From Microbacterium sp. SLBN-154 (GTDB lineage Bacteria > Actinomycetota > Actinomycetes > Actinomycetales > Microbacteriaceae), in contig NZ_VFNL01000001.1 in assembly GCF_006715565.1 (NCBI RefSeq), positions 1,240,001-1,304,000 on the forward strand: 64,000 bases of DNA, given 5' to 3'. Shown here in pieces: positions 1-64,000 of the stretch. The stretch's first letter is position 1. Every line of letters starts with the position of its first letter. The translations under genes were made by a program, and so were the position numbers. The notes beneath the pieces were generated by a model. It ran no database searches and had not been told where the DNA came from. It saw only the letters and a list, made by a program, of their open reading frames with translations.

Positions 1-654
1 GCGAGAGACCTCCATCGTGGTCGCCCCCGCGGCGAATGCGTGGCCGCCGATGATCAGCGCCGCATCCTCGGCGTCGATGTCCAATTGGGCCAGGACGACG
101 CCGGTCGCCTGATGAACGACGCGACGGGAATAGGGGCTGTCGACATCAGCGTCGGCATCGAGCGACGAAATGGCCTGGCTGAGCACGTGGCGTCCGATGA
201 CCCCCGCCATCGCCGACGCCTGTTCGTACTGACGATCATCGAGCCGCATCGGATCTCGGGAGTAGAGGTCGACCGCGCCCAGTCGCATCCCACCGACGTG
301 CAACGGGAATGCGAAGATCGACGCCACCTCCTGACCGTGGACGGCCGCGCCGAAGGCCGGCCACCGAAGAGCGCCTCGGCCCTGGAGGTCGACTTCGGCG
401 ACCGGCGCAGCGGTGCGCGCCGCGTCCCAGCAGGGTCCCTCGCCGACATCGAACTGGATCTCGTCGAGTCGCGCCGCCATGGTGTCCGTGGCCGACACCG
501 TCTCGGTGCCGAGCACCTCGCCGAGGGTCGACACGGCGGCTCCCGAGACCGGCAGTACCTCGAGGAAGCAGCTGCTGTAGCGCTCGGTGACACCCCGGGA
601 GCGTTTCAGCTCTCCCAGCGTGCCCGCGAATGCGCTGTCCATGGTTCGGGCCAT
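1..654 (-). CDS. GAF-ANTAR domain regulator, 3' end outside window
   Basis: This frame is open from an ATG at 654 to the window edge (218 codons seen, no stop), so the C-terminus is missing. Residues about 20-160 read as a GAF sensor domain, with FDVGEGPCWDA and a typical GAF strand pattern. Residues about 175-218 (RRVVHQATGVVLAQL) look like the start of an ANTAR RNA-binding domain. Such proteins usually act as antiterminators that respond to a ligand or partner. The ATG at 654 has GGGGAG four bases upstream; the ATG at 642 has no such site. It lies 35 bp after the glycosyltransferase gene on the same strand and could be the operon's last gene. The target transcripts are not visible. Confidence 0.75.
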   Translation of the reverse strand, partial: MARTMDSAFAGTLGELKRSRGVTERYSSCFLEVLPVSGAAVSTLGEVLGTETVSATDTMAARLDEIQFDVGEGPCWDAARTAAPVAEVDLQGRGALRWPAFGAAVHGQEVASIFAFPLHVGGMRLGAVDLYSRDPMRLDDRQYEQASAMAGVIGRHVLSQAISSLDADADVDSPYSRRVVHQATGVVLAQLDIDAEDAALIIGGHAFAAGATTMEVSR

Positions 655-689
655 GCTACTCCCCGGTGCCTTTCGAGACGACGGCCCCG

Positions 690-1883
690 TCACGCCGCCA
701 GCGGCACCCGCACCGCGAGGGCCTCGATCGCGAGGCGGTACTCCTCGATCATCCGCTCGCGCGACAGGCGCGGTCGCGCGGCGATCGCCAGGCGCCGGAA
801 GGCCGGGCGCGCGGCGAGCACCTGATCCCAGGCCCCGGCGATTCCGACCGGGTCGTGCGCCGTCACGACCCCGAACCCTTCGACGACGCGGGCGGCGTCG
901 CCGACCGCGGTCGTGACGGGGGTGGCACCCGACGCGGCGCCCTCGATGAGGCACAGCGGCGACGCCTCGCCGAACGCGCTCGTGAGCGCGACGATGTCGG
1001 CGATGCGGTGGAGGGCCGGCATGTCGTCGCGGATCCCGAGCACATGAACCCGAGCGGATGCCGCAACACCGGCCTCTGCGAACGCGGCGCGCAGCGCGGG
1101 GTTCGCCGCCGACATCCCGGCCCCGCACATCAGATAGTGCGTGCCGGGCCGACGCCGGGAGTGCGCGGCGACCGCGCGCAGGAACAGGCCGGGGTTCTTC
1201 ATCGCGTCGAAGCGCGCAGCGAAGAGCACCACGGGCGCGTCGGCGGGGATCCCCAGCGACCTCCGTATCGCCGCGCGCTCGCGCGCCGTCCCGGGCCCGA
1301 ACCGCTCCGTGTCGATGCCGTTCGCCACCACCTGTGACGCAACGCCTTCCCCGACGACCTCGCGGTAGGCATCGCGTGTCGACTCGGCGCAGGAGATCGC
1401 GGTCGACACGAGTCCCGTGCGTGCCGCCTCGCCGAGCCAGTCGCGCGCGGCTCCCGCGTGCGCCGGGTCGGAGCGATGGAGGCAGACGGCGACCGGTACG
1501 TCGGGCATCATCCCGCGCTCGCGCAGCGCGAGCAGAAGCCCCAGCGGCTGTTCCTTGAGCGACACCACGATGTCGGCCCGGGCGATCATCGCCGCCGCGC
1601 GGCGGAGGTGCCGCGGGCCGAAGGTCTCGGGAGCGAGCGGCGCGTCGCCGGCGGTGCGGCCGAGGCTTCGCACCTCCACGCCCGCCTCGACGAGGCGACG
1701 GCAGCGCGGGTCATCCCACATCACCTGCACGGTCGACTCGCGCCGCGCACGCGCCGCGACCGAGAGCACGCGATGGCTCTGCCCTCCGGCGTGAAGCCCT
1801 GCGACGACGTCGGTATGGAGCACCCGCGCGCCTCCGGCGAAGAACCCTTCGTACAACGACAGAACCCGGAGGGGTGCGGTCAT
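690..1883 (-). CDS. Glycosyltransferase family 4 (GT-B fold)
   Basis: This 397-residue protein is a retaining GT4-type glycosyltransferase, which would move a sugar from a nucleotide sugar to a lipid or small acceptor. The N-terminus (RVLSLYEGFFAGGARVLHTD) is the acceptor-side Rossmann fold with its glycine loop. The C-terminal half holds the donor-side E-x7-E motif in FGEASPLCLIEG. I use the ATG at 1883 because AGAGG lies just upstream; an in-frame ATG at 1898 has no site. It follows the second GT4 gene by 42 bp and is probably the distal gene of the operon starting at 8043. Donor and acceptor are unknown. Confidence 0.85.
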   Translation of the reverse strand: MTAPLRVLSLYEGFFAGGARVLHTDVVAGLHAGGQSHRVLSVAARARRESTVQVMWDDPRCRRLVEAGVEVRSLGRTAGDAPLAPETFGPRHLRRAAAMIARADIVVSLKEQPLGLLLALRERGMMPDVPVAVCLHRSDPAHAGAARDWLGEAARTGLVSTAISCAESTRDAYREVVGEGVASQVVANGIDTERFGPGTARERAAIRRSLGIPADAPVVLFAARFDAMKNPGLFLRAVAAHSRRRPGTHYLMCGAGMSAANPALRAAFAEAGVAASARVHVLGIRDDMPALHRIADIVALTSAFGEASPLCLIEGAASGATPVTTAVGDAARVVEGFGVVTAHDPVGIAGAWDQVLAARPAFRRLAIAARPRLSRERMIEEYRLAIEALAVRVPLAA

Positions 1884-1925
1884 GGCGGCGCCTCTCATCG
1901 ATCCGAGCCGTCAGACAACGGTTGG

Positions 1926-3029
1926 TCAATGCTGGGGTTTCGGGACCTCGAAGTCGATGAACGCAGAACGTGGGGTGGGTGAACGACCGGTGACGGCTTC
2001 CAGCACCCGCTGCGCGACACGGGCGGTGTCGAGCCACGACGGCAGGGCCGCGCCCGCGGCACGCGCCGCGCGCGTCATCCGCTCCCGGCGTTCGTGATCG
2101 GTCAGCAGATCGCGAAGCGCCGCGGCGAACGCGGCGGGGTCGCCGGGCGGCACCAGCACACCCGCCTCGCGGGGGACCGTCTCGGGCACGGCCCCGGTGT
2201 CGCACGACACGATCGGCAGTCCCCACGCGAGGGCCTCGTCGAAGACCAGGCCGTACCCCTCGTACCGTGTCGCGAGGGCGAAGACCGAGGCCTGCGCCCA
2301 CAGCCCGTCGAGCTCGTCGTCCCCGATCCCGCCGGCGAGTCGCACGCGGCCGGCGAGCCCGAGGTCGTCGCGCAGCCGCGGCAGAGAGGCGGAGAACCCC
2401 TGATCCCACGGCGTCCCGACGATCTCGGCGTGCCAGTCGAGGTCGGTGATGCGCGCGAGCGCGCGCATCAGCAGGTCGTGGCCCTTCCGCGGATGCTGGA
2501 TCCCCACCGACAGGATCAGCGGCGGCGCGCTCTGCCGGCTGACCCCCCGCGCGGGATCGGTCCCCGGCCGGGCGACCGTGATCGACGCCGGGTCGGCGCC
2601 GTACTCGGCGACGAGGATGCGGGCGGTGTGGGGGCTCGGCACGAGCACCGCGGCCGCGAGCTGCAGGTTGTCGCGCTCGGTGGTGAAGAGGTATTCGCGC
2701 CGCTCGGGCGACAGGCCCTCCTCGTGGGCGAGCGGGTGGTGGACCACTCCGACGATCGGCGCGCGCAGGCGCGCGAGGGCCGCGGTCGGCATCGCGCCGA
2801 ACACGAAGCCGTCGAGGATGAGCGGATGCGACGGGTCGAGCTCTTGCAGGGCCGCCAGTGTGGCATCCACCTCCTCTTCCGAAGGGTCGGGGAAGGAGTC
2901 GCCGAGCGGCACGTACGTCGTGTCGACGCCGACCTCGCGCAGCCCTTCGAGCAGGCGCTTCTCGTAGAGATACCCGCCGGTGACGGTGTCGAGGTCGCCG
3001 GGGATGGCGAAGGCCGCGTGCCCGGTCAT
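1926..3029 (-). CDS. Glycosyltransferase family 4 (GT-B fold)
   Basis: This 367-residue GT4-like protein starts MTGHAAFAIPGDLDTVTGGY, where the TGG loop is the usual N-terminal motif. The donor domain shows LSVGIQHPRKGHDLL and the E-x7-E motif in YEGYGLVFDE. The ATG at 3029 overlaps the stop of the permease gene by 4 bp (ATGA), which fixes the start even though the frame stays open further upstream. Translational coupling to an ABC transporter is unusual for a glycosyltransferase and suggests that the imported compound, or a lipid made from it, is glycosylated. The substrate is unknown. Confidence 0.85.
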   Translation of the reverse strand: MTGHAAFAIPGDLDTVTGGYLYEKRLLEGLREVGVDTTYVPLGDSFPDPSEEEVDATLAALQELDPSHPLILDGFVFGAMPTAALARLRAPIVGVVHHPLAHEEGLSPERREYLFTTERDNLQLAAAVLVPSPHTARILVAEYGADPASITVARPGTDPARGVSRQSAPPLILSVGIQHPRKGHDLLMRALARITDLDWHAEIVGTPWDQGFSASLPRLRDDLGLAGRVRLAGGIGDDELDGLWAQASVFALATRYEGYGLVFDEALAWGLPIVSCDTGAVPETVPREAGVLVPPGDPAAFAAALRDLLTDHERRERMTRAARAAGAALPSWLDTARVAQRVLEAVTGRSPTPRSAFIDFEVPKPQH

Positions 3030-4603
3030 GCCTGCTGCTCCGGGGCGTACACGCGCAGCACCCGCGATTCGACCACACCGACGAGGGCGTACCCGAGCGC
3101 GGAGAGCGCGGTGACGGCGACGACCGCGACGGACAGCAGATCGTAGCCCGACTGCGAGGCGGCGAGCGCCATCGCGGCGCCGACGCCCGTGCCGATCGCG
3201 AGCCACTCGACGACGGTGACGGCGAGCACCGCGGCGGGCACGCTCATGCGGGCGGCGGCGAAGAAGGCGGGGAGCATGGCGGGGATCCGCACCCGCACGA
3301 GCTGCACCCGCGCGGGCGCGCCGTAGCTGCGCAGCACGTCGAGCGCCTGGCCGGGCGCCTGGCGGAGGCCCTCGAGGCACGCGACGAGGGTGGGGAAGAA
3401 CACCATGAGCGCCACGAGCGAGATCGCGCCGAGGGGACCGCGACCCAGCAACAGGATGACGAGGGGGGCCGTGGTGACGATGGGGACGGCGCGCAGCGCG
3501 ATGGCGATCGGCATCGACACGGTCGCCGCCCGCGGAGCGAGCGTCAGGGCGATGGCCCCGAGGGCCCCGACCGCGAGTCCCGCGAGGTACCCGGCGATCG
3601 CGAGCACGGCGGTTTCGCCGAGGGCGGCGAAGAGAACGCCGCGTACCTCCCCGCCGTCATCGACCCCCGCGAAGACCCGGATGACATCGACCGGCGTCCG
3701 GGCGAAGAACGGACTGATTCCGGTGACGAGGATCCCGCCCCACCAGAGGGCGACGAGGACGACGACAAACGCCACGGTCGTGATCGCGGCGCTGCGCACC
3801 CGTTCCCTCCGCGGCAGTCGCGGCCTGACGGGCGCGAGGATGAGCGGCGGCCGCTCGGAGACCAATCGCCTGCCGATCGCGCCGATCACGACGTACGCCA
3901 CCACCGAGACGACGGTTGCGACGGTGGCCAGCGCCCAGGTGAGTTGGATGTCGAGGTCGCGCGACGCGCGGATCGTCAGCACCCCGAGCCCGCTCTGCGC
4001 GCCGGTGAACTCGCCCACCATCGCGCCGAGGAACGCGGCCGGGGCGGCGATCTGCAACCCCGCGATGAGGTACGGAAGACTCGCGCGCGCCCGGACGCAC
4101 ACCAGGGCCGCTCCCGCGCCCCGCCCGTAGGACCGGACGAGGTCGAACCAGGTCGCGGGCGCCGCACGCAGACCCACGAGGAGCGGGATCATCGTGGTGT
4201 AGTACACCGCGAGGGCCGCGAGGACGACCTGCGGGCCGTCGCCCGGGCCCAGGATGACGCGGAGCACCGGGCCGGTCGCGACGAGCGGCAGGCAGAACAC
4301 TACCAGGGCGACGGCGGTGACCACCCGCTCCGTCGCGGGGAGCAGCACGGCCAGGGCGGCCAGGGCGATGGCGGCGAGATTTCCGAGGACGAACCCGGCG
4401 AGGGCGGCCTGCCCGGTGACGAGGAGCGCTCGCCACAGCAGCCCCGCCTGGGTGCCGAGGGCGACAGCGATCTCGCTCGGCGCCGCGAGGACGAAGGTCG
4501 AGGTGAGCAGGCGTGCGGCGACCTCCCACACGACGAGCAGCAGAACGACGGCGAGGGCCGTGTCGACCCAGACCCTGCGGCCCGTCGAAGATCGGACGGT
4601 CAT
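3026..4603 (-). CDS. ABC transporter permease, two permease domains fused
   Basis: This 525-residue membrane protein carries two complete binding-protein-dependent permease domains in one chain, about residues 1-250 and 270-525, each with about six hydrophobic helices. Each half has an EAA-like loop: VRSYGRGAGAA near 160 and LRSYGAPARVQ near 435. The family is the NitT/TauT (SsuC/TauC) type, in which two identical permeases normally pair; here one chain would form the whole channel. It overlaps the ATPase gene upstream and the GT4 gene downstream by 4 bp each. The substrate cannot be read from the sequence. Confidence 0.85.
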   Translation of the reverse strand: MTVRSSTGRRVWVDTALAVVLLLVVWEVAARLLTSTFVLAAPSEIAVALGTQAGLLWRALLVTGQAALAGFVLGNLAAIALAALAVLLPATERVVTAVALVVFCLPLVATGPVLRVILGPGDGPQVVLAALAVYYTTMIPLLVGLRAAPATWFDLVRSYGRGAGAALVCVRARASLPYLIAGLQIAAPAAFLGAMVGEFTGAQSGLGVLTIRASRDLDIQLTWALATVATVVSVVAYVVIGAIGRRLVSERPPLILAPVRPRLPRRERVRSAAITTVAFVVVLVALWWGGILVTGISPFFARTPVDVIRVFAGVDDGGEVRGVLFAALGETAVLAIAGYLAGLAVGALGAIALTLAPRAATVSMPIAIALRAVPIVTTAPLVILLLGRGPLGAISLVALMVFFPTLVACLEGLRQAPGQALDVLRSYGAPARVQLVRVRIPAMLPAFFAAARMSVPAAVLAVTVVEWLAIGTGVGAAMALAASQSGYDLLSVAVVAVTALSALGYALVGVVESRVLRVYAPEQQA

Positions 4604-5340
4604 GCCGCCCGCGACCGCGAGAGCGCCTCGGTCACCGCGGCGACCACCCGCTCGAACGCCGCGGGGTCGCCGCGCGGGACGGCGATGTCGTCCACCACCC
4701 GTGCCGGGCGGGGGCTCAGTACGACGATGCGGTCGGCGATGCGTGCGGCCTCCGAGATGGAGTGGGTGACCAGCAGCGTGGTGGTGCCTCTCTCGCGCCA
4801 GAGCGGCGGCAGCTCGGCGATGAGGTCCTGCCGGGTGAGTTCGTCCACCGCGCCGAAGGGTTCGTCCAGGAGCAGGAGGCGGGGCTCGGTGATGAGAGCG
4901 CGCGCGATCGCGGCGCGCTGTCGCATCCCGCCCGACAGGGCGGCGGGCCGAGCGTCGCCGAAGCCGTCGAGGCCCACGCGCGCGATCATGCGGTCGATCG
5001 CTGCCGCGTCGACGTCACGGTGGGTGAGGGTGAGCGCGAGAGCGGCGTTCTGGCGAACGCTCCGCCAGGGGAGGAGCGAGGGGTCCTGGAACGCGACGGC
5101 GAGCTCGCCGCGCTCGGCGACGGCATGGGGGGAGTCGCCGTCGATCGTGATCGATCCGGAGGTGGGGTCTTCGAGTCCGGCGATCATGCGCAGGAGCGTC
5201 GACTTGCCGCATCCCGACGGCCCTACCAGGGCGGTCGTCGAACCGCCGGCGAACTCCAGATCGAGGGAGGCGACCGCCTCGAGCCCGTCGGGGTAGACCT
5301 TGCCTGCCCCATCGACGAGGACCCGGGGCTCAGCTGCCAT
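4600..5340 (-). CDS. ABC transporter ATP-binding protein, NitT/TauT type
   Basis: This 246-residue ATPase has Walker A GPSGCGKST (about 40-48), a Q-loop in AFQDPSLLPW, signature LSGGMRQR, Walker B LLLLDEPFG and an H-loop in LVTHSISEA. The FQDPSLLPW segment is typical of nitrate, sulfonate, taurine and pyrimidine importers. Its start overlaps the binding-protein gene by 11 bp and its stop overlaps the fused permease gene by 4 bp, so the three make one importer. It would sit on the cytoplasmic face and power uptake. Confidence 0.9.
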   Translation of the reverse strand: MAAEPRVLVDGAGKVYPDGLEAVASLDLEFAGGSTTALVGPSGCGKSTLLRMIAGLEDPTSGSITIDGDSPHAVAERGELAVAFQDPSLLPWRSVRQNAALALTLTHRDVDAAAIDRMIARVGLDGFGDARPAALSGGMRQRAAIARALITEPRLLLLDEPFGAVDELTRQDLIAELPPLWRERGTTTLLVTHSISEAARIADRIVVLSPRPARVVDDIAVPRGDPAAFERVVAAVTEALSRSRAA

Positions 5341-6352
5341 GGACTTCTTCCAGCACCGACCGATCCCAGAGGTCGGCGGGGACGTCCTGCCCCAGGAGGG
5401 CGAGCGTCTCGCGGTTCTGCGCCACGGAATCGTCGGTCCACCATCCGAACCCGTTCTCGTCGGTGACCTCCGAGAACATCAGCGGCACCTGCCGCTCGGC
5501 CTGCAGCTCCTGCGTCTCGAGGTCGAGGCCCGCGTCGGGGAACATCTCCAGCGTGAGGGCGGCGGCGGCATTCGTGTCGGCGCGATACTCGTCCCATCCG
5601 CGCACCTCGCCGCGCATGAGCGCGACGAGGTCGGCCCGCCGGTTGGCGAGGCTCTCCTCGGTGGCGATGTAGGTCTGCGAGTGGAGGGCGTAGCCGTAGT
5701 CGGCCATCAGCATCGTGACGCTCTCGACCCCCTGCACGGTCATCGCCACCGGCAGGTCGGTCTCCCAGCAGAGCAGGCAGTCCACTTCGTCGGCGAGGAG
5801 GGGTTGGGCCGAGTACTGCGTGGGCACGACCTCGATGCCGTCGACATCGACGTCGTTCAAGGTGCACAGGGTCTCGAGCACGGGGGTGTTGGCCAGGGCC
5901 ATGCCGATGCGCTTGCCGACGAGGTCGGCGGGTTCGTTCACGGGATTCCCGGGCAGGGAGGCGATGACGAACGGGTTCTTCTGCATCGCGACGCCGATGA
6001 TCTTGAACGGCGCCCCCTCGGCGACGGCGGCGGCGGTGTAGTCGGCGGCCGAGATGCCGATGAGCGCCGACCCCGACACGACCGGGGGCTCGACGGGGGC
6101 GTTGGGGCCCCCCTGCAGCAGGGTGACGTCGAGACCCTGGTACCAGCCGCGGTCCTGCGCGATATAGCTGCCCCCGAACTGCACCGAATGCAGCCACGAC
6201 AGCTGGAGGGATGCCGCGCGCGCGGCGTCTCCGCTGCCGAACAGTCCTCCGGGGCGCGTGCTCAGGCCGATGCCGGCCGCCGCGATGCCGGCGACACCGA
6301 CGATGCCGGCGCCGAGCAGGGTGCGACGGGTGAGGGTCTTGCGGTCTGTCAT
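5330..6352 (-). CDS. Tat-exported ABC substrate-binding protein, NMT1/THI5-like
   Basis: This 340-residue protein begins with a twin-arginine signal (TRRTLLGAG followed by a hydrophobic stretch to about residue 30), so it is probably exported folded. The body (LSWLHSVQFGGSYIAQDRGWY and LVGKRIGMAL) fits the NMT1/THI5 binding-protein fold used for pyrimidines, sulfonates, nitrate and similar small solutes. There is no lipobox cysteine. The ATG at 6352 overlaps the stop of the upstream fusion gene by 4 bp (ATGA). It belongs with the ATPase and fused permease downstream. The ligand is unknown. Confidence 0.85.
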   Translation of the reverse strand: MTDRKTLTRRTLLGAGIVGVAGIAAAGIGLSTRPGGLFGSGDAARAASLQLSWLHSVQFGGSYIAQDRGWYQGLDVTLLQGGPNAPVEPPVVSGSALIGISAADYTAAAVAEGAPFKIIGVAMQKNPFVIASLPGNPVNEPADLVGKRIGMALANTPVLETLCTLNDVDVDGIEVVPTQYSAQPLLADEVDCLLCWETDLPVAMTVQGVESVTMLMADYGYALHSQTYIATEESLANRRADLVALMRGEVRGWDEYRADTNAAAALTLEMFPDAGLDLETQELQAERQVPLMFSEVTDENGFGWWTDDSVAQNRETLALLGQDVPADLWDRSVLEEVHGS

Positions 6353-8043
6353 GTGGTGGTCTCCAGGGTGCGACGGCGGGTCCAGACGAGGGCGAGGCCG
6401 GGGAGCGAGGCGACGAGGGCCATCAACCCGAAGGCGGCGCTGGTGGCGAAGGCTTGGGCGGTGGTGAGGCCGGCGATCGGCAGCAGCGCGACCGCGGCGC
6501 CCTCGCGCACGCCCCAGCCGCCGACGGAGATCGGCAGCACCATTGCGAAAAGCACGAGCGGGATCACCGCGAAGACCGCTCCGAGGGGAAGCGGGGCACC
6601 GACGGCGGCGGCGCAGCACGCGAACGCCGCGAGGATGCACACCGTCGCGCCGGTGCTGAGGAGCACCTGAGCGGGGAGCACGCCCGGAGCGGCCAGGCTC
6701 CGGCGGGTCCCCTCCACGAGGCGGTCGAGCCGCCCGCCGGGGGCGGGCGGGGCGAACCGCAGGCACAGGACGAGGACGAGCCCGGCGACCGTGAGGGCGA
6801 GGAGCGCCGTCGAGATGCCGGTGGCGAGCACCGGGGGCCACGTGATGCCGCCGGCGGCGAAGAGGGTGATGAGGAAGCCGGCGGCGAAGACCGCGAGGAG
6901 AGCGACCTGGCCGACGCCCCGCTCGACGACCACGGCCCCCACCGATCGACCGAGCGTGGCCTGGTGGCGGGTGCGGGCGGCGCGGGCGGCGTCTCCGACC
7001 ACTCCACCGGGCAGGGTGGTGTTGACCAGCTGGGCGAGGAAGTACTCGCGGATCGCGTGCCCACCCGAGAGGTCGATGCCGAGCGGTGCGGCGGTCACCC
7101 GCCACCGGAGCGCGGAGAGCACGGTGTGGGTGGCGAGGAGGACGCAGGCGGCGAGCAGCCACCAGGGGTTCGCGCTGAACAGGATGTCGAGCACGTCGAC
7201 CCCGCCGGCGACCTGCCACACGACCGCGAGGATCAGGGCGGTGATGAGAGCCTGCCCGAGGCGGATGAGTGCCGGCCGGCCCGAGTCATCCGCATTCCGG
7301 CGCAGCTCCAGGATGTCGACGCCGAACGACCAGGTCAAGAGTCCCGCGGTGACGATCACGATGGCGATCGCGACCGGAGCCGACAGGAACGGGAACTGCA
7401 GCGCGATGAGGGCGATGAGCTGGAGGACGCAGATGACCTTGCGGCTGTACCGGGGACGGATGGGGCCGTTCAGCCACGGATAGGCGAGGGCGGCCGCGCC
7501 GAAGAGATAGCGGGGCAGGCCGAGAAGGATCGCGAGGGGCCCGGCGGGCCCGAGTCCGGCGAGCAGGGCGAGGACCAGGGCGAAGGCCGAGTCGACCTCC
7601 ATGTCGAAGCTCGCCCCGAACCGCGACGACAATCCCTGCCGGCGCGCGAGATATCCGTCGACGCCGTCGAGGCTGAGCGCGACGATGCTGACGGCGATGA
7701 CGGCGACGGGGTGCCCGCCGCCGGCGAAGAGGACGGCGAGGAGGAAGGCCACGACGGTGAGTCGGATGAGGGTGACCACGTTCGCGCCGCCGAGGCGCGC
7801 GAACGGGTGATGACGGGCGAGGGCGACGGCCGCGCCGACGAGCGCGAGGATCAGGGCGGAGGCGGCGGCGAGGGTGGCGGCGATCGGAAGGCCGAGGGCC
7901 AGCCCGCCGGCCATCGCAACGCCGACGCAGATGAAGGTGAGGGGAGTGAACCGAGTGACAGCGGGCCGGTTTTCGGCCGTGTCTGGCTGCCCGGCCGTGG
8001 TGTGCGGTGCTCCCGTGGCCGCGCTCTCCCGGGCGACGGTCAT
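6349..8043 (-). CDS. CDP-alcohol phosphatidyltransferase fused to LPG-synthase-like membrane domain
   Basis: This 564-residue polytopic membrane protein has two parts. Residues about 80-250 are a CDP-alcohol phosphatidyltransferase with the full motif D126, D129, G130, A133, R134, G143, D147, D151. That enzyme class joins a CDP-activated lipid or alcohol to a second alcohol. Residues about 255-560 resemble the membrane domain of lysylphosphatidylglycerol synthase (UPF0104), with LVNTTLPGGVVGDAARA and PISVGGWGVREG, a domain linked to lipid flipping. It is first in an operon with an ABC importer and two glycosyltransferases. I infer synthesis and translocation of an unusual phospholipid; the head group is unknown. 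Confidence 0.85.
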   Translation of the reverse strand: MTVARESAATGAPHTTAGQPDTAENRPAVTRFTPLTFICVGVAMAGGLALGLPIAATLAAASALILALVGAAVALARHHPFARLGGANVVTLIRLTVVAFLLAVLFAGGGHPVAVIAVSIVALSLDGVDGYLARRQGLSSRFGASFDMEVDSAFALVLALLAGLGPAGPLAILLGLPRYLFGAAALAYPWLNGPIRPRYSRKVICVLQLIALIALQFPFLSAPVAIAIVIVTAGLLTWSFGVDILELRRNADDSGRPALIRLGQALITALILAVVWQVAGGVDVLDILFSANPWWLLAACVLLATHTVLSALRWRVTAAPLGIDLSGGHAIREYFLAQLVNTTLPGGVVGDAARAARTRHQATLGRSVGAVVVERGVGQVALLAVFAAGFLITLFAAGGITWPPVLATGISTALLALTVAGLVLVLCLRFAPPAPGGRLDRLVEGTRRSLAAPGVLPAQVLLSTGATVCILAAFACCAAAVGAPLPLGAVFAVIPLVLFAMVLPISVGGWGVREGAAVALLPIAGLTTAQAFATSAAFGLMALVASLPGLALVWTRRRTLETTT

Positions 8044-8089
8044 GAGTGGGACGCTATCAGCGGCGCGAGGGTGCAGGGCCCGATTGGCG

Positions 8090-8953
8090 TCAGGTTCCGC
8101 GGGATTCGCGGACGATCTCGCGGACGGCCGGTGCGATCTCCCGTCCGAAAAGTGCGAGGAGGTTCGGGTCGTCCGTCGCGAGAATGAAGGTCGACACGCC
8201 GTCGTCGAGCGCCAGGGAGCTCAGGCGCTCGGCCCATTCGCGCTCGTCGGCGGCCAGGCGCCCGACGTTCAGCAGACGACGGATGTCGGTCGGGGAACGC
8301 CCGACAGCCGCGGCGGCCTCGTCGATGGCCGCGTTGCCACGGGCGAGATCGCCCGGTTGCAGGTGCCCGAGCGAGGGGAGCCAGCCGTCGCCCTTCCGCC
8401 CGGTGAGAGACAGCATGCGCGGCCTGTAGGCGCCGAGGATGATCGGGATGTCGTGTGTCGGCCGCGGTCCGCGCTTGGCCCCGCGCACCCGGTAGTACGC
8501 ACCGTCGGTGAAGATCCCACCCTTCTCGTCGGTGTTCCAGAGTCCTCGGATGACGTCGATCGCCTCTTCGAGTGCGGTGACGGACTGGCCGGGGGTGAGG
8601 CGCCGGCCCCCCATCGCATCGATCGCGTCCCAGAATCCGCCGGCGCCGAGGCCGAGGTCGAGGCGACCGCCCGAGAGTCGATCCAGGCTCGCCGCCGCGC
8701 GCGCCACGACGGCCGGCGGGCGGAGCGGCACGTTGAGTACGTTCGGCGCGATGCGGACCCTGTCGGTGTGGGCGGCGACCCACGTCATCAAGGTCCAGGT
8801 GTCGAGAAAGGCGGGCTGATACGGATGATCCTGAAACGTGACGAGGTCGAGACCGGCCGCTTCCGCCTCACGGGCGAGCGCGACGACGGTGGCGGGTTCG
8901 GCGGCGGTGGGGGTCAGGAAGGCGCCGAATTCGATCGCGTGTCCGTAGTCCAT
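8090..8953 (-). CDS. LLM-class flavin/F420-dependent oxidoreductase
   Basis: This 287-residue protein has the luciferase-like (bacterial luciferase/F420 reductase) TIM-barrel pattern: AREAEAAGLDLVTFQDHPYQ near 30, VVARAAASLDRLSGGRLDLGLGAG near 85-105 and RPTHDIPIILGA near 165. It should bind FMN or F420 and carry out a redox or monooxygenase step. AAAGGA lies ahead of the ATG at 8953. It sits 24 bp downstream of the glycerate kinase gene on the same strand, so it may be cotranscribed with the ROK regulator and kinase. The substrate is unknown. Confidence 0.85.
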   Translation of the reverse strand: MDYGHAIEFGAFLTPTAAEPATVVALAREAEAAGLDLVTFQDHPYQPAFLDTWTLMTWVAAHTDRVRIAPNVLNVPLRPPAVVARAAASLDRLSGGRLDLGLGAGGFWDAIDAMGGRRLTPGQSVTALEEAIDVIRGLWNTDEKGGIFTDGAYYRVRGAKRGPRPTHDIPIILGAYRPRMLSLTGRKGDGWLPSLGHLQPGDLARGNAAIDEAAAAVGRSPTDIRRLLNVGRLAADEREWAERLSSLALDDGVSTFILATDDPNLLALFGREIAPAVREIVRESRGT

Positions 8954-8977
8954 CGACCTGTCCTTTCGCCGCCGGTG

Positions 8978-10054
8978 TCATCCCCCGGCGAGGGTCGCGC
9001 CGGCCTGCTGAAGACAACGTCGGGGGTCGCCGAGCGCTTCCCTCGTCGAACCGGCGAGTTTCGTCAGCGACAGGTGGCGCACGAACGAATCTGTCGAGGC
9101 GCCGTCGGCGATGCGCCCGGCGACGAGTGCGACCGGGATGCCCCGCGCGGCCGCGAGATCATGCACGTGGGCGACGGTCTTCCCTGCTGCGGATGACCGG
9201 TCGAAGGAGCCCTCGCCCGTGATGACAAGGGATGCCGCGGCGAGTCGGGCCGGTAGGTCGATGAGTTGCGCCACCGCCTCCGCACCCGGCACGAGGCGTG
9301 CGCCCCACGCGAGCACGCCGAAGCCGGTGCCGCCCGCGGCTCCCGCGCCCGGGGTCTCGGGGTCGGCATCGAGCAGGTCCGCGAAGCGCGCGAGGGCGGC
9401 GTCGAGGAGCGGGATGTCGGTCATCCCCGCGCCCTTCTGCGGCCCGAAGACCGCCGCGGCCCCGCGCTCGCCGAGGAGGGGGCTGGTCACATCGGTGAGG
9501 ACCGTCACGCCGCCCGGCGGCAGGGGAGCGAGGTGGCGCAGGTCGGCGTCGGCGACGCTCGAGAGCCCGCGTGCCCCCGGGGCGATCGGCCTGCCCGCGG
9601 CATCGGTGAATCGCGCCCCGAGGGCGGTGAGCATCCCAGCGCCGCCGTCCGTGGATGCGCTGCTGCCGATGCCCAGGATCAGCCGTGACACCCCGTGCGC
9701 GAGCGCGGCGGCGATCGCCTCGCCGAAGCCGCGGGTGTCGGCGTCCCACGGTCTCAGCTGCGGCGGCGAGCCGAGGAGTTCGATCCCCGAGGTGGACGCG
9801 AGCTCGACCACGCCCGTTCCGTTCGGGGCGTCGTCGGTTGCGGGGAGCAGCAGCCAGGAGGACATCCGTCGCGCCCCGGGGACCGCAGCGGCGAATGCGT
9901 CGAGGGTTCCCTCTCCGCCGTCGGCCATCGGGCAGAGAACGACGTCGCGCTCGGGTTCGACGCTCCACCATCCTTCGGCGATCGCCTGGGCCGCGTCGGC
10001 CGCCCGGATCGACCCTTTGAAGGAGTCGATCGCGATGACGATCGGACCGCTCAT
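8978..10054 (-). CDS. Glycerate kinase (GlxK/GarK family)
   Basis: This 358-residue protein starts MSGPIVIAIDSFKGSIRAAD, the family's N-terminal motif, and has MADGGEGTLDA, GIGSSASTDGGAGML and ITGEGSFDRSSAAGKT. It would phosphorylate D-glycerate to 2-phosphoglycerate, the usual product of this family. The ATG at 10054 overlaps the ROK regulator's stop by 4 bp, so the two are translationally coupled. It lies back to back with an operon ending in a GH13_18 phosphorylase. If that enzyme splits glucosylglycerate, this kinase would take the released glycerate into glycolysis. Confidence 0.92.
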   Translation of the reverse strand: MSGPIVIAIDSFKGSIRAADAAQAIAEGWWSVEPERDVVLCPMADGGEGTLDAFAAAVPGARRMSSWLLLPATDDAPNGTGVVELASTSGIELLGSPPQLRPWDADTRGFGEAIAAALAHGVSRLILGIGSSASTDGGAGMLTALGARFTDAAGRPIAPGARGLSSVADADLRHLAPLPPGGVTVLTDVTSPLLGERGAAAVFGPQKGAGMTDIPLLDAALARFADLLDADPETPGAGAAGGTGFGVLAWGARLVPGAEAVAQLIDLPARLAAASLVITGEGSFDRSSAAGKTVAHVHDLAAARGIPVALVAGRIADGASTDSFVRHLSLTKLAGSTREALGDPRRCLQQAGATLAGG

Positions 10055-11193
10055 CGGGCGAGAGCGGCGTTGACGGCCGCCGCCGAGAACTCCCGGTCGA
10101 CGACGAGCGCGGCCAGGCCCACGGTCGCCGCCTGCCGTCCGAGCGTGGACAGGCTCACGGTGAGGTGCCGCGTCGCCCTGGGGAGCGAGAGCGGGTACAG
10201 CGTCTCGCGTACCCCGCTCAGAAGCGGTGGCGAGGCGAGCATTCCGCCGAGCACGACCTCTCCCGGGTTCAGCAGGGTCACGACCGTCGCGACGACCGTG
10301 CCGATGACCCGCCCTGCCTCCTGGGTGAGACGCGCGGCATCCGTATCGCCGGCTGCGAGGTACGCGCCGACGTCGGAACCCGATGCGGCGGGCTTGCCGA
10401 GATCGCTCAGCGCGCGGGCGACGGCCCTCCCCGACGCGACTGCCGCGAGGCATCCGCGCGCGCCGCATTGGCACACCATGTCGTCGTGCCCGGCGATCTT
10501 CACATGACCGATGTCGCCCGCACCGCCGTCGGTGCCGCGGTAGACCTGGCCGCCGATGACGATACCCGTGCCGATACCCGAAGAGACCTTGACGAAGCAG
10601 AGGGAGCGGGATGCCGGGTGCGCGCGTCGTTGCTCGCCGAGAGCGGCGGCATCGGCATCGTTCGCGACGAGCACGGGGAGGCCGAGGGCATCACCCAGGT
10701 GCTCCGGGACAGGGTACGCGTCCCACCCCGGCATGATCGGGGGCTGGCTGGGACGACCGGTGTCGGGATCGACGGGACCGGGAACGCTGATGCCGATCGC
10801 GGCCACGCGGTCGACCGCCCCGCCCGCGATCAGCGCTCGAGCACGTCCGGTGATCACATTGAGCGTGTGATCGGGGCCGTCGGCGACGGCGACGTCGATC
10901 TCCTGCTGGTCGAGAACCGTGCCGCCGAGATCGGTGAGGGAGACCGTGGTATGCGTCGTGTCCACCGTTGCGGTGACGATACCGGCGTGGGACGTGTTGA
11001 ACTCCAGTCGCCGCGAGGGGCGGCCGCCGGTCACGCGCTCTGTGCCCCGTTCGACGATGAGGCCGTGGTGGAGCAGAGCGTCCACCCGCGTCGCGACGGT
11101 CATACGCGAGAGCCCGGTCAGCTCCAGGACATCGCCGCGCGTGAGCGCGCCATGCTCGCGGATCAGCTCCAGCACGTCTCCGGGTCCGGACAT
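10051..11193 (-). CDS. ROK-family transcriptional regulator
   Basis: This 380-residue protein has an N-terminal winged helix (GALTRGDVLELTGLSRMTVATR) followed by the ROK sugar-kinase-like fold. It contains IGHVKIAG and the zinc motif CQCGARGCLAAVASG (CxCGxxGC). The kinase-like glycines are kept, but the protein is a regulator because of the DNA-binding head. GGAGAGGAGG precedes the ATG at 11193. It is divergent from the sugar-uptake operon at 11325, and the shared intergenic region holds a CTAGAC/GTCTAG inverted repeat that I take as its likely operator. Confidence 0.92.
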   Translation of the reverse strand: MSGPGDVLELIREHGALTRGDVLELTGLSRMTVATRVDALLHHGLIVERGTERVTGGRPSRRLEFNTSHAGIVTATVDTTHTTVSLTDLGGTVLDQQEIDVAVADGPDHTLNVITGRARALIAGGAVDRVAAIGISVPGPVDPDTGRPSQPPIMPGWDAYPVPEHLGDALGLPVLVANDADAAALGEQRRAHPASRSLCFVKVSSGIGTGIVIGGQVYRGTDGGAGDIGHVKIAGHDDMVCQCGARGCLAAVASGRAVARALSDLGKPAASGSDVGAYLAAGDTDAARLTQEAGRVIGTVVATVVTLLNPGEVVLGGMLASPPLLSGVRETLYPLSLPRATRHLTVSLSTLGRQAATVGLAALVVDREFSAAAVNAALAR

Positions 11194-11224
11194 GGGTCCT
11201 CCTCTCCGCTCACTCTACTTATGC

Positions 11225-11257
11225 TTGACAGCTAGACAAAACAAATCTAACGTCTAG
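11225..11257 (+). promoter_or_regulatory. Promoter and candidate ROK operator
   Basis: TTGACA (11225-11230), a 17-bp spacer and TAACGT (11248-11253) form a good promoter for the sugar operon. CTAGAC (11232-11237) and GTCTAG (11252-11257) form a perfect 6-bp inverted repeat with 14 bp between arms; it covers the spacer and the -10. On the other strand, TTGTTT and TAAGTA with 17-bp spacing could serve the ROK gene. Repression of both directions by the ROK protein is inferred. Confidence 0.6.
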
Positions 11258-11324
11258 TCATATCTGGGCCCCACCCGTTTGGGCGCAGTCCCTGCATCTG
11301 ATGTCAAGCGCGAGGAGGCGCACG

Positions 11325-12722
11325 GTGAAGATCCGTACCGCAGCGGTGACCCTGACCATGATCGGCGCAACGGCTCTCGTCCTGTCGAGTTGTTCTGCCG
11401 GCGGAAGTGACAGCGATGGAGGTGACAGCGGGGACGGCATCACTTTCTGGGTTCAGGAAGATCTTCCCGATCGCGTCGCGGCGACCGAAGAGATCGTCGC
11501 GGCCTTCACCGAGGAGTCCGGCATCCCCGTCGAGGTCGTCTCGGTGGCCGAAGACCAGTTCGCCCAGCTCATCACGTCCTCCGCGGCAGCGGGCGATCTC
11601 CCCGACGTCATCGGCGGCATCTCGCTGCCCCAGGTGCGGACGCTCTCGGCCAACGAGCTCGTCGACGCCGACGCCGTCGGCGCGGTGATCGACAGCCTCG
11701 ACGCATCGACGTTCTCCGACAAGGCGCTCGAGCTGACGGCGGACGGCGACGCGCAGCTGGCGGTGCCGAGCGAGTCGTGGCTGCAGATGCTGTTCTACCG
11801 CACCGACCTCTTCGAAGCCGCCGGGCTCGACGCACCGGACACGTATGAGAAGGTGCTCGAGGCGGCCGAGGCCCTCAACTCGCCCGAACTCGCCGGTTTC
11901 GTGGGGGCGACCGCTCCCGGCGACGCGTTCACCGAGCAGACCTTCGAGCAGGTGGCCCTGGGCAACGACTGCCAGCTGGTGAATGCGGACGGCGAGATCG
12001 AGCTCGACTCGGCGGCGTGCGTGGAGGCGTTCGGCTTCTACGGCGACCTGATCTCGAACTACTCCGTGCCCGGCGCGCAGGACGTCGACACCACGCGAGC
12101 CACTTACTTCGCTGGTGAGGCGGCCATGTTCATCTGGTCCAGCTTCGTCCTCGATGAGATGGCGGGATTGCGCGAAGACGCCAAGCCGAACTGCCCGGAG
12201 TGCGCAGACAACCCCGCGTTCCTCGCCGAGAACACCGGCGTCGTGACCTCGATCGCCGGGCCCGATGGCACCGAGCCCGCGCAGTTCGGTGAGATCACCT
12301 CGTGGACGATCACCGAAGGGGCGAACGTCGAAGACTCGCAAGCATTTGTCGAATACATGATGAGCACCGGCTACGAGGACTGGATCGCCATCGCTCCCGA
12401 GGGGAAGGTGCCCGTGCGCTTCGGGACGGCGGATGAGCCGGCGCTCTACTCCGATGCGTGGGCGACGTTCCCCGCCGGCGTCGACACGAAGGCACCGCTG
12501 TCGGACTTCTACGCGCCCGAGGTGCTCGAACAGGTGGCCGCCGGGCCCGAGAACATCGCCCGCTGGGCGATCCCGCAGGGGCAGGGCGACCTCCTCGGGG
12601 CCCTGCAGGGTGAGCAGCCCGTAGCGACCGCGGTGAGCGAGGTCACGCAGGGCACCGACGCCGAGCAGGCCGCCGCAATCGCCGCGGAGGCGGCGCGCTC
12701 CGTGCAGGAGTCGCTCCAGTGA
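11325..12722 (+). CDS. Sugar ABC transporter substrate-binding lipoprotein (family 1)
   Basis: This 465-residue protein begins at GTG 11325, with GAGGAGG six bases upstream; an in-frame ATG at 11301 has no such site. The signal peptide ends in VLSSC, giving a lipidated Cys23. The mature protein has the family 1 fold (ITFWVQEDLPDRVAA, DLPDVIGGISLPQV, WLQMLFYRTDLFEAAGL) found in MalE-like oligosaccharide binders. It is first in the seven-gene operon and overlaps the first permease by 4 bp. The ligand is probably a glucoside or galactoside, judged by the downstream enzymes. Confidence 0.9.
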   Translation: MKIRTAAVTLTMIGATALVLSSCSAGGSDSDGGDSGDGITFWVQEDLPDRVAATEEIVAAFTEESGIPVEVVSVAEDQFAQLITSSAAAGDLPDVIGGISLPQVRTLSANELVDADAVGAVIDSLDASTFSDKALELTADGDAQLAVPSESWLQMLFYRTDLFEAAGLDAPDTYEKVLEAAEALNSPELAGFVGATAPGDAFTEQTFEQVALGNDCQLVNADGEIELDSAACVEAFGFYGDLISNYSVPGAQDVDTTRATYFAGEAAMFIWSSFVLDEMAGLREDAKPNCPECADNPAFLAENTGVVTSIAGPDGTEPAQFGEITSWTITEGANVEDSQAFVEYMMSTGYEDWIAIAPEGKVPVRFGTADEPALYSDAWATFPAGVDTKAPLSDFYAPEVLEQVAAGPENIARWAIPQGQGDLLGALQGEQPVATAVSEVTQGTDAEQAAAIAAEAARSVQESLQ

Positions 12723-13732
12723 CGCAGCTGGCCGGGGGGACGGGCGTAGCGAGCCCGCCCCCCGCGCCGCCTGCTCCAGGACGCAAAGAGCGGATCGGGC
12801 GTTCGCGCAAGGCCCGGGAGGAGAACCGGGCCGGGCTCCTCCTCATCAGCCCGACCCTCGTCATCATCGCGGTGGCGGTGGTGCTGCCGATCCTCTGGGC
12901 GGTGGCGCTGGCGTTCCAGGATGTGCGGCTCATCAACATCCGCGGTACCGGCTTCATCGGCGAGTACACTCTCGACAACTTCGTCGAAGTGCTCACGTCA
13001 CCCGGCTTCTTCCAGTCGCTGTGGACAACGGTCGTCTACTCGGTCTGCGGCACGGCACTGGCGATCGGCATCGGCCTCGTCGCCGCGCTCGCGCTGCAGA
13101 AGCCCTTCCGGGGGCGCGGACTCATCCGGGCATCCCTCCTCCTTCCGTACGTGGCTCCGGTGGTGGCCGCCACCTTCGTCTGGGCGACGCTGCTGAATCC
13201 GCAGTTCGGCTTCGTCAACTGGGTCGGCCGGAACCTCCTCGGATGGGAGGATCCGGTGGCGTTCCTGTCGCAGCGGTCGCTGCCGGTGTCGCTGTTCGGG
13301 CTGGAGATCGACCTGCCGATCGCACTCATGACCGTCATCTGCTTCGAGGCGTGGCGATCATTTCCCTTCGCCTTCCTCTTCCTCACCGCACGGCTGGGTG
13401 CGGTCCCCGGCGCCCTCGACGAGGCCGCCCGCATCGACGGGGCCACCCCGACACAGCGTTTCCGCCACATCCTCTGGCCGCAGCTTCTCCCCACCATCGC
13501 CGTATTGAGCGTGCTGCGCTTCATCTGGACGTTCAACAACTTCGACGACATCTACCTGCTCACGGGCGGCGGCGCGGGCACCCAGGTGGTCTCGGTCCGC
13601 GTCTTCGACTACATGACCGCTCGCGGCGACATCGGCGCGGCGGCGGCGCAGGCTCTCGTGCTCGCGCTCATCCTCGCCGTGCTCGTCGGCGTCTACCTCA
13701 AGCTCTTCGGGCGACAGGAGGAACAGGCATGA
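12719..13732 (+). CDS. Sugar ABC transporter permease, MalF-like
   Basis: This 337-residue membrane protein has about six helices after a basic N-terminal tail. The EAA loop is intact (LDEAARIDGATPTQRFRHI, near 230). Its GTG start at 12719 overlaps the stop of the binding-protein gene (GTGA). With the next permease it forms the transmembrane channel of a carbohydrate importer. No ATPase is encoded in the operon, so a shared MsiK/MalK-type ATPase elsewhere probably powers it, as is common in actinobacteria. Confidence 0.9.
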   Translation: MTQLAGGTGVASPPPAPPAPGRKERIGRSRKAREENRAGLLLISPTLVIIAVAVVLPILWAVALAFQDVRLINIRGTGFIGEYTLDNFVEVLTSPGFFQSLWTTVVYSVCGTALAIGIGLVAALALQKPFRGRGLIRASLLLPYVAPVVAATFVWATLLNPQFGFVNWVGRNLLGWEDPVAFLSQRSLPVSLFGLEIDLPIALMTVICFEAWRSFPFAFLFLTARLGAVPGALDEAARIDGATPTQRFRHILWPQLLPTIAVLSVLRFIWTFNNFDDIYLLTGGGAGTQVVSVRVFDYMTARGDIGAAAAQALVLALILAVLVGVYLKLFGRQEEQA

Positions 13733-14604
13733 GCAGCCTCACCCGCGACCGGATCGAGAACCGGCTGATCGCGATCCTTCGGCCCATCGTGATCTCCGTG
13801 CTGCTGATCGTGGCCGTCTTCCCCTTCTACTACATGGTCCTGCTCAGTTTCCGCTCGCTCGACTCTCTCCTGCAGAACCCCGGGGCGCTGTGGATCTCGA
13901 TCGAGGAGCTCGATCTCTCGACGTACCTCGACGTCCTGCTTCCGGTCTCGGACGGCGGCCAGGGCTTCATCGTCTTCATGCGGAACTCGCTGCTCGTCGC
14001 CCTGTCGACCGTGGCGCTCACGCTCCTCGTCGCGATCCCGGGTGCCTATGCCGTCAGTCGGCTGAAGTTCTTCGGTCGCCGTCAGGTGTCGGGGCTGTTC
14101 CTCGCGGTGTACTTCTTCCCCGCGATCCTCCTCGCCGTCCCGCTCTTCGTGTTCTTCACCCAGCTCGGTCTGCGCGGGTCCCTGATCGCCCTCGTGATCG
14201 TCTACGTCTCGCAGGTGGCGGCGGTGTCGATCTACACCCTGAAGAACTACTTCGCGACCGTCCCGGTGTCGCTCGAGGAGGCGGCCGCGATCGACGGGTG
14301 CACGAGACTGCAGACGATGCGGAAGATCAGCCTGCCGCTGGCAATGCCGGCGCTGGTGTCGAACGGCCTGTTCATCTTCATGATCGCGTGGAACGAGTTC
14401 CTCTTCGCGCTGCTGTTCCTCGTCGAGCGACGAGACTCCTGGACGGTCTCGCTCGGTCTGTCCCAGCTCTCGGGGAGCATCGAGGTGCCGACGACCGTTC
14501 TCATGGCGGGGTCGGTCATCCTGACCCTGCCCATCATCATCTTGTTCTTCGCCTCTGAGCGACTCCTCGTCGGTGGGCTGACCGCCGGCGCAGAGAAGGG
14601 ATGA
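13729..14604 (+). CDS. Sugar ABC transporter permease, MalG-like
   Basis: This 291-residue protein has about six transmembrane helices and the EAA loop LEEAAAIDGCTRLQTMRKI near 185. The start ATG at 13729 overlaps the MalF-like gene by 4 bp and its stop overlaps the dehydrogenase gene by 4 bp. It is the second half of the importer channel, and it ends in the hydrophobic-then-short-tail pattern (ASERLLVGGLTAGAEKG) usual for MalG-type proteins. Confidence 0.9.
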   Translation: MSSLTRDRIENRLIAILRPIVISVLLIVAVFPFYYMVLLSFRSLDSLLQNPGALWISIEELDLSTYLDVLLPVSDGGQGFIVFMRNSLLVALSTVALTLLVAIPGAYAVSRLKFFGRRQVSGLFLAVYFFPAILLAVPLFVFFTQLGLRGSLIALVIVYVSQVAAVSIYTLKNYFATVPVSLEEAAAIDGCTRLQTMRKISLPLAMPALVSNGLFIFMIAWNEFLFALLFLVERRDSWTVSLGLSQLSGSIEVPTTVLMAGSVILTLPIIILFFASERLLVGGLTAGAEKG

Positions 14605-15665
14605 CCCCGATGCCTCACATCGTGCAGTTCACCGCGCCCGGATCCGTCGAGGTCGTCGAGATCGTTCCTGCTCCGCTCGTCCCCGGCTCCGTCCGCGTCG
14701 CCACCTGGTACTCGGGGATCTCCGCGGGTACGGAGCTCACTGCGTACCGCGGCACGAACCCCTACCTCACGAGCACCTGGGACTCGCAGCGGCGCCTCTT
14801 CGTCCCGGGCGAACCGAGCTTCGGGTACCCCGTGCAGGGGTGGGGCTACTCCGAGGTCGGCGAGGTCGTCGAGGTCGCCGATGACGTGACCGCGCTGGCA
14901 GTCGGAGACGTCGTGCACGGGATCTGGGGGCACCGCTCCGATGCTGTCCTGCCGGCGGCTGCACTGGAAGGACGGTTGCTTCCCACCGACGCCGACCCCC
15001 TGCTCGGGACATTCGCGAGGGTTGCGTCGATCGCGCTCAACGGCGTGCTCGCGGCCGACGTGCGGCTGGGAGAGCGGGTCGCGATCTTCGGTCAGGGGGT
15101 GATCGGGCTCTTGGCGACGCGCCTCGCCACGCTCGCGGGCGGGCGTGTGTATGCCGTCGACACGGTGCCGGACCGCCTCGAGGTCGCCCGCAGATTCGGC
15201 GCCGCAGAGGTGGTGGACGCCCTCATCGACGGGGGCGCGGGGGCCCGTATCCGCGAGCTCACGGGCGAGGGCGTCGACAGCGCCATCGAGCTGTCGGGCA
15301 GCGACCGGGCGCTCCACGAGGCGATCCGGAGTGTCGTGGTCGAGGGGATCGTGGCGGCATCCGGCTTCTATCAGGGAGGGGCGGTGAACCTCCACCTGGG
15401 CGAGGAGTTCCATCACAACCGGGTCCGCATCCTCGCGAGTCAGATCTCCGGTGTTCCGGTCGGGCTCGGTGGCCGGTGGGACCAGTCACGTCTCGTCCGC
15501 ACCGTGATGGCGCTCATGCTCGAGGGGCGGCTCGACGCCGCCGCCCTCGTGACCGATGTCGTCGATGTCAGCGACGTCGCCGACATCTTCCGGCGTCTGG
15601 ATGCCGGTGACTCGGCCATCCTGCAGGCTGTGCTGGCCTTCGAACGCGCGCCGAGGTCGCTGTGA
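14601..15665 (+). CDS. MDR-family dehydrogenase, YcjQ-like
   Basis: This 354-residue protein belongs to the medium-chain dehydrogenase family. It has GYSEVGEVVEV near 85 and the NAD-binding Rossmann motif GQGVIGLLATRLA near 160. The spacing of SAGTELTAYRG, GVDSAIELSGSD and FHHNRVRILASQ matches what I recall of E. coli YcjQ, which oxidises gulosides/glucosides at C3. Typical catalytic-zinc cysteines are not evident. It is coupled by 4-bp overlaps to the permease before and the Gfo/Idh/MocA gene after, so it probably acts on the imported glycoside. Substrate assignment is inference. Confidence 0.75.
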   Translation: MTPMPHIVQFTAPGSVEVVEIVPAPLVPGSVRVATWYSGISAGTELTAYRGTNPYLTSTWDSQRRLFVPGEPSFGYPVQGWGYSEVGEVVEVADDVTALAVGDVVHGIWGHRSDAVLPAAALEGRLLPTDADPLLGTFARVASIALNGVLAADVRLGERVAIFGQGVIGLLATRLATLAGGRVYAVDTVPDRLEVARRFGAAEVVDALIDGGAGARIRELTGEGVDSAIELSGSDRALHEAIRSVVVEGIVAASGFYQGGAVNLHLGEEFHHNRVRILASQISGVPVGLGGRWDQSRLVRTVMALMLEGRLDAAALVTDVVDVSDVADIFRRLDAGDSAILQAVLAFERAPRSL

Positions 15666-16774
15666 CGGCGAAAGCGCTCGGAGACATCCCGGATCATCGA
15701 CCGCTGATTCCCCGTGACCCGCCGGCTGTCGGGCTCATCGGGGCCGGCGCAATCGCGCGGAGCGCCCACCTCCCCGCGTATCGCGCATGGGGAGTGCCAG
15801 TGGTCGCGGTCGCCTCGCGCGACGCCGCCGACGCACGAGCCCTCGCCGCGGACTTCGCGATCACCCGGGTGCACTCCACGGTCGAGGAGCTCCTCGCCGA
15901 CCCGGCGGTGGCGGTCGTCGACCTCGCGACCGGCCCGCGGGGACGGATCGACCTCATCGAGGCGGCGGTCAGCGCGGGCAAGCATGTCCTTGCGCAGAAG
16001 CCACTGACCATCGACGAGGCCGATATGCCGCGACTCGCGGAGATCGTCGCCGGCGCCCGCGCGCGGGGATTGCGCCTCGCGGTCAACCAGAACGCGCGGT
16101 GGGCCCCCGCATGGCGGCTCGCCACGCTGCTCGTCCGCGGTGGGGCGATCGGTGAGGTCGTCGGGATCACCCACCTGCACGACAAGCCGCTCCCGCCTCT
16201 GGCAAGTACGCCGTTCGACGCCGTTCCGCACATGCTCCTGGCCGACTACCTCGTTCACTGGATCGACATCAGCCGCTGCTGGCTCGAGGGCGCGCGCGTG
16301 GACGCGGTGTGGGCGAGCGAGTCGAGGGTCCCGCAGCAACCGGCGTCCGCTTGCAATCCGTGGAACGCCGACGTCCGGTTCCGGACCGATCGCGGTGCGA
16401 CCGCGGTCGTGCGGATCGTCGGCGATTCCCGCGCGACGGGCGGCGGCTGTCCGTTCTGGATCCACGGAACCGAGGGAACCCTCCGGGGGAGCGTCCTTCG
16501 CGGCAGCGATCAGCTCGAACTCGACCGCGACGGCGACGTGACGACCTTCGCAGTAGAGGGTCAGTGGTTCCCGGACGGCTTCGCCGGCGCGATGGGGGAG
16601 CTCCTCTCGGCCGTCGTGTCCGATCGTGAGCCTGAGAACTCTCTCGCGCACGTGCTCGCCACCGCGCGTCTCGGGTTCGCCGCTGTCGCCTCAGCCGAGG
16701 AGGACGGAGCGCCGGTGCATCCGCACGACCTTCTCCTCACGCGCGCGACCTCCGAAAGCGTGGTCACTCCATGA
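15662..16774 (+). CDS. Gfo/Idh/MocA-family oxidoreductase, YcjS-like
   Basis: This 370-residue protein has an N-terminal NAD(P)-binding fold (VGLIGAGAIARSAHLPAY, about 23-40) and the family motif HVLAQKPLTID near 108, which keeps the catalytic lysine of the EKP motif. The second domain carries the substrate-site segment VDYLVHWIDI-like (ADYLVHWIDISRCW). The GTG at 15662 overlaps the previous stop. The family oxidises sugars, glycosides and inositols. Together with the MDR enzyme it recalls the YcjQ/YcjS pair that works at C3 of glycosides; no YcjR-like isomerase is present here. Confidence 0.85.
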   Translation: MTAKALGDIPDHRPLIPRDPPAVGLIGAGAIARSAHLPAYRAWGVPVVAVASRDAADARALAADFAITRVHSTVEELLADPAVAVVDLATGPRGRIDLIEAAVSAGKHVLAQKPLTIDEADMPRLAEIVAGARARGLRLAVNQNARWAPAWRLATLLVRGGAIGEVVGITHLHDKPLPPLASTPFDAVPHMLLADYLVHWIDISRCWLEGARVDAVWASESRVPQQPASACNPWNADVRFRTDRGATAVVRIVGDSRATGGGCPFWIHGTEGTLRGSVLRGSDQLELDRDGDVTTFAVEGQWFPDGFAGAMGELLSAVVSDREPENSLAHVLATARLGFAAVASAEEDGAPVHPHDLLLTRATSESVVTP

Positions 16775-18069
16775 CCGAGACCCATGACATTCCGGTGACC
16801 GACCGCGCGCGCGTCTATACGGAGGGGTGGCAGAGCTGGAGCCCCACGACCTGGTATCGACGCGGGGAGCCGCCGCACCGCCCCGACGAGGGGTGGCAGC
16901 ATCTCATGAGGTTCCGACCCGGGCATCCTGCGCCCGAGGGTCTCCTGCAGGGCGAAGGCCTCGTCGTGGTCGACCCGGGCGGCGGCGGTGCCGCCGAAGT
17001 CTTCGCCGCGCTCGACGCTTCGGAGCGTGTGCCGACCATCCATGCGAGCTGGCGTGGCGACCGCGTCATCGTCACCGCGGAGGACGGCGTCGAGCGGTGG
17101 ACGGCAGCGCCGTCGGATGACCCCGGTGACGCCGCACTCGCGGCATTCGGATCGCGGTTCGGTGCCGCTGCCGGAGCGCGGACCGGCTCACCGACGCCGC
17201 GCGTCTGGTGCACCTGGTACCAGTACTTCGAGGACGTGACGGCGGCGCATGTCGTCGAGAATCTGCGCGCCATCGACGCAGGCGCCCTCGGCGAGGGTGT
17301 CGATGTGGATGTCGTGCAGATCGACGATGGCTGGAGCCTTGGCACGGGTGAATGGACGGCACCCAACCCGCGCTTCGGTGACCTGAGCGAAGCCGTCGCC
17401 GCCATCCGCGACACCGGGCGTCGTGCCGGCGTCTGGCTGGCGCCGTTCAGCGTCGGTTCGCGGTCCGACCTCGCCGTGCGCCACCCCGATTGGCTCACCG
17501 GGCCGGCCGGGTACAACTGGGGCGACGAGCTCATCGGTCTCGACCTCACCCACCCCGGAGTCCGCGATTACCTCTCCGAGGTCTTCACCCGGCTACGCAC
17601 CCTCGGCGTCGACTATCTCAAGCTCGACTTCCTGTACTCCGGGGCCGTCCCAGGCGCCCGTCATGAGGACTTCACCCCCGTCGCCGCCTATCGGTCGGGG
17701 CTCCAGCTCATCCGCGACGTCATGGGGGAGGACGCGTACCTCCTCGGTTGCGGTGCTCCGATCCTGCCGAGCGTCGGGCTCGTCGATGCGATGCGCGTCT
17801 CACCCGATACCTTCCACGAGGGCGGCGAGGACGGCTCGCAGGGGATGCGGGGACGGATGTCACTGGAAGCGCGCTCCTGGCAGGACCGACGCCTCTACAC
17901 CACCGATCCGGATTGCCTCGTCGCCAGGCCCGGCTTCGCCCTGCGGGACGAGTGGGCGGAGGTCGTCCTGAACGCACCCGGGGTCCGGGGGTTCAGCGAC
18001 CGGATCGCGGACCTCGACGCGCACGGGCGGGAGCTCGTGCGCCGATTGCTCACGGAGGGGCCGGTATGA
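16771..18069 (+). CDS. GH36-like glycoside hydrolase (alpha-galactosidase type)
   Basis: This 432-residue protein belongs to clan GH-D. The (beta/alpha)8 barrel shows WCTWYQYFEDVTAAHVVENL, VDVVQIDDGW and LDLTHPGVRDYL. The nucleophile should be Asp286 in YLKLDFLYSG, and the acid/base Asp346 in MRVSPDTF. The N-terminal beta domain is short, so the protein is smaller than classic GH36 enzymes of about 700 residues, and no signal peptide is visible. It would cleave terminal alpha-galactosides, or a related alpha-glycoside, in the cytoplasm after uptake. It is coupled by 4-bp overlaps on both sides. Confidence 0.82.
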   Translation: MTETHDIPVTDRARVYTEGWQSWSPTTWYRRGEPPHRPDEGWQHLMRFRPGHPAPEGLLQGEGLVVVDPGGGGAAEVFAALDASERVPTIHASWRGDRVIVTAEDGVERWTAAPSDDPGDAALAAFGSRFGAAAGARTGSPTPRVWCTWYQYFEDVTAAHVVENLRAIDAGALGEGVDVDVVQIDDGWSLGTGEWTAPNPRFGDLSEAVAAIRDTGRRAGVWLAPFSVGSRSDLAVRHPDWLTGPAGYNWGDELIGLDLTHPGVRDYLSEVFTRLRTLGVDYLKLDFLYSGAVPGARHEDFTPVAAYRSGLQLIRDVMGEDAYLLGCGAPILPSVGLVDAMRVSPDTFHEGGEDGSQGMRGRMSLEARSWQDRRLYTTDPDCLVARPGFALRDEWAEVVLNAPGVRGFSDRIADLDAHGRELVRRLLTEGPV

Positions 18070-19760
18070 CCGACATCGATCTCGACAGCCTGCGCGCGCG
18101 CATCCGTGCGCTCGTCACCGAGCTGTATCCCGACCATGTCGACCAGGTCGTCGATGATCTCCTCGCTCTGGCCGAACGGTGGGCGCCGCTGCTCGGACGC
18201 GTCGGTACCGGCCGACCCGACGAAGGGACGGCGTATCTCATCACCTACGGCGACGCGTTCCGCCGGAAGGGGGAAACGCCTCTCCACACGCTCGCCGATG
18301 TGGTGCGCCGTCACGTCCGCGACGCGGTCACCGACATCCATCTCCTCCCCATCTACCCGTGGACCTCCGACGACGGCTTCGGAGTCGTGGACCACCGCCA
18401 GGTGAACCCCGACCTCGGCACCTGGGACGACATCGCGGAGCTGCGCGCCGACCACGCCCTCGCGCTCGACTTCGTTGCCAACCACGTCTCGACTTCGAGC
18501 CCCTGGTTCCAGGGTTGGCTCGCAGACGACCCGCGCTACGCCGGGTACTTCCTCGAGCCCGGTCCCGACTTCGACACCTCCCGGGTCGTGCGACCGCGTA
18601 CATCGCCGCTCACGCACGAGTACCCGCGCCCGGATGGCCGGGTCGCCCGAGCGTGGACGACCTTCGGACCCGATCAGGTCGACATCGACCCGTCCACGCC
18701 GGCCGCGATGCTCGATCTCACGGATGTGCTGCTGGGCTACCTCGCCCGCGGCGCGACGACGGTGCGGCTCGACGCCATCGGCTTCCTGTGGAAGGAGTCG
18801 GGCACCACCTGCATCCATCTGCCGCAGACGCACGCCGTGATCCGGCTGTGGCGGGTGCTCGTGGATGCGCTGGCGCCCGGGACACTGCTGCTGACCGAGA
18901 CCAACGTGCCGCATGCCGACAACATCACCTACTTCGGCGACGGCTCGAACGAGGCGCAGATGGTGTACCAGTTCGCCCTCCCGCCGCTCGTCCTGCATGC
19001 CTTCGTCACCGGCGATGCCGGTGCGCTCTCGCGATGGGCCTCGGGAATCGTTCCGGTGAGCGAGACGGCGACGTGGTTCAACTTCCTCGCCAGTCACGAT
19101 GGCATCGGACTTCGGCCCACTGAGGGACTCCTGACCGACGAGGATCGCACGATGCTCGTCGAGCGCACCCTCGCGCGCGGCGGTCGGGTGTCGATGGCGC
19201 GACGCCCGGATGGCTCGGAGAGTGTGTACGAGCTAAACACGAACTTCCTCGATGCGCTCGTGGATCCCGGCTCATCCGATCCGGATGCGGAGGCCGTCGC
19301 GCGCGGACTGGCCGCGCACGCGATCCTGCTCTCGGTCGTCGGGGTGCCGGCGATCTACTACCACTCCCTGCTCGGGTCGGGCCAGGACCGCGTCGGGATG
19401 GAGGAGAGCGACATCCCGCGCCGCATCAATCGCGAGGTCCTCGATGCCGACGCGCTCGACCGCGAGCTGGGGTCCTCCGAACGGCGTCGGGGAATGCTGG
19501 AGGGTTTGCGTTCCCTGCTGGCGGCCAGGCGGCAGCATCCGGCCTTCTCGCCCTTCGCCGATCAGCGAGTGGAGACGATCGATCCGCGCGTGTTCGTGGT
19601 CCGACGGGCCCCCGGGACGGCCGAGGAGGTCATGGCCGTCGTGAACGTCAGCGGAGATGCCGTGGATCTTCCGGATCTCTGCGGGCGCGACGTGCTCACC
19701 GGTCTCGAACTCGACAGCGTCCGGCTCCCGCCCTTCGGGTTCGTCTGGTTGCGTCCCTGA
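18066..19760 (+). CDS. GH13_18 glycoside phosphorylase, glucosylglycerate phosphorylase-like
   Basis: This 564-residue protein has the sucrose-phosphorylase-type GH13 fold. The nucleophile is Asp236 in TTVRLDAIGF, the acid/base Glu278 in LLLTETNVPHADN, and the third acid Asp345 in FLASHDGIGLRP. The TETNVPH and SHDGIGLRP segments fit the glucosylglycerate phosphorylase branch (E. coli YcjM) better than true sucrose phosphorylase. The reaction would be glycoside plus phosphate to alpha-glucose 1-phosphate and an aglycone. Glycerate as aglycone is supported by the divergent glycerate kinase gene but is not proven. It is the last gene of the operon. Confidence 0.85.
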   Translation: MTDIDLDSLRARIRALVTELYPDHVDQVVDDLLALAERWAPLLGRVGTGRPDEGTAYLITYGDAFRRKGETPLHTLADVVRRHVRDAVTDIHLLPIYPWTSDDGFGVVDHRQVNPDLGTWDDIAELRADHALALDFVANHVSTSSPWFQGWLADDPRYAGYFLEPGPDFDTSRVVRPRTSPLTHEYPRPDGRVARAWTTFGPDQVDIDPSTPAAMLDLTDVLLGYLARGATTVRLDAIGFLWKESGTTCIHLPQTHAVIRLWRVLVDALAPGTLLLTETNVPHADNITYFGDGSNEAQMVYQFALPPLVLHAFVTGDAGALSRWASGIVPVSETATWFNFLASHDGIGLRPTEGLLTDEDRTMLVERTLARGGRVSMARRPDGSESVYELNTNFLDALVDPGSSDPDAEAVARGLAAHAILLSVVGVPAIYYHSLLGSGQDRVGMEESDIPRRINREVLDADALDRELGSSERRRGMLEGLRSLLAARRQHPAFSPFADQRVETIDPRVFVVRRAPGTAEEVMAVVNVSGDAVDLPDLCGRDVLTGLELDSVRLPPFGFVWLRP

Positions 19761-19813
19761 GACGCCTCGTGCGATCGGGCCTCCGGGCCTGCACGCCACC
19801 TACCCTTGAGACT

Positions 19814-20614
19814 GTGAACACAGGCCGTCGAACGCTGGTGGCGACCGACATCGACGGCACACTCGTCCCCGACGGCACGCTCGAACTTCCCGACTACACC
19901 GCCGACGTCCTGCGCCGCCTCGACGCCGCGGGCGTCGCCGTCGTCTTCGTCACGGGCCGACCCCTCCGCTGGATGACCGGCTTCTGGCCGCACGTCGGAA
20001 ACCACGGCATGGCGATCGTCTCGAACGGCGCCATCACGTACGACGCCCACGCGCGCGAGATCATCTCACTCACCGGCATCGAAGCCGAGGATGGTCTCGC
20101 CCTCTCGGCGATCATCTCCGCCGAGCTCCCCGGCGCACGGTTCGCGATCGAGTGCGCCGACGGCATCCGTCTCGACCCGCGATTCGCTGCACGCACCGCC
20201 GTCGCAGGGGCGCCGCGCGGACCGCTCCGCGAGATCTGGACCGACCCCGCGGTGAAGCTTCTCGTGAGGGATCCGGATGTCGATGCCGACCTGCTGCACG
20301 GCAGGATCGCCGCGATCGTCGGCGACGCCGCGACCGTGACCTGGACCATGCCGGGTCTTGTCGAGATCAGCGCGGCCGGCGTCACGAAGGCCAGCGCCCT
20401 GCACACCCTCTGCGGGCGCCTCGACGTCGACCCCGCCGAGGTCATCGCCTTCGGCGACATGCCGAACGACATCCCGATGCTGTCGTGGGCCGGCACGAGT
20501 TACGCGATGGCGGGCGCTCATCCGTCCGTCCGTGAGATCGCCGATCGCACCGCGCCCGCCTCCGCCGAGGAGGGCGTCGCCCAGGTGCTCGAACACCTCC
20601 TCGCCGAGGTCTGA
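19814..20614 (+). CDS. HAD-family (Cof-type) hydrolase
   Basis: This 266-residue HAD phosphatase of the Cof/YidA type has motif I VATDIDGTLVPDG near residue 8, motif II VFVTGRP near 47, a lysine at VTKASAL and motif IV AFGDMPNDIPML near 215. The cap domain lies between motifs II and III. I use GTG 19814 because TACCCT (19801-19806) ends seven bases before it, the spacing of a leaderless start; an in-frame GTG at 19769 has no ribosome site. It would dephosphorylate a sugar phosphate or a cofactor phosphate. It lies 53 bp after the phosphorylase operon. Confidence 0.85.
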   Translation: MNTGRRTLVATDIDGTLVPDGTLELPDYTADVLRRLDAAGVAVVFVTGRPLRWMTGFWPHVGNHGMAIVSNGAITYDAHAREIISLTGIEAEDGLALSAIISAELPGARFAIECADGIRLDPRFAARTAVAGAPRGPLREIWTDPAVKLLVRDPDVDADLLHGRIAAIVGDAATVTWTMPGLVEISAAGVTKASALHTLCGRLDVDPAEVIAFGDMPNDIPMLSWAGTSYAMAGAHPSVREIADRTAPASAEEGVAQVLEHLLAEV

Positions 20615-20685
20615 CGCCCGACCGATCGGCGCTCGCGCGTATCACCACCACGCCGATGCCCTCTCTCACGGGGAGGAGGACACCG

Positions 20686-21192
20686 ATGTCCGTTCTAGCA
20701 GCCCCCGCCGTCACGCCGCCGACCATCACCACGACTCCGCGTCGCGGCATCCGATTCTGGATCCGTCGCTACCTGCTCGCGGAGATCGTCGGCACCGCCA
20801 CCCTCCTTCTTCTCGGACTGCTGATCCTCGAGTGGATCACCCACCCCGTCGCCGTCGCGGTCGCGGCGATCATCGGCGAGAGCCTGGGGTTCTACGCCGT
20901 CCTCGCGACGATCGTCGTCCTCGAGCAGCGCCGGCTCGGGCGCCGCGGCTTCCGCGCGCTCACCCTCACCGTCGTCCTCCTGGCCGCCGAGTTCGGCGCC
21001 GCCGAGCTGGTCGACTCGCTCGTCGTGCGCCCGGCGACGATCTCGCTGTGCGTCTGGCTGATCCCCGATCCGTTCTGGGGACTGCTCGCCGGCAAGATCC
21101 TCGCCGACGGGGTCTTCTACGCCATGGCCGCGACGAGCTTCGTGCTCACCACCAAGACCCGGCTCCGCCCCGCGTACCCGAAGAAGGACTGA
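20686..21192 (+). CDS. Four-helix membrane protein of unknown function
   Basis: This 168-residue protein has about four hydrophobic segments after a proline/threonine-rich head (residues 40-60, 65-90, 105-125, 135-155). It ends in the basic tail TRLRPAYPKKD. GGGGAGGAGG precedes the ATG at 20686; an in-frame ATG at 20656 lacks it. Its stop overlaps the start of the PLP decarboxylase gene by one base (TGATG), so the two are coupled and may act together, for example in transport of the decarboxylase substrate or product. I do not recognise the family. Confidence 0.7.
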   Translation: MSVLAAPAVTPPTITTTPRRGIRFWIRRYLLAEIVGTATLLLLGLLILEWITHPVAVAVAAIIGESLGFYAVLATIVVLEQRRLGRRGFRALTLTVVLLAAEFGAAELVDSLVVRPATISLCVWLIPDPFWGLLAGKILADGVFYAMAATSFVLTTKTRLRPAYPKKD

Positions 21193-22442
21193 TGAACGAG
21201 ACCGCCGCGACCCTCATCGACCGTCGCCGGCGCGAGTGCGCGGCGGTGATGCAGACGGATGACGCCCGCGCCGCCATCGCGCTCCACGGCACTCCGGTGC
21301 TGCTCCTGGATCCCTCGATCGTGGTACGCCAGTACACACGGCTGCGAACGGCGCTTCCCTTCGTGCGGTTCCACTACGCGGTGAAGGTCTGCGCCCACCC
21401 CGCGGTGATCGCCGCCCTTGCCGAGGAGGGATGCGGCTTCGACGTCGCCTCGGGGGAGGAGATCGCGCTGCTCGAACGCCAGGGTGTCGCGCCGCATCGC
21501 GTCATCCACACCCACCCCGTCAAGAAGCCCGCCGAGATCGGTGCGGCGCTCGCCGCCGGCATCCGCACCTTCGTCGTCGACAACGAGATCGAGCTCGAGA
21601 AGTTCCGCCGAGGCGGTGCGCCCGATGCGCGCCTGCTCGTGCGACTGGCCTACCGCAGCCCACACGCCGGGAGCGACCTGTCGAGCAAGTTCGGCGTCAG
21701 CGCCGAGCGCGCCGAAGCACTCGTGGCTCGCGCCGACGCATGGGGCCTCACCGTGGCAGGTTTCAGCTTCCACGTCGGCAGCCAGCTCGACGACCCCGCC
21801 CGCTTCGCTGCCGCGATCCGCGACACGGCTGCGCTGATGTCGCGCCTCGAGCGCGCGAGTGGTCGCCGCTTCACCCTGCTCGACATCGGCGGCGGGTTTC
21901 CGATCGCCTACGACCGGCCGGTCGCGGCGCTCGAGGAGATCGCGCGGGTCATTCGTCCGGTGCTGGACCCGCTCGCCGCGCGTTACGAGATCCTCGCCGA
22001 ACCCGGCCGGGTGCTCGTCGCCGAGTCGGCGCTGCTGGTCACGAGCGTCGACGGTGTCGCCGAACGCCCCGACGGGCGCTGGTACTACCTCGACGACGGC
22101 CTGTACGGCTCGTATTCGAACGTGCTCACCGAAGGCGTGCATCCGCTCGTGTTCGCCGAGCGCGATCTGATCGCGCCCGCCCCGCCACGCCGCCGCGCCA
22201 CGCTCGCCGGGCCCACGTGCGACTCGGCCGATGTCATCGCGCGCGACTGCGACCTCCCCGACCTGCGGGTCGGCGACCTCGTGGTGAGCCCCGTCATGGG
22301 CGCCTACACGTCGGTGACCGCGACGCGCTTCAACGGGCGTCCGTTCACCCCGGTCGCGGTGCTCACCCGGGTGCTTCTCCACCACAGTCGGCGAAGCGGG
22401 ATGAGTCGAAGGTCCCTATCCGAGGCCGCACCTCAGGCGTAG
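21192..22442 (+). CDS. Fold-type III PLP-dependent decarboxylase (ornithine/DAP type)
   Basis: This 416-residue enzyme has the alanine-racemase-like barrel of DAP/ornithine decarboxylases. The PLP lysine is Lys65 in HYAVKVCAHP. FSFHVGSQ gives the conserved histidine, LLDIGGGFP the phosphate-binding glycines, and ILAEPGRVLVA and GPTCDSADVIARD the conserved Cys-Asp pair at the active site. It would decarboxylate a basic amino acid to a polyamine or a related amine. Lysine biosynthesis is less likely, because the gene sits beside an unknown membrane protein and not in a lysine or arginine cluster. Confidence 0.87.
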   Translation: MNETAATLIDRRRRECAAVMQTDDARAAIALHGTPVLLLDPSIVVRQYTRLRTALPFVRFHYAVKVCAHPAVIAALAEEGCGFDVASGEEIALLERQGVAPHRVIHTHPVKKPAEIGAALAAGIRTFVVDNEIELEKFRRGGAPDARLLVRLAYRSPHAGSDLSSKFGVSAERAEALVARADAWGLTVAGFSFHVGSQLDDPARFAAAIRDTAALMSRLERASGRRFTLLDIGGGFPIAYDRPVAALEEIARVIRPVLDPLAARYEILAEPGRVLVAESALLVTSVDGVAERPDGRWYYLDDGLYGSYSNVLTEGVHPLVFAERDLIAPAPPRRRATLAGPTCDSADVIARDCDLPDLRVGDLVVSPVMGAYTSVTATRFNGRPFTPVAVLTRVLLHHSRRSGMSRRSLSEAAPQA

Positions 22443-22451
22443 CCTCCGGGT

Positions 22452-22613
22452 ATGTGGACAGTAGTCGTCATCCTCCTGGTGGTGTGGGCGATTCTCACGG
22501 TGGTCGGATTCGTCTTCGAAGGTTTGCTGTGGCTCGGTGTGATCGGGATCATCCTGTTCGTCGGCACCGTGCTCTTCGGCATCATCCGCGGACAGCTGAG
22601 CCGCCGAACCTGA
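22452..22613 (+). CDS. Small hydrophobic membrane protein (53 aa)
   Basis: This 53-residue frame encodes two hydrophobic stretches (residues 3-20 and 25-44) ending in the basic tail RGQLSRRT. Small proteins of this pattern are widespread in actinobacteria; no function is known to me. TAGCCT at 22440-22445 ends six bases before the ATG, which fits a leaderless transcript. It starts nine bases after the decarboxylase stop. Confidence 0.6.
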   Translation: MWTVVVILLVVWAILTVVGFVFEGLLWLGVIGIILFVGTVLFGIIRGQLSRRT

Positions 22614-22754
22614 GCGCGCGACACCGCGGCGGCAGCGCGAGCGAAAAGCGTTGAGCCGCCCTCCACTGCGCCAGGCACTCGCACAGGCGAGCGTGAAAAG
22701 ATAGGAGTTCGCTCCGCCTTGAAGAAGGCGCACCACAGTCAAGGAGGGGCGCCC

Positions 22755-23696
22755 ATGCCGACATGGTGGGAACACCTGATCCACGTCGCGACCGGCCGGT
22801 CACGTCGTCACGTCGATCTTCCCGATCTTCGTCACCTGCCCTCGCGGCGGGTCGCGCTCGAGCGCACGCACTACGTCGTGAACGATCCCGAGCGGCATCA
22901 TCGCCGTCAGCGGTTATACGTCCTCCGTCACGAGGCCGACCGCCGCTCGCGCCGTCCCGCGCGGGTCGCGGTCTTCTCGAACGGGCGCGACGTGGGGTAT
23001 CTGCCGTCACGTGTGGCGGCGACGGTCGCCCCGCATCTCGATACGCTCGGGGGCGCCGCGGTCGTCAACGGCGCGGGGCCGGCGACCGACAGCATCCGAC
23101 TTCGGGTGGATCTGCCCACCGATGCCGCCCTTGCCGACTTCACCGAAACCCGCGCTCAGGACAGGGAGACGTCGATGACGCACATCACCTGGCAGGGACT
23201 CGAGGCCGCGAGCACCGAGACCTGCACCGTCCAGTTCGACGACTCCGGCATGACCGCCGTCGGCGTCGTCGACATCGACGGCGACCGCCTCGAGTACCGG
23301 GTGGTGGCCGACGCCTCGGGGCAGTTCCGCACCGCTGACCTCGCGGTCGGTGGGCGCACCCTGAGCCTGTCGTTCTCCGACGGTCGGTGGCTCGTGAACG
23401 GTGAGCACCGCGGCGACCTCGCCGGGGCGACCGAGATCGATATCCAGGCGACGCCCCTGACCAACACACTGCCCATCCGTCGGCTGGGTCTCGCGGTCGG
23501 TGAGAGCGCTGACATCGACACCGCGTGGATCGCGGTGCCCGCCCTCACCGTCGTGCGCGACCCGCAGCGCTACACCCGCCTCGACGAGCGGCAGTGGCTC
23601 TACGAGTCGCGCGACTCGGATTTCCGCGCCATCCTCACGGTCGACGACGAAGGTCTGGTGCTCGACTACCCCGGCCTCTTCCGCTCGATCCGCTGA
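22755..23696 (+). CDS. HIRAN-like segment fused to putative glycolipid-binding domain
   Basis: This 313-residue frame starts at ATG 22755 behind AAGGAGG. The first 140 residues are arginine-rich and contain RVAVFSNGRDVGYLP, which resembles the VGYLP core of HIRAN-type domains; this is a weak match by eye. From about residue 141 (MTHITWQGLEA onward) the protein reads as the putative glycolipid-binding family, with IPALTVVRDPQRY-like and YESRDSDFRA motifs. An internal in-frame ATG at 23175 has GGGAG upstream, so the second domain may also be made alone. Cytoplasmic location is likely. Confidence 0.65.
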   Translation: MPTWWEHLIHVATGRSRRHVDLPDLRHLPSRRVALERTHYVVNDPERHHRRQRLYVLRHEADRRSRRPARVAVFSNGRDVGYLPSRVAATVAPHLDTLGGAAVVNGAGPATDSIRLRVDLPTDAALADFTETRAQDRETSMTHITWQGLEAASTETCTVQFDDSGMTAVGVVDIDGDRLEYRVVADASGQFRTADLAVGGRTLSLSFSDGRWLVNGEHRGDLAGATEIDIQATPLTNTLPIRRLGLAVGESADIDTAWIAVPALTVVRDPQRYTRLDERQWLYESRDSDFRAILTVDDEGLVLDYPGLFRSIR

Positions 23697-23715
23697 GCCG
23701 GCCGGGACGGCGCGC

Positions 23716-23729
23716 GGGACCTTGGTCCC
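23716..23729. promoter_or_regulatory. GGGACC-TT-GGTCCC dyad
   Basis: A perfect 6-bp inverted repeat with a 2-bp centre lies in the 128-bp gap before the membrane-protein gene at 23825. With its flanks it resembles the DevR/DosR site (GGGACT-N2-AGTCCC followed by SAA), differing in the two inner bases. It could instead be a short hairpin ending the previous transcript; no T-run follows. Confidence 0.4.
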
Positions 23730-23824
23730 GAATCGTCCGCCCGAACTGCGGCATCTTCTGTTCTACGGACCGACTACGGGGGCATGGGGGTGCCGCGTCG
23801 ACGATCCAGGCACGAGGAGGAGGA

Positions 23825-24193
23825 ATGGCCGGACCCAGTCAGGCTGCGACGGCGTCGATGACGCCACACCCACGTCGCGCGGGCTGGTGGTCGCTCCTCC
23901 TCCTCGTGCCGTCCTTCGCGCTCGCGTTCATCGTCGGCGAGGGCCTTGCCTCCGTACTCGCCGGCGGTGATGCGTCGTCGGCGACTCCTCCCTGGTGGGC
24001 GATGGCGATCGTACTGGTGGCCGCCGGGGCCGTCTTCGCCGCCCCCCTCGGGCTCACGGCGTTCGTCGCCGCCCGCGAGACGCGGGCCGGCATCGAGGGG
24101 GCCTGGCTGCCGTTCATCATCGGCGCGGCCGCCGTGGGAGGTTTCCTGGCGATCAACATCGTCAGCGGCATCCTGATGCTCGTTCTCGGCTGA
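23825..24193 (+). CDS. Three-helix membrane protein of unknown function
   Basis: This 122-residue protein has hydrophobic segments at about 20-40, 56-80 and 95-120, and no recognisable catalytic motif. A run of GGAGGAGG lies directly ahead of the ATG at 23825, so spacing is tight; ATG 23858 is an alternative start. It is followed after 23 bp by another small membrane protein, and the two probably form one transcript. Confidence 0.65.
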   Translation: MAGPSQAATASMTPHPRRAGWWSLLLLVPSFALAFIVGEGLASVLAGGDASSATPPWWAMAIVLVAAGAVFAAPLGLTAFVAARETRAGIEGAWLPFIIGAAAVGGFLAINIVSGILMLVLG

Positions 24194-24216
24194 ACCGCCA
24201 GGGGAGGACGTCTGTC

Positions 24217-24726
24217 ATGTTCTGGGGAACGGTCACCGCGCGAGTGAGCGCCGTGGTGGGAACGGTCCTCACCGGGTTCCCCCTGCTGGCGCCGCTCGTC
24301 CTCGGGCTCGTCTTCGCGGTGCGATCGGGCCGCTTCCTCTTCGATTTCCTCATTCCGGGAGAACTGTTCTTCGTCGTCGTGGCCGGAGCGCTTCTCCTCG
24401 TGCTTGCGACGGTGATCCTCCGACGGCTGATGGTGGCCGCCGGCATCTTCACCGCCGCGACGATCGCCACCTTCTTCGCGACCGACCTCGTCTCGCAGGC
24501 CACGGGTCTCAGCGACGGACGCACCGCGCCGGAGGGGTGGCCGCTCTTCTGGGTAATGTCGGTCTACGCGCTGTACGTCCTGTCGGTCGTCGGGCTGTTC
24601 GTCCTCGGAATCCTCGTGTGCCGCGTCGCCTTCTCACGGGCCGAGCGCGCCGTCCCTTCCGCCGCGCCGCCTGCTGAGCGAGGGTTGGAGCCCTCCGGCG
24701 AAGGGGATGGCCGCCCGGCCACGTGA
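24217..24726 (+). CDS. Multi-pass membrane protein of unknown function
   Basis: This 169-residue protein has about four hydrophobic helices (10-33, 48-66, 70-92, 110-135) and a hydrophilic C-terminal tail of about 30 residues. The ATG at 24217 has GGGGAGG ten bases upstream. It starts 23 bp after the previous membrane-protein gene. No family is recognised and no catalytic residues stand out. Confidence 0.65.
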   Translation: MFWGTVTARVSAVVGTVLTGFPLLAPLVLGLVFAVRSGRFLFDFLIPGELFFVVVAGALLLVLATVILRRLMVAAGIFTAATIATFFATDLVSQATGLSDGRTAPEGWPLFWVMSVYALYVLSVVGLFVLGILVCRVAFSRAERAVPSAAPPAERGLEPSGEGDGRPAT

Positions 24727-24739
24727 CAGCATGGGCGCC

Positions 24740-25384
24740 ATGAACACGACCGGTCACGTGATCAAGCCGCTGACGCCCGAGACGTTCCCGGCGTGGCTCG
24801 CCCTCGCCGAGAAGCACAACGGGGTGTGGGGCGGCTGCTACTGCTCCTATTTCCATGGCGACACGGGCGACACCGTCAAGGCCGACTACGACGGACCGAC
24901 GTTCAAGAGACGGCTGGTCGACGAGGGCGTCGCCCGCGCCGCGCTCGTCTTCGACGGCGACGCGGCGATCGCGTGGTGTCAGTTCGGAAGCCCCTACGAT
25001 CTGCCGAACATCTATCACCGCAAGCAGTTCGACGCCGGCGAGACGCGCCCCGCGCCCTGGCGCATCACATGCTTCTTCGTCGACCGCGACCATCGACGCT
25101 CGGGGGTCGCCCGCGAAGCACTCGATGGCGCGCTCGCCCTCATCGCCGAGGCGGGCGGGGGCGAGGTGGTGTCCTTCCCGAACGAGCTCGTGCCCGGCAA
25201 GCGAACCTCCTCGTCCTTCCTGCACAACGGCACGCGCGCGATGTTCGAGAAGGCGGGCTTCACCTTCGAGCGGCACATCGGCAAGAGCAAGACCGTGATG
25301 CGCATCACCGTTCCCCCGAGCTCGGGCGATCAGCCCAGCCACTCCGGCGCATCCGCCCCCCACTCGCCACCGACGACGGGGTAA
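24740..25384 (+). CDS. GNAT-family acetyltransferase
   Basis: This protein of about 214 residues has the GNAT pattern: an N-terminal acceptor region with WGGCYCSYFHG, and the acetyl-CoA segment ITCFFVDRDHRRSGVAREAL near 105-125. Residues about 195-214 form a proline/serine-rich tail that overlaps the 3' end of the convergent CoA-transferase gene by 55 bp, so the tail may be dispensable. In-frame ATGs at 24731 and 24740 are both possible; ribosome sites are weak for each. The substrate is unknown. Confidence 0.8.
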   Translation: MNTTGHVIKPLTPETFPAWLALAEKHNGVWGGCYCSYFHGDTGDTVKADYDGPTFKRRLVDEGVARAALVFDGDAAIAWCQFGSPYDLPNIYHRKQFDAGETRPAPWRITCFFVDRDHRRSGVAREALDGALALIAEAGGGEVVSFPNELVPGKRTSSSFLHNGTRAMFEKAGFTFERHIGKSKTVMRITVPPSSGDQPSHSGASAPHSPPTTG

Positions 25385-26613
25385 TGCTCGGGCGCGCCCG
25401 GGAACGCCAGCGGCGGCGGCGCGGTGACGAGCGCGGCCGCCTCGGTCGCGGGGTCGGTCGATGTCAGCACCGCGTGAGCGGTGCGAGCGAGAGACATGCG
25501 GACATCGATCGACCCGCCCTCCCTCCGCTGAGCGCCGAGCGCCCGCACGATGCCCGCGGCGAGAAAGTGCCCGGTCGCGTGATCGAGGGCCTGTACGGGG
25601 AGCGCGCCCGGGGTCTCGCCATCGGAGCTCTCCACCATCGCGATGCCGCTCACCGCCTGCACGATGCTGTCGAATCCGCGTCGCGCAGCCCAGGGTCCGT
25701 CGGCTCCCCACGCCGAGACCGAGGCGGTCACGAGTCCCGGATGCCGCGCGGCGAGGTCTTCGGGTTCGAGGCCGAACCGCGCCAATGCCCCCGGCCGGTA
25801 GCCGGTGACCACGACGTGTGCGCGGGACAGCAGGCGCTCGAAGGTCGCGTGATCGTGGGCTTCGCGAAGGTCGAGCAGAGTCGAGCGCTTCCCCTGCCCG
25901 GTGTCGAGATGGATCCACCCCGTCTCGGGCAGGGCGGGGGAGTCGACGCGCAGCACCTCCGCACCGGCGAGTGCGAGGTCGCGCGTGGCGATGGGTCCTG
26001 CGATCACCCGCGTCAGGTCGAGCACGCGGAGATCCTCGGACCGTGGTGCCGCATCGCCCATCCGCCGCCGCTCCACGATCGGCGACGCCGCGACGATGCG
26101 TCCCTGCTCGTGCTCTCGCCACTCCTCGGCGGCCCGCACGCGTCCGACGACCGCACCGATCTCGGCGGCGTGGTCCTCGAGGTCGGCGGCCGTGCGTGCC
26201 GCGATGGCCGCCGCCGCGGCATCCGTCCCCGCGTCCACTGCGAGACCGAGCAGCCGGCGGAGCGCCCGCTCGTGGTGCGGGTAGTTCGCATGCGTGCGGA
26301 CCCATCCGTCGCGAGCGCGCCAGAAGCCCGACAGCGGGGCCCACACCAACGGTGCTGCGCCGTGGATGCGCAGCACCTTCTCGCTGCCGAAGGACGCCGC
26401 CACCCGTGCCCGGTCTACGCGCACCGGTGACGAGTCGCCCCTGAGGAGGGTGATCGCCAGCGACGCCAGTGCGACGCTGTCGGTCGCCAGGGTGCCGACC
26501 GGCAGGTGCGCGCCCCACGGGAACGAGCCGGTCGGTTCCGCGACGAGTCCTCTCGCCTCCGCGCTGAAGCCGAGCGCGTCGGCCACCTGCGCGCCCACTG
26601 CTCCGAGTGTCAT
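25330..26613 (-). CDS. CaiB/BaiF family (class III) CoA-transferase
   Basis: This 427-residue protein has the interlocked class III fold signature. RVLDLTRVIAGPIATRDLALAGAEVLRVD near 195-225 is the usual family start, here moved inward by an N-terminal lobe of about 190 residues. LDLREAHDHATFERLL and GFDSIVQAVSGIAM follow. The aspartate usually used in catalysis falls in the GHFLAAGIVRAL region only approximately, so activity is uncertain. The gene is monocistronic and converges on the GNAT gene. The substrate acid is unknown. Confidence 0.8.
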   Translation of the reverse strand: MTLGAVGAQVADALGFSAEARGLVAEPTGSFPWGAHLPVGTLATDSVALASLAITLLRGDSSPVRVDRARVAASFGSEKVLRIHGAAPLVWAPLSGFWRARDGWVRTHANYPHHERALRRLLGLAVDAGTDAAAAAIAARTAADLEDHAAEIGAVVGRVRAAEEWREHEQGRIVAASPIVERRRMGDAAPRSEDLRVLDLTRVIAGPIATRDLALAGAEVLRVDSPALPETGWIHLDTGQGKRSTLLDLREAHDHATFERLLSRAHVVVTGYRPGALARFGLEPEDLAARHPGLVTASVSAWGADGPWAARRGFDSIVQAVSGIAMVESSDGETPGALPVQALDHATGHFLAAGIVRALGAQRREGGSIDVRMSLARTAHAVLTSTDPATEAAALVTAPPPLAFPGAPEHYPVVGGEWGADAPEWLG

Positions 26614-26682
26614 GCCGGTAGTGAAGCATCACATCACCCCACCGGGTAAGGACCGCTTCCCATCGACTGGCCTGGCTTTCAC

Positions 26683-26711
26683 TTGACGCTGATATCAGCA
26701 ATCCGTGATAC
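26683..26711 (+). promoter_or_regulatory. Promoter with palindromic operator for arsR-like gene
   Basis: TTGACG (26683-26688), a 17-bp spacer and TGATAC (26706-26711) form a near-consensus promoter. The -10 ends seven bases before the GTG at 26719, so the mRNA is probably leaderless. GCTGATATCAGC (26688-26699), a perfect 12-bp palindrome, lies between the boxes and is the likely autoregulatory site of the ArsR-type protein. Confidence 0.65.
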
Positions 26712-26718
26712 TCGCGAT

Positions 26719-27033
26719 GTGGATCCCTTTTCCGTTCTCAGTGACCCCCTCCGCCGGCGGGTCGTGGAAGACCTCGCGCGTGGTCCCCGGACCGCAGGAG
26801 AACTGACCGCCCGGGCGCGCGAGGTCTTCGCGGTGTCGCAGCCTGCGGTCTCGAATCAGCTGCGGGTGCTGCGCGACGCCGGGTTCGTTCGCGTCACTCC
26901 TCAGGGTTCGCGCCGCATCTACGAACTCGACCGCGCACCCCTGGCGGAGATCGATCGTTGGATGGCGCGCCAGCGCCGATTCTGGAACGACCAGCTCGAT
27001 GCCCTCGACGACTCTTTGGACTCCCATGACTGA
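26719..27033 (+). CDS. ArsR-family HTH regulator
   Basis: This 104-residue winged-helix protein begins VDPFSVLSDPLRRRVVEDLA, the standard ArsR start. Its recognition helix is VSQPAVSNQLRVLRDAGFV, followed by the wing GSRRIYELD. No metal-binding cysteines are seen. The C-terminal WMARQRRFWNDQLDAL segment is typical of the SdpR-like group that sits beside SRPBCC genes. GTG 26719 fits a leaderless start. The last eight bases overlap the next gene, so the pair is coupled. Confidence 0.88.
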   Translation: MDPFSVLSDPLRRRVVEDLARGPRTAGELTARAREVFAVSQPAVSNQLRVLRDAGFVRVTPQGSRRIYELDRAPLAEIDRWMARQRRFWNDQLDALDDSLDSHD

Positions 27034-27490
27034 CTTTCCGGAGCTCCGGCTCGATCGCCTCATCCACGCGCCTCTCGGCCGGGTCTGGGCGGCGTGGACG
27101 ACCCCCGCCGGCCTTCGCGCGTGGTGGTGGAATCACTGGCCGGAGACGCAGATCGCCGCAGATGTCGTCGTCGGCGGCCGGTACCGCTTCGCCGCACCCC
27201 ATGTCGGGATCGTCGTATCGGGGGAGTACCTCACGGTCGACGAGCCGCATCGTCTGTCGTTCACCTGGCGATGGGAGGACGCGGACGGGGTGCAGGAGGG
27301 TGAGATCGTCGATGTCACCTTCATGGCCGTCGCTCAGGGGACGAGGGTGACGATCGTTCACCGTGGTCCCTGGCGGAAGGCGTCCGCCGCAGGGGATTAC
27401 CGCCAGGGGTGGACGTTCGTCCTCGATGCCCTCGGTGCGCACACCGCGGACGACGAACGGCCCGGCAACCAGTCGGTCGCCGGGCCGTGA
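27026..27490 (+). CDS. SRPBCC (AHSA1-like) domain protein
   Basis: This 154-residue protein has the AHSA1/START-like pattern: RLIHAPLGRVWAAWTTPAGLRAWWW at the N-terminus, GGRYRF, GEYLTVDEPHRLSFTWRW and GTRVTIVHRG. The fold makes a hydrophobic cavity for a ligand. The ATG at 27026 lies inside the ArsR gene (8-bp overlap). The pairing of an SdpR-like repressor with an AHSA1 protein is common, and the ligand is seldom known. The 3' end forms part of a strong hairpin. Confidence 0.85.
   Translation: MTDFPELRLDRLIHAPLGRVWAAWTTPAGLRAWWWNHWPETQIAADVVVGGRYRFAAPHVGIVVSGEYLTVDEPHRLSFTWRWEDADGVQEGEIVDVTFMAVAQGTRVTIVHRGPWRKASAAGDYRQGWTFVLDALGAHTADDERPGNQSVAGP
27457..27488. terminator. Hairpin between convergent genes
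   Basis: ACGGCCCGGC (27457-27466) and GCCGGGCCGT (27479-27488) form a perfect 10-bp stem with a 12-base loop. It overlaps the SRPBCC stop codon and lies 15 bp from the stop of the convergent membrane-protein gene. There is no T-run, as often in high-GC actinobacteria. It could end both transcripts. Confidence 0.6.
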
Positions 27491-27503
27491 GGCGCGGAGG
27501 TGA

Positions 27504-28208
27504 TCAGCGGGCGGAGACCAGCCGGACGCCGGCGACGACCAGCGGCGCGTAGCAGATGAGTCCGAGGATCGCGCCGACGGGCCCGAGGCCGAAGGCCGGA
27601 ACGATCCAGGGGAGGAAGCCGAGCGGGGCGATCCACCACGAGACGACCTTGGCCCGGGCGAGGGCGAGTGAGAGCAGCGCGATCCCGACGAGGCCCCCGA
27701 TCATGCCGGAGAACTGCCAGATCGCGACCGACCACTCCTTGGCGACGGTGTCCATCAGCACGGCATCCTCGATCGCCAGCACGTTGCCGGCGCTGACGAG
27801 GAACCAGTCCGACAGCAGCAGGCCCGACATCTGGACGGCACCGAACGCCGTCATCACCGCGGCGATCGGCAGGAAGATCCGGCCCCGGCGGCTACGGAGC
27901 AGTCCGAGGGTGGCCAGGGCGCCGAAGACGAGCGCGACCCAGCCGTAGTGCAGGGCGTTCGCCGAGACGAGGCTGAGCGCCGGGTCGGCGGCGAGCGATT
28001 CGATGTACCCGGCGGCGCCGGGCGAGGTCTGCTGCGGCGAGGTCAGCATGCCGACGGTGAACAGCAGCGGCGCGGCGATGAGGCCGGCGCCGCCGATCCG
28101 CTGCAGGCGGTTCGGGCGGACGGGGCCGAGGTCGATCCGCTTCTGGTTCTTCGCCGGCGCGGCGGGGGCTGCGGGAGCGGGAGCGGGCGTGGAGGTGAAG
28201 AGGTCCAT
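27504..28208 (-). CDS. Multi-pass membrane protein of unknown function
   Basis: This 234-residue protein has an alanine/proline-rich cytoplasmic head and about six to seven hydrophobic helices from residue 38 on. No catalytic motif is visible. It lies just downstream of a two-component system on the same strand but with its own 111-bp upstream gap. That gap carries two direct copies of TGTCCCG (28287-28304), the same heptamer that forms an inverted repeat before the kinase gene. I infer it is a target of that system. Confidence 0.7.
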   Translation of the reverse strand: MDLFTSTPAPAPAAPAAPAKNQKRIDLGPVRPNRLQRIGGAGLIAAPLLFTVGMLTSPQQTSPGAAGYIESLAADPALSLVSANALHYGWVALVFGALATLGLLRSRRGRIFLPIAAVMTAFGAVQMSGLLLSDWFLVSAGNVLAIEDAVLMDTVAKEWSVAIWQFSGMIGGLVGIALLSLALARAKVVSWWIAPLGFLPWIVPAFGLGPVGAILGLICYAPLVVAGVRLVSAR

Positions 28209-28286
28209 GGTGATCTGTGCCTTTCGGGCGGTTCTGGTTGGTGGTCCCAGATTCCCGACCCGGCGACCCGGGCCCCCAGGGAGCGG

Positions 28287-28304
28287 TGTCCCGCGGTTGT
28301 CCCG
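28287..28304. promoter_or_regulatory. Direct repeat TGTCCCG-N4-TGTCCCG
   Basis: Two copies of TGTCCCG (28287-28293 and 28298-28304) lie 79-96 bp upstream of the membrane-protein start at 28208, right after the response-regulator stop. The same heptamer forms an inverted repeat at 31198-31217. They are candidate binding sites for the NarL-type regulator. Confidence 0.45.
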
Positions 28305-28319
28305 TTCGGCGCCCGGGAG

Positions 28320-28979
28320 TCAGGGGCGCCCGAGTCCCGCGTCGCGGGCGCGCACGATCGCCTCGGCGCGGTCGGCCACCTGCAGCTTGGCGAAGATGTT
28401 CGAGACGTTGTTGCGGACCGTCTTCGGTGAGAGGAACAGCGTCTGCGCGATCTGCGGGTTCGAGCGCCCGGCGGCGAGCAGATCGAGGATCTCGCGCTCG
28501 CGCGCCGTCAGCTGGGGGAACACCTCCGCGGCGGGCGAGGACGCGGGCCCCGTGGCGAAGAAGTCGGCGACGCGCCGTGCGATCGCGGCTCCGAACACCA
28601 GCTCGCCGCCGGCGACGGCGGTGATGGCCGCCCGGATCTGGTGCTGGCTCGCGCCCTTGACGAGATAGCCGCGCGCGCCCGCGCGCATCGCGGCGAAGAC
28701 GGTCTCATCGTCTTCCGACATCGTCAGGATGACGACGGCGAGGTGCGGATGCCGCGCCACGATCTCCTTCGTGGCGGCCAGGCCGTCGAGCCGCGGCATC
28801 TGCACGTCCATCACGACGACATCGGCCTCGACGGCGTCGGTCGCCTCGATCGCCTCGGCGCCGTCGGCGGCGGTCGCGGAGATCTCGATGCCGTCCATCG
28901 ATTCCAGGAGCATCGACAGGCCCTCGCGGTACACGGGGTGGTCGTCGACGAGGATGACGCGGATCGGTTCAGTGGACAT
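28320..28979 (-). CDS. NarL/FixJ-type response regulator
   Basis: This 219-residue protein has a receiver domain (residues 5-122) with acidic pair VDDHP, phospho-acceptor Asp58 in VVVMDVQMPRL and the conserved lysine in YLVKGAS. A LuxR-type HTH follows (LTAREREILDLLAAGRSNPQIAQ and SPKTVRNNVSNI). The ATG at 28979 overlaps the kinase gene by 11 bp, so the two are translated together. It would bind DNA when phosphorylated by the adjacent kinase; the TGTCCCG repeats nearby are its candidate sites. Confidence 0.93.
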   Translation of the reverse strand: MSTEPIRVILVDDHPVYREGLSMLLESMDGIEISATAADGAEAIEATDAVEADVVVMDVQMPRLDGLAATKEIVARHPHLAVVILTMSEDDETVFAAMRAGARGYLVKGASQHQIRAAITAVAGGELVFGAAIARRVADFFATGPASSPAAEVFPQLTAREREILDLLAAGRSNPQIAQTLFLSPKTVRNNVSNIFAKLQVADRAEAIVRARDAGLGRP

Positions 28980-30882
28980 CGGCGGCGACCTCCTGGGGCA
29001 GGGGAAGACGAGCCCGGATGACGGTTCCCTCGGCCTCACGGGATGAGACCTCCAGCGTGCCGCCGAGCTCGGCGGCACGCTCGCGCTGCGAGTGCAATCC
29101 GACCCCGTTCGCCCCCGCCCCCACCCCCGCAAGACCTCGCCCGTTGTCGCGGACCTCGAGGCGCAGCATCCGATCCTCCGCCGCGAGTTCCACCTCGACC
29201 CGGCTCGCCCCCGAGTGTCTGTGCGCATTCACGAGCGCCTCGGAGGCGATGCGGAAGGCGGCGACCTCCACCGCGGGCGGCAGGTCGGGCGGCGCCGATC
29301 CGCTGACGCGCACGGCCATGCCGCCGCCGCTGAGACGTGCGGCCTGCTGCTCGAGCGCGCCGAGGAGGCCGAGATCGTCGAGGGCGGGTGGGCGGAGGTC
29401 GTGGACGATGCGCCGGATCTCGCCGATCACCTCCGACTGGTCGTCGATCGCGGCGTCGACGAGCGCGAGCGATCGCGCGGGGTCGCGCTCGGCGAGATTC
29501 CGCGCCGTCTCCAGGCGCAGCTTCACGCCGGCGAGAAGCGGACCGAGTCCGTCGTGGAGCTCGCGGCGCAGGCGTGAGCGTTCCTCCTCGCGGGCGAGCA
29601 CGAGCTTCTCACGCCCGGCCTGCAGCTCTCGGCCCAGCTCGGCGCTGCGGACGGATGCCGCGGCCAGGCGCACCAGGTCGCCGAGGAGACGCTGGTCCCG
29701 GGTGGAGACCACGGGGCGGCGTCCCGCCTCGATGAGGATCCGCCCGATGATCTCGCCGCGGTGGTCGATGGGTACTTCCGCGGCATCGGCGAGAGGCGTG
29801 CCGTACGTCGCGACCATCGCCTCACCCCCGGGGCGGTCGAGCTCGACCCGCACCGATCGCGAGCCGAACGCCTCCGCGATCGCGGCGGCGAGTTCGTTCA
29901 GCTGCGAGGGGGCGTCGGGGGCGCGGTCGAGCCGCTCGCCGAACGAGGAGACGACGCCGTACGGGTCGCCGCGGCGCCCGCTCACGAGACGGCTGGCGAC
30001 GGCGTAGAGTCTGCCGCGAAGCGGCGCATACGCGACGGTGACCGCGACCACGGCGAGGAGCATGGCGACCCGGTCGTCGATCGCGCTGCCGACGGCGAGC
30101 ACGATCAGCACGTCGACGAGCACGATCCCACCGATGAGCAGTCCGTAGACGAGCGTCCACGACAGCAGCCGGTCGATGGCGTACAGGCGATAGCGGGTGA
30201 CGGCGACGACCACCGAGGCGCTGACGAGCCCGATCGTGAATCCGAGCAGCAGGTCGACCAGGCCCGTGGGCACGCGGGGGAAGACGAAGACGAGGGCCAC
30301 CAGGAAGATCAGGGCCGACCAGACCAACCAGCGCAGCTGCGCCTTCTCCACCGGGGTCGCGCCGAAGCGGCGGCTCACGCAGACCAGGAGCGCGAGGAGC
30401 AGACCGAGCCCCAGACACGGGACCGCCGCGGCGAGCAGTGCCAGCCACGCCTCCAGCGGAAGGGGCAGCGTCGGGAGCACCGGCTCGAAGGCGGCGAGCA
30501 GCGCGGTGCGGTCGTCGTTTTCGAGGCTGAGCGCGTCGGCGGGGGCGAACAGGAACGCGAAGGGCAGCACGAGTCCGAGCGCGATGGCGATGATCGAGAT
30601 CACACGCCAGACCCCGCCGCGCAGGCGCCCGTCGGGAAAGAGGAGCAGCAGCAGGATGATGGGGAAGATCAGCACGGCGCCGAACCGGCTGAAGAACCAG
30701 AACGCCGGCGGCGCCCACCAGGCGCTCTGGTCGAAGTACCAGGCGTAGTTCACCGCCGCGGCGGCGAGCCCGTCGACGATCCAGAAGACGCCGAAGAGGG
30801 TCAGGACCACGGCGATCGGATGCCACGGCAACCGCCACAGCAGCAGGGCGCCGGGAATGAGCATCGCCACTCCCGGGATCAC
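28969..30882 (-). CDS. Sensor histidine kinase (HisKA_3 type), 5' end disrupted
   Basis: The open frame (637 codons from a GTG at 30882) covers about five membrane helices and a GAF-like segment (about 300-420). It then has a HisKA_3 domain with the phospho-acceptor His in LRRELHDGLGPLLAG and a HATPase domain with DNGRGLAG and GVGLHSQRERA. It pairs with the response regulator (11-bp overlap). The natural start is almost certainly the ATG at 31175, but a 152-bp tandem duplication plus a 1-bp indel between 30855 and 31146 puts the first helix out of frame. Removing 152 bp restores one frame of 684 codons. As given, it can only start inside the repeat, without a clear ribosome site. Confidence 0.8.
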   Translation of the reverse strand: MIPGVAMLIPGALLLWRLPWHPIAVVLTLFGVFWIVDGLAAAAVNYAWYFDQSAWWAPPAFWFFSRFGAVLIFPIILLLLLFPDGRLRGGVWRVISIIAIALGLVLPFAFLFAPADALSLENDDRTALLAAFEPVLPTLPLPLEAWLALLAAAVPCLGLGLLLALLVCVSRRFGATPVEKAQLRWLVWSALIFLVALVFVFPRVPTGLVDLLLGFTIGLVSASVVVAVTRYRLYAIDRLLSWTLVYGLLIGGIVLVDVLIVLAVGSAIDDRVAMLLAVVAVTVAYAPLRGRLYAVASRLVSGRRGDPYGVVSSFGERLDRAPDAPSQLNELAAAIAEAFGSRSVRVELDRPGGEAMVATYGTPLADAAEVPIDHRGEIIGRILIEAGRRPVVSTRDQRLLGDLVRLAAASVRSAELGRELQAGREKLVLAREEERSRLRRELHDGLGPLLAGVKLRLETARNLAERDPARSLALVDAAIDDQSEVIGEIRRIVHDLRPPALDDLGLLGALEQQAARLSGGGMAVRVSGSAPPDLPPAVEVAAFRIASEALVNAHRHSGASRVEVELAAEDRMLRLEVRDNGRGLAGVGAGANGVGLHSQRERAAELGGTLEVSSREAEGTVIRARLPLPQEVAADVH

Positions 30883-30995
30883 GCCCGACCAACCCCGACG
30901 ACAGCGGTGGCTCCGGGTGGGTCGTCAGCACGGCGACATCCAGTGCCAGGGCGCCGACGCCCGAGACGACCGAGACGGCCACCGCGACGAGGGTG
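30855..30995. repeat. Tandem duplication, copy 1 (141 bp)
   Basis: This copy matches 31007-31146 except for one extra A near 30891 (ACCAACCCC versus ACCACCCC). An 11-bp linker, CTCGCCGCGGC, separates the copies. The offset is 152 bp at one end and 151 bp at the other, so neither form keeps the kinase reading frame. Confidence 0.9.
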
Positions 30996-31175
30996 CTCGC
31001 CGCGGCGAATGAGCATCGCCACTCCCGGGATCACGCCCGACCACCCCGACGACAGCGGTGGCTCCGGGTGGGTCGTCAGCACGGCGACATCCAGTGCCAG
31101 GGCGCCGACGCCCGAGACGACCGAGACGGCCACCGCGACGAGGGTGGCGGCGCGGCTGGCGGCGACGCGGGTCAT
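30879..31175 (-). pseudogene. Detached 5' part of the histidine kinase gene
   Basis: From ATG 31175 the frame encodes MTRVAASRAATLVAVAVSVV and the first helix through VIPGVAMLI, the expected start of the kinase. It then enters the second repeat copy in the wrong frame and stops at 30879. The protein would be about 98 residues with only the first 57 native. Either the kinase is inactive in this strain or the duplication is an assembly fault. Confidence 0.65.
31007..31146. repeat. Tandem duplication, copy 2 (140 bp)
   Basis: This copy is continuous with the natural kinase start at 31175 and encodes the first helix in frame up to VAMLI. It is probably the original sequence, and copy 1 is the altered one. 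Confidence 0.9.
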
Positions 31176-31197
31176 CCGCTCATCGTTCCAGGTGAGA

Positions 31198-31217
31198 TGT
31201 CCCGCTGTCACGGGACA
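31198..31217. promoter_or_regulatory. Inverted repeat TGTCCCG-N6-CGGGACA
   Basis: A perfect 7-bp inverted repeat with a 6-bp centre lies between the kinase start (31175, minus) and the alpha/beta hydrolase start (31262, plus). It is 23-42 bp upstream of the kinase ATG and just upstream of the hydrolase promoter. It shares the TGTCCCG heptamer with 28287-28304, which suggests control by the adjacent response regulator. Confidence 0.5.
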
Positions 31218-31249
31218 CATTTCCCTGTCTTCCGCCGATCAGCGGTGGG

Positions 31250-31255
31250 TACGGT
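31250..31255 (+). promoter_or_regulatory. -10 box for leaderless hydrolase gene
   Basis: TACGGT ends six bases before the ATG at 31262, the distance expected when transcription starts at the first codon. The same hexamer serves the gene at 40000. A good -35 is not seen. Confidence 0.45.
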
Positions 31256-31261
31256 GTCCCC

Positions 31262-32080
31262 ATGCCGACTCTCCGCCACAACGGTGCCCGCCTCTTCTGG
31301 GAGGCCGCCGGACCCGACGCCGCGCCCGCGCTCCTCTTCCTCCACGCCGGCATCGCGACGTCGGCGATGTGGGATCCGCTGTGGGCCGACCTGCAGCGCG
31401 ATTTCCGCGTCATCCGGTACGACCTCCGCTGGTTCGGCAACAGCCCTTCCGATGAGGTGGAGTACTCCAACCGTGACGACGCGGTCGCCGTCCTCGACGC
31501 CGCCGGCGTGGAGCAGGCGATCTTCATCGGGGCGTCGTACGGGGGTGCCGTCGCCATCGACACCGCTCTCGAGTTCCCCGACCGCGTCGCGGGTCTCGTG
31601 ACGATCGGGTCGGGTCCGGGTGGGTTCCCCGAGGTGGAACCGACCCGACGCGAGCAGGAGCTGCAGCGTTCGATCGAACAGGCCGAGGAGGCGCGCGATT
31701 GGGATCGCCTCGTCGAGCTCGAAGCCCTCTCCTGGGGTGTCGGCCCGACGCGCGAAACGGCCGACGTCGACCCGCGCTTCCTCCAGCGGCTGCGCGAGCT
31801 GGGCGATGCGAACAAGCCGCTGCTCGACGGCGATCCCCGGCCCGTGCCGATGGAGCCGCGCGCGTACGGGCGCCTCAACGAGATCACGGTGCCCGCCCTC
31901 TTCATCGTGGGCGAGCACGACACGTCCGCCGCGCGGGCGCAGGCAGAGCATCTCGCCGAAGCCGTCACCGGCGCATCACTCCACGTCTTCCCCGGAACGG
32001 CGCACATGCCGAGCGTCGAGTATCCGCAGCCGTTCATTGGCCTGCTGCGCGAGTGGCTCGCCGAGCAGGTCGCCGGCTGA
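31262..32080 (+). CDS. Alpha/beta-fold hydrolase
   Basis: This 272-residue protein has the alpha/beta hydrolase core: LLFLHAGIATS (oxyanion loop), nucleophile elbow GASYGG with Ser92, acid in FIVGEHDTS and base His in GTAHMPS near 248. No signal peptide is seen, so it is cytoplasmic. The start appears leaderless. Its stop overlaps the next gene by one base (TGATG). It is divergent from the two-component system and shares the TGTCCCG inverted repeat with it. The substrate is unknown; esters or lactones are likely. Confidence 0.88.
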   Translation: MPTLRHNGARLFWEAAGPDAAPALLFLHAGIATSAMWDPLWADLQRDFRVIRYDLRWFGNSPSDEVEYSNRDDAVAVLDAAGVEQAIFIGASYGGAVAIDTALEFPDRVAGLVTIGSGPGGFPEVEPTRREQELQRSIEQAEEARDWDRLVELEALSWGVGPTRETADVDPRFLQRLRELGDANKPLLDGDPRPVPMEPRAYGRLNEITVPALFIVGEHDTSAARAQAEHLAEAVTGASLHVFPGTAHMPSVEYPQPFIGLLREWLAEQVAG

Positions 32081-32595
32081 TGGCGTCTGATCCTCGCCGC
32101 CGGCTCACGCTCGCCATCTCCATCATCGGGACCGTGGTGGTGACGCTGTACGCCGCATGGGCCTACATCCACATCATAGTGCTGAACCCGCTCGCCGCCG
32201 TCCCGGGCCTGCCGCTGGAAGAGATCTGGCGTCAGACCGAACTGTCCCAGGGTTCGATCGACAGGTTCGTGGTTCCGGCGATCCTCGCCGTCGGTCCCGT
32301 CCTCGCGCTCATCCTGCTCGTGCTCGGTCAGATCCTCCTCAGGAACGAGCCGGAGTGGGTCGTCGTGGGCTATCTCGGAATTCTGGTGCTCGGCGCCCCC
32401 GCCGAGTTCGTCGCGAGTTTCTCACCGGGAATGAACCTGGCGGACACCTTCGCCATCAGCGGCGCGGACTACTCGCCATGGGCGGCACCCCTGATGGCCA
32501 CCAGCGCGCTGGCGCTCGTCGCCTTCCTCGCCTCGATCGCGGCGATCGGATTCCGCGCCGCACGGAGCAGCGCCTCGCCCGCGGCAGCCGGCTGA
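32080..32595 (+). CDS. Multi-pass membrane protein of unknown function
   Basis: This 171-residue protein has about four hydrophobic helices (12-32, 63-88, 92-112, 132-160). The loop between helices 1 and 2 (LPLEEIWRQTELSQGSIDRF) is charged and probably outside. The ATG at 32080 overlaps the hydrolase stop (TGATG), so the two are coupled. No family is recognised. Confidence 0.7.
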   Translation: MASDPRRRLTLAISIIGTVVVTLYAAWAYIHIIVLNPLAAVPGLPLEEIWRQTELSQGSIDRFVVPAILAVGPVLALILLVLGQILLRNEPEWVVVGYLGILVLGAPAEFVASFSPGMNLADTFAISGADYSPWAAPLMATSALALVAFLASIAAIGFRAARSSASPAAAG

Positions 32596-32676
32596 TAGCA
32601 GGGCGGCGTCCACGCGACAACCCCGAGGCCGCGAGAACGGTCGCCCCGTCACACTGGTCTCGGAGGATCGCACCAG

Positions 32677-33708
32677 ATGACGTCATCACAGCCGCCGCGC
32701 CTGTCGCTGTTCGTCGAGCCGGCGGAGTGGGTCGAGGAGGCGCTCGCCGCTGCGGCGGTGATCGACGGGTTCGGTGTCGACGTGCCCGTGACCCTCGCGT
32801 GGGCGGTCGAGGTCGGACGGACGTTGCCCCGCGACGCTTCGCTCACCGACCGCTGGCAGCTCCTCGCCGGCGCCGCGTTCCTCGATGTCGGCGCCGCGCG
32901 CGTCCTCGAACCGCACCTCGACGCACTCGCCATCTTCGACGAGGCGGGCGTCGAGCCGGACGCCGCCGCGACCTGGGGCGTCTTCGCCGCTGAAGGTGCC
33001 GGCACGCGGCTGACGGCCGAACGGGATGCCACGGGCTGGACGCTCCGCGGAACCAAACCGTGGTGCTCGCTCGCCGGCTCGCTCTCGCACGCCCTCGTGA
33101 CCGCCTGGGTCGACGACGAGCGTCGGCGGCTCTTCGCCGTGCCTCTTCGTCACGACACCGTGACTGCGCACGCAGGTCCGTGGCATGCCCGCGGCCTGTC
33201 GCAGGTCGTCAGTGCCCCGGTCGATTTCTCGGGTACCCCGGCCGAACCGGTCGGCGACGACGGCTGGTACCTGCGCCGCCCGGGCTTCGCGCACGGCGGC
33301 GTGGGGGTCGCGGCAGCGTGGTGGGGTGGGGCGATGGGGCTGCTGCCGGCGCTCCGTGCCGCGGCGAGCACCGAGCGCGCCGACCAGATCGCCCATCAGC
33401 ATCTGGGCGACGCCGATGCGGCGCTGTGGGCGGCACGCGCGGTGCTCGCCGAGACCGCCGACGTCTTCTCGGCCGGTCCGCGCGGCGATGCGGGGCTGCT
33501 GGCGAACCGGGCCCGCACCGTCACTGCCCGCGCGGCCACGACCGCGCTCGAGACCGCCGATCTCGCGCTCGGCCCGCTGCCGCTCGTCGCCGACGAGGCG
33601 CATGCGCGGCGTGTGGCCGATCTGCACCTCTACCTCCGCCAGCACCACGGCGCCCGCGACGTGGCGCGGATCGGGCGCGACCTCGCGGCATCGGAGCAGC
33701 CGTGGTGA
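32677..33708 (+). CDS. Acyl-CoA dehydrogenase-like flavoprotein
   Basis: This 343-residue protein resembles acyl-CoA dehydrogenases in the middle domain (TWGVFAAEGAGTRLTAERDATGWTL gives the FAD-side beta strands) and in the C-terminal helical bundle. It is shorter than typical members (about 380-390), and the usual catalytic glutamate near the C-terminus is not evident, so it may not act on acyl-CoA. GGAGG precedes the ATG at 32677. It is first in a coupled three-gene unit with a PIG-L/methyltransferase fusion and a GT2 enzyme. Confidence 0.75.
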   Translation: MTSSQPPRLSLFVEPAEWVEEALAAAAVIDGFGVDVPVTLAWAVEVGRTLPRDASLTDRWQLLAGAAFLDVGAARVLEPHLDALAIFDEAGVEPDAAATWGVFAAEGAGTRLTAERDATGWTLRGTKPWCSLAGSLSHALVTAWVDDERRRLFAVPLRHDTVTAHAGPWHARGLSQVVSAPVDFSGTPAEPVGDDGWYLRRPGFAHGGVGVAAAWWGGAMGLLPALRAAASTERADQIAHQHLGDADAALWAARAVLAETADVFSAGPRGDAGLLANRARTVTARAATTALETADLALGPLPLVADEAHARRVADLHLYLRQHHGARDVARIGRDLAASEQPW

Positions 33709-35087
33709 CCTTCAGCCACCTCGATGCCGGCACCGATGAGGAGCGGTGGCAGGCCGCGTTCGACGCGCGTCGGCTGCCGAATGCCGACCTCGACGTCGAC
33801 GCCCTCGTCGTCGTCGCGGCGCACCCCGATGACGAGACGCTCGGGGTCGCCGGGCTCATGCACATCGTCGCCGCGGGCGGCGGTCGCGTGATCGTCGTCG
33901 TCGCGACCGACGGCGAGAACTCCCACCCCGTCTCACCCACCCACACGCCGGACGACCTGCGTTCGGTGCGCCGCGGTGAGGTGCGCGAAGCGCTGGACAA
34001 GGTCTGCCCCGCAGCATCCGTGGCCTTCCTCGGTCACACCGACGGCGGCCTCGATGCTGTGCAGACGCGTCTCACCGGCGAGATCGAGGCGCTCGTGCGG
34101 ACGGTCGGCTCACCGCGCTCCCGCACGCTCGTCGTCTCACCGTGGACCGGCGACGCCCATCGCGACCACCGGATCGCCGGCGAAGCCGCGCACGCCGTCG
34201 CCCGCCACCTGGGCGTCCGGTACCGGGCGTACCCGATCTGGCTCTGGCACTGGGGAACCGCGGATGACCCGCCCTGGGGCCACATCGAACTGGTGCCCCT
34301 GGGGGCTGAAGCCCACCGAGCGAAAGCCGAGGCGCTCGGCGCCCATCGCAGCCAGACGGCGGCGCTGTCCGCCGCGCCCGGCGACGAGGCGATCGTGAGC
34401 GGACGGATGCTGCGACACTTCACCCGCGGCTTCGAGACCCTCATCCGCATCGATGACGATCCCGCACCCGATGAGTCGTGGCACGGGTCGACGCCGCAGG
34501 AGCACTTCGCCGATCTCTATGCCCGCCGCCGCGACCCGTGGGGATTCGAGACCCGCTGGTATGAGGAGCGCAAGCGCGCCGTGCTTCTCGCGTCGCTGCC
34601 CCGGCCGCGGTACGCACGGGCGGTCGAGCTCGGGAGTGCGACCGGGGTCTTGACCGCGCAGCTCGGCGACCGGTGCGACGAGCTCGTCGGCGTCGACTTC
34701 GCCGAGGCGGCGCTCGAGACCGCGCGCGATCGGCTGGGTGAGCGCGAGAACGTCGAGCTCATGCGAGCGACGCTCCCGGCGGAGTGGCCCGAGGGAACGT
34801 TCGACCTGATCGTGATGTCGGAGGTCGGCTACTTCTGGGACGCCCCCGACCTCGAACGTGCCATCGCACAGGCGATCGCCTCGCTCCGCCCCGACGGGCA
34901 CCTCGTCGCGTGCCATTGGCGGCATCCGGTCGACACCAACCCCGTGAGCGGCGACGGAGTGCACATCGCGCTTCGCACCCAGCAGGATCTCGCGGTGGTG
35001 GTGCGGCATGAGGAGGACGACTTCCTGCTCGAGGTTTTCGCGCGTCCGCCGGCGCCGTCGGTCGCCCGCGAGACGGGCATGCTGTGA
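33705..35087 (+). CDS. PIG-L deacetylase fused to SAM methyltransferase
   Basis: This 460-residue protein joins two enzymes. Residues about 30-250 are a PIG-L (LmbE) zinc deacetylase with the metal motif AAHPDDETLG and a second metal site in DAHRDHRIAGEA. Residues about 285-445 are a class I SAM methyltransferase with the SAM loop VELGSATGVLTAQL and the motif FDLIVMSEVGYF. PIG-L enzymes remove N-acetyl groups from GlcNAc conjugates, as in mycothiol synthesis. The GTG at 33705 overlaps the upstream stop and the gene overlaps the GT2 gene by 4 bp. I infer modification of an amino-sugar conjugate. Confidence 0.87.
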   Translation: MTFSHLDAGTDEERWQAAFDARRLPNADLDVDALVVVAAHPDDETLGVAGLMHIVAAGGGRVIVVVATDGENSHPVSPTHTPDDLRSVRRGEVREALDKVCPAASVAFLGHTDGGLDAVQTRLTGEIEALVRTVGSPRSRTLVVSPWTGDAHRDHRIAGEAAHAVARHLGVRYRAYPIWLWHWGTADDPPWGHIELVPLGAEAHRAKAEALGAHRSQTAALSAAPGDEAIVSGRMLRHFTRGFETLIRIDDDPAPDESWHGSTPQEHFADLYARRRDPWGFETRWYEERKRAVLLASLPRPRYARAVELGSATGVLTAQLGDRCDELVGVDFAEAALETARDRLGERENVELMRATLPAEWPEGTFDLIVMSEVGYFWDAPDLERAIAQAIASLRPDGHLVACHWRHPVDTNPVSGDGVHIALRTQQDLAVVVRHEEDDFLLEVFARPPAPSVARETGML

Positions 35088-35773
35088 CCGCCGTCGCGGT
35101 GGTCGTTCCCGTCCACGACGAGGAGGAGCTGCTGGCGGGCTGCCTGGCGTCGCTCGCCGTCGCGGTCGCCGCCGCCGAGGTGGTGGGGGTGCGTGTGGAG
35201 GTCGTCCTGGTGCTGGATGACTGCACTGACCGGTCGTCCGCCATCGCCGCCGAGTACGAGGTGACGACCGTCGCGGTCAGGGCCGCACGGGTGGGTGCCG
35301 CGCGCCGAGCGGGAGTGGCCGAGGCGCTCCGCCGGCTCGAACCGGTCGACCTCGCCGACGTATGGATCGCGAACACCGACGCCGATTCGGCGGTGCCCGT
35401 GAACTGGCTCACCCACCAGCTCGCGCTGATGCGCGCCGGTTCCGACGTCGTGCTCGGCACCGTGCGGCCCGACTTCGCCGACCTCGCACCCGCGCACGTC
35501 GCGTACTGGCGAGCGACCCACCATCGCGGCCGACCGGCCGGGAACACCCACGGCGCCAACCTCGGGGTGCGGGGGAGTGTGTACCGCGCCGCGGGCGGGT
35601 TCACCGAGGTGCCCGAGCACGAAGACGTCCGACTCGTCGAGGCGGCGCGTGCGCTCGGCGCGATCGTCACGGCGAGCGATGTCGCCGAGGTGACCACGTC
35701 GGGCCGCGTCGAGGGGCGCACGCCCGGCGGCTACGCCGCCTTCGTCCGCGCCACTGCGGCGCAGTTCGCCTGA
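35084..35773 (+). CDS. Glycosyltransferase family 2
   Basis: This 229-residue GT-A enzyme starts AVAVVVPVHDEEELLAGCL, followed by VVLVLDDCTDRS and the metal-binding DxD-like ANTDADSAVP near 105. GNTHGANLGVRGSVYRAAGGF and EHEDVRLVEAA are the acceptor/catalytic segments of GT2. There are no membrane helices. The GTG at 35084 overlaps the upstream stop. It would add a sugar to the same compound handled by the deacetylase/methyltransferase. It is last in the three-gene unit. Confidence 0.87.
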   Translation: MTAVAVVVPVHDEEELLAGCLASLAVAVAAAEVVGVRVEVVLVLDDCTDRSSAIAAEYEVTTVAVRAARVGAARRAGVAEALRRLEPVDLADVWIANTDADSAVPVNWLTHQLALMRAGSDVVLGTVRPDFADLAPAHVAYWRATHHRGRPAGNTHGANLGVRGSVYRAAGGFTEVPEHEDVRLVEAARALGAIVTASDVAEVTTSGRVEGRTPGGYAAFVRATAAQFA

Positions 35774-35790
35774 CCCTGCACTCTGCCTCC

Positions 35791-35796
35791 TACACT
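35791..35796 (+). promoter_or_regulatory. -10 box for leaderless LLM oxidoreductase gene
   Basis: TACACT ends seven bases before the ATG at 35804, consistent with a leaderless mRNA. No convincing -35 was found. Confidence 0.4.
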
Positions 35797-35803
35797 CAGG
35801 CTC

Positions 35804-36685
35804 ATGCGCCACGGCATCGTCATCCTCCCGCAGGAGCCCTGGGCCGAGGCCCGCCGCAAGTGGGAGGCCGCCGAACACCTCGGTTTCGACCACGCCTGGA
35901 CCTACGACCACCTCTCGTGGCGTTCGCTCGCCGACCAGCCCTGGCATGCGACCATCCCGACGCTGACGGCCGCGGCTCTTGCGACCACGACGATCAGGCT
36001 CGGCACCTTCGTGGCGTCGCCGAACTTCCGGCATCCGGTGCCCTTCGCCAAAGAGGTGGCGACCGTCGACGAGATCTCGGGCGGACGGATGCTGCTGGGC
36101 GTCGGATCGGGCGGCACCGGGTTCGACGCCTTCGTCCTCGGCCAGCCCGAGTACACGCCCCGTCAGCGCCACGAACGCTACGTCGAGTTCGTCGCCGCGC
36201 TCGATGAGCTGCTCCGCTTCGAAACGCCCGGGTCGGGTGGGAGGATGAGCTTCGACGGCGACTGGTACACCGCCCACGACGCACGGATGGTGGGGGAGCC
36301 CGCGCAGCATCCGCGCGTGCCCCTCATCCTCGCCGCGAACGGACCGAAGGGGTTGGCGTTGGTGGCCGAGCGCGGTGACGCGTGGGTGACGACGGGGCCC
36401 GAGGGCAAGTCCGAGGAGGAGTGGTGGCGGGCGATCGCCGCCCTGGGCGCACGTCTCGACGACGCCCTCGCCACTCAGGGACGCGACCCGCAGACGCTCG
36501 ATCGGTACCTGTCGCTCGACTCCGAGAGCACGTACTTCCTCGAGAGCGTGCAGAAATTCGAAGACGCCGCCGGCCGCGCCGCCTCCCTCGGGTTCACCGA
36601 TGTGATCACGCACTGGCCGCGGCCCGACGGCGTCTACGCCGGCAGTGAGGACGTGCTCGTCGAGGCCGCGTCACGCTTCTCCTGA
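35804..36685 (+). CDS. LLM-class flavin/F420-dependent oxidoreductase
   Basis: This 293-residue luciferase-like protein has AEHLGFDHAWTYDHLSW near 25-40, ATTTIRLGTFVASPNFRHP near 60-80, VDEISGGRMLLGVGSGGTGFD near 95-115 and RVPLILAANGPKGLALVAERGDAW near 165-190. The last motif is usual in F420-dependent reductases. The start fits a leaderless transcript. It lies 30 bp after the GT2 gene but appears to have its own promoter. The substrate is unknown. Confidence 0.87.
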   Translation: MRHGIVILPQEPWAEARRKWEAAEHLGFDHAWTYDHLSWRSLADQPWHATIPTLTAAALATTTIRLGTFVASPNFRHPVPFAKEVATVDEISGGRMLLGVGSGGTGFDAFVLGQPEYTPRQRHERYVEFVAALDELLRFETPGSGGRMSFDGDWYTAHDARMVGEPAQHPRVPLILAANGPKGLALVAERGDAWVTTGPEGKSEEEWWRAIAALGARLDDALATQGRDPQTLDRYLSLDSESTYFLESVQKFEDAAGRAASLGFTDVITHWPRPDGVYAGSEDVLVEAASRFS

Positions 36686-36687
36686 GG

Positions 36688-37560
36688 TCAGTGCGTCCAG
36701 GCCGTCACCGACTTCTCCGTCGCCGCCTCCCACGCCCCGTCGAAGCGTTCGAGAGCGAGCTCCCCCCGCCGCTCTTCGCGGGCATCGAGGCGGCCGTAGA
36801 GGAATGCGGTCGTCGGCGACGTCTCGGCGGCCGCCAACTCGCGCAGTCGCGCGCGCATGACCACGCTGTCTTGATACTCACCGAGCTGCTCCTGCACGTC
36901 CTCCATCCGCGACGCGAAGAGAGCCGCGGGTTCTCCGAAGGAATCCGCCGACGCTTCCCCGGCGTATCGGGCGCGCTTCGCCGCCTTCCTCGCGTCGTGG
37001 AGCGCACGGTCGCGTTCCTGCGGTGTGTCCGCCGCGCGGGCGTGCGCGACGGCGGACCGCACGCGGGCGAAGGCCTTGTCGGCCCGTCGGGGCAGCACGC
37101 GTCGAGCGCGTTTACCGGCCTGGGCGCTCAGCGGAGGATCGTCGACGAAGCGATCCAGATCGAGGACGAGCCGGTGGTAGCGGTCGGAGTCCAGCGCGCC
37201 GCACAGCCGCGCGTGCGCCGCCCGATGGGCGTCATCCATCTTCGCTTCGATGCCGGCACCGGCGTCCGCCGGCGCGTCCTCGTCACGGATCGCCGTGGCG
37301 ATCTCCGCCTGCATCACCTCGGCGTCACGCGCGACACCGAGCTCGCCGGCGAGCCATTTCAGTTCGGTGCGAAGGGGCGCGACCTCATCGGCTCGGAACA
37401 TCGGTGCGAAGGTCTGCAGCAGGCTTCGCAGGCGGCGCGTCGCGACGCGCATCTGATGCACCCCGCCGGGTTCGTCGAGCCGGGCACGAGGGTCGTTGTG
37501 GAGGATGGCCGCGGTGTGCGCGCGTGCACTGAGGGTGAGCACCTCTCCGGCTGACGGCAT
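36688..37560 (-). CDS. CHAD domain protein
   Basis: This 290-residue, all-helical protein has the conserved-histidine CHAD pattern: VHQMRVATRRLRSLLQTFAP near 35-55 and ALHDARKAAKRARYAGE near 185-200, with basic residues lining each repeat. CHAD domains bind inorganic polyphosphate. No CYTH triphosphatase domain is fused. I use ATG 37560 because GAGGGAG lies six bases upstream; the in-frame ATG at 37566 would overlap that site. The stop is two bases from the stop of the convergent LLM gene. Confidence 0.85.
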   Translation of the reverse strand: MPSAGEVLTLSARAHTAAILHNDPRARLDEPGGVHQMRVATRRLRSLLQTFAPMFRADEVAPLRTELKWLAGELGVARDAEVMQAEIATAIRDEDAPADAGAGIEAKMDDAHRAAHARLCGALDSDRYHRLVLDLDRFVDDPPLSAQAGKRARRVLPRRADKAFARVRSAVAHARAADTPQERDRALHDARKAAKRARYAGEASADSFGEPAALFASRMEDVQEQLGEYQDSVVMRARLRELAAAETSPTTAFLYGRLDAREERRGELALERFDGAWEAATEKSVTAWTH

Positions 37561-37625
37561 GCGCATCTCCCTCGATCGACACCGCACCGCCCCGCGTCTT
37601 CCTGAGCGCATGCCAGGGTGGGGCC

Positions 37626-38249
37626 GTGAAACTCTATTCTGACTTCGCGCCGCAGCGAACGCGCCAGATCATCGCCGATACGCTCGCGCTCGCCGCGATC
37701 ATCCTCTGGATCTGGTTCGGCATCGCCGTCTACTCCGCCGTCGCGGCCCTCGCCTCGTTCGGCGTCGACATGCAGCGGGCAGGGAGCGGGTTCCAGGAGT
37801 CGATGACCGACATCGGCGATCAGCTCGCCGGGATCCCGCTCATCGGCGGAACCGTCCGTGCGCCGTTCGACGGTGCGAGTTCGGCGGGGACGGCGCTCGA
37901 GCAGGCGGGCGAGAGTCAGCAGGTGCTCGTGCAGCAGCTGGCGCTGACGCTGGGCTTGGGGATCGCCCTGATTCCGACGATGATCGTGCTGGCCATCTGG
38001 CTGCTGCCTCGCATCCGCTTCATCCGGCGTGCGCGGCGGGCGAGGGTCGTGCTTCGCAGCGGCGCGGGCGTGGACCTGCTCGCTCTGCGCGCGTTGGCGA
38101 ACCAGAAGCTCACGAGTCTGGCGGCGGTGCACGCCGACGCCTCGGGAGCGTGGCGTCGCGGCGACCCCGCCGTCCTCGCGCAGCTCGCGGCGCTGGAGCT
38201 GAAGTCGTCGGGGATCCGGATGCGACCCGCCGACGCCGCCGTTCGCTAG
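37626..38249 (+). CDS. Membrane protein with two helices, unknown function
   Basis: This 207-residue protein has a helix at about 15-45, a 70-residue outside loop, a second helix at about 98-122 and a cytoplasmic tail rich in arginine. The order helix-loop-helix-basic tail suggests a scaffold, not an enzyme. The GTG at 37626 has no clear ribosome site; CAGGGT six bases upstream could be a weak -10 for a leaderless start. The 3' end overlaps the convergent GTPase gene by 4 bp. Confidence 0.7.
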   Translation: MKLYSDFAPQRTRQIIADTLALAAIILWIWFGIAVYSAVAALASFGVDMQRAGSGFQESMTDIGDQLAGIPLIGGTVRAPFDGASSAGTALEQAGESQQVLVQQLALTLGLGIALIPTMIVLAIWLLPRIRFIRRARRARVVLRSGAGVDLLALRALANQKLTSLAAVHADASGAWRRGDPAVLAQLAALELKSSGIRMRPADAAVR

Positions 38250-39409
38250 AGCTTCTTCTTCCCGACCCGCTGCTCGGCCATTTTGCGCACGACATCGAGC
38301 GCTCCGGGAACGTATTCGCCCCAGGCGTCCCCGACCTTGGCGAGGTCGAGCTTGCCGGTGTGGACCTGTTCGCACAGGCGCATCCATCCCTCGCCCATCG
38401 CGACCGTGAGCGCGGCAGCGACGCTCGCGTTCACGGCATTGCCGGCGCCGGGGATGAGTTTCAGGAAGCTTCGCGCGAGCGCTTGACCGGAGATCTGCAC
38501 GCCGAGCTGAGCGAGCGCGCCGGCGGACATCATCGTCTTCAGCTCGAGGTCGTAAATGGCGGCGATGCGCCCCATCATCCCGAGCTGGATCGGCGCCAGG
38601 GCAAGCGCGTCACCGACGGGAATCGGCGTCGCCGCGACGCCGGCGGCGAGCCCTGCGGCGCCGGTGATGATGGGTCGGGCCATCTCGCGCTTCCACGGGA
38701 GGTTGAGTCGCTGGGCGATGCGAAACGCATCCTTCGCGTCTGCGGGCGACAGCGCGAGGGTCTCCGCGACGAGATCACCGAGCCCGTGGCCCGTGCCCTT
38801 TCCGTCTTTCTCGCGCGTGGAGGTGGGCATGACCCGGGCGAAGGGGATCGTGATCGGCCGTCCGCTCTCGTCGACCGGGTTCTCGAGCCATTCGATGAAC
38901 TCGCGGGTGCCCTTCGTCGGTCGCCGGCTTCCCTTGAGCGCGTTGCGTTCCCAGTCGACCTTCGTCAGTACCAGGATGACCGGCAGCCCCCGGGCATCCA
39001 GCTCCTGGATCATGTCGATGTCCGCACGCGTGAGCCTGTCGTCATCAGCCTTCACGCAGTACCAGACCACGGCGATCTGCTCGTTGCGCGGGTGCTGCTC
39101 GATGGTCTTCAGGTGGTCGCGGAGCTGTTCACGCGGCGGGACCGCGGAGCCGATCTCGAAGCCCTCGATGTCCCAGATGCCGAGGGAGTCGTCATGGTAG
39201 TACCGCACGCCCTTCGTGACGGGGAGCCCCTTGCCGACCGCGGCCCAGTCGCGCTGGAAGACCGCGTTGACCAGCGACGACTTGCCGACGCCGGTGTTGC
39301 CGATGACGGCGAGGTTGAACCGGCCATACCGCGACTTCGCCTCGGAGGTCGCCTCGAGGAACGGCCGCTGGTCGATCTGCGGCTTCTTCGTGGGAGGGTC
39401 GGCGGCCAT
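38246..39409 (-). CDS. Era/Der-like GTPase with DUF697-type membrane region
   Basis: This 387-residue protein has a G domain at about 30-225: P-loop GNTGVGKSS (37-45), G3 in WDIEGFE and G4 in VLTKVDWE. The C-terminal part (about 230-360) is a hydrophobic, glycine/alanine-rich helical segment resembling DUF697, which probably associates with the membrane. Such proteins are GTP switches of uncertain role. The ATG at 39409 is followed by an acidic/lysine head. It stands alone, with a P-loop kinase gene 27 bp upstream on the same strand. Confidence 0.82.
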   Translation of the reverse strand: MAADPPTKKPQIDQRPFLEATSEAKSRYGRFNLAVIGNTGVGKSSLVNAVFQRDWAAVGKGLPVTKGVRYYHDDSLGIWDIEGFEIGSAVPPREQLRDHLKTIEQHPRNEQIAVVWYCVKADDDRLTRADIDMIQELDARGLPVILVLTKVDWERNALKGSRRPTKGTREFIEWLENPVDESGRPITIPFARVMPTSTREKDGKGTGHGLGDLVAETLALSPADAKDAFRIAQRLNLPWKREMARPIITGAAGLAAGVAATPIPVGDALALAPIQLGMMGRIAAIYDLELKTMMSAGALAQLGVQISGQALARSFLKLIPGAGNAVNASVAAALTVAMGEGWMRLCEQVHTGKLDLAKVGDAWGEYVPGALDVVRKMAEQRVGKKKL

Positions 39410-39436
39410 GATCGAAACCCTACGCGCGAACGGTCA

Positions 39437-39961
39437 TCAGCGAGTGTGCGGCTCGGCTGATTCCAAGCGATGAAGGACGGATGCCGCGACCGCAGCGACC
39501 GGCGCTGACGCATCGATCCGCTCGTGCGGCCCCTGCCACGCCTCGAATGCCTCGGCCCGAGAGCGGATGTCGCGCCACGACGGTTCCCCGACGTGCACGA
39601 GCCCACGCGTGCGGCCGTCGAGTCGACGCTGGTGCTCGGCGGTGTCGGCGAGGTCGAGCACGAAGAAGCGCAGGGGGGTTCCCGCCGCCGCGCCGGCGCG
39701 GCGCCAGGTGTCGCGGGCCGGTTCGCTGTCGTTGACGGCGTCGACGACGACGGCGCGACCGAGCCTCAGGTTCTGTTCCGCAGCGGCCCGCACCGCTTCG
39801 TAGGCAGCGACTCCCGTCATCCACCCCGGTTCTAAGCCTGCGCCGAGAAGAGCGTCTTCGACCGGATCGATGGAGAGGTGAACCGCGCCGAGCGTGCGGG
39901 CGACCTGGTCGGCGACGGCCGACTTGCCGGTGCCGGGGAGTCCGGAGATGACGACGAGCAC
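39437..39961 (-). CDS. P-loop small-molecule kinase (AAA_33 type)
   Basis: This 174-residue protein starts LVVISGLPGTGKSAVADQVA, with Walker A at residues 7-14. It continues with LSIDPVEDALLG, VVVDAVNDSEPARDTW and VHVGEPSWRD, as in the chloramphenicol/gluconate kinase-like AAA_33 group. It would phosphorylate a small molecule with ATP. The start is a GTG at 39961 with weak AAGG next to it. The divergent gene at 40000 has its promoter in the 38-bp gap. Confidence 0.78.
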   Translation of the reverse strand: MLVVISGLPGTGKSAVADQVARTLGAVHLSIDPVEDALLGAGLEPGWMTGVAAYEAVRAAAEQNLRLGRAVVVDAVNDSEPARDTWRRAGAAAGTPLRFFVLDLADTAEHQRRLDGRTRGLVHVGEPSWRDIRSRAEAFEAWQGPHERIDASAPVAAVAASVLHRLESAEPHTR

Positions 39962-39963
39962 CC

Positions 39964-39992
39964 TTCATTCTCGTCATGGGCCGGACTACGGT
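39964..39992 (+). promoter_or_regulatory. Promoter for leaderless VOC gene
   Basis: TTCATT (39964-39969), a 17-bp spacer and TACGGT (39987-39992) lie so that the -10 ends seven bases before the ATG at 40000. This decides the start over the in-frame ATG at 39976, which lies inside the promoter. Confidence 0.6.
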
Positions 39993-39999
39993 CGGTCGC

Positions 40000-40380
40000 A
40001 TGATCACCGGCATCCACACCATCGTCTACAGCGATGACCCGCCTGCGACGCGTGCGTTCTTCCGCGACGTGATCGGGTGGGACTTCATCGAGACCTCGCC
40101 CGGCTGGCTCATCTTCGCCTCGGGGCCGAGCGAGGGAGGTGTTCATCCGCGTACCTGGCCGGGGCAGGAGAAGCCGTATGACCAGCGTCATGAGATCTCA
40201 CTGATCTGCGATGACCTCGACGACACGCTGGCGCAGCTGCGCGAGCGTGGGGCATCGTTCGACCCGTCGACGATCTGGGAGCGCGAGTACGGCCGCGGGC
40301 TCGACATCCCGGTGCCGGGGATCGGGGCACTGATGCTCTATCAGCCGAGCTATGCGCCGGCGTGGGAGCCCGGCGTCTGA
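40000..40380 (+). CDS. VOC family (glyoxalase-like) protein
   Basis: This 126-residue protein begins MITGIHTIVYSDDPPATRAFFRD, the usual first beta-alpha unit of the vicinal-oxygen-chelate fold. It ends with the second unit (GLDIPVPGIGALMLYQPSYAPA). Metal-ligand positions are only partly kept, so it may bind a small molecule without catalysis. It is probably leaderless. Its 3' end overlaps the convergent WYL regulator gene by 31 bp. Confidence 0.85.
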   Translation: MITGIHTIVYSDDPPATRAFFRDVIGWDFIETSPGWLIFASGPSEGGVHPRTWPGQEKPYDQRHEISLICDDLDDTLAQLRERGASFDPSTIWEREYGRGLDIPVPGIGALMLYQPSYAPAWEPGV

Positions 40381-41345
40381 CGGTTCGAACGCGTCGCCGT
40401 CGCCGCGTTCCGGGCGGCGAGCGTTCCGAAGGCCCGGGTGAGCTCCGCCGGGAAGAGCACCTCGATGTCAGTGTCGAATCGACTGAGAGCTGCGGCGAGG
40501 GCGATCCACGACCAGGAGCCGACTTCGATGCTGCACCGGTCAGGGCCGAGGTCTTCCACGATGCCGTCGCCCGCGAAAGCGAGAACATCTCGGGCGGGTC
40601 GGTGGAGGATGACTTTCCCGACACACGGCCATTGGTCGCCCTGCTCGGAACCCTTGAACCGGCCGGTCACGAAGGCCGCGACGTCGGGCGCGGGAAGGTC
40701 ACGCGGGGTGAAGCGAGGACCCGTGGGGGTGCGGAGTGCGATGCGGTCGGCGCGGAAGGTGCGCCAGTCCCCATGCTCGAGGTCCCATCCCACGAGGTAC
40801 CAGCGGCTCTCGGCCGACACGACATGGTGCGGTTCGACCCGGCGGAGGTGATCGCCGTAGTCGAATCGGATCACGTGCCGGGCGCGGACAGCGGACGACA
40901 GCGCGATGAGGACCTCCGGCGACACCGCGACCAGTGTCGCGTCTCCGGGTCGTCGGGGGATCGCGGTGAAGTCGAGCGCGTTCAGCCGATGGCGCAGCCG
41001 AGAGGGCATCACCTGCCGGAGGGTGGTGAGGGCCCGAAGCGCCGCTTCGTTGATCCCGGCGCCGGTGCCCGTCGTCGCCTGGAGGGCGATCGCGAGCGCG
41101 ACGACCTGATCGTCGTCGAACAGGAGGGGTGGGAGTTCGCTGCCGGCATCCAGGCGGTAGCCCCCGATCGGCCCCATCGTCGCTTGGATGTTGTAGCCCA
41201 TCTCCCGAAGGCGATCGACGTCGCGGCGGACGGTGCGGGGCGCGATCGCGAGTCGCTCGGCGAGGACGGAGCCGGGCCATTCGCGACCGGTCTGCAGCAA
41301 CGACAGGAGGCGAAGCAGCCGAGCGGTCGTCGTCGTCGATGGCAT
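40350..41345 (-). CDS. YafY-type HTH/WYL-domain regulator
   Basis: This 331-residue protein has an N-terminal HTH (SVLAERLAIAPRTVRRDVDRLREMGYNI) and a WYL domain near 150-200 (IRFDYGDHLRRVEPHHVV, SRWYLVGWDLEHGDWRTFRADRI) that may sense nucleotides or other ligands. TAATCT (41352-41357 on the minus strand) ends six bases before the ATG at 41345, so the mRNA is probably leaderless. It is divergent from a VOC gene at 41447, a pairing often seen for YafY/PhnB-type genes, and may control it. Confidence 0.88.
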   Translation of the reverse strand: MPSTTTTARLLRLLSLLQTGREWPGSVLAERLAIAPRTVRRDVDRLREMGYNIQATMGPIGGYRLDAGSELPPLLFDDDQVVALAIALQATTGTGAGINEAALRALTTLRQVMPSRLRHRLNALDFTAIPRRPGDATLVAVSPEVLIALSSAVRARHVIRFDYGDHLRRVEPHHVVSAESRWYLVGWDLEHGDWRTFRADRIALRTPTGPRFTPRDLPAPDVAAFVTGRFKGSEQGDQWPCVGKVILHRPARDVLAFAGDGIVEDLGPDRCSIEVGSWSWIALAAALSRFDTDIEVLFPAELTRAFGTLAARNAATATRSNRQTPGSHAGA

Positions 41346-41446
41346 GAGTCGAGATTAGTTTGCATCTAGGCCGATAACTGACCTACTTGGTTGCAAGGCT
41401 GGATGTCGCCGGCGCGAGGCCAGGCAACCGTCCCTGAGGAGCAGTC

Positions 41447-41902
41447 ATGTCCATTCAGAACACTACCCACCTGAACTTCTGCGGCGACGCGCGCGAGGCG
41501 CTGGAGTTCTACCAGTCCGTCTTCGGCGGTCACCTCGCCATCAACAGCTATGCCGATTTCGGGATGCCGGCTGCTCTGCCCGGCGCGGACAAGGTCGTCT
41601 TCGGTCTCGTCGCCGCCGAGAACGGCTTCCGGCTCATGGCCTACGACATCCCAGGTCGCACCGGGGGTTCGATCGCCGGCGGAGGCTCCACCCGCCGCGA
41701 GGACAACACCACCCTCACCGATCAGGCGATGTTCGTGTCCATCGGCTCCGACAGCTTCGATGACCTGCAGGGGTTCTGGGAGAAGCTGTCCGCCGGAGCC
41801 GCGATCGTCGAACCGCTGGCCGCATCGGCATGGAGCGCCGGATTCGGCATGCTCACCGACCGCTTCGGCGTCACCTGGAGCCTGAACGTCACCACGGCCT
41901 GA
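41447..41902 (+). CDS. VOC family protein, PhnB-like
   Basis: This 151-residue protein starts MSIQNTTHLNFCGDAREALEFYQSVFGG, the hallmark of PhnB/3-demethylubiquinone-methyltransferase-like VOC proteins, and ends with GMLTDRFGVTWSLNV. These proteins form dimers of the glyoxalase fold; most have no proven reaction. TGAGGAGCAG lies ahead of the ATG at 41447. It is divergent from the WYL regulator, which probably responds to the same compound. Confidence 0.87.
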   Translation: MSIQNTTHLNFCGDAREALEFYQSVFGGHLAINSYADFGMPAALPGADKVVFGLVAAENGFRLMAYDIPGRTGGSIAGGGSTRREDNTTLTDQAMFVSIGSDSFDDLQGFWEKLSAGAAIVEPLAASAWSAGFGMLTDRFGVTWSLNVTTA

Positions 41903-41974
41903 GTGGTCCCCCGTACCCCCGGGGTCGGGCCGCTGGGATGAGTCGTCGCTCCACCCGCCGAGCGCTCGCGCCCA

Positions 41975-43345
41975 TCAGAAGGGTGCCGGTTCGTGGGGGT
42001 TGTCGGCGGGTTGGTCGGTGATCCGAAACTCTCCGGTGAAGGTGGTCCATTTCACCCAGAGGTCGTCGGGGACGTCCTCTTCCGGGGAGAAGTGCACCCC
42101 GTGGCCGGGTGGGTTGTCGACGTACACCCGCCCGGTCGGGGAGGTCCATTCGATGACTCCGCCGGGGAGTTGTCGGACTTTCCAGGCGGTGAACTGTTTC
42201 ATGCTGTGGTGCCGTTGGCAGAGGCAGCAGAGGTTGCAGATCTCGGTCTTCCCGCGCAGGGCGGCGTCGTGGTTGTGGTCGACCTCGCATTTTCGGGCGG
42301 GCATCCGGCATCCCGGCCACCGGCAGTGCTTGTCCCGGCCCTTCAAGAACCGGTCCATCGCTGCAGTCGGCCGGTACTGGTCTACCGCCATCGTCAACCC
42401 GGTGATGGGGTGGGTGAGGAGCCGCTCCCACGTCCCGTCACTGTTTCCCGCGAGCAGCCGGGCGGTGTCGGCGTCGATGGGTCCGACCCCGGCGAGATCA
42501 CACGGGACATCGCTCTGCCCCATGAGGGCCATGACGGGGATGACGACCTGCACCTTCGCTCTGATCGCGCCGAGCCCGCCGGGCTGGTCGCCGGTGGGCT
42601 CGATCGCGGGCACGGCGGTGAGGAGCATGTCGGCGAACAGATCGGCACGGACCTCATCCAGAGACCGGGTGTCACCGGATCCCGGTTCCCGGGCGGCGAT
42701 GACCTGGTTCGCCTGCTCCGTGACGCGCTGGAAGATCCCCTCGATCAGCACCGTGGAGTGCACCGCCCGCAGCTCCGACATCCCGTCCCCGATCGGGTAG
42801 CGGACGATCTTCCGCTCACGAAACGCGCCCGCGTGCCGTTCGGTCAGTGTCCGCGGGTTCATCCGTTCGGCGATGATCTCCAGATCCGCCCGGGCACGAC
42901 CCGGGGTCTCATCCAGACAGATCTCCGCCGCAAGCTGATCGAACTCACCCTTGAGCTCGAGGGGCAACCGCCGCCCGATGTCTTCGACCACCGCGACGTG
43001 CGCGCGAGTGATCAGCCCCTTCTCCAGGCAGTGCACCGTCGCGGGGTAGTCGTTCACCAACGCGAAAGCACTATCGATCTGGCGTTGCACCGACCGGTCC
43101 GACAGTCGCACCGCCGCCGCGATCTCCGCCGCCACACCCCGCAACGCCATATCCCGGTCCCGCACCACCGCCGTCGACCCCTCGGCAAGCCGTGCGGCGA
43201 ACGCGCCCGCTTTCGCGAGCACACGGGTCTGCGCCGCCTCGGCCGCAGCGAGGACCTGCTGCGCTTCCTCGGCCTCCGCGAGGATCCCGGTCAGCTCGGA
43301 CCGGTCCTCTTCACTGAGGAGAATGAGCCGCGGGTTCGAACGCAT
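41975..43345 (-). CDS. DUF222/HNH endonuclease-like protein, copy 1
   Basis: This 456-residue protein has an N-terminal DUF222 helical region (about 1-270) and a C-terminal HNH nuclease domain near 355-400: CRWPGC, CEVDHNHD, CNLCCLCQRHHSMK. The four cysteines and paired histidines are intact. It resembles the 13E12 repeat family of mycobacteria. A close paralogue lies at 59736-61208, and DNA similarity covers the whole gene plus about 30 bp upstream. Role unknown; such genes are multiplied in Microbacteriaceae and may be selfish or phage-linked. The ATG at 43345 is conserved in both copies. Confidence 0.85.
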   Translation of the reverse strand: MRSNPRLILLSEEDRSELTGILAEAEEAQQVLAAAEAAQTRVLAKAGAFAARLAEGSTAVVRDRDMALRGVAAEIAAAVRLSDRSVQRQIDSAFALVNDYPATVHCLEKGLITRAHVAVVEDIGRRLPLELKGEFDQLAAEICLDETPGRARADLEIIAERMNPRTLTERHAGAFRERKIVRYPIGDGMSELRAVHSTVLIEGIFQRVTEQANQVIAAREPGSGDTRSLDEVRADLFADMLLTAVPAIEPTGDQPGGLGAIRAKVQVVIPVMALMGQSDVPCDLAGVGPIDADTARLLAGNSDGTWERLLTHPITGLTMAVDQYRPTAAMDRFLKGRDKHCRWPGCRMPARKCEVDHNHDAALRGKTEICNLCCLCQRHHSMKQFTAWKVRQLPGGVIEWTSPTGRVYVDNPPGHGVHFSPEEDVPDDLWVKWTTFTGEFRITDQPADNPHEPAPF

Positions 43346-43483
43346 GTATGAAGCATCCCACCACCCTCCGACATTCAAACCCGAAACTCTCAACCAGGTA
43401 TTGAACCCAAATCTGATCCATCCGAAACGACCCCGCGCTACCCACCACGCCCCGGTGTCCGACCCCCCGAGTAGACAGGAACG

Positions 43484-44554
43484 ATGCCGAAGACCGCCGC
43501 GCCCCTTCTGCAGATCAGCCGCATCTACGCTGAGGACGCTGCACTCGAACTGCCGCGTGGCCAGGACATCGTCTCGCGTTGGCCTGACGCCGAGATCGTC
43601 CCGATCGCGTCGCACTGGCAGATCCCCGAGGTGTACGGCGATGAGGCCAACGTCGCCCGCTGGGTACGCATCAAGACCGAGGCGCTCGTCCTCGGCGTGA
43701 AGAAGAGCGTCGTCACCCGCCCGAACGGCCGGTCGGCCGACTTCATCGCACCGTCCACGGCGAACGGATGCGCGATGGCCTGCGCTTACTGCTACGTGCC
43801 TCGCCGCAAGGGCTACAGCAACCCCGTCACCGTCTTCGCCAACATCGACCAGATCGCCCGTCACCTCGCGCGTCACATCGCCAAGCAGGGCGAAAAGGCC
43901 ACGCCCAATCAGTGCGACCCCGACGCCTGGGTGTACGACATCGGCGAGAACAGCGACTGCTCGGTCGACGCGATGCTCAGCGCAAACGTCCGCGACCTCT
44001 GCGAGCTGTTCCGGATGACACCGACGGCGAAGGCGTCCTTCGCCACGAAGTTCGTCAACCGCGACCTGCTCGAGTGGGATCCCGCCGGGCGGGTCCGCGT
44101 GCGCTTCTCACTGATGCCGCACGCGGTCGCGAAGGTCACCGATATCCGCACGTCCCCGATGAGCGAGCGCATCGCCGCGATCAACGACTTCGTCGACGCC
44201 GGTTTCGAGGTGCATGTGAACTTCTCGCCCGTCATCCTCACGCCCGGCTGGGTGGAGGAGTGGGCTGCTCTCTTCGACGAACTCGATGACACCCTGCACC
44301 CCCGCGCGAAGGCCCAGCTCGCCTGCGAGGTGATCCTCCTCACCCACAACGAGCAGCTTCACGAGGTGAATCTCGGATGGCACCCGATGGCCGAAGAGTT
44401 GCTCTGGACCCCTCAGAACCAGGAGACCAAGCTCTCGCAGAACGGCGCCGTGAATGTGCGGTACCGCTACGGCCTGAAGAGCGCGGCGGTGGCCCAGCTC
44501 GAGACGCTCATCGCCGAGAAGCTCCCGTACTGCCGCGTGCGCTACGCGTTCTGA
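43484..44554 (+). CDS. Radical SAM enzyme, spore photoproduct lyase-like
   Basis: This 356-residue protein has a radical SAM cluster motif CAMACAYC (Cys96, Cys100, Cys103), with the C-x3-C-x2-C spacing. YDIGENSDCSVD, FATKFVNRDLL and VRFSLMPHAVAK follow, which belong to the spore-photoproduct-lyase-like family. In spore formers that enzyme repairs the thymine spore photoproduct. This organism group does not form endospores, so the substrate must differ or be other DNA damage. The gene is monocistronic and divergent from DUF222 copy 1 with a 138-bp gap. Confidence 0.85.
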   Translation: MPKTAAPLLQISRIYAEDAALELPRGQDIVSRWPDAEIVPIASHWQIPEVYGDEANVARWVRIKTEALVLGVKKSVVTRPNGRSADFIAPSTANGCAMACAYCYVPRRKGYSNPVTVFANIDQIARHLARHIAKQGEKATPNQCDPDAWVYDIGENSDCSVDAMLSANVRDLCELFRMTPTAKASFATKFVNRDLLEWDPAGRVRVRFSLMPHAVAKVTDIRTSPMSERIAAINDFVDAGFEVHVNFSPVILTPGWVEEWAALFDELDDTLHPRAKAQLACEVILLTHNEQLHEVNLGWHPMAEELLWTPQNQETKLSQNGAVNVRYRYGLKSAAVAQLETLIAEKLPYCRVRYAF

Positions 44555-44559
44555 GCCCG

Positions 44560-44757
44560 TCACGACCCGATCAGAAAGTGCCACCCGAGCCACCACCAGA
44601 AGGTGATGAGGGTGATGCGGGCGGGCATCGATGCGAGCGTGTCGTCGAGGACGGATGTCGCCGGCGCGAACCCATCCGGACGCACCCGGGGGAGTGCGGT
44701 CATCGCCACCGCTCCGCACGCGACAAGCAGGTACCCCGCGATCGTCACCTGGCGCAT
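44560..44757 (-). CDS. Small membrane protein (65 aa), DUF6186-like
   Basis: This 65-residue protein starts at ATG 44757, overlapping the upstream stop by one base (TGATG). It has one hydrophobic segment at 5-22 and a C-terminal WWWLGWHFLIGS that resembles the small actinobacterial family DUF6186 as I recall it. It is coupled to the larger membrane-protein gene. Function unknown. Confidence 0.6.
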   Translation of the reverse strand: MRQVTIAGYLLVACGAVAMTALPRVRPDGFAPATSVLDDTLASMPARITLITFWWWLGWHFLIGS

Positions 44758-45365
44758 CAGTCCGTCTCCGATCGGCGCAGCAGCAACGCACCGCCGGCAA
44801 GCAACCAGACGGCCGTGAAGGCCACCCGTCCGACATCGGATTCGACGACGGGAGTGACGAGCGCCGAGATGGTCGGATGCTCGGTCGCCGCCGCCGGGCC
44901 GGATGCGGCCAGGAAGAACGCGGTGACCTCCCACAGGCAGAGAAGAACGAGAAGGCCCGCCCAGCCGATCTCCGTTCTGCGCAGCGGCGCATCCCGGAGA
45001 GGCCGCCGCACCACCTCGGTCGCGATCGCGTACACCGCGATGGCGGCGAGCAGTGCCAGCGCCACCATGTGCACGAGCATGGCCAGCGGCAGCGCGAGCA
45101 CGACGCCGCAGGCGACGAGGCTGCACAAAAGGATGACGCGTACCCTCGACCGCTCCCGTGTCGCCGTCGAGTCACTGCTCTCCGCGCTCCCGAAGCCGGT
45201 GCCTTCGGCCGCGACCAGCCCGATCGCGGCGGCCGCGAAGATGCCGGCGTCGAGGTAGGCGGCGCGCAAGAGCTGGAAAACCGACGCGAGCACGAGGGCT
45301 GCGCACCACAGCCTCGCCGAAGGTGAAACGGCGCGGCTGGCGGCGGAGGAAGCCCTGCTGGTCAT
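44757..45365 (-). CDS. Multi-pass membrane protein of unknown function
   Basis: This 202-residue protein has about six hydrophobic helices and a serine/alanine-rich head. A charged loop (SAESSDSTATRERSRVR) separates helices 2 and 3. AAGAGGAG precedes the ATG at 45365. It is coupled to the 65-residue membrane protein downstream. No motif suggests transport or catalysis. Confidence 0.68.
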   Translation of the reverse strand: MTSRASSAASRAVSPSARLWCAALVLASVFQLLRAAYLDAGIFAAAAIGLVAAEGTGFGSAESSDSTATRERSRVRVILLCSLVACGVVLALPLAMLVHMVALALLAAIAVYAIATEVVRRPLRDAPLRRTEIGWAGLLVLLCLWEVTAFFLAASGPAAATEHPTISALVTPVVESDVGRVAFTAVWLLAGGALLLRRSETD

Positions 45366-45480
45366 GACGGCTCCTCTTCGCTCGAGCGCTGCCGGTCGGC
45401 GATCCCACCGTGTCGGATTAGCCGTGGAAGGGAAGGGGCGTTGGTCCTGCGGCCTTGTCTCACCATCGAGAGAAATCCGT

Positions 45481-45516
45481 TTGAACCGTCCGCGACCCTA
45501 GGTTAGGCTCACCTAA
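45481..45516 (+). promoter_or_regulatory. Promoter overlapped by IdeR/DtxR-like iron box
   Basis: TTGAAC (45481-45486), a 17-bp spacer and TAGGCT (45504-45509) form the promoter. Positions 45498-45516 match the 19-bp IdeR/DtxR consensus TWAGGTTAGSCTWACCTWA at 17 positions. The box covers the -10, so iron-loaded repressor would block transcription of the siderophore importer. Confidence 0.75.
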
Positions 45517-45517
45517 C

Positions 45518-46390
45518 GTGAGGACCGAAACGGAGAAGATGAGCCCGGTGAGCGAGCTGCGCGGCGACGCGCTGGCCCTCGGCTACGGTCGCACCCGCGT
45601 GGTGCACGACGTGTCGCTCCACCTCCGCCCCGGCGTCGTCACCGCGCTCATCGGTCCGAACGGCAGCGGAAAGTCCACCGCCCTCCGCGCGCTCGCACGC
45701 CTCCACCGCGTCGACGGCGGCGCCGTCCATCTCGACGGCCCCGACGGCTCGCGCGACGCGGCATCGCTCTCGGCCAAGGAGTTCGCCAAGGCCGTCGCCA
45801 TGCTCTCGCAGTCGCGCCCCCACCCCTCGGGACTCGAGGTGCGCGACATCGTCGCCCACGGGCGTCATCCGCACCGCAGCCGTTTCGCCGGACTCAGCGA
45901 CGCCGACCGCGCCGCCATCGACCACGCGCTTCGCCTCACCGGACTCCTGGCAATGGAGCACCGCCCTGTCGACGAGCTCTCCGGCGGTGAGCTGCAGCGC
46001 GTGTGGCTGGCCACCGCGCTCGCGCAGGGCACCGGCATCCTTCTCCTCGATGAGCCCACCAACCACCTCGACCTGCGCTACCAGGTCGAGACCCTCGACC
46101 TCATCTGCGACCTCGCCGATCACGGCACCGCCGTCGGCGTCGTCCTCCACGACCTCGACCATGCCGCGCTCATCGCCGACGAAGTCGTGCTCATGAGCCG
46201 CGGACGCGTGCACGCGACGGGCTCACCCGCCGAGGTGCTGACGGCTGCGAACCTCACCGAGGTCTACGAGTTCGCCATCGATACAGAACTGGATGCCGCA
46301 ACGGGGCGCGTCCGGGTGATGCCGCGTGGACGCCACCACGCACGGGCCAAGGCCCGCAGTCGCGCCCATCTGCACGCCGTTTCCGCCTGA
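45518..46390 (+). CDS. Iron-siderophore ABC transporter ATP-binding protein (FecE/FepC type)
   Basis: This 290-residue ATPase has Walker A GPNGSGKST near 48-56, signature LSGGELQR, Walker B ILLLDEPTNHLD and switch histidine in VVLHDLDHA. The DEPTNHLD and AHGRHPH segments are typical of iron-siderophore importers. The GTG at 45518 lies eight bases after the -10 and suits a leaderless start; an ATG at 45539 with GGAG is the alternative. It is first in an operon with a binding lipoprotein and a fused permease, under the iron box. Confidence 0.92.
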   Translation: MRTETEKMSPVSELRGDALALGYGRTRVVHDVSLHLRPGVVTALIGPNGSGKSTALRALARLHRVDGGAVHLDGPDGSRDAASLSAKEFAKAVAMLSQSRPHPSGLEVRDIVAHGRHPHRSRFAGLSDADRAAIDHALRLTGLLAMEHRPVDELSGGELQRVWLATALAQGTGILLLDEPTNHLDLRYQVETLDLICDLADHGTAVGVVLHDLDHAALIADEVVLMSRGRVHATGSPAEVLTAANLTEVYEFAIDTELDAATGRVRVMPRGRHHARAKARSRAHLHAVSA

Positions 46391-46468
46391 CGCCGGTCGC
46401 GGCGAAAGCGTCGCGCCCCGGCATCCGTTCTTCTCTCTCACCGCACCCCCTCATCGATGGAGTTCGTC

Positions 46469-47506
46469 ATGACCAAGAAGCCCCTTGTGCTGCTCGCCGG
46501 AGCGGCCGCCCTCGCCCTCGCTCTCACCGGCTGCGGCACCACGCAGACCACACCGGCGGCCGAGGGCAGCGCCGCACCCGCGACCTCGATGAGCGAGGGC
46601 TGCGCCGATGACACCACGGCGACCTCCACCGGCCCTGTCGAGCTGACCGATGCCTTCGGTCGCACCGTCGCCCTCGATCAGCCGGCCGAGCGGGTCGCGG
46701 TGCTGGAGTGGCAGCAGATCGAAGACGTGCTGAGCCTCTGCCTCACCCCGGTCGCCGTGGCCGACGCCGACGGGTACCGCACCTGGAACTCCGCCGAAGA
46801 GCTGCCCGAGACCGTCGAGAGCGTCGGCACCCGCCAGGAGCCGAACCTCGACGCGCTCTTCGCCACCGAGCCCGATCTCGTCATCGTCGAGGCCTACACC
46901 CGGGATGACACGATCATCGCGCAGCTCGAGGAGTACGGCGTCCCGGTGCTCGCCACCGTCGGCGCGAACGCCGAGGACCCGATCGCGCAGATGATCGACA
47001 CCTTCGGCCTCATCGCCGAGGCGACCGGCCGCGAGGAGCGCGCCGAGGTCGTCACCGGGGAGTTCGAGCAGCACCTCGCCGACGCCAAGGCCGAGGTCGA
47101 GGGTGCCACGCCCGAGGTCTCGGACTTCGTCTACTTCGACGGCTACGTCGACGGCGGCAACGTGTCGATCCGCCCCTTCGGGCAGGGCTCGCTGGTCGGC
47201 GAGCTGGGCGAGGAGCTCGGCCTCACCAACGCCTGGACCGGCGAGGTCGACCCCGCCTACGGCCTCGGCCAGACCGACATCGAGGGCATGACGACGGTCG
47301 GCGACGCGAACTTCTTCTACACCGGCACCGAAGACCCCGACTACGAGAGCTTCATCGACGCCGCCGAGTCGAACCCGGCGTGGGCGTCGATCCCGGCCGT
47401 CGCCGAGGGACGCGTCACCGCGTTCCCCGCCGGCATCTGGACCTTCGGCGGACCCCGCTCGGCCGAGCAGATCATCGACGCGTACGTCGCCGCCATCACC
47501 CAGTGA
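46469..47506 (+). CDS. Iron-siderophore binding lipoprotein
   Basis: This 345-residue protein starts at ATG 46469 (GGAG seven bases upstream; the in-frame ATG at 46457 has no site). The signal peptide ends LALTGC, so Cys22 is lipidated. The mature part is a type III periplasmic-binding fold: DAFGRTVALDQPAERVAVLEW, NLDALFATEPDLVIVEA, and the C-terminal FPAGIWTFGGPRSAEQII. It would bind a ferric siderophore outside the membrane and hand it to the permease. The stop overlaps the permease gene by 4 bp. Confidence 0.92.
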   Translation: MTKKPLVLLAGAAALALALTGCGTTQTTPAAEGSAAPATSMSEGCADDTTATSTGPVELTDAFGRTVALDQPAERVAVLEWQQIEDVLSLCLTPVAVADADGYRTWNSAEELPETVESVGTRQEPNLDALFATEPDLVIVEAYTRDDTIIAQLEEYGVPVLATVGANAEDPIAQMIDTFGLIAEATGREERAEVVTGEFEQHLADAKAEVEGATPEVSDFVYFDGYVDGGNVSIRPFGQGSLVGELGEELGLTNAWTGEVDPAYGLGQTDIEGMTTVGDANFFYTGTEDPDYESFIDAAESNPAWASIPAVAEGRVTAFPAGIWTFGGPRSAEQIIDAYVAAITQ

Positions 47507-49518
47507 GCACGCGCATCGCCGAGCGCTCCTCGACAGGGGTAGCGCTCGGCGTGCTCGCCGCGCTTTTCGCGGTGCTCGTTCTCTCGGCGGGCTGGCACCT
47601 CACGCAGGGGACCAGCGGCGCGGTCTTCGCCGACGCCGATGTGCTGTGGGGATCGCGCATCCCGCGCCTCGCGGCCGGGGTCGCCGTCGGCGTCGCCCTG
47701 GGTGTCGCCGGGCTGCTCATGCAGTCGCTCTCGCGCAACGCCCTCGCCTCACCGGACACCCTCGGGGTCACCGCCGGGTCGTACCTCGCCGTCACCGCCG
47801 TCGCGGCGTTCGGCATCGTCGTGCCGATCTGGGCGTCGGGGGTCGTCGCGTTCCTCGGCGGGCTGGCTGCCGCCGTGATCGTCCTGGGCCTCGCCGGGGG
47901 AGCGGGCACCTCGACCACGCGTCTCGTGCTCGCCGGCTCGGCGCTCGCGCTGGCCTTCCAGGCCGGCACATCGGCGCTGCTCGTCCTGTTCTCCGAGGAG
48001 ACGAAGGGTCTGCTCGCGTGGGGGAGCGGCAGCCTCTCGCAGCTCGGGTTGGAGGCGTTCCTGCGCGCCGCGCCCGTGGTCGTCGTCGCGGTGATCCTCG
48101 CCCTCGTGCTGTCGCGCCGCCTCGACGTGCTCGCCCTCGGCGACGACACCGCCTCGTCGCTCGGGGTGCCGATCCGTTCGACGCGGGTCGCCGGCATCCT
48201 CCTCTCGGTCCTCCTCACCGCGACCGCCGTCACCCTCGCCGGCCCGATCGGATTCGTCGGCCTCTGCGCCCCCGTGCTTGCGCGCCTGCTCGTGCGGGTC
48301 GTGCCCGCGCTCGGGCGGCATCTGCTGCTGATCCCGCTCTCGGGACTGATCGGCGCGATCGTCGTCATCCTCGCCGATGCGCTGCTGCGCGCACTCATCG
48401 GCGCCGAGGGCGCGATCGCCGTACCGACGGGCGTGGCGACGACGGTGTTCGGGGCGATCGTGCTCGTGCTGATGGCGCGGCGCCTCCGAGACTCGGGTCC
48501 GACGCGCCGGCCCCCGACCATGCGCATCGGCGTGCGCACCCAGCGACGCTTCGTCGTGGTCGTCGCCGTGTCGGCGCTCGTGCTGGGCGCGACGGTTCTC
48601 GCCGGGTTGCTGCTCGGCAGCACGCGCCTTCTCACCGGCGACATCGTGCTGTGGCTCACCGACTCCGCCCCGCCGCTCGTGGCGTTCGCGTTGGATGAGC
48701 GCGCTCCGCGCGTTGTCGCCGCCGTCGTCGCGGGCGCCGCGCTCGGACTGTCGGGCAGCATCACGCAGGCGGTCAGCCGCAATCCGCTCGCCGAGCCGGG
48801 CCTTCTCGGCATCACCGGGGGCGCGGGCCTGGGCGCCGTGCTGGTCGTCACGAGTGCGACGGCGAGCAATCTCGGGATGCTGGTGGCCGCCGTCATCGGG
48901 GGACTGCTGGCGTTCGCGCTGGTCTACGCCCTGGCGTGGCGCGGAGGGCTGAGCGCCGACCGGTTCATCCTCATCGGCATCGGCGTCTCGTACGGCGCGG
49001 TGGCACTGACGACCTTCGTGCTGCTGCGCGCGAACCCGTGGGACACCCCGCGCATCTACACCTGGCTGTCGGGCACCACCTATGGGCGCATCTGGGAGCA
49101 GGTGATCCCGCTCGCGATCGTACTCGCCATCGCGCTGCCCTTCGCGGTCGTGAGGCGTCGCGACCTCGACATCCTCGCGATGGACGAGGACACCCCGAAG
49201 CTCGTCGGCATCCGCCTCGAGCGCACGCGTCTGGCGCTGCTCGTGACGGCGGCGGTCCTCGCGGCGCTCGGGGTGGTCGCGGTGGGCGTGATCGGGTTCG
49301 TGGGGCTTGTCGCCCCGCATGCCGCGCGGGCGCTCGTCGGCGCGAAGCACGGCCGATCGATTCCGGTCGCCGTGCTGCTCGGCGCCGTCCTGGTCGCCGT
49401 CGCCGACACCCTGGGTCGCACCGTCATCGCGCCGGCGCAGCTACCCGCAGGGCTCGTCGTCGCGCTGATCGGGGCGCCCTACTTCGTCTGGCTGCTCTGG
49501 CGCTCGCGGGACGCGTGA
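47503..49518 (+). CDS. Iron-siderophore permease, two FecCD domains fused
   Basis: This 671-residue protein carries two FecCD permease units in one chain (about 1-330 and 345-671), together about 18-20 helices. Each unit has the family markers: RIPRLAAGVAVGVALGVAGLLMQ and RAPRVVAAVVAGAALGLSGS at the start, GFVGLCAPVLARLL and GFVGLVAPHAARAL at the ATPase contact. Separate permeases are the rule, with fused forms such as FhuB known. It completes the importer with the ATPase and lipoprotein. GTG 47503 overlaps the upstream stop. Confidence 0.92.
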   Translation: MSTRIAERSSTGVALGVLAALFAVLVLSAGWHLTQGTSGAVFADADVLWGSRIPRLAAGVAVGVALGVAGLLMQSLSRNALASPDTLGVTAGSYLAVTAVAAFGIVVPIWASGVVAFLGGLAAAVIVLGLAGGAGTSTTRLVLAGSALALAFQAGTSALLVLFSEETKGLLAWGSGSLSQLGLEAFLRAAPVVVVAVILALVLSRRLDVLALGDDTASSLGVPIRSTRVAGILLSVLLTATAVTLAGPIGFVGLCAPVLARLLVRVVPALGRHLLLIPLSGLIGAIVVILADALLRALIGAEGAIAVPTGVATTVFGAIVLVLMARRLRDSGPTRRPPTMRIGVRTQRRFVVVVAVSALVLGATVLAGLLLGSTRLLTGDIVLWLTDSAPPLVAFALDERAPRVVAAVVAGAALGLSGSITQAVSRNPLAEPGLLGITGGAGLGAVLVVTSATASNLGMLVAAVIGGLLAFALVYALAWRGGLSADRFILIGIGVSYGAVALTTFVLLRANPWDTPRIYTWLSGTTYGRIWEQVIPLAIVLAIALPFAVVRRRDLDILAMDEDTPKLVGIRLERTRLALLVTAAVLAALGVVAVGVIGFVGLVAPHAARALVGAKHGRSIPVAVLLGAVLVAVADTLGRTVIAPAQLPAGLVVALIGAPYFVWLLWRSRDA

Positions 49519-49563
49519 TCGCCAGATGACGCCATTGCGGCCACTGTGCCCGAGGATGGGCCC

Positions 49564-50535
49564 ATGGCAGATGAGGAGAGGGCGGTAGACCGGCCGCCAA
49601 CGTCCGTCGACCTGACTCTGCAGAACCTGAACCTGAACCTGCTGGTGAGTCTTGACGCGCTTCTGCGCGAACGGAACGTCACGGCGGCCGCGCGCGCTCT
49701 CGGTGTCAGCCAACCCACGGCCAGCGCGGCGCTGGCGAGACTGCGGACGCACTTCGATGACCGGCTCCTCGTGCGGCAAGGGCGCGAGATGGTGCTCACC
49801 CCGCTCGCCTCTGGTCTTGTCGAGGCGGCGCAGCACGCGATCGTAGCGGTGACCCAGGTCTTCGGTCACAAGCCCGGAACGGTGCGCGATGAAGACATCA
49901 CGCGAAACTTCCGTTTCGCGAGCTCCGACTACGGCACAGCCATCGCCCTCCCGCCGCTCGCGGCACGAATCCATGCGGATGCCCCCAGTGCCACTCTCAC
50001 TATCGAGACGTCTAAGCCCCTCGATCTCTCAACGCTGGACGAACGGTTGCGGACCATTGACGGCGTGATCGTGCCCCGCGGCATCGTCGACGGCCTACCG
50101 CACATCGAGCTCTTCTCCGACGAATGGGTCGGCGTCGTGTCGGCTCACCGCGCCGATGCGCCCGAGGCACTGACGATGCACGATCTCGCCGCGCGGCCCT
50201 GGGTCACGACTTTCAGTGAACGCAGCATGTATGTCCCCGTCATGCGACAGCTCAGTCTCCTCGGCGTCACGCCCCGTCCGGTCGTCACGGTGCAGAACTT
50301 CGCCGAGGCGGCGCCGTTCATCGATGCAGGGCCCTTCTTGGCCGTGATGCAACGCCGCCTCGCCGAGCGGATGGCCGAAGCCTGGCGCCTCCGCATCCTC
50401 GATCTCCCCTTCGAACCGGTCCCCATCGTTCAGGCGCTCTGGTGGCATCCGATCCACGAGAGGGATCCCGAGCATCGGTGGCTGCGCACCACGCTCGCGG
50501 ACCTCGTGAGCCGCGGCATCTATAGCCAGGAGTAA
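49564..50535 (+). CDS. LysR-family regulator
   Basis: This 323-residue protein has the LysR HTH near 20-75 (LNLLVSLDALLRERNVTAAARALGVSQPTASAALARLRTHF gives helix-turn-helix then dimer helix, here quoted in part as VTAAARALGVSQPTASAALA). An effector domain from about 95 follows. FEPVPIVQALWWHPIHERDP near the end is typical of the NodD/SyrM-like branch. GAGGATG precedes the ATG at 49564. Next downstream lie a 22-bp dyad and an ABC importer operon in the same direction, which it probably controls. Confidence 0.87.
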   Translation: MADEERAVDRPPTSVDLTLQNLNLNLLVSLDALLRERNVTAAARALGVSQPTASAALARLRTHFDDRLLVRQGREMVLTPLASGLVEAAQHAIVAVTQVFGHKPGTVRDEDITRNFRFASSDYGTAIALPPLAARIHADAPSATLTIETSKPLDLSTLDERLRTIDGVIVPRGIVDGLPHIELFSDEWVGVVSAHRADAPEALTMHDLAARPWVTTFSERSMYVPVMRQLSLLGVTPRPVVTVQNFAEAAPFIDAGPFLAVMQRRLAERMAEAWRLRILDLPFEPVPIVQALWWHPIHERDPEHRWLRTTLADLVSRGIYSQE

Positions 50536-50543
50536 TACTTCGG

Positions 50544-50565
50544 ATAGATATTCGGTTCTATCTAT
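50544..50565. promoter_or_regulatory. Inverted repeat ATAGATA-N8-TATCTAT
   Basis: A perfect 7-bp inverted repeat, AT-rich against the surrounding DNA, starts eight bases after the LysR stop and ends 56 bp before the ABC ATPase start. Arm length and spacing fit a LysR-type box (T-N11-A). It is probably bound by the regulator encoded just upstream. Confidence 0.6.
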
Positions 50566-50621
50566 GTTCCGTACGGCGTACCTAGCATGAACACAACGCA
50601 AAGACGCGGTAAGGGGACGAC

Positions 50622-51392
50622 GTGCTTGAGCAACAACCCGCGGTCATCAGTTTCTCGGATGTCACGCAACGGTTCGGCGATAACGTCGCCCTGTCCTCCA
50701 TCACGGTGGACTTCCTCCAAGGCGAGTTCGCTACGATCGTCGGCCCCAGCGGGTGCGGGAAGTCGACTCTCCTGCGCCTCATCGCCGGACTGATCATCGC
50801 GTCCGACGGGCAGGTCCGTGTCGACGGGCGGGAGGTCATCGAGCCACGGTCCGACGTCGGATTCATGTTCCAGCGGCCCACCCTTCTGCCGTGGCTGAGC
50901 GCCGTCGAGAACGTCCTTCTCCCCGTCACGCTCCATCGGCGCCCGACAGCGTCCGACCGTCGCGAGGCCGAATCGCTCCTGGCAACGGTGGGACTGGCGG
51001 GAAGCGAGGCTCGCCACCCCGATCACCTGTCGGGTGGGATGCAACAGCGCGTCGCGCTTGCGCGGCTGCTGATGACGGGCGCGCGCATCCTCCTTCTGGA
51101 CGAGCCGTTCGGAGCGGTCGACGAGTTCACGCGGGAGAAGCTCAACTTCGAGCTTCTCCGCATCCAGAGAGACACCGGCGCGACGATCCTCCTTGTCACG
51201 CACAGCATCACTGAAGCCGTGCTCATGGGTGATCGCGTGATCACGATGACTCCCCATCCCGGGAGGATCGGCCGCGTGGTCGGCGTCGACCTCGGACCCG
51301 ACCGAGACCGCAGCGTGCTGCGGAGTGCGGCATATCTCGATGCGGTCAACGACGTGCGTGACACCTTCGACACCGATCGGAGCGCAGCGTGA
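50622..51392 (+). CDS. ABC transporter ATP-binding protein, NitT/TauT type
   Basis: This 256-residue ATPase has Walker A GPSGCGKST near 42-50, MFQRPTLLPWLSA (Q-loop), signature LSGGMQQR, Walker B ILLLDEPFGAVD and LVTHSITEA. AAGGGG lies five bases before the GTG at 50622. With the permease (4-bp overlap) and the binding lipoprotein downstream it forms a NitT/TauT-type importer. It probably belongs to the adjoining HisD/amidase/NCS1 catabolic locus. Confidence 0.9.
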   Translation: MLEQQPAVISFSDVTQRFGDNVALSSITVDFLQGEFATIVGPSGCGKSTLLRLIAGLIIASDGQVRVDGREVIEPRSDVGFMFQRPTLLPWLSAVENVLLPVTLHRRPTASDRREAESLLATVGLAGSEARHPDHLSGGMQQRVALARLLMTGARILLLDEPFGAVDEFTREKLNFELLRIQRDTGATILLVTHSITEAVLMGDRVITMTPHPGRIGRVVGVDLGPDRDRSVLRSAAYLDAVNDVRDTFDTDRSAA

Positions 51393-52261
51393 GCGGTTCT
51401 GCGCGAAAGGGCGCGGTAGTGTCGGCCCGCGCGATCTGGCCCGCCGCCGGCCTCTTCGTCGTCCTCGTCGTCGCCCTCGAGTTCGTGGCGAGTGTCGGAC
51501 TGGTCAGTGCCTTCGTCCTACCGCGCCCCTCCGAAGTCTTCTTCTCCCTCTCCGATCTCCTGCTTTCGGGCCGGGTGTGGGAGCACGTAGCCGCCACGAC
51601 CTTCGAGACGGTGGCGGGATTCCTCATCGGATCGGTCGCGGCATTCGTTCTCGCCGTTCTCGCCTCGATGTCCGACCTCGCGCGCCGCGCGGTCTACCCG
51701 TACGTGATCGCCCTTCAGGTCACGCCCCTCATCGCCGTGGCCCCGCTGATCATCGCGTGGCTGGGGTTCGGCTACTCGTCGAAGATCGCCATAGCCGCGC
51801 TCATCTGCTTCTTCCCGGTCTTCGTGAACACCGCCGCCGGCATGATGTCGACGGATCGGACCGAGGAGGAGCTCTTCCAGTCGCTGCGCGCCGGGAAGAT
51901 GCAGACACTCGTACGGCTGCGCCTCCCTCGGGCACTGCCGACCATCTTCGCGGGGCTGAAGACCGCGATGACCCTGGCCCTGATCGGCGCGGTCGTCGGC
52001 GAGTTCGTTTCTGCGGAACGCGGGCTCGGAGTCCTCGTCACCCGCTACAGCTATCAGCTCGCCGTTTCGGCGGCGTTCGCCGTCGTCATCCTTCTCACAG
52101 CGCTCGGCTTGCTCCTCTACGGCGCGATGGTGCTTGTAGAGCGCTACGTCGTCTACTGGCGATCCGACAGTCGGCTCCTGGCGCGAGAGCGTCGGCAGAG
52201 CACCCGTTCCGAACCCACCCCGTCGCCGTCAACCCGCACCGCCGCGGGCGTCGAGACGTGA
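51389..52261 (+). CDS. ABC transporter permease, NitT/TauT type
   Basis: This 290-residue protein has about six helices and the EAA-like segment LFQSLRAGKMQTLVRLRLPRA near 170. VLPRPSEVFFSLSDLLLSG near 40-58 and GLGVLVTRYSYQL near 212 are typical of TauC/SsuC-like permeases. A hydrophilic tail of about 30 residues follows the last helix. The GTG at 51389 overlaps the ATPase stop. A homodimer would form the channel, in contrast to the fused permease at 3026-4603. Confidence 0.9.
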   Translation: MSGSARKGAVVSARAIWPAAGLFVVLVVALEFVASVGLVSAFVLPRPSEVFFSLSDLLLSGRVWEHVAATTFETVAGFLIGSVAAFVLAVLASMSDLARRAVYPYVIALQVTPLIAVAPLIIAWLGFGYSSKIAIAALICFFPVFVNTAAGMMSTDRTEEELFQSLRAGKMQTLVRLRLPRALPTIFAGLKTAMTLALIGAVVGEFVSAERGLGVLVTRYSYQLAVSAAFAVVILLTALGLLLYGAMVLVERYVVYWRSDSRLLARERRQSTRSEPTPSPSTRTAAGVET

Positions 52262-52278
52262 ACGCAAAGGAAGAGAAC

Positions 52279-53289
52279 ATGTCCACAGCACTGAAGAGGT
52301 CGTTCGCCACCGTCGCGGCCGGTTCCCTGGCCCTGGCCGTGGTCGGATGCAGCATGGGCGGGGGTGGCGAGAACGGGACGGCTACGGTGCGCTGGGCGCA
52401 GCCAACCCCGGAGTCGATGGCGTACTTCCCCTATATCGTCGCCGATGAGCTCGGCTATTTCGCCGACGAGGGCGTCGAGGTGGAGCTCGCGCCCACGAGC
52501 GAGGACCTGTCGACCGCCGCGCTCGTCTCAAGCGGATCCGTCGATATCGGCGCCGCGTCGGCGGGTGAGATCTTCTTCGCCCTGCAGACCGACCCGGAGT
52601 TGACGGTCGTGTATGACGCCGCCAGCTTGTCGCCAGAGGGGATCGTCGTTCCTGCCGACAGCTCGGCGACCAGCGTCGTCGACCTCGAGGGTGCCACCAT
52701 CGGCATCGCCTCCGACGAGGAACGATCCCTCGTGGCCGCCGCGCTCGAGGCTGAAGGGATGTCTCTCGACGATGTGAGCCTCGTCACGGTGGGTGGCGGC
52801 GGCCAGGTGATCGCGAACGAGCTCGACGGTGGACAGTTCGATGCCTTCGCCGGATCCGTCCTCGACTTCGCCGCGGTCCAGGCTGTCGGCTACGAGCTGC
52901 GGCAGATCACGCCGGAGGCCATCGCCACTACGCCGTCCGGCGCGTACGTTATCTCAACCGATGCCGAGGAAGACGTCATCGAACGGTTCCTTCGGGCGAT
53001 GACCCGCGCCACCGCGTACGGTCTGGAGAACCCCGACGAGCTGGAGTCCATCCTCCGCGAGCGCGTACCGGAGGAATGGGAGAACGAGGATGTCGCTCGT
53101 GCTCTCTTCGAATTCGGGCTCGAGGTCTGGACGCCCCGTGAGGGCGGGCAGTACGGCACCCTCGACCCCGAGGTGTGGCAGATGGCACAAGATCGGCTGG
53201 TCGCCGCCGGGGAGCTCGATGAGGAGATCGACCTGGACCGACTGCTCGACGATCAGTTCATCGAGTCGGCGAACGGCGCGATCGACTAA
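52279..53289 (+). CDS. ABC substrate-binding lipoprotein, NMT1/THI5-like
   Basis: This 336-residue protein has a lipoprotein signal ending AVVGC (Cys24), then the NMT1/THI5 fold: RWAQPTPESMAYFPYIVADELGYF, VDIGAASAGEIFFAL and VDLEGATIGIASDEERSLV. AAAGGAAG lies before the ATG at 52279. Known ligands of this family include pyrimidine precursors, sulfonates and riboflavin; this one cannot be assigned. Its TAA abuts the stop of the convergent LysR gene with no base between. Confidence 0.88.
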   Translation: MSTALKRSFATVAAGSLALAVVGCSMGGGGENGTATVRWAQPTPESMAYFPYIVADELGYFADEGVEVELAPTSEDLSTAALVSSGSVDIGAASAGEIFFALQTDPELTVVYDAASLSPEGIVVPADSSATSVVDLEGATIGIASDEERSLVAAALEAEGMSLDDVSLVTVGGGGQVIANELDGGQFDAFAGSVLDFAAVQAVGYELRQITPEAIATTPSGAYVISTDAEEDVIERFLRAMTRATAYGLENPDELESILRERVPEEWENEDVARALFEFGLEVWTPREGGQYGTLDPEVWQMAQDRLVAAGELDEEIDLDRLLDDQFIESANGAID

Positions 53290-54195
53290 TCACGTAGGGG
53301 CGACCTTCGCCAGCATGGTCGTCTCGGCCAGTTCGGCCAGGCGCCGTGTGGCGGGGGAGAGGTAGGTTCCCTCCCGCCACACCAGCGCGACCGTGTCGTA
53401 CATCGGCTCGGCGAACGGCGTGACGCACACACCCTCGGGGAAGGTCGCGCCCTCGGCGATCGTGCGGCAGACCATGGTGTCGGCGGCTCCCGTGGCGACG
53501 AGATTCAGCGCCGTTTCGACATGCTCCACTTCGATGGCGGGCTCGATCGTGAGCCCGCGGAGGCGCGCGCGCTCGAGGAGCTGGCGCCGGGTGGGGTCGT
53601 TCCACCCCGCGTAGGCATCGTAGAGCACGAGCTTCGCGCGAGCCACTTCCTCGATGGAGACCGGGCCCTGACCAGGATGCCGCTGCGCGGAGACATAGAC
53701 CACCTCATCGCGGAAGAGCGGCTTCACCTCGAGGCCCTCGTCGGCGACGGGGAGCACGACGAGACCCGCTTCGATCTCACCGCCCGCCACCGACTCGGCG
53801 ACGAGCGACGAGTTGAGGCCGACCAGTCGGACCTTGACGTGCGGATGCCGCGTGTGAAACCGCTGCACGAGATCGGAGAGGTCGTAGTAGGCGGCGTTGC
53901 GCAGAACGCCGAACGTGCATGTTCCGCCTTCGAGCGAGACCAGCGCGTGGATCGCATCGACTCCGTTCGTGATGGCGGTCACTGCCTGCACCGCGTGCTC
54001 CCGGAGCTCCAGCGCAGCGGAGGTCGGTACGAGGCGGCGCGGTCCCCGGGTGAAGAGCTTCAGGCCGAGTTCCCGCTCCAGCCGCGCGACCAGCTCCGAG
54101 ACCGACGCCTGCGTCGAATCCAGTTCCACCGCTGCTGCGGTGAAGCTTCCGCGCTCGAGAGCGGCGAGGAATGCCTTCAGCTGCGTCAATGTCAC
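53290..54195 (-). CDS. LysR-family regulator
   Basis: This 301-residue protein starts at GTG 54195 behind AGAGGGGG, giving the standard LysR opening TLTQLKAFLAALERGSFTAAA. The recognition segment is STQASVSELVARLERELG. The effector domain covers about 90-300. An upstream in-frame ATG at 54222 is possible but less likely. It is divergent from the HisD-family gene, and the shared gap has two nested dyads. It probably controls the HisD/amidase/NCS1 operon. Confidence 0.88.
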   Translation of the reverse strand: MTLTQLKAFLAALERGSFTAAAVELDSTQASVSELVARLERELGLKLFTRGPRRLVPTSAALELREHAVQAVTAITNGVDAIHALVSLEGGTCTFGVLRNAAYYDLSDLVQRFHTRHPHVKVRLVGLNSSLVAESVAGGEIEAGLVVLPVADEGLEVKPLFRDEVVYVSAQRHPGQGPVSIEEVARAKLVLYDAYAGWNDPTRRQLLERARLRGLTIEPAIEVEHVETALNLVATGAADTMVCRTIAEGATFPEGVCVTPFAEPMYDTVALVWREGTYLSPATRRLAELAETTMLAKVAPT

Positions 54196-54226
54196 CGGTC
54201 GCCCCCTCTTGCAGTCTGTCATCCAT

Positions 54227-54249
54227 AGGGTAACCCTGTGGAATCCACA
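54227..54249. promoter_or_regulatory. Nested dyads upstream of HisD-family operon
   Basis: AGGGT-A-ACCCT (54227-54237) runs into TGTGG-AAT-CCACA (54237-54249). Both are perfect inverted repeats lying between the divergent LysR and HisD-family starts, upstream of the -35. They are the likely LysR binding region. Confidence 0.55.
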
Positions 54250-54262
54250 ATATGCACTGGGC

Positions 54263-54291
54263 TTGTGGGGGTACGGCGCGCTCTTTAGGGT
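54263..54291 (+). promoter_or_regulatory. Promoter for leaderless HisD-family gene
   Basis: TTGTGG (54263-54268), a 17-bp spacer and TAGGGT (54286-54291) lie so that the -10 ends seven bases before the ATG at 54299. This gives a leaderless mRNA and fixes the start. Confidence 0.6.
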
Positions 54292-54298
54292 GGCTCGC

Positions 54299-55633
54299 AT
54301 GCGCTTTTCCCCCCGACTGCTCGACCAGCTGAACGGTTCGTTCGTCCATCTCAAGACCCCCGGGATCGACGCACCGGCGGCACAACGCGACCCCGATGTC
54401 ATCCGCACGGTGACCGAGATGCTGCAGAACATCGAGCGAGGCGGACTCGACGCCGTGCGCGACTACGCCCGTCAGCTCGACGGCTACGAGGATGGCGACA
54501 TCGAACTGACGAGCGATGAGATCGCGCGGAGCGGTGACCGGCTCGACCCCGAACTACGCGAGGCCATCGAACTCGGGGCATCCCGCACCCGGGCTTTCGC
54601 GGAGACGCAGCGTGCGAAGCTCGTCGACTTCTCCACCGAGCTCGAGCCCGGTCTCGTAACAGGCGTCCGCTATCTGCCGGTGTCGCGCGTCGGCGCCTAC
54701 CTGCCGGCGGGGCGCTTCCCCCTCACCGCCTCGGCCTTCATGACGGTCGGCGTCGCCAAGGCGGCCGGCGTCCCCTCGGTCATCGCGTGCACGCCGCCGC
54801 AGCCCGACGGTCGCGCGAACGATGCGGTGGTCTACGCCGCCCACGTCTCGGGAGTCGACCGTGTCTTCCTCCTCGGAGGCGTGCAGGCGCTCGCGGCCAT
54901 GGCCTTCGGCCTGCTCGAGGACTTCCCGGTCGACATGCTCGTCGGAGCCGGCAATGCCTATGTCGCCGAAGCCAAGCGTCAGCTGTTCGGCACGGCGGCG
55001 ATCGACCTGCTCGCCGGTCCCTCCGAGGTCGCGGTCATCTCCGACGAGACGGCTGATCCCGAGATCGTCGCCGCAGACCTGCTCGGGCAGGCCGAGCACG
55101 GGCCGAACTCCCCGGCTGCCCTCGTCACGACGTCCGATTCTCATGGTCTCGCCGTTCGCGATGCCGTCGAGCGACAGCTCAAGACCCTGGCGACCGCGTC
55201 GATCGCAGGCCCGGCGTGGCGCGACTACGGTTCGATCACCGTCGCAGCCGACCGCGAGACCGCCGTCGCGCTGATGGACGACCTCGCGCCCGAGCACCTC
55301 GAGGTGATCACCGCCGATGACGACTGGTACCACGACAATCTGCGCAACTACGGCTCGATCTTCCTCGGCGAGTGGAGCACGGTCGCGTACTCCGACAAGG
55401 GGATGGCGGGCACCAACCACGTCCTGCCCACCGCGGGCGGCGCGAAGCACAGCGCCGGGCTCTCGGTGTCTCGGTTCCTCAAGCCGCTGACGTTCCAGCG
55501 CATATCCCGCGAGGCGACGCCGAGCCTGGCGCACGCCGTACAGGTCATCTCCGACTCGGAGGGTATGGCTGCGCACAGCGCCACCGCGACCATGCGCCTC
55601 GCGACCTACCGACAGCCCGCCCACACGGCCTGA
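54299..55633 (+). CDS. Histidinol dehydrogenase-family enzyme outside a his operon
   Basis: This 444-residue protein keeps the HisD active-site set: GQAEHGPNS (zinc-ligand Gln and His), LAPEHLEV (catalytic Glu-His), the Asp in SDKGMAGTNHVLPT and the last zinc His in SEGMAAHSA. It is an NAD-dependent zinc enzyme that oxidises an alcohol to an acid in two steps. No other his genes are near, while an amidase, an NCS1 permease and a LysR regulator are. It may act on another amino alcohol or a sulfonated diol, as HpsN does. True histidinol oxidation cannot be excluded. Confidence 0.88.
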   Translation: MRFSPRLLDQLNGSFVHLKTPGIDAPAAQRDPDVIRTVTEMLQNIERGGLDAVRDYARQLDGYEDGDIELTSDEIARSGDRLDPELREAIELGASRTRAFAETQRAKLVDFSTELEPGLVTGVRYLPVSRVGAYLPAGRFPLTASAFMTVGVAKAAGVPSVIACTPPQPDGRANDAVVYAAHVSGVDRVFLLGGVQALAAMAFGLLEDFPVDMLVGAGNAYVAEAKRQLFGTAAIDLLAGPSEVAVISDETADPEIVAADLLGQAEHGPNSPAALVTTSDSHGLAVRDAVERQLKTLATASIAGPAWRDYGSITVAADRETAVALMDDLAPEHLEVITADDDWYHDNLRNYGSIFLGEWSTVAYSDKGMAGTNHVLPTAGGAKHSAGLSVSRFLKPLTFQRISREATPSLAHAVQVISDSEGMAAHSATATMRLATYRQPAHTA

Positions 55634-55649
55634 GTGAGGAGCGACGACG

Positions 55650-56510
55650 ATGGAGCACACCGACCAGGGCGACCCCGCGTCGAGGCGAGTGCACGCCGTC
55701 GCGCTCAGCCCCCACATCCAGTTCGGTGACGTGGACGGGAACCTCGCCCGTCTCAGCGATGCTCTCGCTGAGGTGTCTGACGACACCGACCAGCTCATCG
55801 TTGCCCCGGAACTCGCGACGAGCGGTTACGTCTTCGCGGACCGGGCGGAGGCTCGAGATCTCGGGATGTCGCGAGACGACCCGCGACTTGCGAGCCTGTC
55901 CCGCGTGATCGGCCCCCGCACCGTCGCGGTCGTCGGGTTCTGCGAGCGCCACGGTGATGACCTCTTCAACAGCGCCGTCGTCGTCACCCGCGAGGGGATC
56001 CAGGCCGTCTATGCGAAGTCTCACCTCTGGAGCGCCGAGTCGACGATCTTCCGCCCGGGCACGTCGGCCGGGATCGTGGTCGACACCGAGATCGGGCGCG
56101 TCGGTGTGGCCATCTGTTACGACAACGAGTTCCCCGAGGTTCCTCGCGGGCTCGCGCTCGCCGGTGCCGATATCCTCGCCCTGCCGGTCTGCTGGCCCCT
56201 CGTGCCCCGACCCGATGGTGAGCGCGCGCCGGAGATCGTGCAGGCGATGGCGGCGGCGCGATCGTCACGGCTGCCCACGGTCATCGCCGATCGGCACGGC
56301 TCGGAGCGCGATGTCGTGTGGACCGGCGGAACCGCCGTGATCGACGGTGACGGCTGGGTCGTCGCCGAAGCCGGCGGCGCCAGCACCGAGACTGTGCTCG
56401 ACATCACTCCCGGACATAAGGCTCTCGGCCCGTGGAACGACCTCTTCGGCGATCGCCGTCCCGACATCTACGCATCACCCGACCCCCACACCCGAGAGGG
56501 ATCATCATGA
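55650..56510 (+). CDS. Carbon-nitrogen hydrolase (nitrilase superfamily)
   Basis: This 286-residue enzyme has the nitrilase-superfamily triad Glu54 (APELATSGY), Lys123 (AKSHLW) and Cys156 (AICYDNEFPE). The CYDNEFPE context points to an amidase of the omega-amidase/carbamoylase branch and not a nitrile hydrolase. It follows the HisD-family gene by 16 bp and overlaps the NCS1 permease gene by 4 bp, so it is part of that pathway. The substrate is probably an amide or ureido compound brought in by the permease. Confidence 0.88.
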   Translation: MEHTDQGDPASRRVHAVALSPHIQFGDVDGNLARLSDALAEVSDDTDQLIVAPELATSGYVFADRAEARDLGMSRDDPRLASLSRVIGPRTVAVVGFCERHGDDLFNSAVVVTREGIQAVYAKSHLWSAESTIFRPGTSAGIVVDTEIGRVGVAICYDNEFPEVPRGLALAGADILALPVCWPLVPRPDGERAPEIVQAMAAARSSRLPTVIADRHGSERDVVWTGGTAVIDGDGWVVAEAGGASTETVLDITPGHKALGPWNDLFGDRRPDIYASPDPHTREGSS

Positions 56511-57988
56511 GCAATCCGCAGCCCGAGATCCGAGAGACGCAGGTCGCTCTGCCCGCGACCGGTGGTATCGAGGTCAAGTCGATCGACTGGGTGCCGCTGT
56601 CGGAGCGGACCGGCAAGCCCACGAGCCTGTTCTCCCTCTGGTTCATGTCCAACGCGAACCTCACGACGCTGGCGACCGGCATGGTGGGTGTGGCGATGGG
56701 CGCCAACCTCATGGTCTCGCTGGTCGCGATCGTCTTGGGCGTCTGCGTCGGTACGGTGTTCACCGCGTTCCATTCGGCGCAGGGGCCGCAGCTCGGTCTG
56801 CCGCAGATGATCCAGTCGCGGGCGCAGTTCGGCTACCGAGGAGTGGCGCTCGTCTGTCTGGTGGTCATCGCGAGCATCGTCGGCTTCAACATCTTCAATC
56901 AGCTGCTCGCCGGTGATGTGCTCACGACAACGACCGGGGTCGACGCCGGCGCGGGCTGGTACATCCTCATCACCGCCCTTGCGCTGACGCTGGCAATCGT
57001 CGGTTATCACTGGATCCACCGTGTGCAGAAGTGGCTGACGTGGCTCTTCCTCGCGACCTTCGGCATCTTCACGGTCGTTGCGGTGGTCGCCCTGCCGCTG
57101 CCCGCCGAGGCGCTGTCTCTGGGGGACATCAACTGGCCGGCGTTCCTCGTGCAGTTCGCCGCGGCGGCGGCCTATGCGCTGGGCTGGGCCCCGTACGTGT
57201 CGGACTACTCCCGTTACCTTCCCCCGCAGACGAGCCCCCGTCGCGCACTGTTCTACACGTCCGCGGGTGTCGTGGTCGGAGCAGGATGGCTCATGGCTCT
57301 GGGTGCCTTCGTCGCGTCGCTGTTCAGCGACGCCGACCCCGTGGGAGCGATCGCTGCGACCGCTGACGCCCTCCTGCCCGGCCTCGGCGTCTTCCTCCTC
57401 TGGAGCGCGCTTCCTGCCCTCGTCACGGTCATCACGATCAACATCTATGCCGCCAGCATCGAGCTGATCACGGTGGCTGACTCATTCGTGAAGGTGCGCC
57501 CGACCCGGATGACGCGGATCGTCGCGTGCACGATCATCGGCCTCGCGGGGCTGCTGGGCGCCGTGTTCTCGACCGGTGAGTTCCTCGACTCGTTCGGCAG
57601 CTTCCTGGTGGTTCTGCTCTACGTGCTCGTGCCGTGGACCTCGGTCAACCTCGTGGACTACTACTTCGTCCGGCGCGGACGCTACGCGATTGCAGAGATG
57701 TTCCGCCCGCACGGCATCTATGGGGCATGGGGATGGCGGGGCATCACCGCCTACGTCATCGGCATCGCCGGGATGATTCCGTTCGTCGTCACAACGTGGT
57801 TCGTCGGTCCGATCGCCCAGGCCATCGGAGGCATCGACATCGCCCTGTTCGTCGGACTCGGGGCGTCGGCTCTCGCCTACATCCTGCTGGCGCGCGGACT
57901 CGACCTCTCGGCGGAGCGTGCGCTCGCTGCGGAGGAGGGCGAGGCCTTCGGCGTGCGATCCGTCTCCTTCGATCAGGCCCGCGGGTGA
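56507..57988 (+). CDS. NCS1-family permease (nucleobase/hydantoin/cytosine type)
   Basis: This 493-residue membrane protein has about 12 helices with the NCS1 pattern: SLFSLWFMSNANLTTLATG near 42-60, GPQLGLPQMIQSRAQFGYRG near 95-115 and APYVSDYSRYLP near 225. The family imports purines, cytosine, allantoin, hydantoins and thiamin precursors with Na+ or H+. The ATG at 56507 overlaps the amidase stop and has GAGAGGG upstream. It may bring in the N-containing substrate of the HisD/amidase pathway. The 3' end overlaps the convergent MerR gene by 16 bp. Confidence 0.9.
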   Translation: MSNPQPEIRETQVALPATGGIEVKSIDWVPLSERTGKPTSLFSLWFMSNANLTTLATGMVGVAMGANLMVSLVAIVLGVCVGTVFTAFHSAQGPQLGLPQMIQSRAQFGYRGVALVCLVVIASIVGFNIFNQLLAGDVLTTTTGVDAGAGWYILITALALTLAIVGYHWIHRVQKWLTWLFLATFGIFTVVAVVALPLPAEALSLGDINWPAFLVQFAAAAAYALGWAPYVSDYSRYLPPQTSPRRALFYTSAGVVVGAGWLMALGAFVASLFSDADPVGAIAATADALLPGLGVFLLWSALPALVTVITINIYAASIELITVADSFVKVRPTRMTRIVACTIIGLAGLLGAVFSTGEFLDSFGSFLVVLLYVLVPWTSVNLVDYYFVRRGRYAIAEMFRPHGIYGAWGWRGITAYVIGIAGMIPFVVTTWFVGPIAQAIGGIDIALFVGLGASALAYILLARGLDLSAERALAAEEGEAFGVRSVSFDQARG

Positions 57989-58698
57989 AGACCGCTCAGC
58001 AGCTTGTGAAGATGCCCCGACGCCTCGAGCAGCGCGACACTGCGCCGCGTGAGGTCGGAGAGCCGCTCCTCGAGAAGCCGCCGCGCATCCTCCGTCATCC
58101 CGTCGGTGCGGAGCTGACCGAGAAGGCGCGCGATCGGTGGGATCGGATACCCGCCGGCCCTCAGGGCGGCGACGATCCGCGCCTCGCTGATGGCCCTCGC
58201 TCCGTACCGACGAGCACGGGCCGCGGCGCTGCGATCGGGGGCGATCAGGCCTTCCTTCTCCCAGTGACGCAGAGCCGAGGTGCGAACGCCGAGCGCATCG
58301 GCCAGCTCGCCGATCGACATCACGTCGCGTTCGTCGAAGACGTCGGTGCGGTCAGCGAGAACCGCGTCGAGCCCTCGGAGGGCTTCCCTTATCCGCCCTC
58401 GTGATCGCGAGATCTCTGCGTGCAGGTCATCGATGCGTTCGGCGGCGGCATCCATCGGTTCCTCGAGCACCGCAGGCATGATCCGTCGCGCGGGAACAGG
58501 TCCGATCGCAGCGGCCAGCGCCCGGTAGGCGCGGAGGGCGACGATGTGACGAGGTCTGTAGCGCCGATATCCGTTCTCGCCCCGGTCAGCGGCGGGGATG
58601 ACCCTCAGCCGCTCGAGGTCGCGCACCTGCTGTGTGGAGTAGCCGACCTGTCGGCCGGCGGCCGCGGTTGTCAGTGACACCTCTTGAGGGTTACGCAC
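57973..58698 (-). CDS. MerR-family regulator with two HTH units
   Basis: This 241-residue protein has two MerR-type winged helices. The first is near residues 14-60 (VGYSTQQVRDLERLRVIP then GYRRYRPRHI). The second is near 125-175 (MSIGELADALGVRTSALRHW then RRYGARAISEARIV). The order HTH, linker helix, HTH, C-terminal helix is unusual, since MerR proteins normally carry one HTH and a dimer helix. No metal cysteines are seen. AGGG precedes the GTG at 58698. Its target is not clear; the adjacent NCS1 operon is convergent. Confidence 0.82.
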   Translation of the reverse strand: MRNPQEVSLTTAAAGRQVGYSTQQVRDLERLRVIPAADRGENGYRRYRPRHIVALRAYRALAAAIGPVPARRIMPAVLEEPMDAAAERIDDLHAEISRSRGRIREALRGLDAVLADRTDVFDERDVMSIGELADALGVRTSALRHWEKEGLIAPDRSAAARARRYGARAISEARIVAALRAGGYPIPPIARLLGQLRTDGMTEDARRLLEERLSDLTRRSVALLEASGHLHKLLSGLHPRA

Positions 58699-58759
58699 GC
58701 CAATCCCTGCCCTTCATACCCCGAAGTCCACATAAGCACATCAAGTTCACGATGGAGTC

Positions 58760-59206
58760 ATGGAGATACAGGAGATCGTCGACGCCGTCCGAGCCTTCGA
58801 TGGTGTACTCGTGGTCATCCCCGACGAGAAAAGTGGACTGCCCGAGCTCGCGTGGGGTGATGTGTTCCTCTCCTACGCACCCGACGGCGTCACGCCGGAG
58901 CGTAGTCAGCCCTACGCCACCGTCGTGACGAAGAACTACCCCGACGATGAGGCGTCGGAGCTTGACGAGCCCGGGCGCTTCCGAGTCAACATCCACGTCG
59001 GTCGCGAGCAGGTCGCGTCGCTGACGGATGCTGCTGCGCACCCCGCCGCGGCAGACACGTTCGTGCGGCATCCGCTCTACGGCGACGTCGGATGGGTGGC
59101 GGTGGTCAACCCGGGGCCGAAAACGTCCGAACGGGTGCTCATGCTCCTTCGCGACGCGCACGAGGCTGCGCGCGCCCGCGTCATCCGACGTTCGAAGGGG
59201 AGCTGA
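58760..59206 (+). CDS. DUF6194-like protein
   Basis: This 148-residue protein matches the DUF6194 pattern I recall: VLVVIPDEKSGLPELAWGDVF near 15-36, QPYATVVTKNYPD, FRVNIHVGREQ and VGWVAVVNPGPKTSE. It is soluble, with no signal or helices. Function unknown. It is 3 bp ahead of the immunity-like gene and probably cotranscribed with it. Confidence 0.75.
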   Translation: MEIQEIVDAVRAFDGVLVVIPDEKSGLPELAWGDVFLSYAPDGVTPERSQPYATVVTKNYPDDEASELDEPGRFRVNIHVGREQVASLTDAAAHPAAADTFVRHPLYGDVGWVAVVNPGPKTSERVLMLLRDAHEAARARVIRRSKGS

Positions 59207-59209
59207 GCC

Positions 59210-59746
59210 GTGGGTTCGCCGCAGACGCTGAGCGGGACAGACCGTCGCCTCGTCGCGGCGTGGGCGGCGGATTGCGCCGAGCGCGTGCTGCCGCTGTTCG
59301 AGCGTGTTGCGCCGGATGACCCGCGCCCGCGCGATGCGATCGCACGGACCCGGGCCTTCGCCCGAGGAGAGCTCGAAACCGCCGGCGAGATCCGCCGCCG
59401 CTTCGTCGCCGGTCGTGCGGCTGCCGGTCTCAGCGACGCGGCAGCAGTGGCCGCAGCCCGGGCGGCGGCGCAGGCGGCTGCCGTCGCCCACATGGGTGCA
59501 CATTCACTCGGGGCGGCGGCCTACGCCGCGCGGGCGGCACGTCTGGCAGCGCCCGGAGATCCCGACGCAGCCGCCAGGGAGATCCGCCGGCAGATCGGGG
59601 CGTTGACCGATGAAAGCCAAGCGGCGCTCATGCGGCTGCCCCTTCTCGGGGAAAACACGGCAGGACCGCTCGGCGCTGGACTTCTCGCGCGCGGCGACGT
59701 GGCAGCGCACATCCGGCTGATCCAAGCATCGCTGGTCACGATCTGA
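59210..59746 (+). CDS. Imm5-like putative immunity protein
   Basis: This 178-residue all-helical, alanine-rich protein resembles the putative immunity (Imm5-like) family: LVAAWAADCAERVLPLFE, DDPRPRDAIARTRAFARGE and AAAVAHMGAHSLGAAAYAARAA. AGGGGAG precedes the GTG at 59210. No toxin gene is next to it. A degraded second copy of its 3' part lies at 63763-63905. It ends 11 bp inside the frameshifted tail of the convergent DUF222 copy 2. Confidence 0.75.
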   Translation: MGSPQTLSGTDRRLVAAWAADCAERVLPLFERVAPDDPRPRDAIARTRAFARGELETAGEIRRRFVAGRAAAGLSDAAAVAAARAAAQAAAVAHMGAHSLGAAAYAARAARLAAPGDPDAAAREIRRQIGALTDESQAALMRLPLLGENTAGPLGAGLLARGDVAAHIRLIQASLVTI

Positions 59747-61208
59747 CGCGTGCGTCCACTGCCGATGTCCGGCTTTGCGCTCGCGGACAGCGGCTCCGAG
59801 ACGCACGAGCCAATCGCTCAGAACGGTGCGGGTTCGTGGGGGTTGTGGGCGGGTTCGTCGGTGATCCGGAACTCCAGGCCCGGGTTGGTCCATTTCGCCC
59901 AGAGGTCGTCGGGGAGGTCTTCGTCGGGGGTGAAGTGCACCCCTGGCCGGGTGGGTTTTCGACGTGGATCCGCCCGGTCGGGGAGGTCCACTCGATCACC
60001 CCACCGTCGAGTTGCCTGACCCGCCAGGCGGTGAACTGTTTCATGCTGTGGTGCCTCTGGCACAGACAGCAGAGGTTGCAGATCTCGGTCTTTCCGCCGA
60101 GGGCGGCGTCGTGGTTGTGGTCGACCTCGCATCTGCGGGCGGGCATCCGGCATCCCGGCCACCGGCAGTGCTTGTCCCTACCTTTGAGGAACCGCACCAT
60201 CTCCCCGGTCGGCCGGTACGTGTCGGTCGCCATGGTCAACCCCGTGATCGGGTGGACGAGGAGCCGCTCCCACGGGCTGTCACTGTTCCCCGCGAGTAGC
60301 CGCGCCGTCTCCGCGTCGATCGGTCCCACCCCGGCGAGGTCGCACGGGACGTCACTCTGCCCCATCAGCGCCATGACGGGGATCACGACCTGCACCTTCG
60401 CCGTGATCGCCCCGAGCCTGCCCGGCTGATCTTCACGACCTGCGGGCGTCAGGCTCGGGGCGGCGGTGAGGAGCATGTCAGCGAACACATCCGCCCGGAC
60501 CTCGTCTAGGGACCGGGTATCCGGCGCGACGTCATCATCCGGCTGCGGTTCCCGCGCAGCGATGACCTCGTTCGCTTCGTCGGTGATGCGTTGGAAGATC
60601 GCCTCGATCAGCACCGTGGAGTGCACCGCCCGCAGCTCCGACATCCCCTCCCCGATCGGGTACCGGACGATCTTCCGCTCCCGAAACGCCCCCGCATGCC
60701 GCTCCGTCAAGGTCCGCGGGTTCATCCGCTCCGCGAGGATCTCCAGATCCGCCCGGGCACGACCCGGGGTCTCGTCCAGACAGATCTCCGCCGCAAGCTG
60801 ATCGAACTCACCCCTCAGCTCCGGCGGCAACCGTCGCCCGACATCCTCCACCACCGCGACATGCGCGCGAGTGATCAGCCCCTTCTCCAAACAGTGCACC
60901 GTCGCGGGGTAATCCTTCACCAACGCGAATGCGCTGTCGATCTGCCGTTGCACGGACCGGTCCGACAGCCGCACCGCCGCCGCGATCTCGGCCGCCACAC
61001 CCCGCAGCGCCATGTCCCGATCCCGCACCACCGCGGTCCACCCCTCCGCCAGCCGCGCCGCGAACGCTCCCGCCTCAGCAAGCGCACGCGTCTGCTCGGC
61101 CTCCGCCGCAGCCAACGCCGCCTGCGCAGCCTCCACCCGTGTCAGCACGTCGGTCAGCTCAGACCGGTCCTCGTCACTGAGGAGAGTGAGCCGCGGGTTC
61201 GAACGCAT
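59736..61208 (-). CDS. DUF222/HNH endonuclease-like protein, copy 2, C-terminal frameshift
   Basis: This frame of 490 codons is the paralogue of 41975-43345, with the same ATG context. DUF222 and the HNH motif (CRWPGC, CEVDHNHD, CNLCCLCQRHHSMK) are intact. Near 59943 a G present in copy 1 is missing (CACCCCTGG versus CACCCCGTGG), so the last 45 or so residues are out of frame and run on to 59736. In the other frame the native ending NPHEPAPF and a stop at 59818 are preserved. The nuclease core could still be made. The change may be real decay or a sequencing fault. Confidence 0.8.
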   Translation of the reverse strand: MRSNPRLTLLSDEDRSELTDVLTRVEAAQAALAAAEAEQTRALAEAGAFAARLAEGWTAVVRDRDMALRGVAAEIAAAVRLSDRSVQRQIDSAFALVKDYPATVHCLEKGLITRAHVAVVEDVGRRLPPELRGEFDQLAAEICLDETPGRARADLEILAERMNPRTLTERHAGAFRERKIVRYPIGEGMSELRAVHSTVLIEAIFQRITDEANEVIAAREPQPDDDVAPDTRSLDEVRADVFADMLLTAAPSLTPAGREDQPGRLGAITAKVQVVIPVMALMGQSDVPCDLAGVGPIDAETARLLAGNSDSPWERLLVHPITGLTMATDTYRPTGEMVRFLKGRDKHCRWPGCRMPARRCEVDHNHDAALGGKTEICNLCCLCQRHHSMKQFTAWRVRQLDGGVIEWTSPTGRIHVENPPGQGCTSPPTKTSPTTSGRNGPTRAWSSGSPTNPPTTPTNPHRSERLARASRSRCPRAQSRTSAVDARVRS

Positions 61209-61564
61209 GTATGAAGCATCCCACCTACCTCCGACATCGGGTTTCGAATCCTCTCCGACAAGGCTGCCCTACCCAACAGCCACCCAAGCGGCACGCTCCG
61301 GACTCCGCCCGGCGGGCCGGTCCCACTGCGCGCAGCGGACCAAGACGATGACCCCGTCGACAACCCCTCCGGCGTAGTACATCAGCATGGCGCCTGTTTC
61401 GGCCACGCCAGCGCGACACCGAGCGAAGGGCGCGCGTAGATCTATCTCGCGAGGATGCTCTGCGCCGCCATTGCCGCGAGCAGCACAGCCCCTCGAAGTC
61501 CTCAAGCTGGCGCGCCACCCGCCCACGGTGTAGCGTCCATCGTACTTGCGGCCGGGAGGTAATC
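61209..61564. other. 356-bp stretch without a supported gene
   Basis: After the first 30 bp, which resemble the upstream part of DUF222 copy 1, I see no gene. A minus-strand open frame through 61269-61574 has no start signal and no recognisable protein. The last bases carry the ribosome site GGGAGG of the protease gene at 61565. It may be remnant sequence. Confidence 0.5.
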
Positions 61565-62527
61565 GTGCTCGCACTGATGCGTCGCTTTCCGCTGATCTCC
61601 TTCTTCACGATCGCGGTCGCTCTGTCGTGGATTGTGGTGCTCGTCCATGTCGTGCCGCAGCCGAACCTGCCGACGACGTGGGTGACCATCGTCTTCATTA
61701 CCGCGGGTCCGTGCGTCGCGGCGTTCGTGATGCAGACCGTTCTCCACGGCCGCGCCGGCGTGATGCATCTTCTTCGGCGACTGGTGCGAGTGAAGGTGAG
61801 CTGGATCTGGTACGTGGTCGTTCTCGTCGGCATCCCGCTGGTGCTCGTCCTCGGGACCCTTCCGCTCCCGGGCGCGGTCGAATCCTTCGACCCGACCGTG
61901 TCTCCGGTGCCGCCCGCTCTGCCCGGACTGCCCGGCGGATGGGCCAGCTACGTGGGATACTTCGCGCTCGTGCTCTTCGTCGGCGGACCGCTGCTCGAAG
62001 AGCCCGGATGGCGCGGCTTCGCTCTGCCCAGGATGCAGTCGAAGCTCGGCTACTGGGGACCGCTTGTCGGCACGCTGTTCCTCGGTGTGCTGTGGGCGCT
62101 CTGGCACTTCCCTCAGTACATGATGCCGACGTGGGCGGCTCAGAACGGGGGATTCAACCTCCCCGCGATGCTCATCTACATCGCCAGTGTGATTCCGATC
62201 GCGGTGATTCTGACGTGGATCTACAACCGCACCCGGGGCAGTCTCTTCATGACGGTGCTCGCCCACACGTCGGTCAACGCGTTCTCGATCTATATCGGTC
62301 CCCTGTTCCCCGCGCAGGCGGGGAGCCTGGTCAATGGTTTCATCGGCTTCGGCGGTGCCGCGCTTCTGCTCATCGTCTTCACGAAGGGTCGTCTCGGCTT
62401 CGACCACTACCTGCGGGAGGTCCCGGCCGACGAGCTGCGCCTGGACGGCGCCGACGGAGCCTCTGCCGTTGACCGAACGTCTGCGAAGGGGCCATCGACC
62501 GAGAGTTCAGCGGCGGGCCGGCTGTGA
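61565..62527 (+). CDS. CPBP-family intramembrane metalloprotease
   Basis: This 320-residue protein has about eight helices and the CPBP (Rce1/Abi) motifs. Motif 1 is EEPGWRG (Glu145, Glu146, Arg150), motif 2 is LWALWHFP (His181), and a third histidine is in AHTSVNAF. These residues bind the metal within the membrane. The hydrophilic tail after about 285 (LDGADGASAVDRTSA) is low-complexity. GGGAGG precedes the GTG at 61565. The family includes CAAX proteases and bacteriocin self-immunity proteins, which fits the nearby immunity-like gene but does not prove such a role. Confidence 0.87.
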   Translation: MLALMRRFPLISFFTIAVALSWIVVLVHVVPQPNLPTTWVTIVFITAGPCVAAFVMQTVLHGRAGVMHLLRRLVRVKVSWIWYVVVLVGIPLVLVLGTLPLPGAVESFDPTVSPVPPALPGLPGGWASYVGYFALVLFVGGPLLEEPGWRGFALPRMQSKLGYWGPLVGTLFLGVLWALWHFPQYMMPTWAAQNGGFNLPAMLIYIASVIPIAVILTWIYNRTRGSLFMTVLAHTSVNAFSIYIGPLFPAQAGSLVNGFIGFGGAALLLIVFTKGRLGFDHYLREVPADELRLDGADGASAVDRTSAKGPSTESSAAGRL

Positions 62528-62775
62528 GCCGATGCGAGAGCCCGCCGTCGTCGGAGCTCGTGGACTGACCTCCGATGCGCTCGCCACTGGCCGGGTCGAC
62601 CGCAGTGCGCGTCGTCGACACCGACGAGCAACGCCTCGACAGCAGGAAGATGCCGATGAGACGCGAGCTGGGCCGACGTGCCCGTTTATGCAGCAGTTGA
62701 AGGGTGCGTTTTCGTGCCAAGATCGAGCGGCCGCGTCGGGGGGCCCGAGCGTGCACGTCGAGATGGAGAAGCTCG
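62528..62775. other. 248-bp gap with decayed sequence
   Basis: No intact gene is visible between the protease and the LuxR fragment. A minus-strand trace of a LAL-type Walker B is noted within it at 62580-62640. No tRNA fold or terminator was recognised. Confidence 0.4.
62580..62640 (-). pseudogene. Trace of LAL-regulator ATPase Walker B
   Basis: On the minus strand one frame reads EALLVGVDDAHC and the next reads VDPASGERIGG; joined with a one-base shift they give the LAL Walker B pattern VDDAHxVDPAS. Flanking residues do not form a domain. It lies downstream of the LAL C-terminal fragment, in the wrong order for one gene, so it is a separate or rearranged remnant. Confidence 0.35.
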
Positions 62776-63762
62776 TCATCCCTCCGCGAACCGGTCCGCC
62801 AACTGCCTCCGCGAGCTGATCCCCAGCTTTCGGAAGACCTTGCGCAGGTGATAGTCGACCGTGTTCGGGCTGATGAACATCGACGCGGCGATCTCGGCGT
62901 TGGTCGCGCCGCGCGCGGCGAGCAGAGCCACCTGACGCTCCTGGTTGCTCAGAGGGTCCACCGGCGCTGAATCTGACGGGACCGAGCCGCCCGCGGCGAG
63001 GATTTCGCGCCGCGCCCGCTCGGCGAACGTCGTCGCCCCGACAGCCTCGAAGTCGCGAAGAGCCTGCTCGAGCTGCCACCGGGCGTCGGAGCGCCGACGT
63101 ACCCGGCGGAGCCACTCGCCGTAGAGAAGACGCGTCCGCGCGGCGTCGCCCCGATGCGTTGACGGGAACTGTGCGACGGCGTCGGCGAAGTGGTGCTCGG
63201 CACCCGCGTCATCCGACAGCAGCGCCAGGGATCTCGTGAACAGTGCCCGCGCCACCACGGAGCCGCTCGCGTCGGCGTACACCTGGATCCGGTCGAGCGC
63301 CCACTCCGCCGCCGCACGGTTGCCACTGCGAACGGCGCCCTCGACATACTCCGGCAGGTGATGGAAGCTCGCCTGCAGAAAGGGATGCCGCACCAGCGGC
63401 GTCAGCCGCTCGAACGCCGACTCGTACGACCCGGCCGCGATCTCGTTGATCGCGATCGCTCCCAGGGCCATCCGCGAGATGCCGCCCCATCCCGCCTCGT
63501 GGATGGCGTGGGTGATCTGCTCCACCACCGTCGACGGCGTGCCCTGCCACGCGAGGAGAGTTGCGTTTACTGCCTGCTCGTCACCGAAGCCCAGGGCGCG
63601 ACGAAGTTCGGCAGACTGCTCCACATAGTCGAGTGCCGCCTTCGGGTTCACACGACTGAGCTCCACCGCGCTCAGGATCCACGTGCAGGCATCCACATCG
63701 CGGAGCGCGCCCGTCGAACGCCCGATCTCCGCCGACCGCCGCAGCAGCCGCTGAGCGAGGGT

Positions 63763-63905
63763 GCGGCACGTCTGGCAGCGCCTGGAGATCCCGGCTGCCT
63801 CTTCTCGGGGAGAACACGGCAGGACCGCTCGGCGCTGGACTTCTCGCGCGCGGCGACGTGGCAGCGCACATCCGGCTGATCCAGGCGGCGCTGACGACGC
63901 GATGA
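63763..63905 (+). pseudogene. Remnant of a second Imm5-like immunity gene
   Basis: Positions 63763-63793 match 59534-59564, and 63794 onward match 59635 to the end of the Imm5-like gene, with a 70-bp internal deletion. The ending reads RLIQAALTTR then TGA, against RLIQASLVTI in the intact gene. So it derives from a diverged paralogue and not a recent copy. The left edge is the junction with the truncated LAL gene. Confidence 0.75.
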
Positions 63906-63915
63906 ACGCCGCTGT

Positions 63916-63929
63916 TGAAAGCGCTTTCA
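63916..63929. promoter_or_regulatory. LacI-family operator-like palindrome
   Basis: TGAAAGCGCTTTCA is a perfect 14-bp palindrome with the central CG typical of LacI/GalR and CcpA-type sites. No gene in the window is suitably placed on the left. It probably controls a sugar gene starting just beyond the right edge; a frame opening at ATG 63960 is too short to judge. Confidence 0.55.
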
Positions 63930-64000
63930 CCGGCGGATGGCACGGTGAAGGCGCGTTGGATGGAGCTCCACTGGCGCGAAATGGTTACCGGGCGCAGACG

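What the first reader, a model, noticed from the sequence alone, without database searches (positions are those of the whole stretch)
8978..19760. A ycj-like glycoside operon with an added glycerate kinase
Seven plus-strand genes (binding lipoprotein, two permeases, YcjQ-like MDR dehydrogenase, Gfo/Idh/MocA dehydrogenase, GH36, GH13_18 phosphorylase) are joined by six successive 4-bp overlaps. Divergent from them are a ROK regulator and a glycerate kinase. E. coli ycjMNOPQRS has the same core but lacks GH36 and kinase. A phosphorylase releasing glucose 1-phosphate and glycerate, plus a glycerate kinase, would make a complete glucosylglycerate route. GH36 suggests galactosylated forms, and the dehydrogenase pair hints at C3 oxidation chemistry. 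This combination may be an undescribed version.
Basis: partly seen in the sequence, partly recalled or inferred. Interest (0 to 1): 0.78.

Follow-up and report, generated by a model that had tools for sequence, protein, structure and literature searches.

The report
Sugar-osmolyte operon with alternative endgame
A soil bacterium carries a gene set that appears to import and dismantle glyceric-acid sugars like the osmolyte glucosylglycerate, and comparison with its relatives suggests that it first converts an unusual sugar into ordinary galactose and then clips it off, an undescribed variant of a still-mysterious E. coli pathway.

Summary
Confirmed: ROK and glycerate kinase genes diverge from seven plus-strand genes joined by six 4-bp overlaps. 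The genus is probably Microbacterium. The GH13_18 enzyme groups with E. coli YcjM and has both glucosylglycerate-phosphorylase signatures (TETN; Glu389), not those of sucrose phosphorylase. A kinase next to this enzyme is not new (PMC7178133).

New: MDR-Gfo-GH36 is a conserved cassette. In relatives the phosphorylase can give way to GH63 genes resembling glycosylglycerate hydrolases: 28 versus 8 of 38 loci, none with both. Among 103 loci scored, GH36 lies within 3.5 kb of the MDR in 43 and the E. coli-type C4-epimerase YcjR in 42, none with both. Three unrelated GH36 lineages are involved.

Best explanation: MDR oxidises a guloside at C3, as YcjQ does. With YcjR the product becomes a glucoside; here Gfo reduces it to a galactoside (galactose is gulose's C3 epimer), GH36 removes galactose, and phosphorylase plus kinase consume glucosylglycerate. 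The glucosylglycerate step is well supported; the redox step is inferred, about 0.45. Verdict: new variant of a known kind.

The parts
8978..10054 (-). glycerate kinase (PF02595 type), 358 aa; only one of its family in the genome
   Evidence: Pfam E 5.6e-100, TIGR00045 above cut-off, single genome hit
10051..11193 (-). ROK-family regulator with N-terminal winged-helix-like region; overlaps the kinase start by 4 bp
   Evidence: Pfam ROK E 4.1e-45; conserved next to the operon in relatives
11225..11257 (+). putative promoter/operator: TTGACA (11225-11230) and perfect inverted repeat CTAGAC-N14-GTCTAG (11232-11257)
   Evidence: 1 match in window, 0 in 100 shuffles; related but mostly imperfect repeats in the same gap of several relatives; binding by ROK is inference
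11301..12722 (+). ABC substrate-binding lipoprotein (SBP_bac_1)
   Evidence: Pfam E 1.3e-20; 29% to YcjN
12719..13732 (+). ABC permease A
   Evidence: Pfam; 35% to YcjO
13729..14604 (+). ABC permease B, 291 aa
   Evidence: Pfam; 38% to YcjP; start
14601..15665 (+). MDR dehydrogenase, YcjQ-like, GTE motif in place of the usual zinc-cysteine motif (zinc reading recalled); predicted glycoside 3-dehydrogenase
   Evidence: 29% to YcjQ with shared GTE..R..P; tree
15662..16774 (+). Gfo/Idh/MocA oxidoreductase; predicted 3-ketoglycoside reductase
   Evidence: Pfam E 2.9e-15; AQKP lysine and D195/H199 invariant in 5 aligned sequences (catalytic role recalled); weak 27% to YcjS
16771..18069 (+). GH36 alpha-galactosidase, short Thermotoga GalA type; nucleophile D286, acid/base D346 by alignment
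   Evidence: invariant in 29 sequences; AlphaFold2 pLDDT 89.5, best PDB hits alpha-galactosidases
18066..19760 (+). GH13_18 glucosylglycerate phosphorylase, 564 aa; TETN 277-280, loop-A E389

Best explanation
The operon imports a glycoside built on glucosylglycerate (or a set of hexosylglycerates) and takes it apart. MDR, like E. coli YcjQ, oxidises C3 of a terminal D-gulosyl unit (or another C3-epimeric hexose); the Gfo protein reduces the 3-keto sugar from the other face, giving a D-galactosyl unit, because galactose is the C3 epimer of gulose. GH36 hydrolyses the alpha-galactoside. The remaining glucosylglycerate is phosphorolysed by GH13_18 to glucose 1-phosphate and glycerate, and the kinase phosphorylates glycerate; ROK regulates. 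In E. coli and Streptomyces-like loci YcjR instead epimerises C4 of the 3-keto sugar so that a glucoside results, matched by alpha-glucosyl-cleaving enzymes. Shown by sequence: families, signatures, conservation, exclusion of YcjR and GH36. Inferred: substrate, direction and stereochemistry of the redox pair, and every activity.
For: GGaP signatures and tree. In 8 of 38 relatives GH13_18 is replaced by one (2 loci) or two (6 loci) GH63-family genes; of the two in L046 one matches PDB 2z07 (Thermus; recalled as mannosylglycerate hydrolase) at E 9e-70 and mycobacterial hydrolase entries at E 3e-62 to 8e-60, the other more weakly at 1e-29. GH36 keeps the GalA catalytic residues and fold. Of 103 loci scored: GH36 near MDR 43, YcjR near 42, both 0; no GH36 frame anywhere in the 42, and in the 43 only L174 has a partial YcjR. 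In the 63 loci chosen by MDR alone: 8, 41, 0, and 7 of those 8 have a Gfo gene. Three unrelated GH36 lineages and two separate Gfo lineages sit beside MDR where YcjR is absent; 4 switches on the best MDR tree. L174 has a YcjR gene cut after about 101 of 265 positions, then GH36. YcjR loci with a related transporter exist (L173, L217: SBP 48-52%, permeases 61-64%); 23 of 42 YcjR loci have Gfo, GH63 and a GDE-like gene. RefSeq names YcjQ D-guloside 3-dehydrogenase and YcjR 3-dehydro-D-guloside 4-epimerase. D-gulose is the C3 epimer of D-galactose (PMC4011222, abstract in listing). A galactokinase domain is encoded and no GpgS above cut-off, so uptake rather than synthesis.
Against: MDR is only 29% identical to YcjQ, whose guloside activity is the sole anchor for stereochemistry. 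Gfo resembles YcjS weakly. No gulosyl-glucosylglycerate is known to me, and six spellings of galactosylglycerate-type names found no paper. L174 has GH36 but no Gfo in its 17 kb. In 12 of 42 YcjR loci, some of them short contigs, no Gfo was found nearby, so the reduction step is not always visible. Only 1 independent switch rests on starred branches, and the sign test cannot reach significance. 38 of the 103 loci were chosen by their Gfo gene, which inflates the GH36 count and makes Gfo presence there circular. In a clade of 12 loci a complete GH36 frame lies 4.7-8.5 kb off in 9, outside the near limit, with no Gfo or YcjR; an SDR adjoins MDR in the one checked, L232. One locus, L174, has both GH13_18 and a GH63 gene.
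Confidence: 0.45

Rival explanations
1. Plain scavenging of two kinds of glyceric-acid or glycerol glycosides: GH36 cuts alpha-galactosides, GH13_18 cuts glucosylglycerate, and the MDR/Gfo pair oxidises something else (released galactose, another epimer) with no C3 epimerisation upstream of GH36.
For: GH36 of this type is an ordinary alpha-galactosidase by sequence and fold and occurs without MDR: no MDR match in 14 of 14 loci L047-L060 around other GH36 genes of the class. Gfo proteins have diverse sugar substrates.
Against: Does not explain why GH36 and YcjR exclude each other beside the same MDR, why a Gfo gene accompanies GH36 in 7 of 8 loci that were chosen by MDR alone, or why unrelated GH36 lineages were recruited.
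Confidence: 0.28
2. The imported sugar is already a galactoside. In YcjR loci MDR and YcjR convert it to a glucoside; here GH36 simply hydrolyses it, and MDR/Gfo are relics or serve a side substrate.
For: Also places YcjR and GH36 at the same node; some YcjR loci lack a visible Gfo (12 of 42).
Against: MDR and Gfo are kept with a 4-bp overlap in 29 of 29 testable loci and a second Gfo lineage occurs with GH36; relics would be expected to decay.
Confidence: 0.17
3. Raffinose/sucrose operon: GH36 removes galactose from raffinose and GH13_18 is a sucrose phosphorylase.
For: The gene pair superficially fits; TIGR03852 sucrose phosphorylase matches at 161 bits, below its cut-off of 334.
Against: TETN and YE motifs, split at 100/100 from a group of two sucrose phosphorylases, a glucosylglycerol phosphorylase and 7qqi; replacement by GH63 glycosylglycerate-hydrolase relatives.
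Confidence: 0.04

Closest known systems
E. coli ycjMNOPQRSTUV cluster
   Same: GGaP, SBP and two permeases, YcjQ-like MDR, a Gfo protein
   Different: no YcjR- or GH65-like (YcjT) frame; GH36, ROK and glycerate kinase added; Gfo only distantly like YcjS
Glucosylglycerate phosphorylase (EC 2.4.1.352) with neighbouring glycerate kinase
   Same: signatures, tree position, kinase neighbour (PMC7178133 passages)
   Different: uptake operon, no GpgS above cut-off in the genome, plus redox pair and GH36
GH63 glucosylglycerate/mannosylglycerate hydrolases
   Same: relatives occupy the place of GGaP in sister operons
   Different: a different family from GH13_18; hydrolyse instead of phosphorolyse
GH36 alpha-galactosidases TmGalA and TtGalA
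   Same: catalytic residues and fold
   Different: 432 aa, shorter than both; linked to MDR and Gfo

Membership tests
Glucosylglycerate phosphorylase (GH13_18) | (T/S)ETN motif at strand 5 | tested here: met
   TETN 277-280; the four SP/GGoP-type references have EVH/EIH (motif from PMC7178133)
Glucosylglycerate phosphorylase (GH13_18) | Glu instead of Gln in loop A | tested here: met
   VYELN, E389; Q in 4 of 4 PDB references
Glucosylglycerate phosphorylase (GH13_18) | tree position with characterised GGaP | tested here: met
   on YcjM's side of a 100/100 branch from 4 SP/GGoP-type structures; M. silvanus GGaP sequence not fetched
Glucosylglycerate phosphorylase (GH13_18) | phosphorolysis of glucosylglycerate | not testable with these tools
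   needs assay
Sucrose phosphorylase | N(L/V)D(I/L/V)YQ loop-A motif | tested here: not met
   SVYELN (motif from PMC7178133)
ycj guloside-to-glucoside pathway | YcjQ-like MDR | tested here: met
   29%, shared GTE motif, same tree
ycj guloside-to-glucoside pathway | YcjR epimerase | tested here: not met
   no hit of the YcjR profile in the 64-kb window
ycj guloside-to-glucoside pathway | YcjS-type glucoside 3-dehydrogenase | tested here: inconclusive
   Gfo present but 27% over 161 aa
GH36 alpha-galactosidase | catalytic Asp pair and GalA subsite residues | tested here: met
   K284, D286, C327, R342, D346 invariant in 29 sequences; roles recalled for TmGalA
GH36 alpha-galactosidase | alpha-galactosidase activity | not testable with these tools
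   needs assay
PF02595 glycerate kinase | full-length family match above cut-off | tested here: met
   335 bits versus 23.3; 2- or 3-kinase type undecided, both equivalog models below cut-off

The most novel reading that the evidence does not exclude
The operon is the galactose branch of a widespread pathway for an undescribed natural osmolyte of the type D-gulosyl-glucosylglycerate: C3 epimerisation by an opposed pair of dehydrogenases turns the rare sugar into galactose, so that an ordinary alpha-galactosidase can remove it. E. coli ycj and Streptomyces-type loci are the glucose branch of the same pathway, where YcjR adds a C4 epimerisation. Bacteria would choose branch by gaining either YcjR or a GH36.
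Probability: 0.3. Interest if true: 0.85.

Novelty: new variant of a known kind. Interest (0 to 1): 0.68.

Why it matters
The natural ligand of the E. coli ycj transporter is unknown: a 2024 screen of YcjN found none (PMC11543891, passages read). The swap of YcjR for unrelated alpha-galactosidases predicts what the MDR product is (a 3-keto-galactoside/guloside) and, through GGaP and its GH63 replacements, that the aglycone contains glycerate. That turns an open question into a few enzyme assays, and gives a simple genomic rule for annotating these operons.

Tried and rejected
Sucrose/raffinose reading: rejected by motifs and tree. Kinase as the novelty: rejected by PMC7178133. GH36 as a marker on its own: rejected, it also occurs without MDR (14 of 14 loci L047-L060). 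Search for biosynthesis: no GpgS above cut-off (best 55.5 bits versus 262). Neighbourhoods of more distant Gfo proteins (L099-L140) show no MDR or GH36 match; Pfam was run on part of three of them only. Rhizobial and archaeal MDR relatives belong to other subfamilies. tRNA and Rfam scans of the window: nothing. Structure-based search supports the GH36 assignment only, not its aglycone. One search was a mistake: the recalled accession proved to be HGPRTase. One search used a loose overlap test and is superseded.

Rows dropped before counts: one search scored 103 loci and left out 25 fetched ones, L199-L216 and L218-L224 (MDR 32-41% identical to the window's; no YcjR or GH36 match by the tblastn; L199 is a 6-kb contig). 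They are in the tree among the 27 'none' rows. L001-L060 other than L004, and the short loci L141-L170, L195-L196 and L225-L226, were not scored; several come from genomes that were scored through longer loci. Matches not fetched with context: 5 of 37, 11 of 31, 0 of 8, 49 of 57 plasmid records, 13 of 35; of the 24 none was left out (20 fetched then, the others held from earlier calls).
Full report
OBSERVATION. The finding is real at its coordinates. Open reading frames, family matches and junctions were recomputed. Seven plus-strand genes, 11301-19760, are joined by six 4-bp overlaps; a ROK regulator and a PF02595 glycerate kinase run the other way and also overlap by 4 bp. The window lies at 1,240,001-1,304,000 of a 3.57-Mb single-contig genome. 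Its genus is probably Microbacterium: a same-genus genome (G258) has a 12,124-base contig that matches in length and gene content the named locus L069, Microbacterium sp. K24; this is inference.

GH13_18. The protein is 41% identical to E. coli YcjM over its full length, which RefSeq names glucosylglycerate phosphorylase. In a tree with four GH13_18 structures (two sucrose phosphorylases, one glucosylglycerol phosphorylase, one named only Aamy domain-containing protein) it falls on YcjM's side of a 100/100 branch, and it carries TETN and loop-A Glu where the four have E(V/I)H and Gln. These are the signatures given in PMC7178133 (passages read). The genome has one PF02595 kinase match, this one, and no glucosyl-3-phosphoglycerate synthase above cut-off, so the operon looks like uptake and catabolism. 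GGaP is rare in the family: 6 of 299 genomes at E 1e-60, the own genome included.

CONSERVATION. A search with the Gfo alignment in named genomes gave 80 loci. The best 38 (Gfo 54-72% identical; Microbacterium, Cellulomonas, Isoptericola, Mycetocola, Naasia, Nocardioides, Arthrobacter, Georgenia and others) include 36 with MDR, Gfo and GH36 together; L090 and L098 are contigs cut inside the cassette. The other 42 (Gfo at most 48%) show no MDR or GH36 match. Of the 38, 28 have GH13_18, 8 have one or two GH63-family genes instead, L090 and L098 neither, none both. In 4 of the 8 the two GH63 genes lie between MDR and Gfo and after GH36; elsewhere the order varies. In L046 (same genome region as the named L078, Phytoactinopolyspora) the second is close to PDB 2z07 (E 9e-70) and the mycobacterial hydrolases 5ohc and others (E 6e-61), the first more distant (E 1e-29). 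That 2z07 is the Thermus mannosylglycerate hydrolase and 5ohc the M. hassiacum glucosylglycerate hydrolase is recalled; PMC6608630 (passages read) describes both enzymes. Glycerate kinase follows GH13_18 in 8 of 38. Loci with the transporter and GGaP but no cassette also exist (L044, L045). The swap of a phosphorylase for hydrolases of the same substrate class argues that glucosylglycerate is an intermediate.

GH36. The protein matches the short GalA type. Catalytic and subsite residues aligned to TmGalA are invariant in 29 cassette sequences. The AlphaFold2 model (pLDDT 89.5, pTM 0.89) matches Thermotoga and Thermus alpha-galactosidases best (E 4e-35 and 1e-31). That D286 and D346 are nucleophile and acid/base is by alignment to residues recalled for TmGalA.

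THE SWAP WITH YcjR. E. coli has YcjR between YcjQ and YcjS; the window has no YcjR-like frame. I asked what accompanies the MDR elsewhere. MDR searches gave loci fetched. Scored with profiles built here, partly from these same loci (103 loci including window and E. coli; near means within 3.5 kb of MDR and 60% profile coverage): GH36 43, YcjR 42, both 0, GH36 farther off 11, YcjR farther off 1 (L176, 4.3 kb), neither 5, no MDR on the contig 1. No GH36 frame lies anywhere in the 42 YcjR loci, and among the 43 GH36 loci only L174 has any YcjR match, a partial one. Within the 63 loci found by MDR alone: GH36 8, YcjR 41, both 0, other 14; a hypergeometric chance of no overlap is 8e-5, but the loci are related, so this is not a proper significance level. 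On an MDR tree of 102 rows the state switches 4 times on the best tree, only 1 independent pair resting on starred branches; an earlier tree of 87 rows gave 3 switches.

The GH36 proteins beside MDR come from three unrelated lineages: the cassette clade; L174; and L180/L197/L198, which are long classical GH36 proteins; L235 and L242 match the same long-type profile. The Gfo proteins beside GH36 fall into two separate lineages, deep branches being weak. L174 (unnamed fragmented genome) shows MDR, then a reading frame matching only the first 101 of 265 YcjR positions, then GH36; a mis-assembly cannot be excluded. YcjR loci related by transporter (L173, L217: SBP 48-52%, permeases 61-64% to the window's) suggest that a similar importer serves both branches; 23 of 42 YcjR loci have Gfo, GH63 and a GDE-like gene. 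Calling these Streptomyces-type rests on genome size and kinship, not on a named record; the named Nonomuraea record L217 has MDR, YcjR and GH63. The Gfo gene of that type was checked by Pfam in L246.

AGAINST. A clade of 12 loci (L229-L234, L236, L238-L241, L244) has MDR without near GH36, YcjR or Gfo; in 9 a complete GH36 frame lies 4.7-8.5 kb away, in 2 a partial one, and an SDR adjoins MDR in L232. 38 loci were chosen through Gfo, so their Gfo is circular; in the MDR-chosen set 7 of 8 GH36 loci have Gfo. 12 of 42 YcjR loci show no Gfo.

MECHANISM. RefSeq annotates YcjQ as D-guloside 3-dehydrogenase, YcjR as 3-dehydro-D-guloside 4-epimerase, YcjS as D-glucoside 3-dehydrogenase; three primary papers are not held, and the YcjR paper's title was seen in a reference list. 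Gulose differs from galactose only at C3 (PMC4011222, abstract in listing). So without YcjR, oxidation and opposite-face reduction at C3 turn a guloside into a galactoside, the very substrate of GH36; with YcjR the same intermediate becomes a glucoside. In each version the set of cleaving enzymes fits: GH65 kojibiose phosphorylase and GGaP in E. coli; GDE-like and GH63 in Streptomyces-type loci; GH36 with GGaP or GH63 here. That GDE-like proteins remove a terminal glucose is inference. Steps shown: gene content, signatures, exclusion. Steps inferred: substrate, redox direction and all activities.

REGULATION. The gap between ROK and SBP holds TTGACA and a perfect CTAGAC-N14-GTCTAG; several relatives have related repeats, others none at this stringency (31 gaps including the window).

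LITERATURE. Searches for galactosylglycerate names (none), for glucosylglycerate with ABC transporter and alpha-galactosidase (3 papers, listing only), for ycjR with epimerase and glucoside (only the YcjN paper), for ycjQ/ycjS/3-keto (2), for guloside terms (55 papers, 25 listed) and for six redox terms together (none) did not turn up this operon type. Most subscription papers are not held, so this is weak evidence of novelty.

VERDICT. The glucosylglycerate part is solid as prediction (about 0.85), alpha-galactosidase about 0.8, YcjR and GH36 acting at one node about 0.65, the full guloside-to-galactoside route about 0.45.

Noticed in passing
L218-L223 (rhizobial-type plasmids), about 7.7-11.1 kb: MDR and YcjS-like sequences lie within one reading frame of about 1,080 aa annotated as glycosyltransferase in 3 of these 6 records (L219, L221, L222; the others carry no gene table), next to a family 4 glycosyltransferase and, in L219 and L222, UDP-galactopyranose mutase: a possible biosynthetic use of the same redox pair.
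   Followed up: partly
L202-L210, L213-L216: In family f58 25 of 39 genomes have an MDR relative; the 13 lower-scoring copies fetched in these loci show no YcjR or GH36 match nearby; function unknown.
   Followed up: no
L229-L234, L236, L238-L241, L244: 12 loci of one MDR clade have no near Gfo or YcjR, 9 of them with the related SBP; an SDR gene adjoins MDR in the one checked, L232: perhaps an SDR takes the reductase role.
   Followed up: partly
L045, 15492-17387: A GDE_N_bis protein with an MGH1-like domain follows the transporter and ROK beside GGaP without MDR, suggesting a role in glycerate-glycoside breakdown.
   Followed up: no
L174, 8056-8361: YcjR match covering only about 101 of 265 positions directly ahead of GH36.
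   Followed up: yes
window 6349-8043 (-): One reading frame matches both CDP-alcohol phosphatidyltransferase and lysylphosphatidylglycerol-synthase TM families, a possible fusion.
   Followed up: no
L224, 10001-11023: Haloarcula plasmid: an MDR relative sits between GTP cyclohydrolase IIa and 6-carboxytetrahydropterin synthase genes.
   Followed up: no
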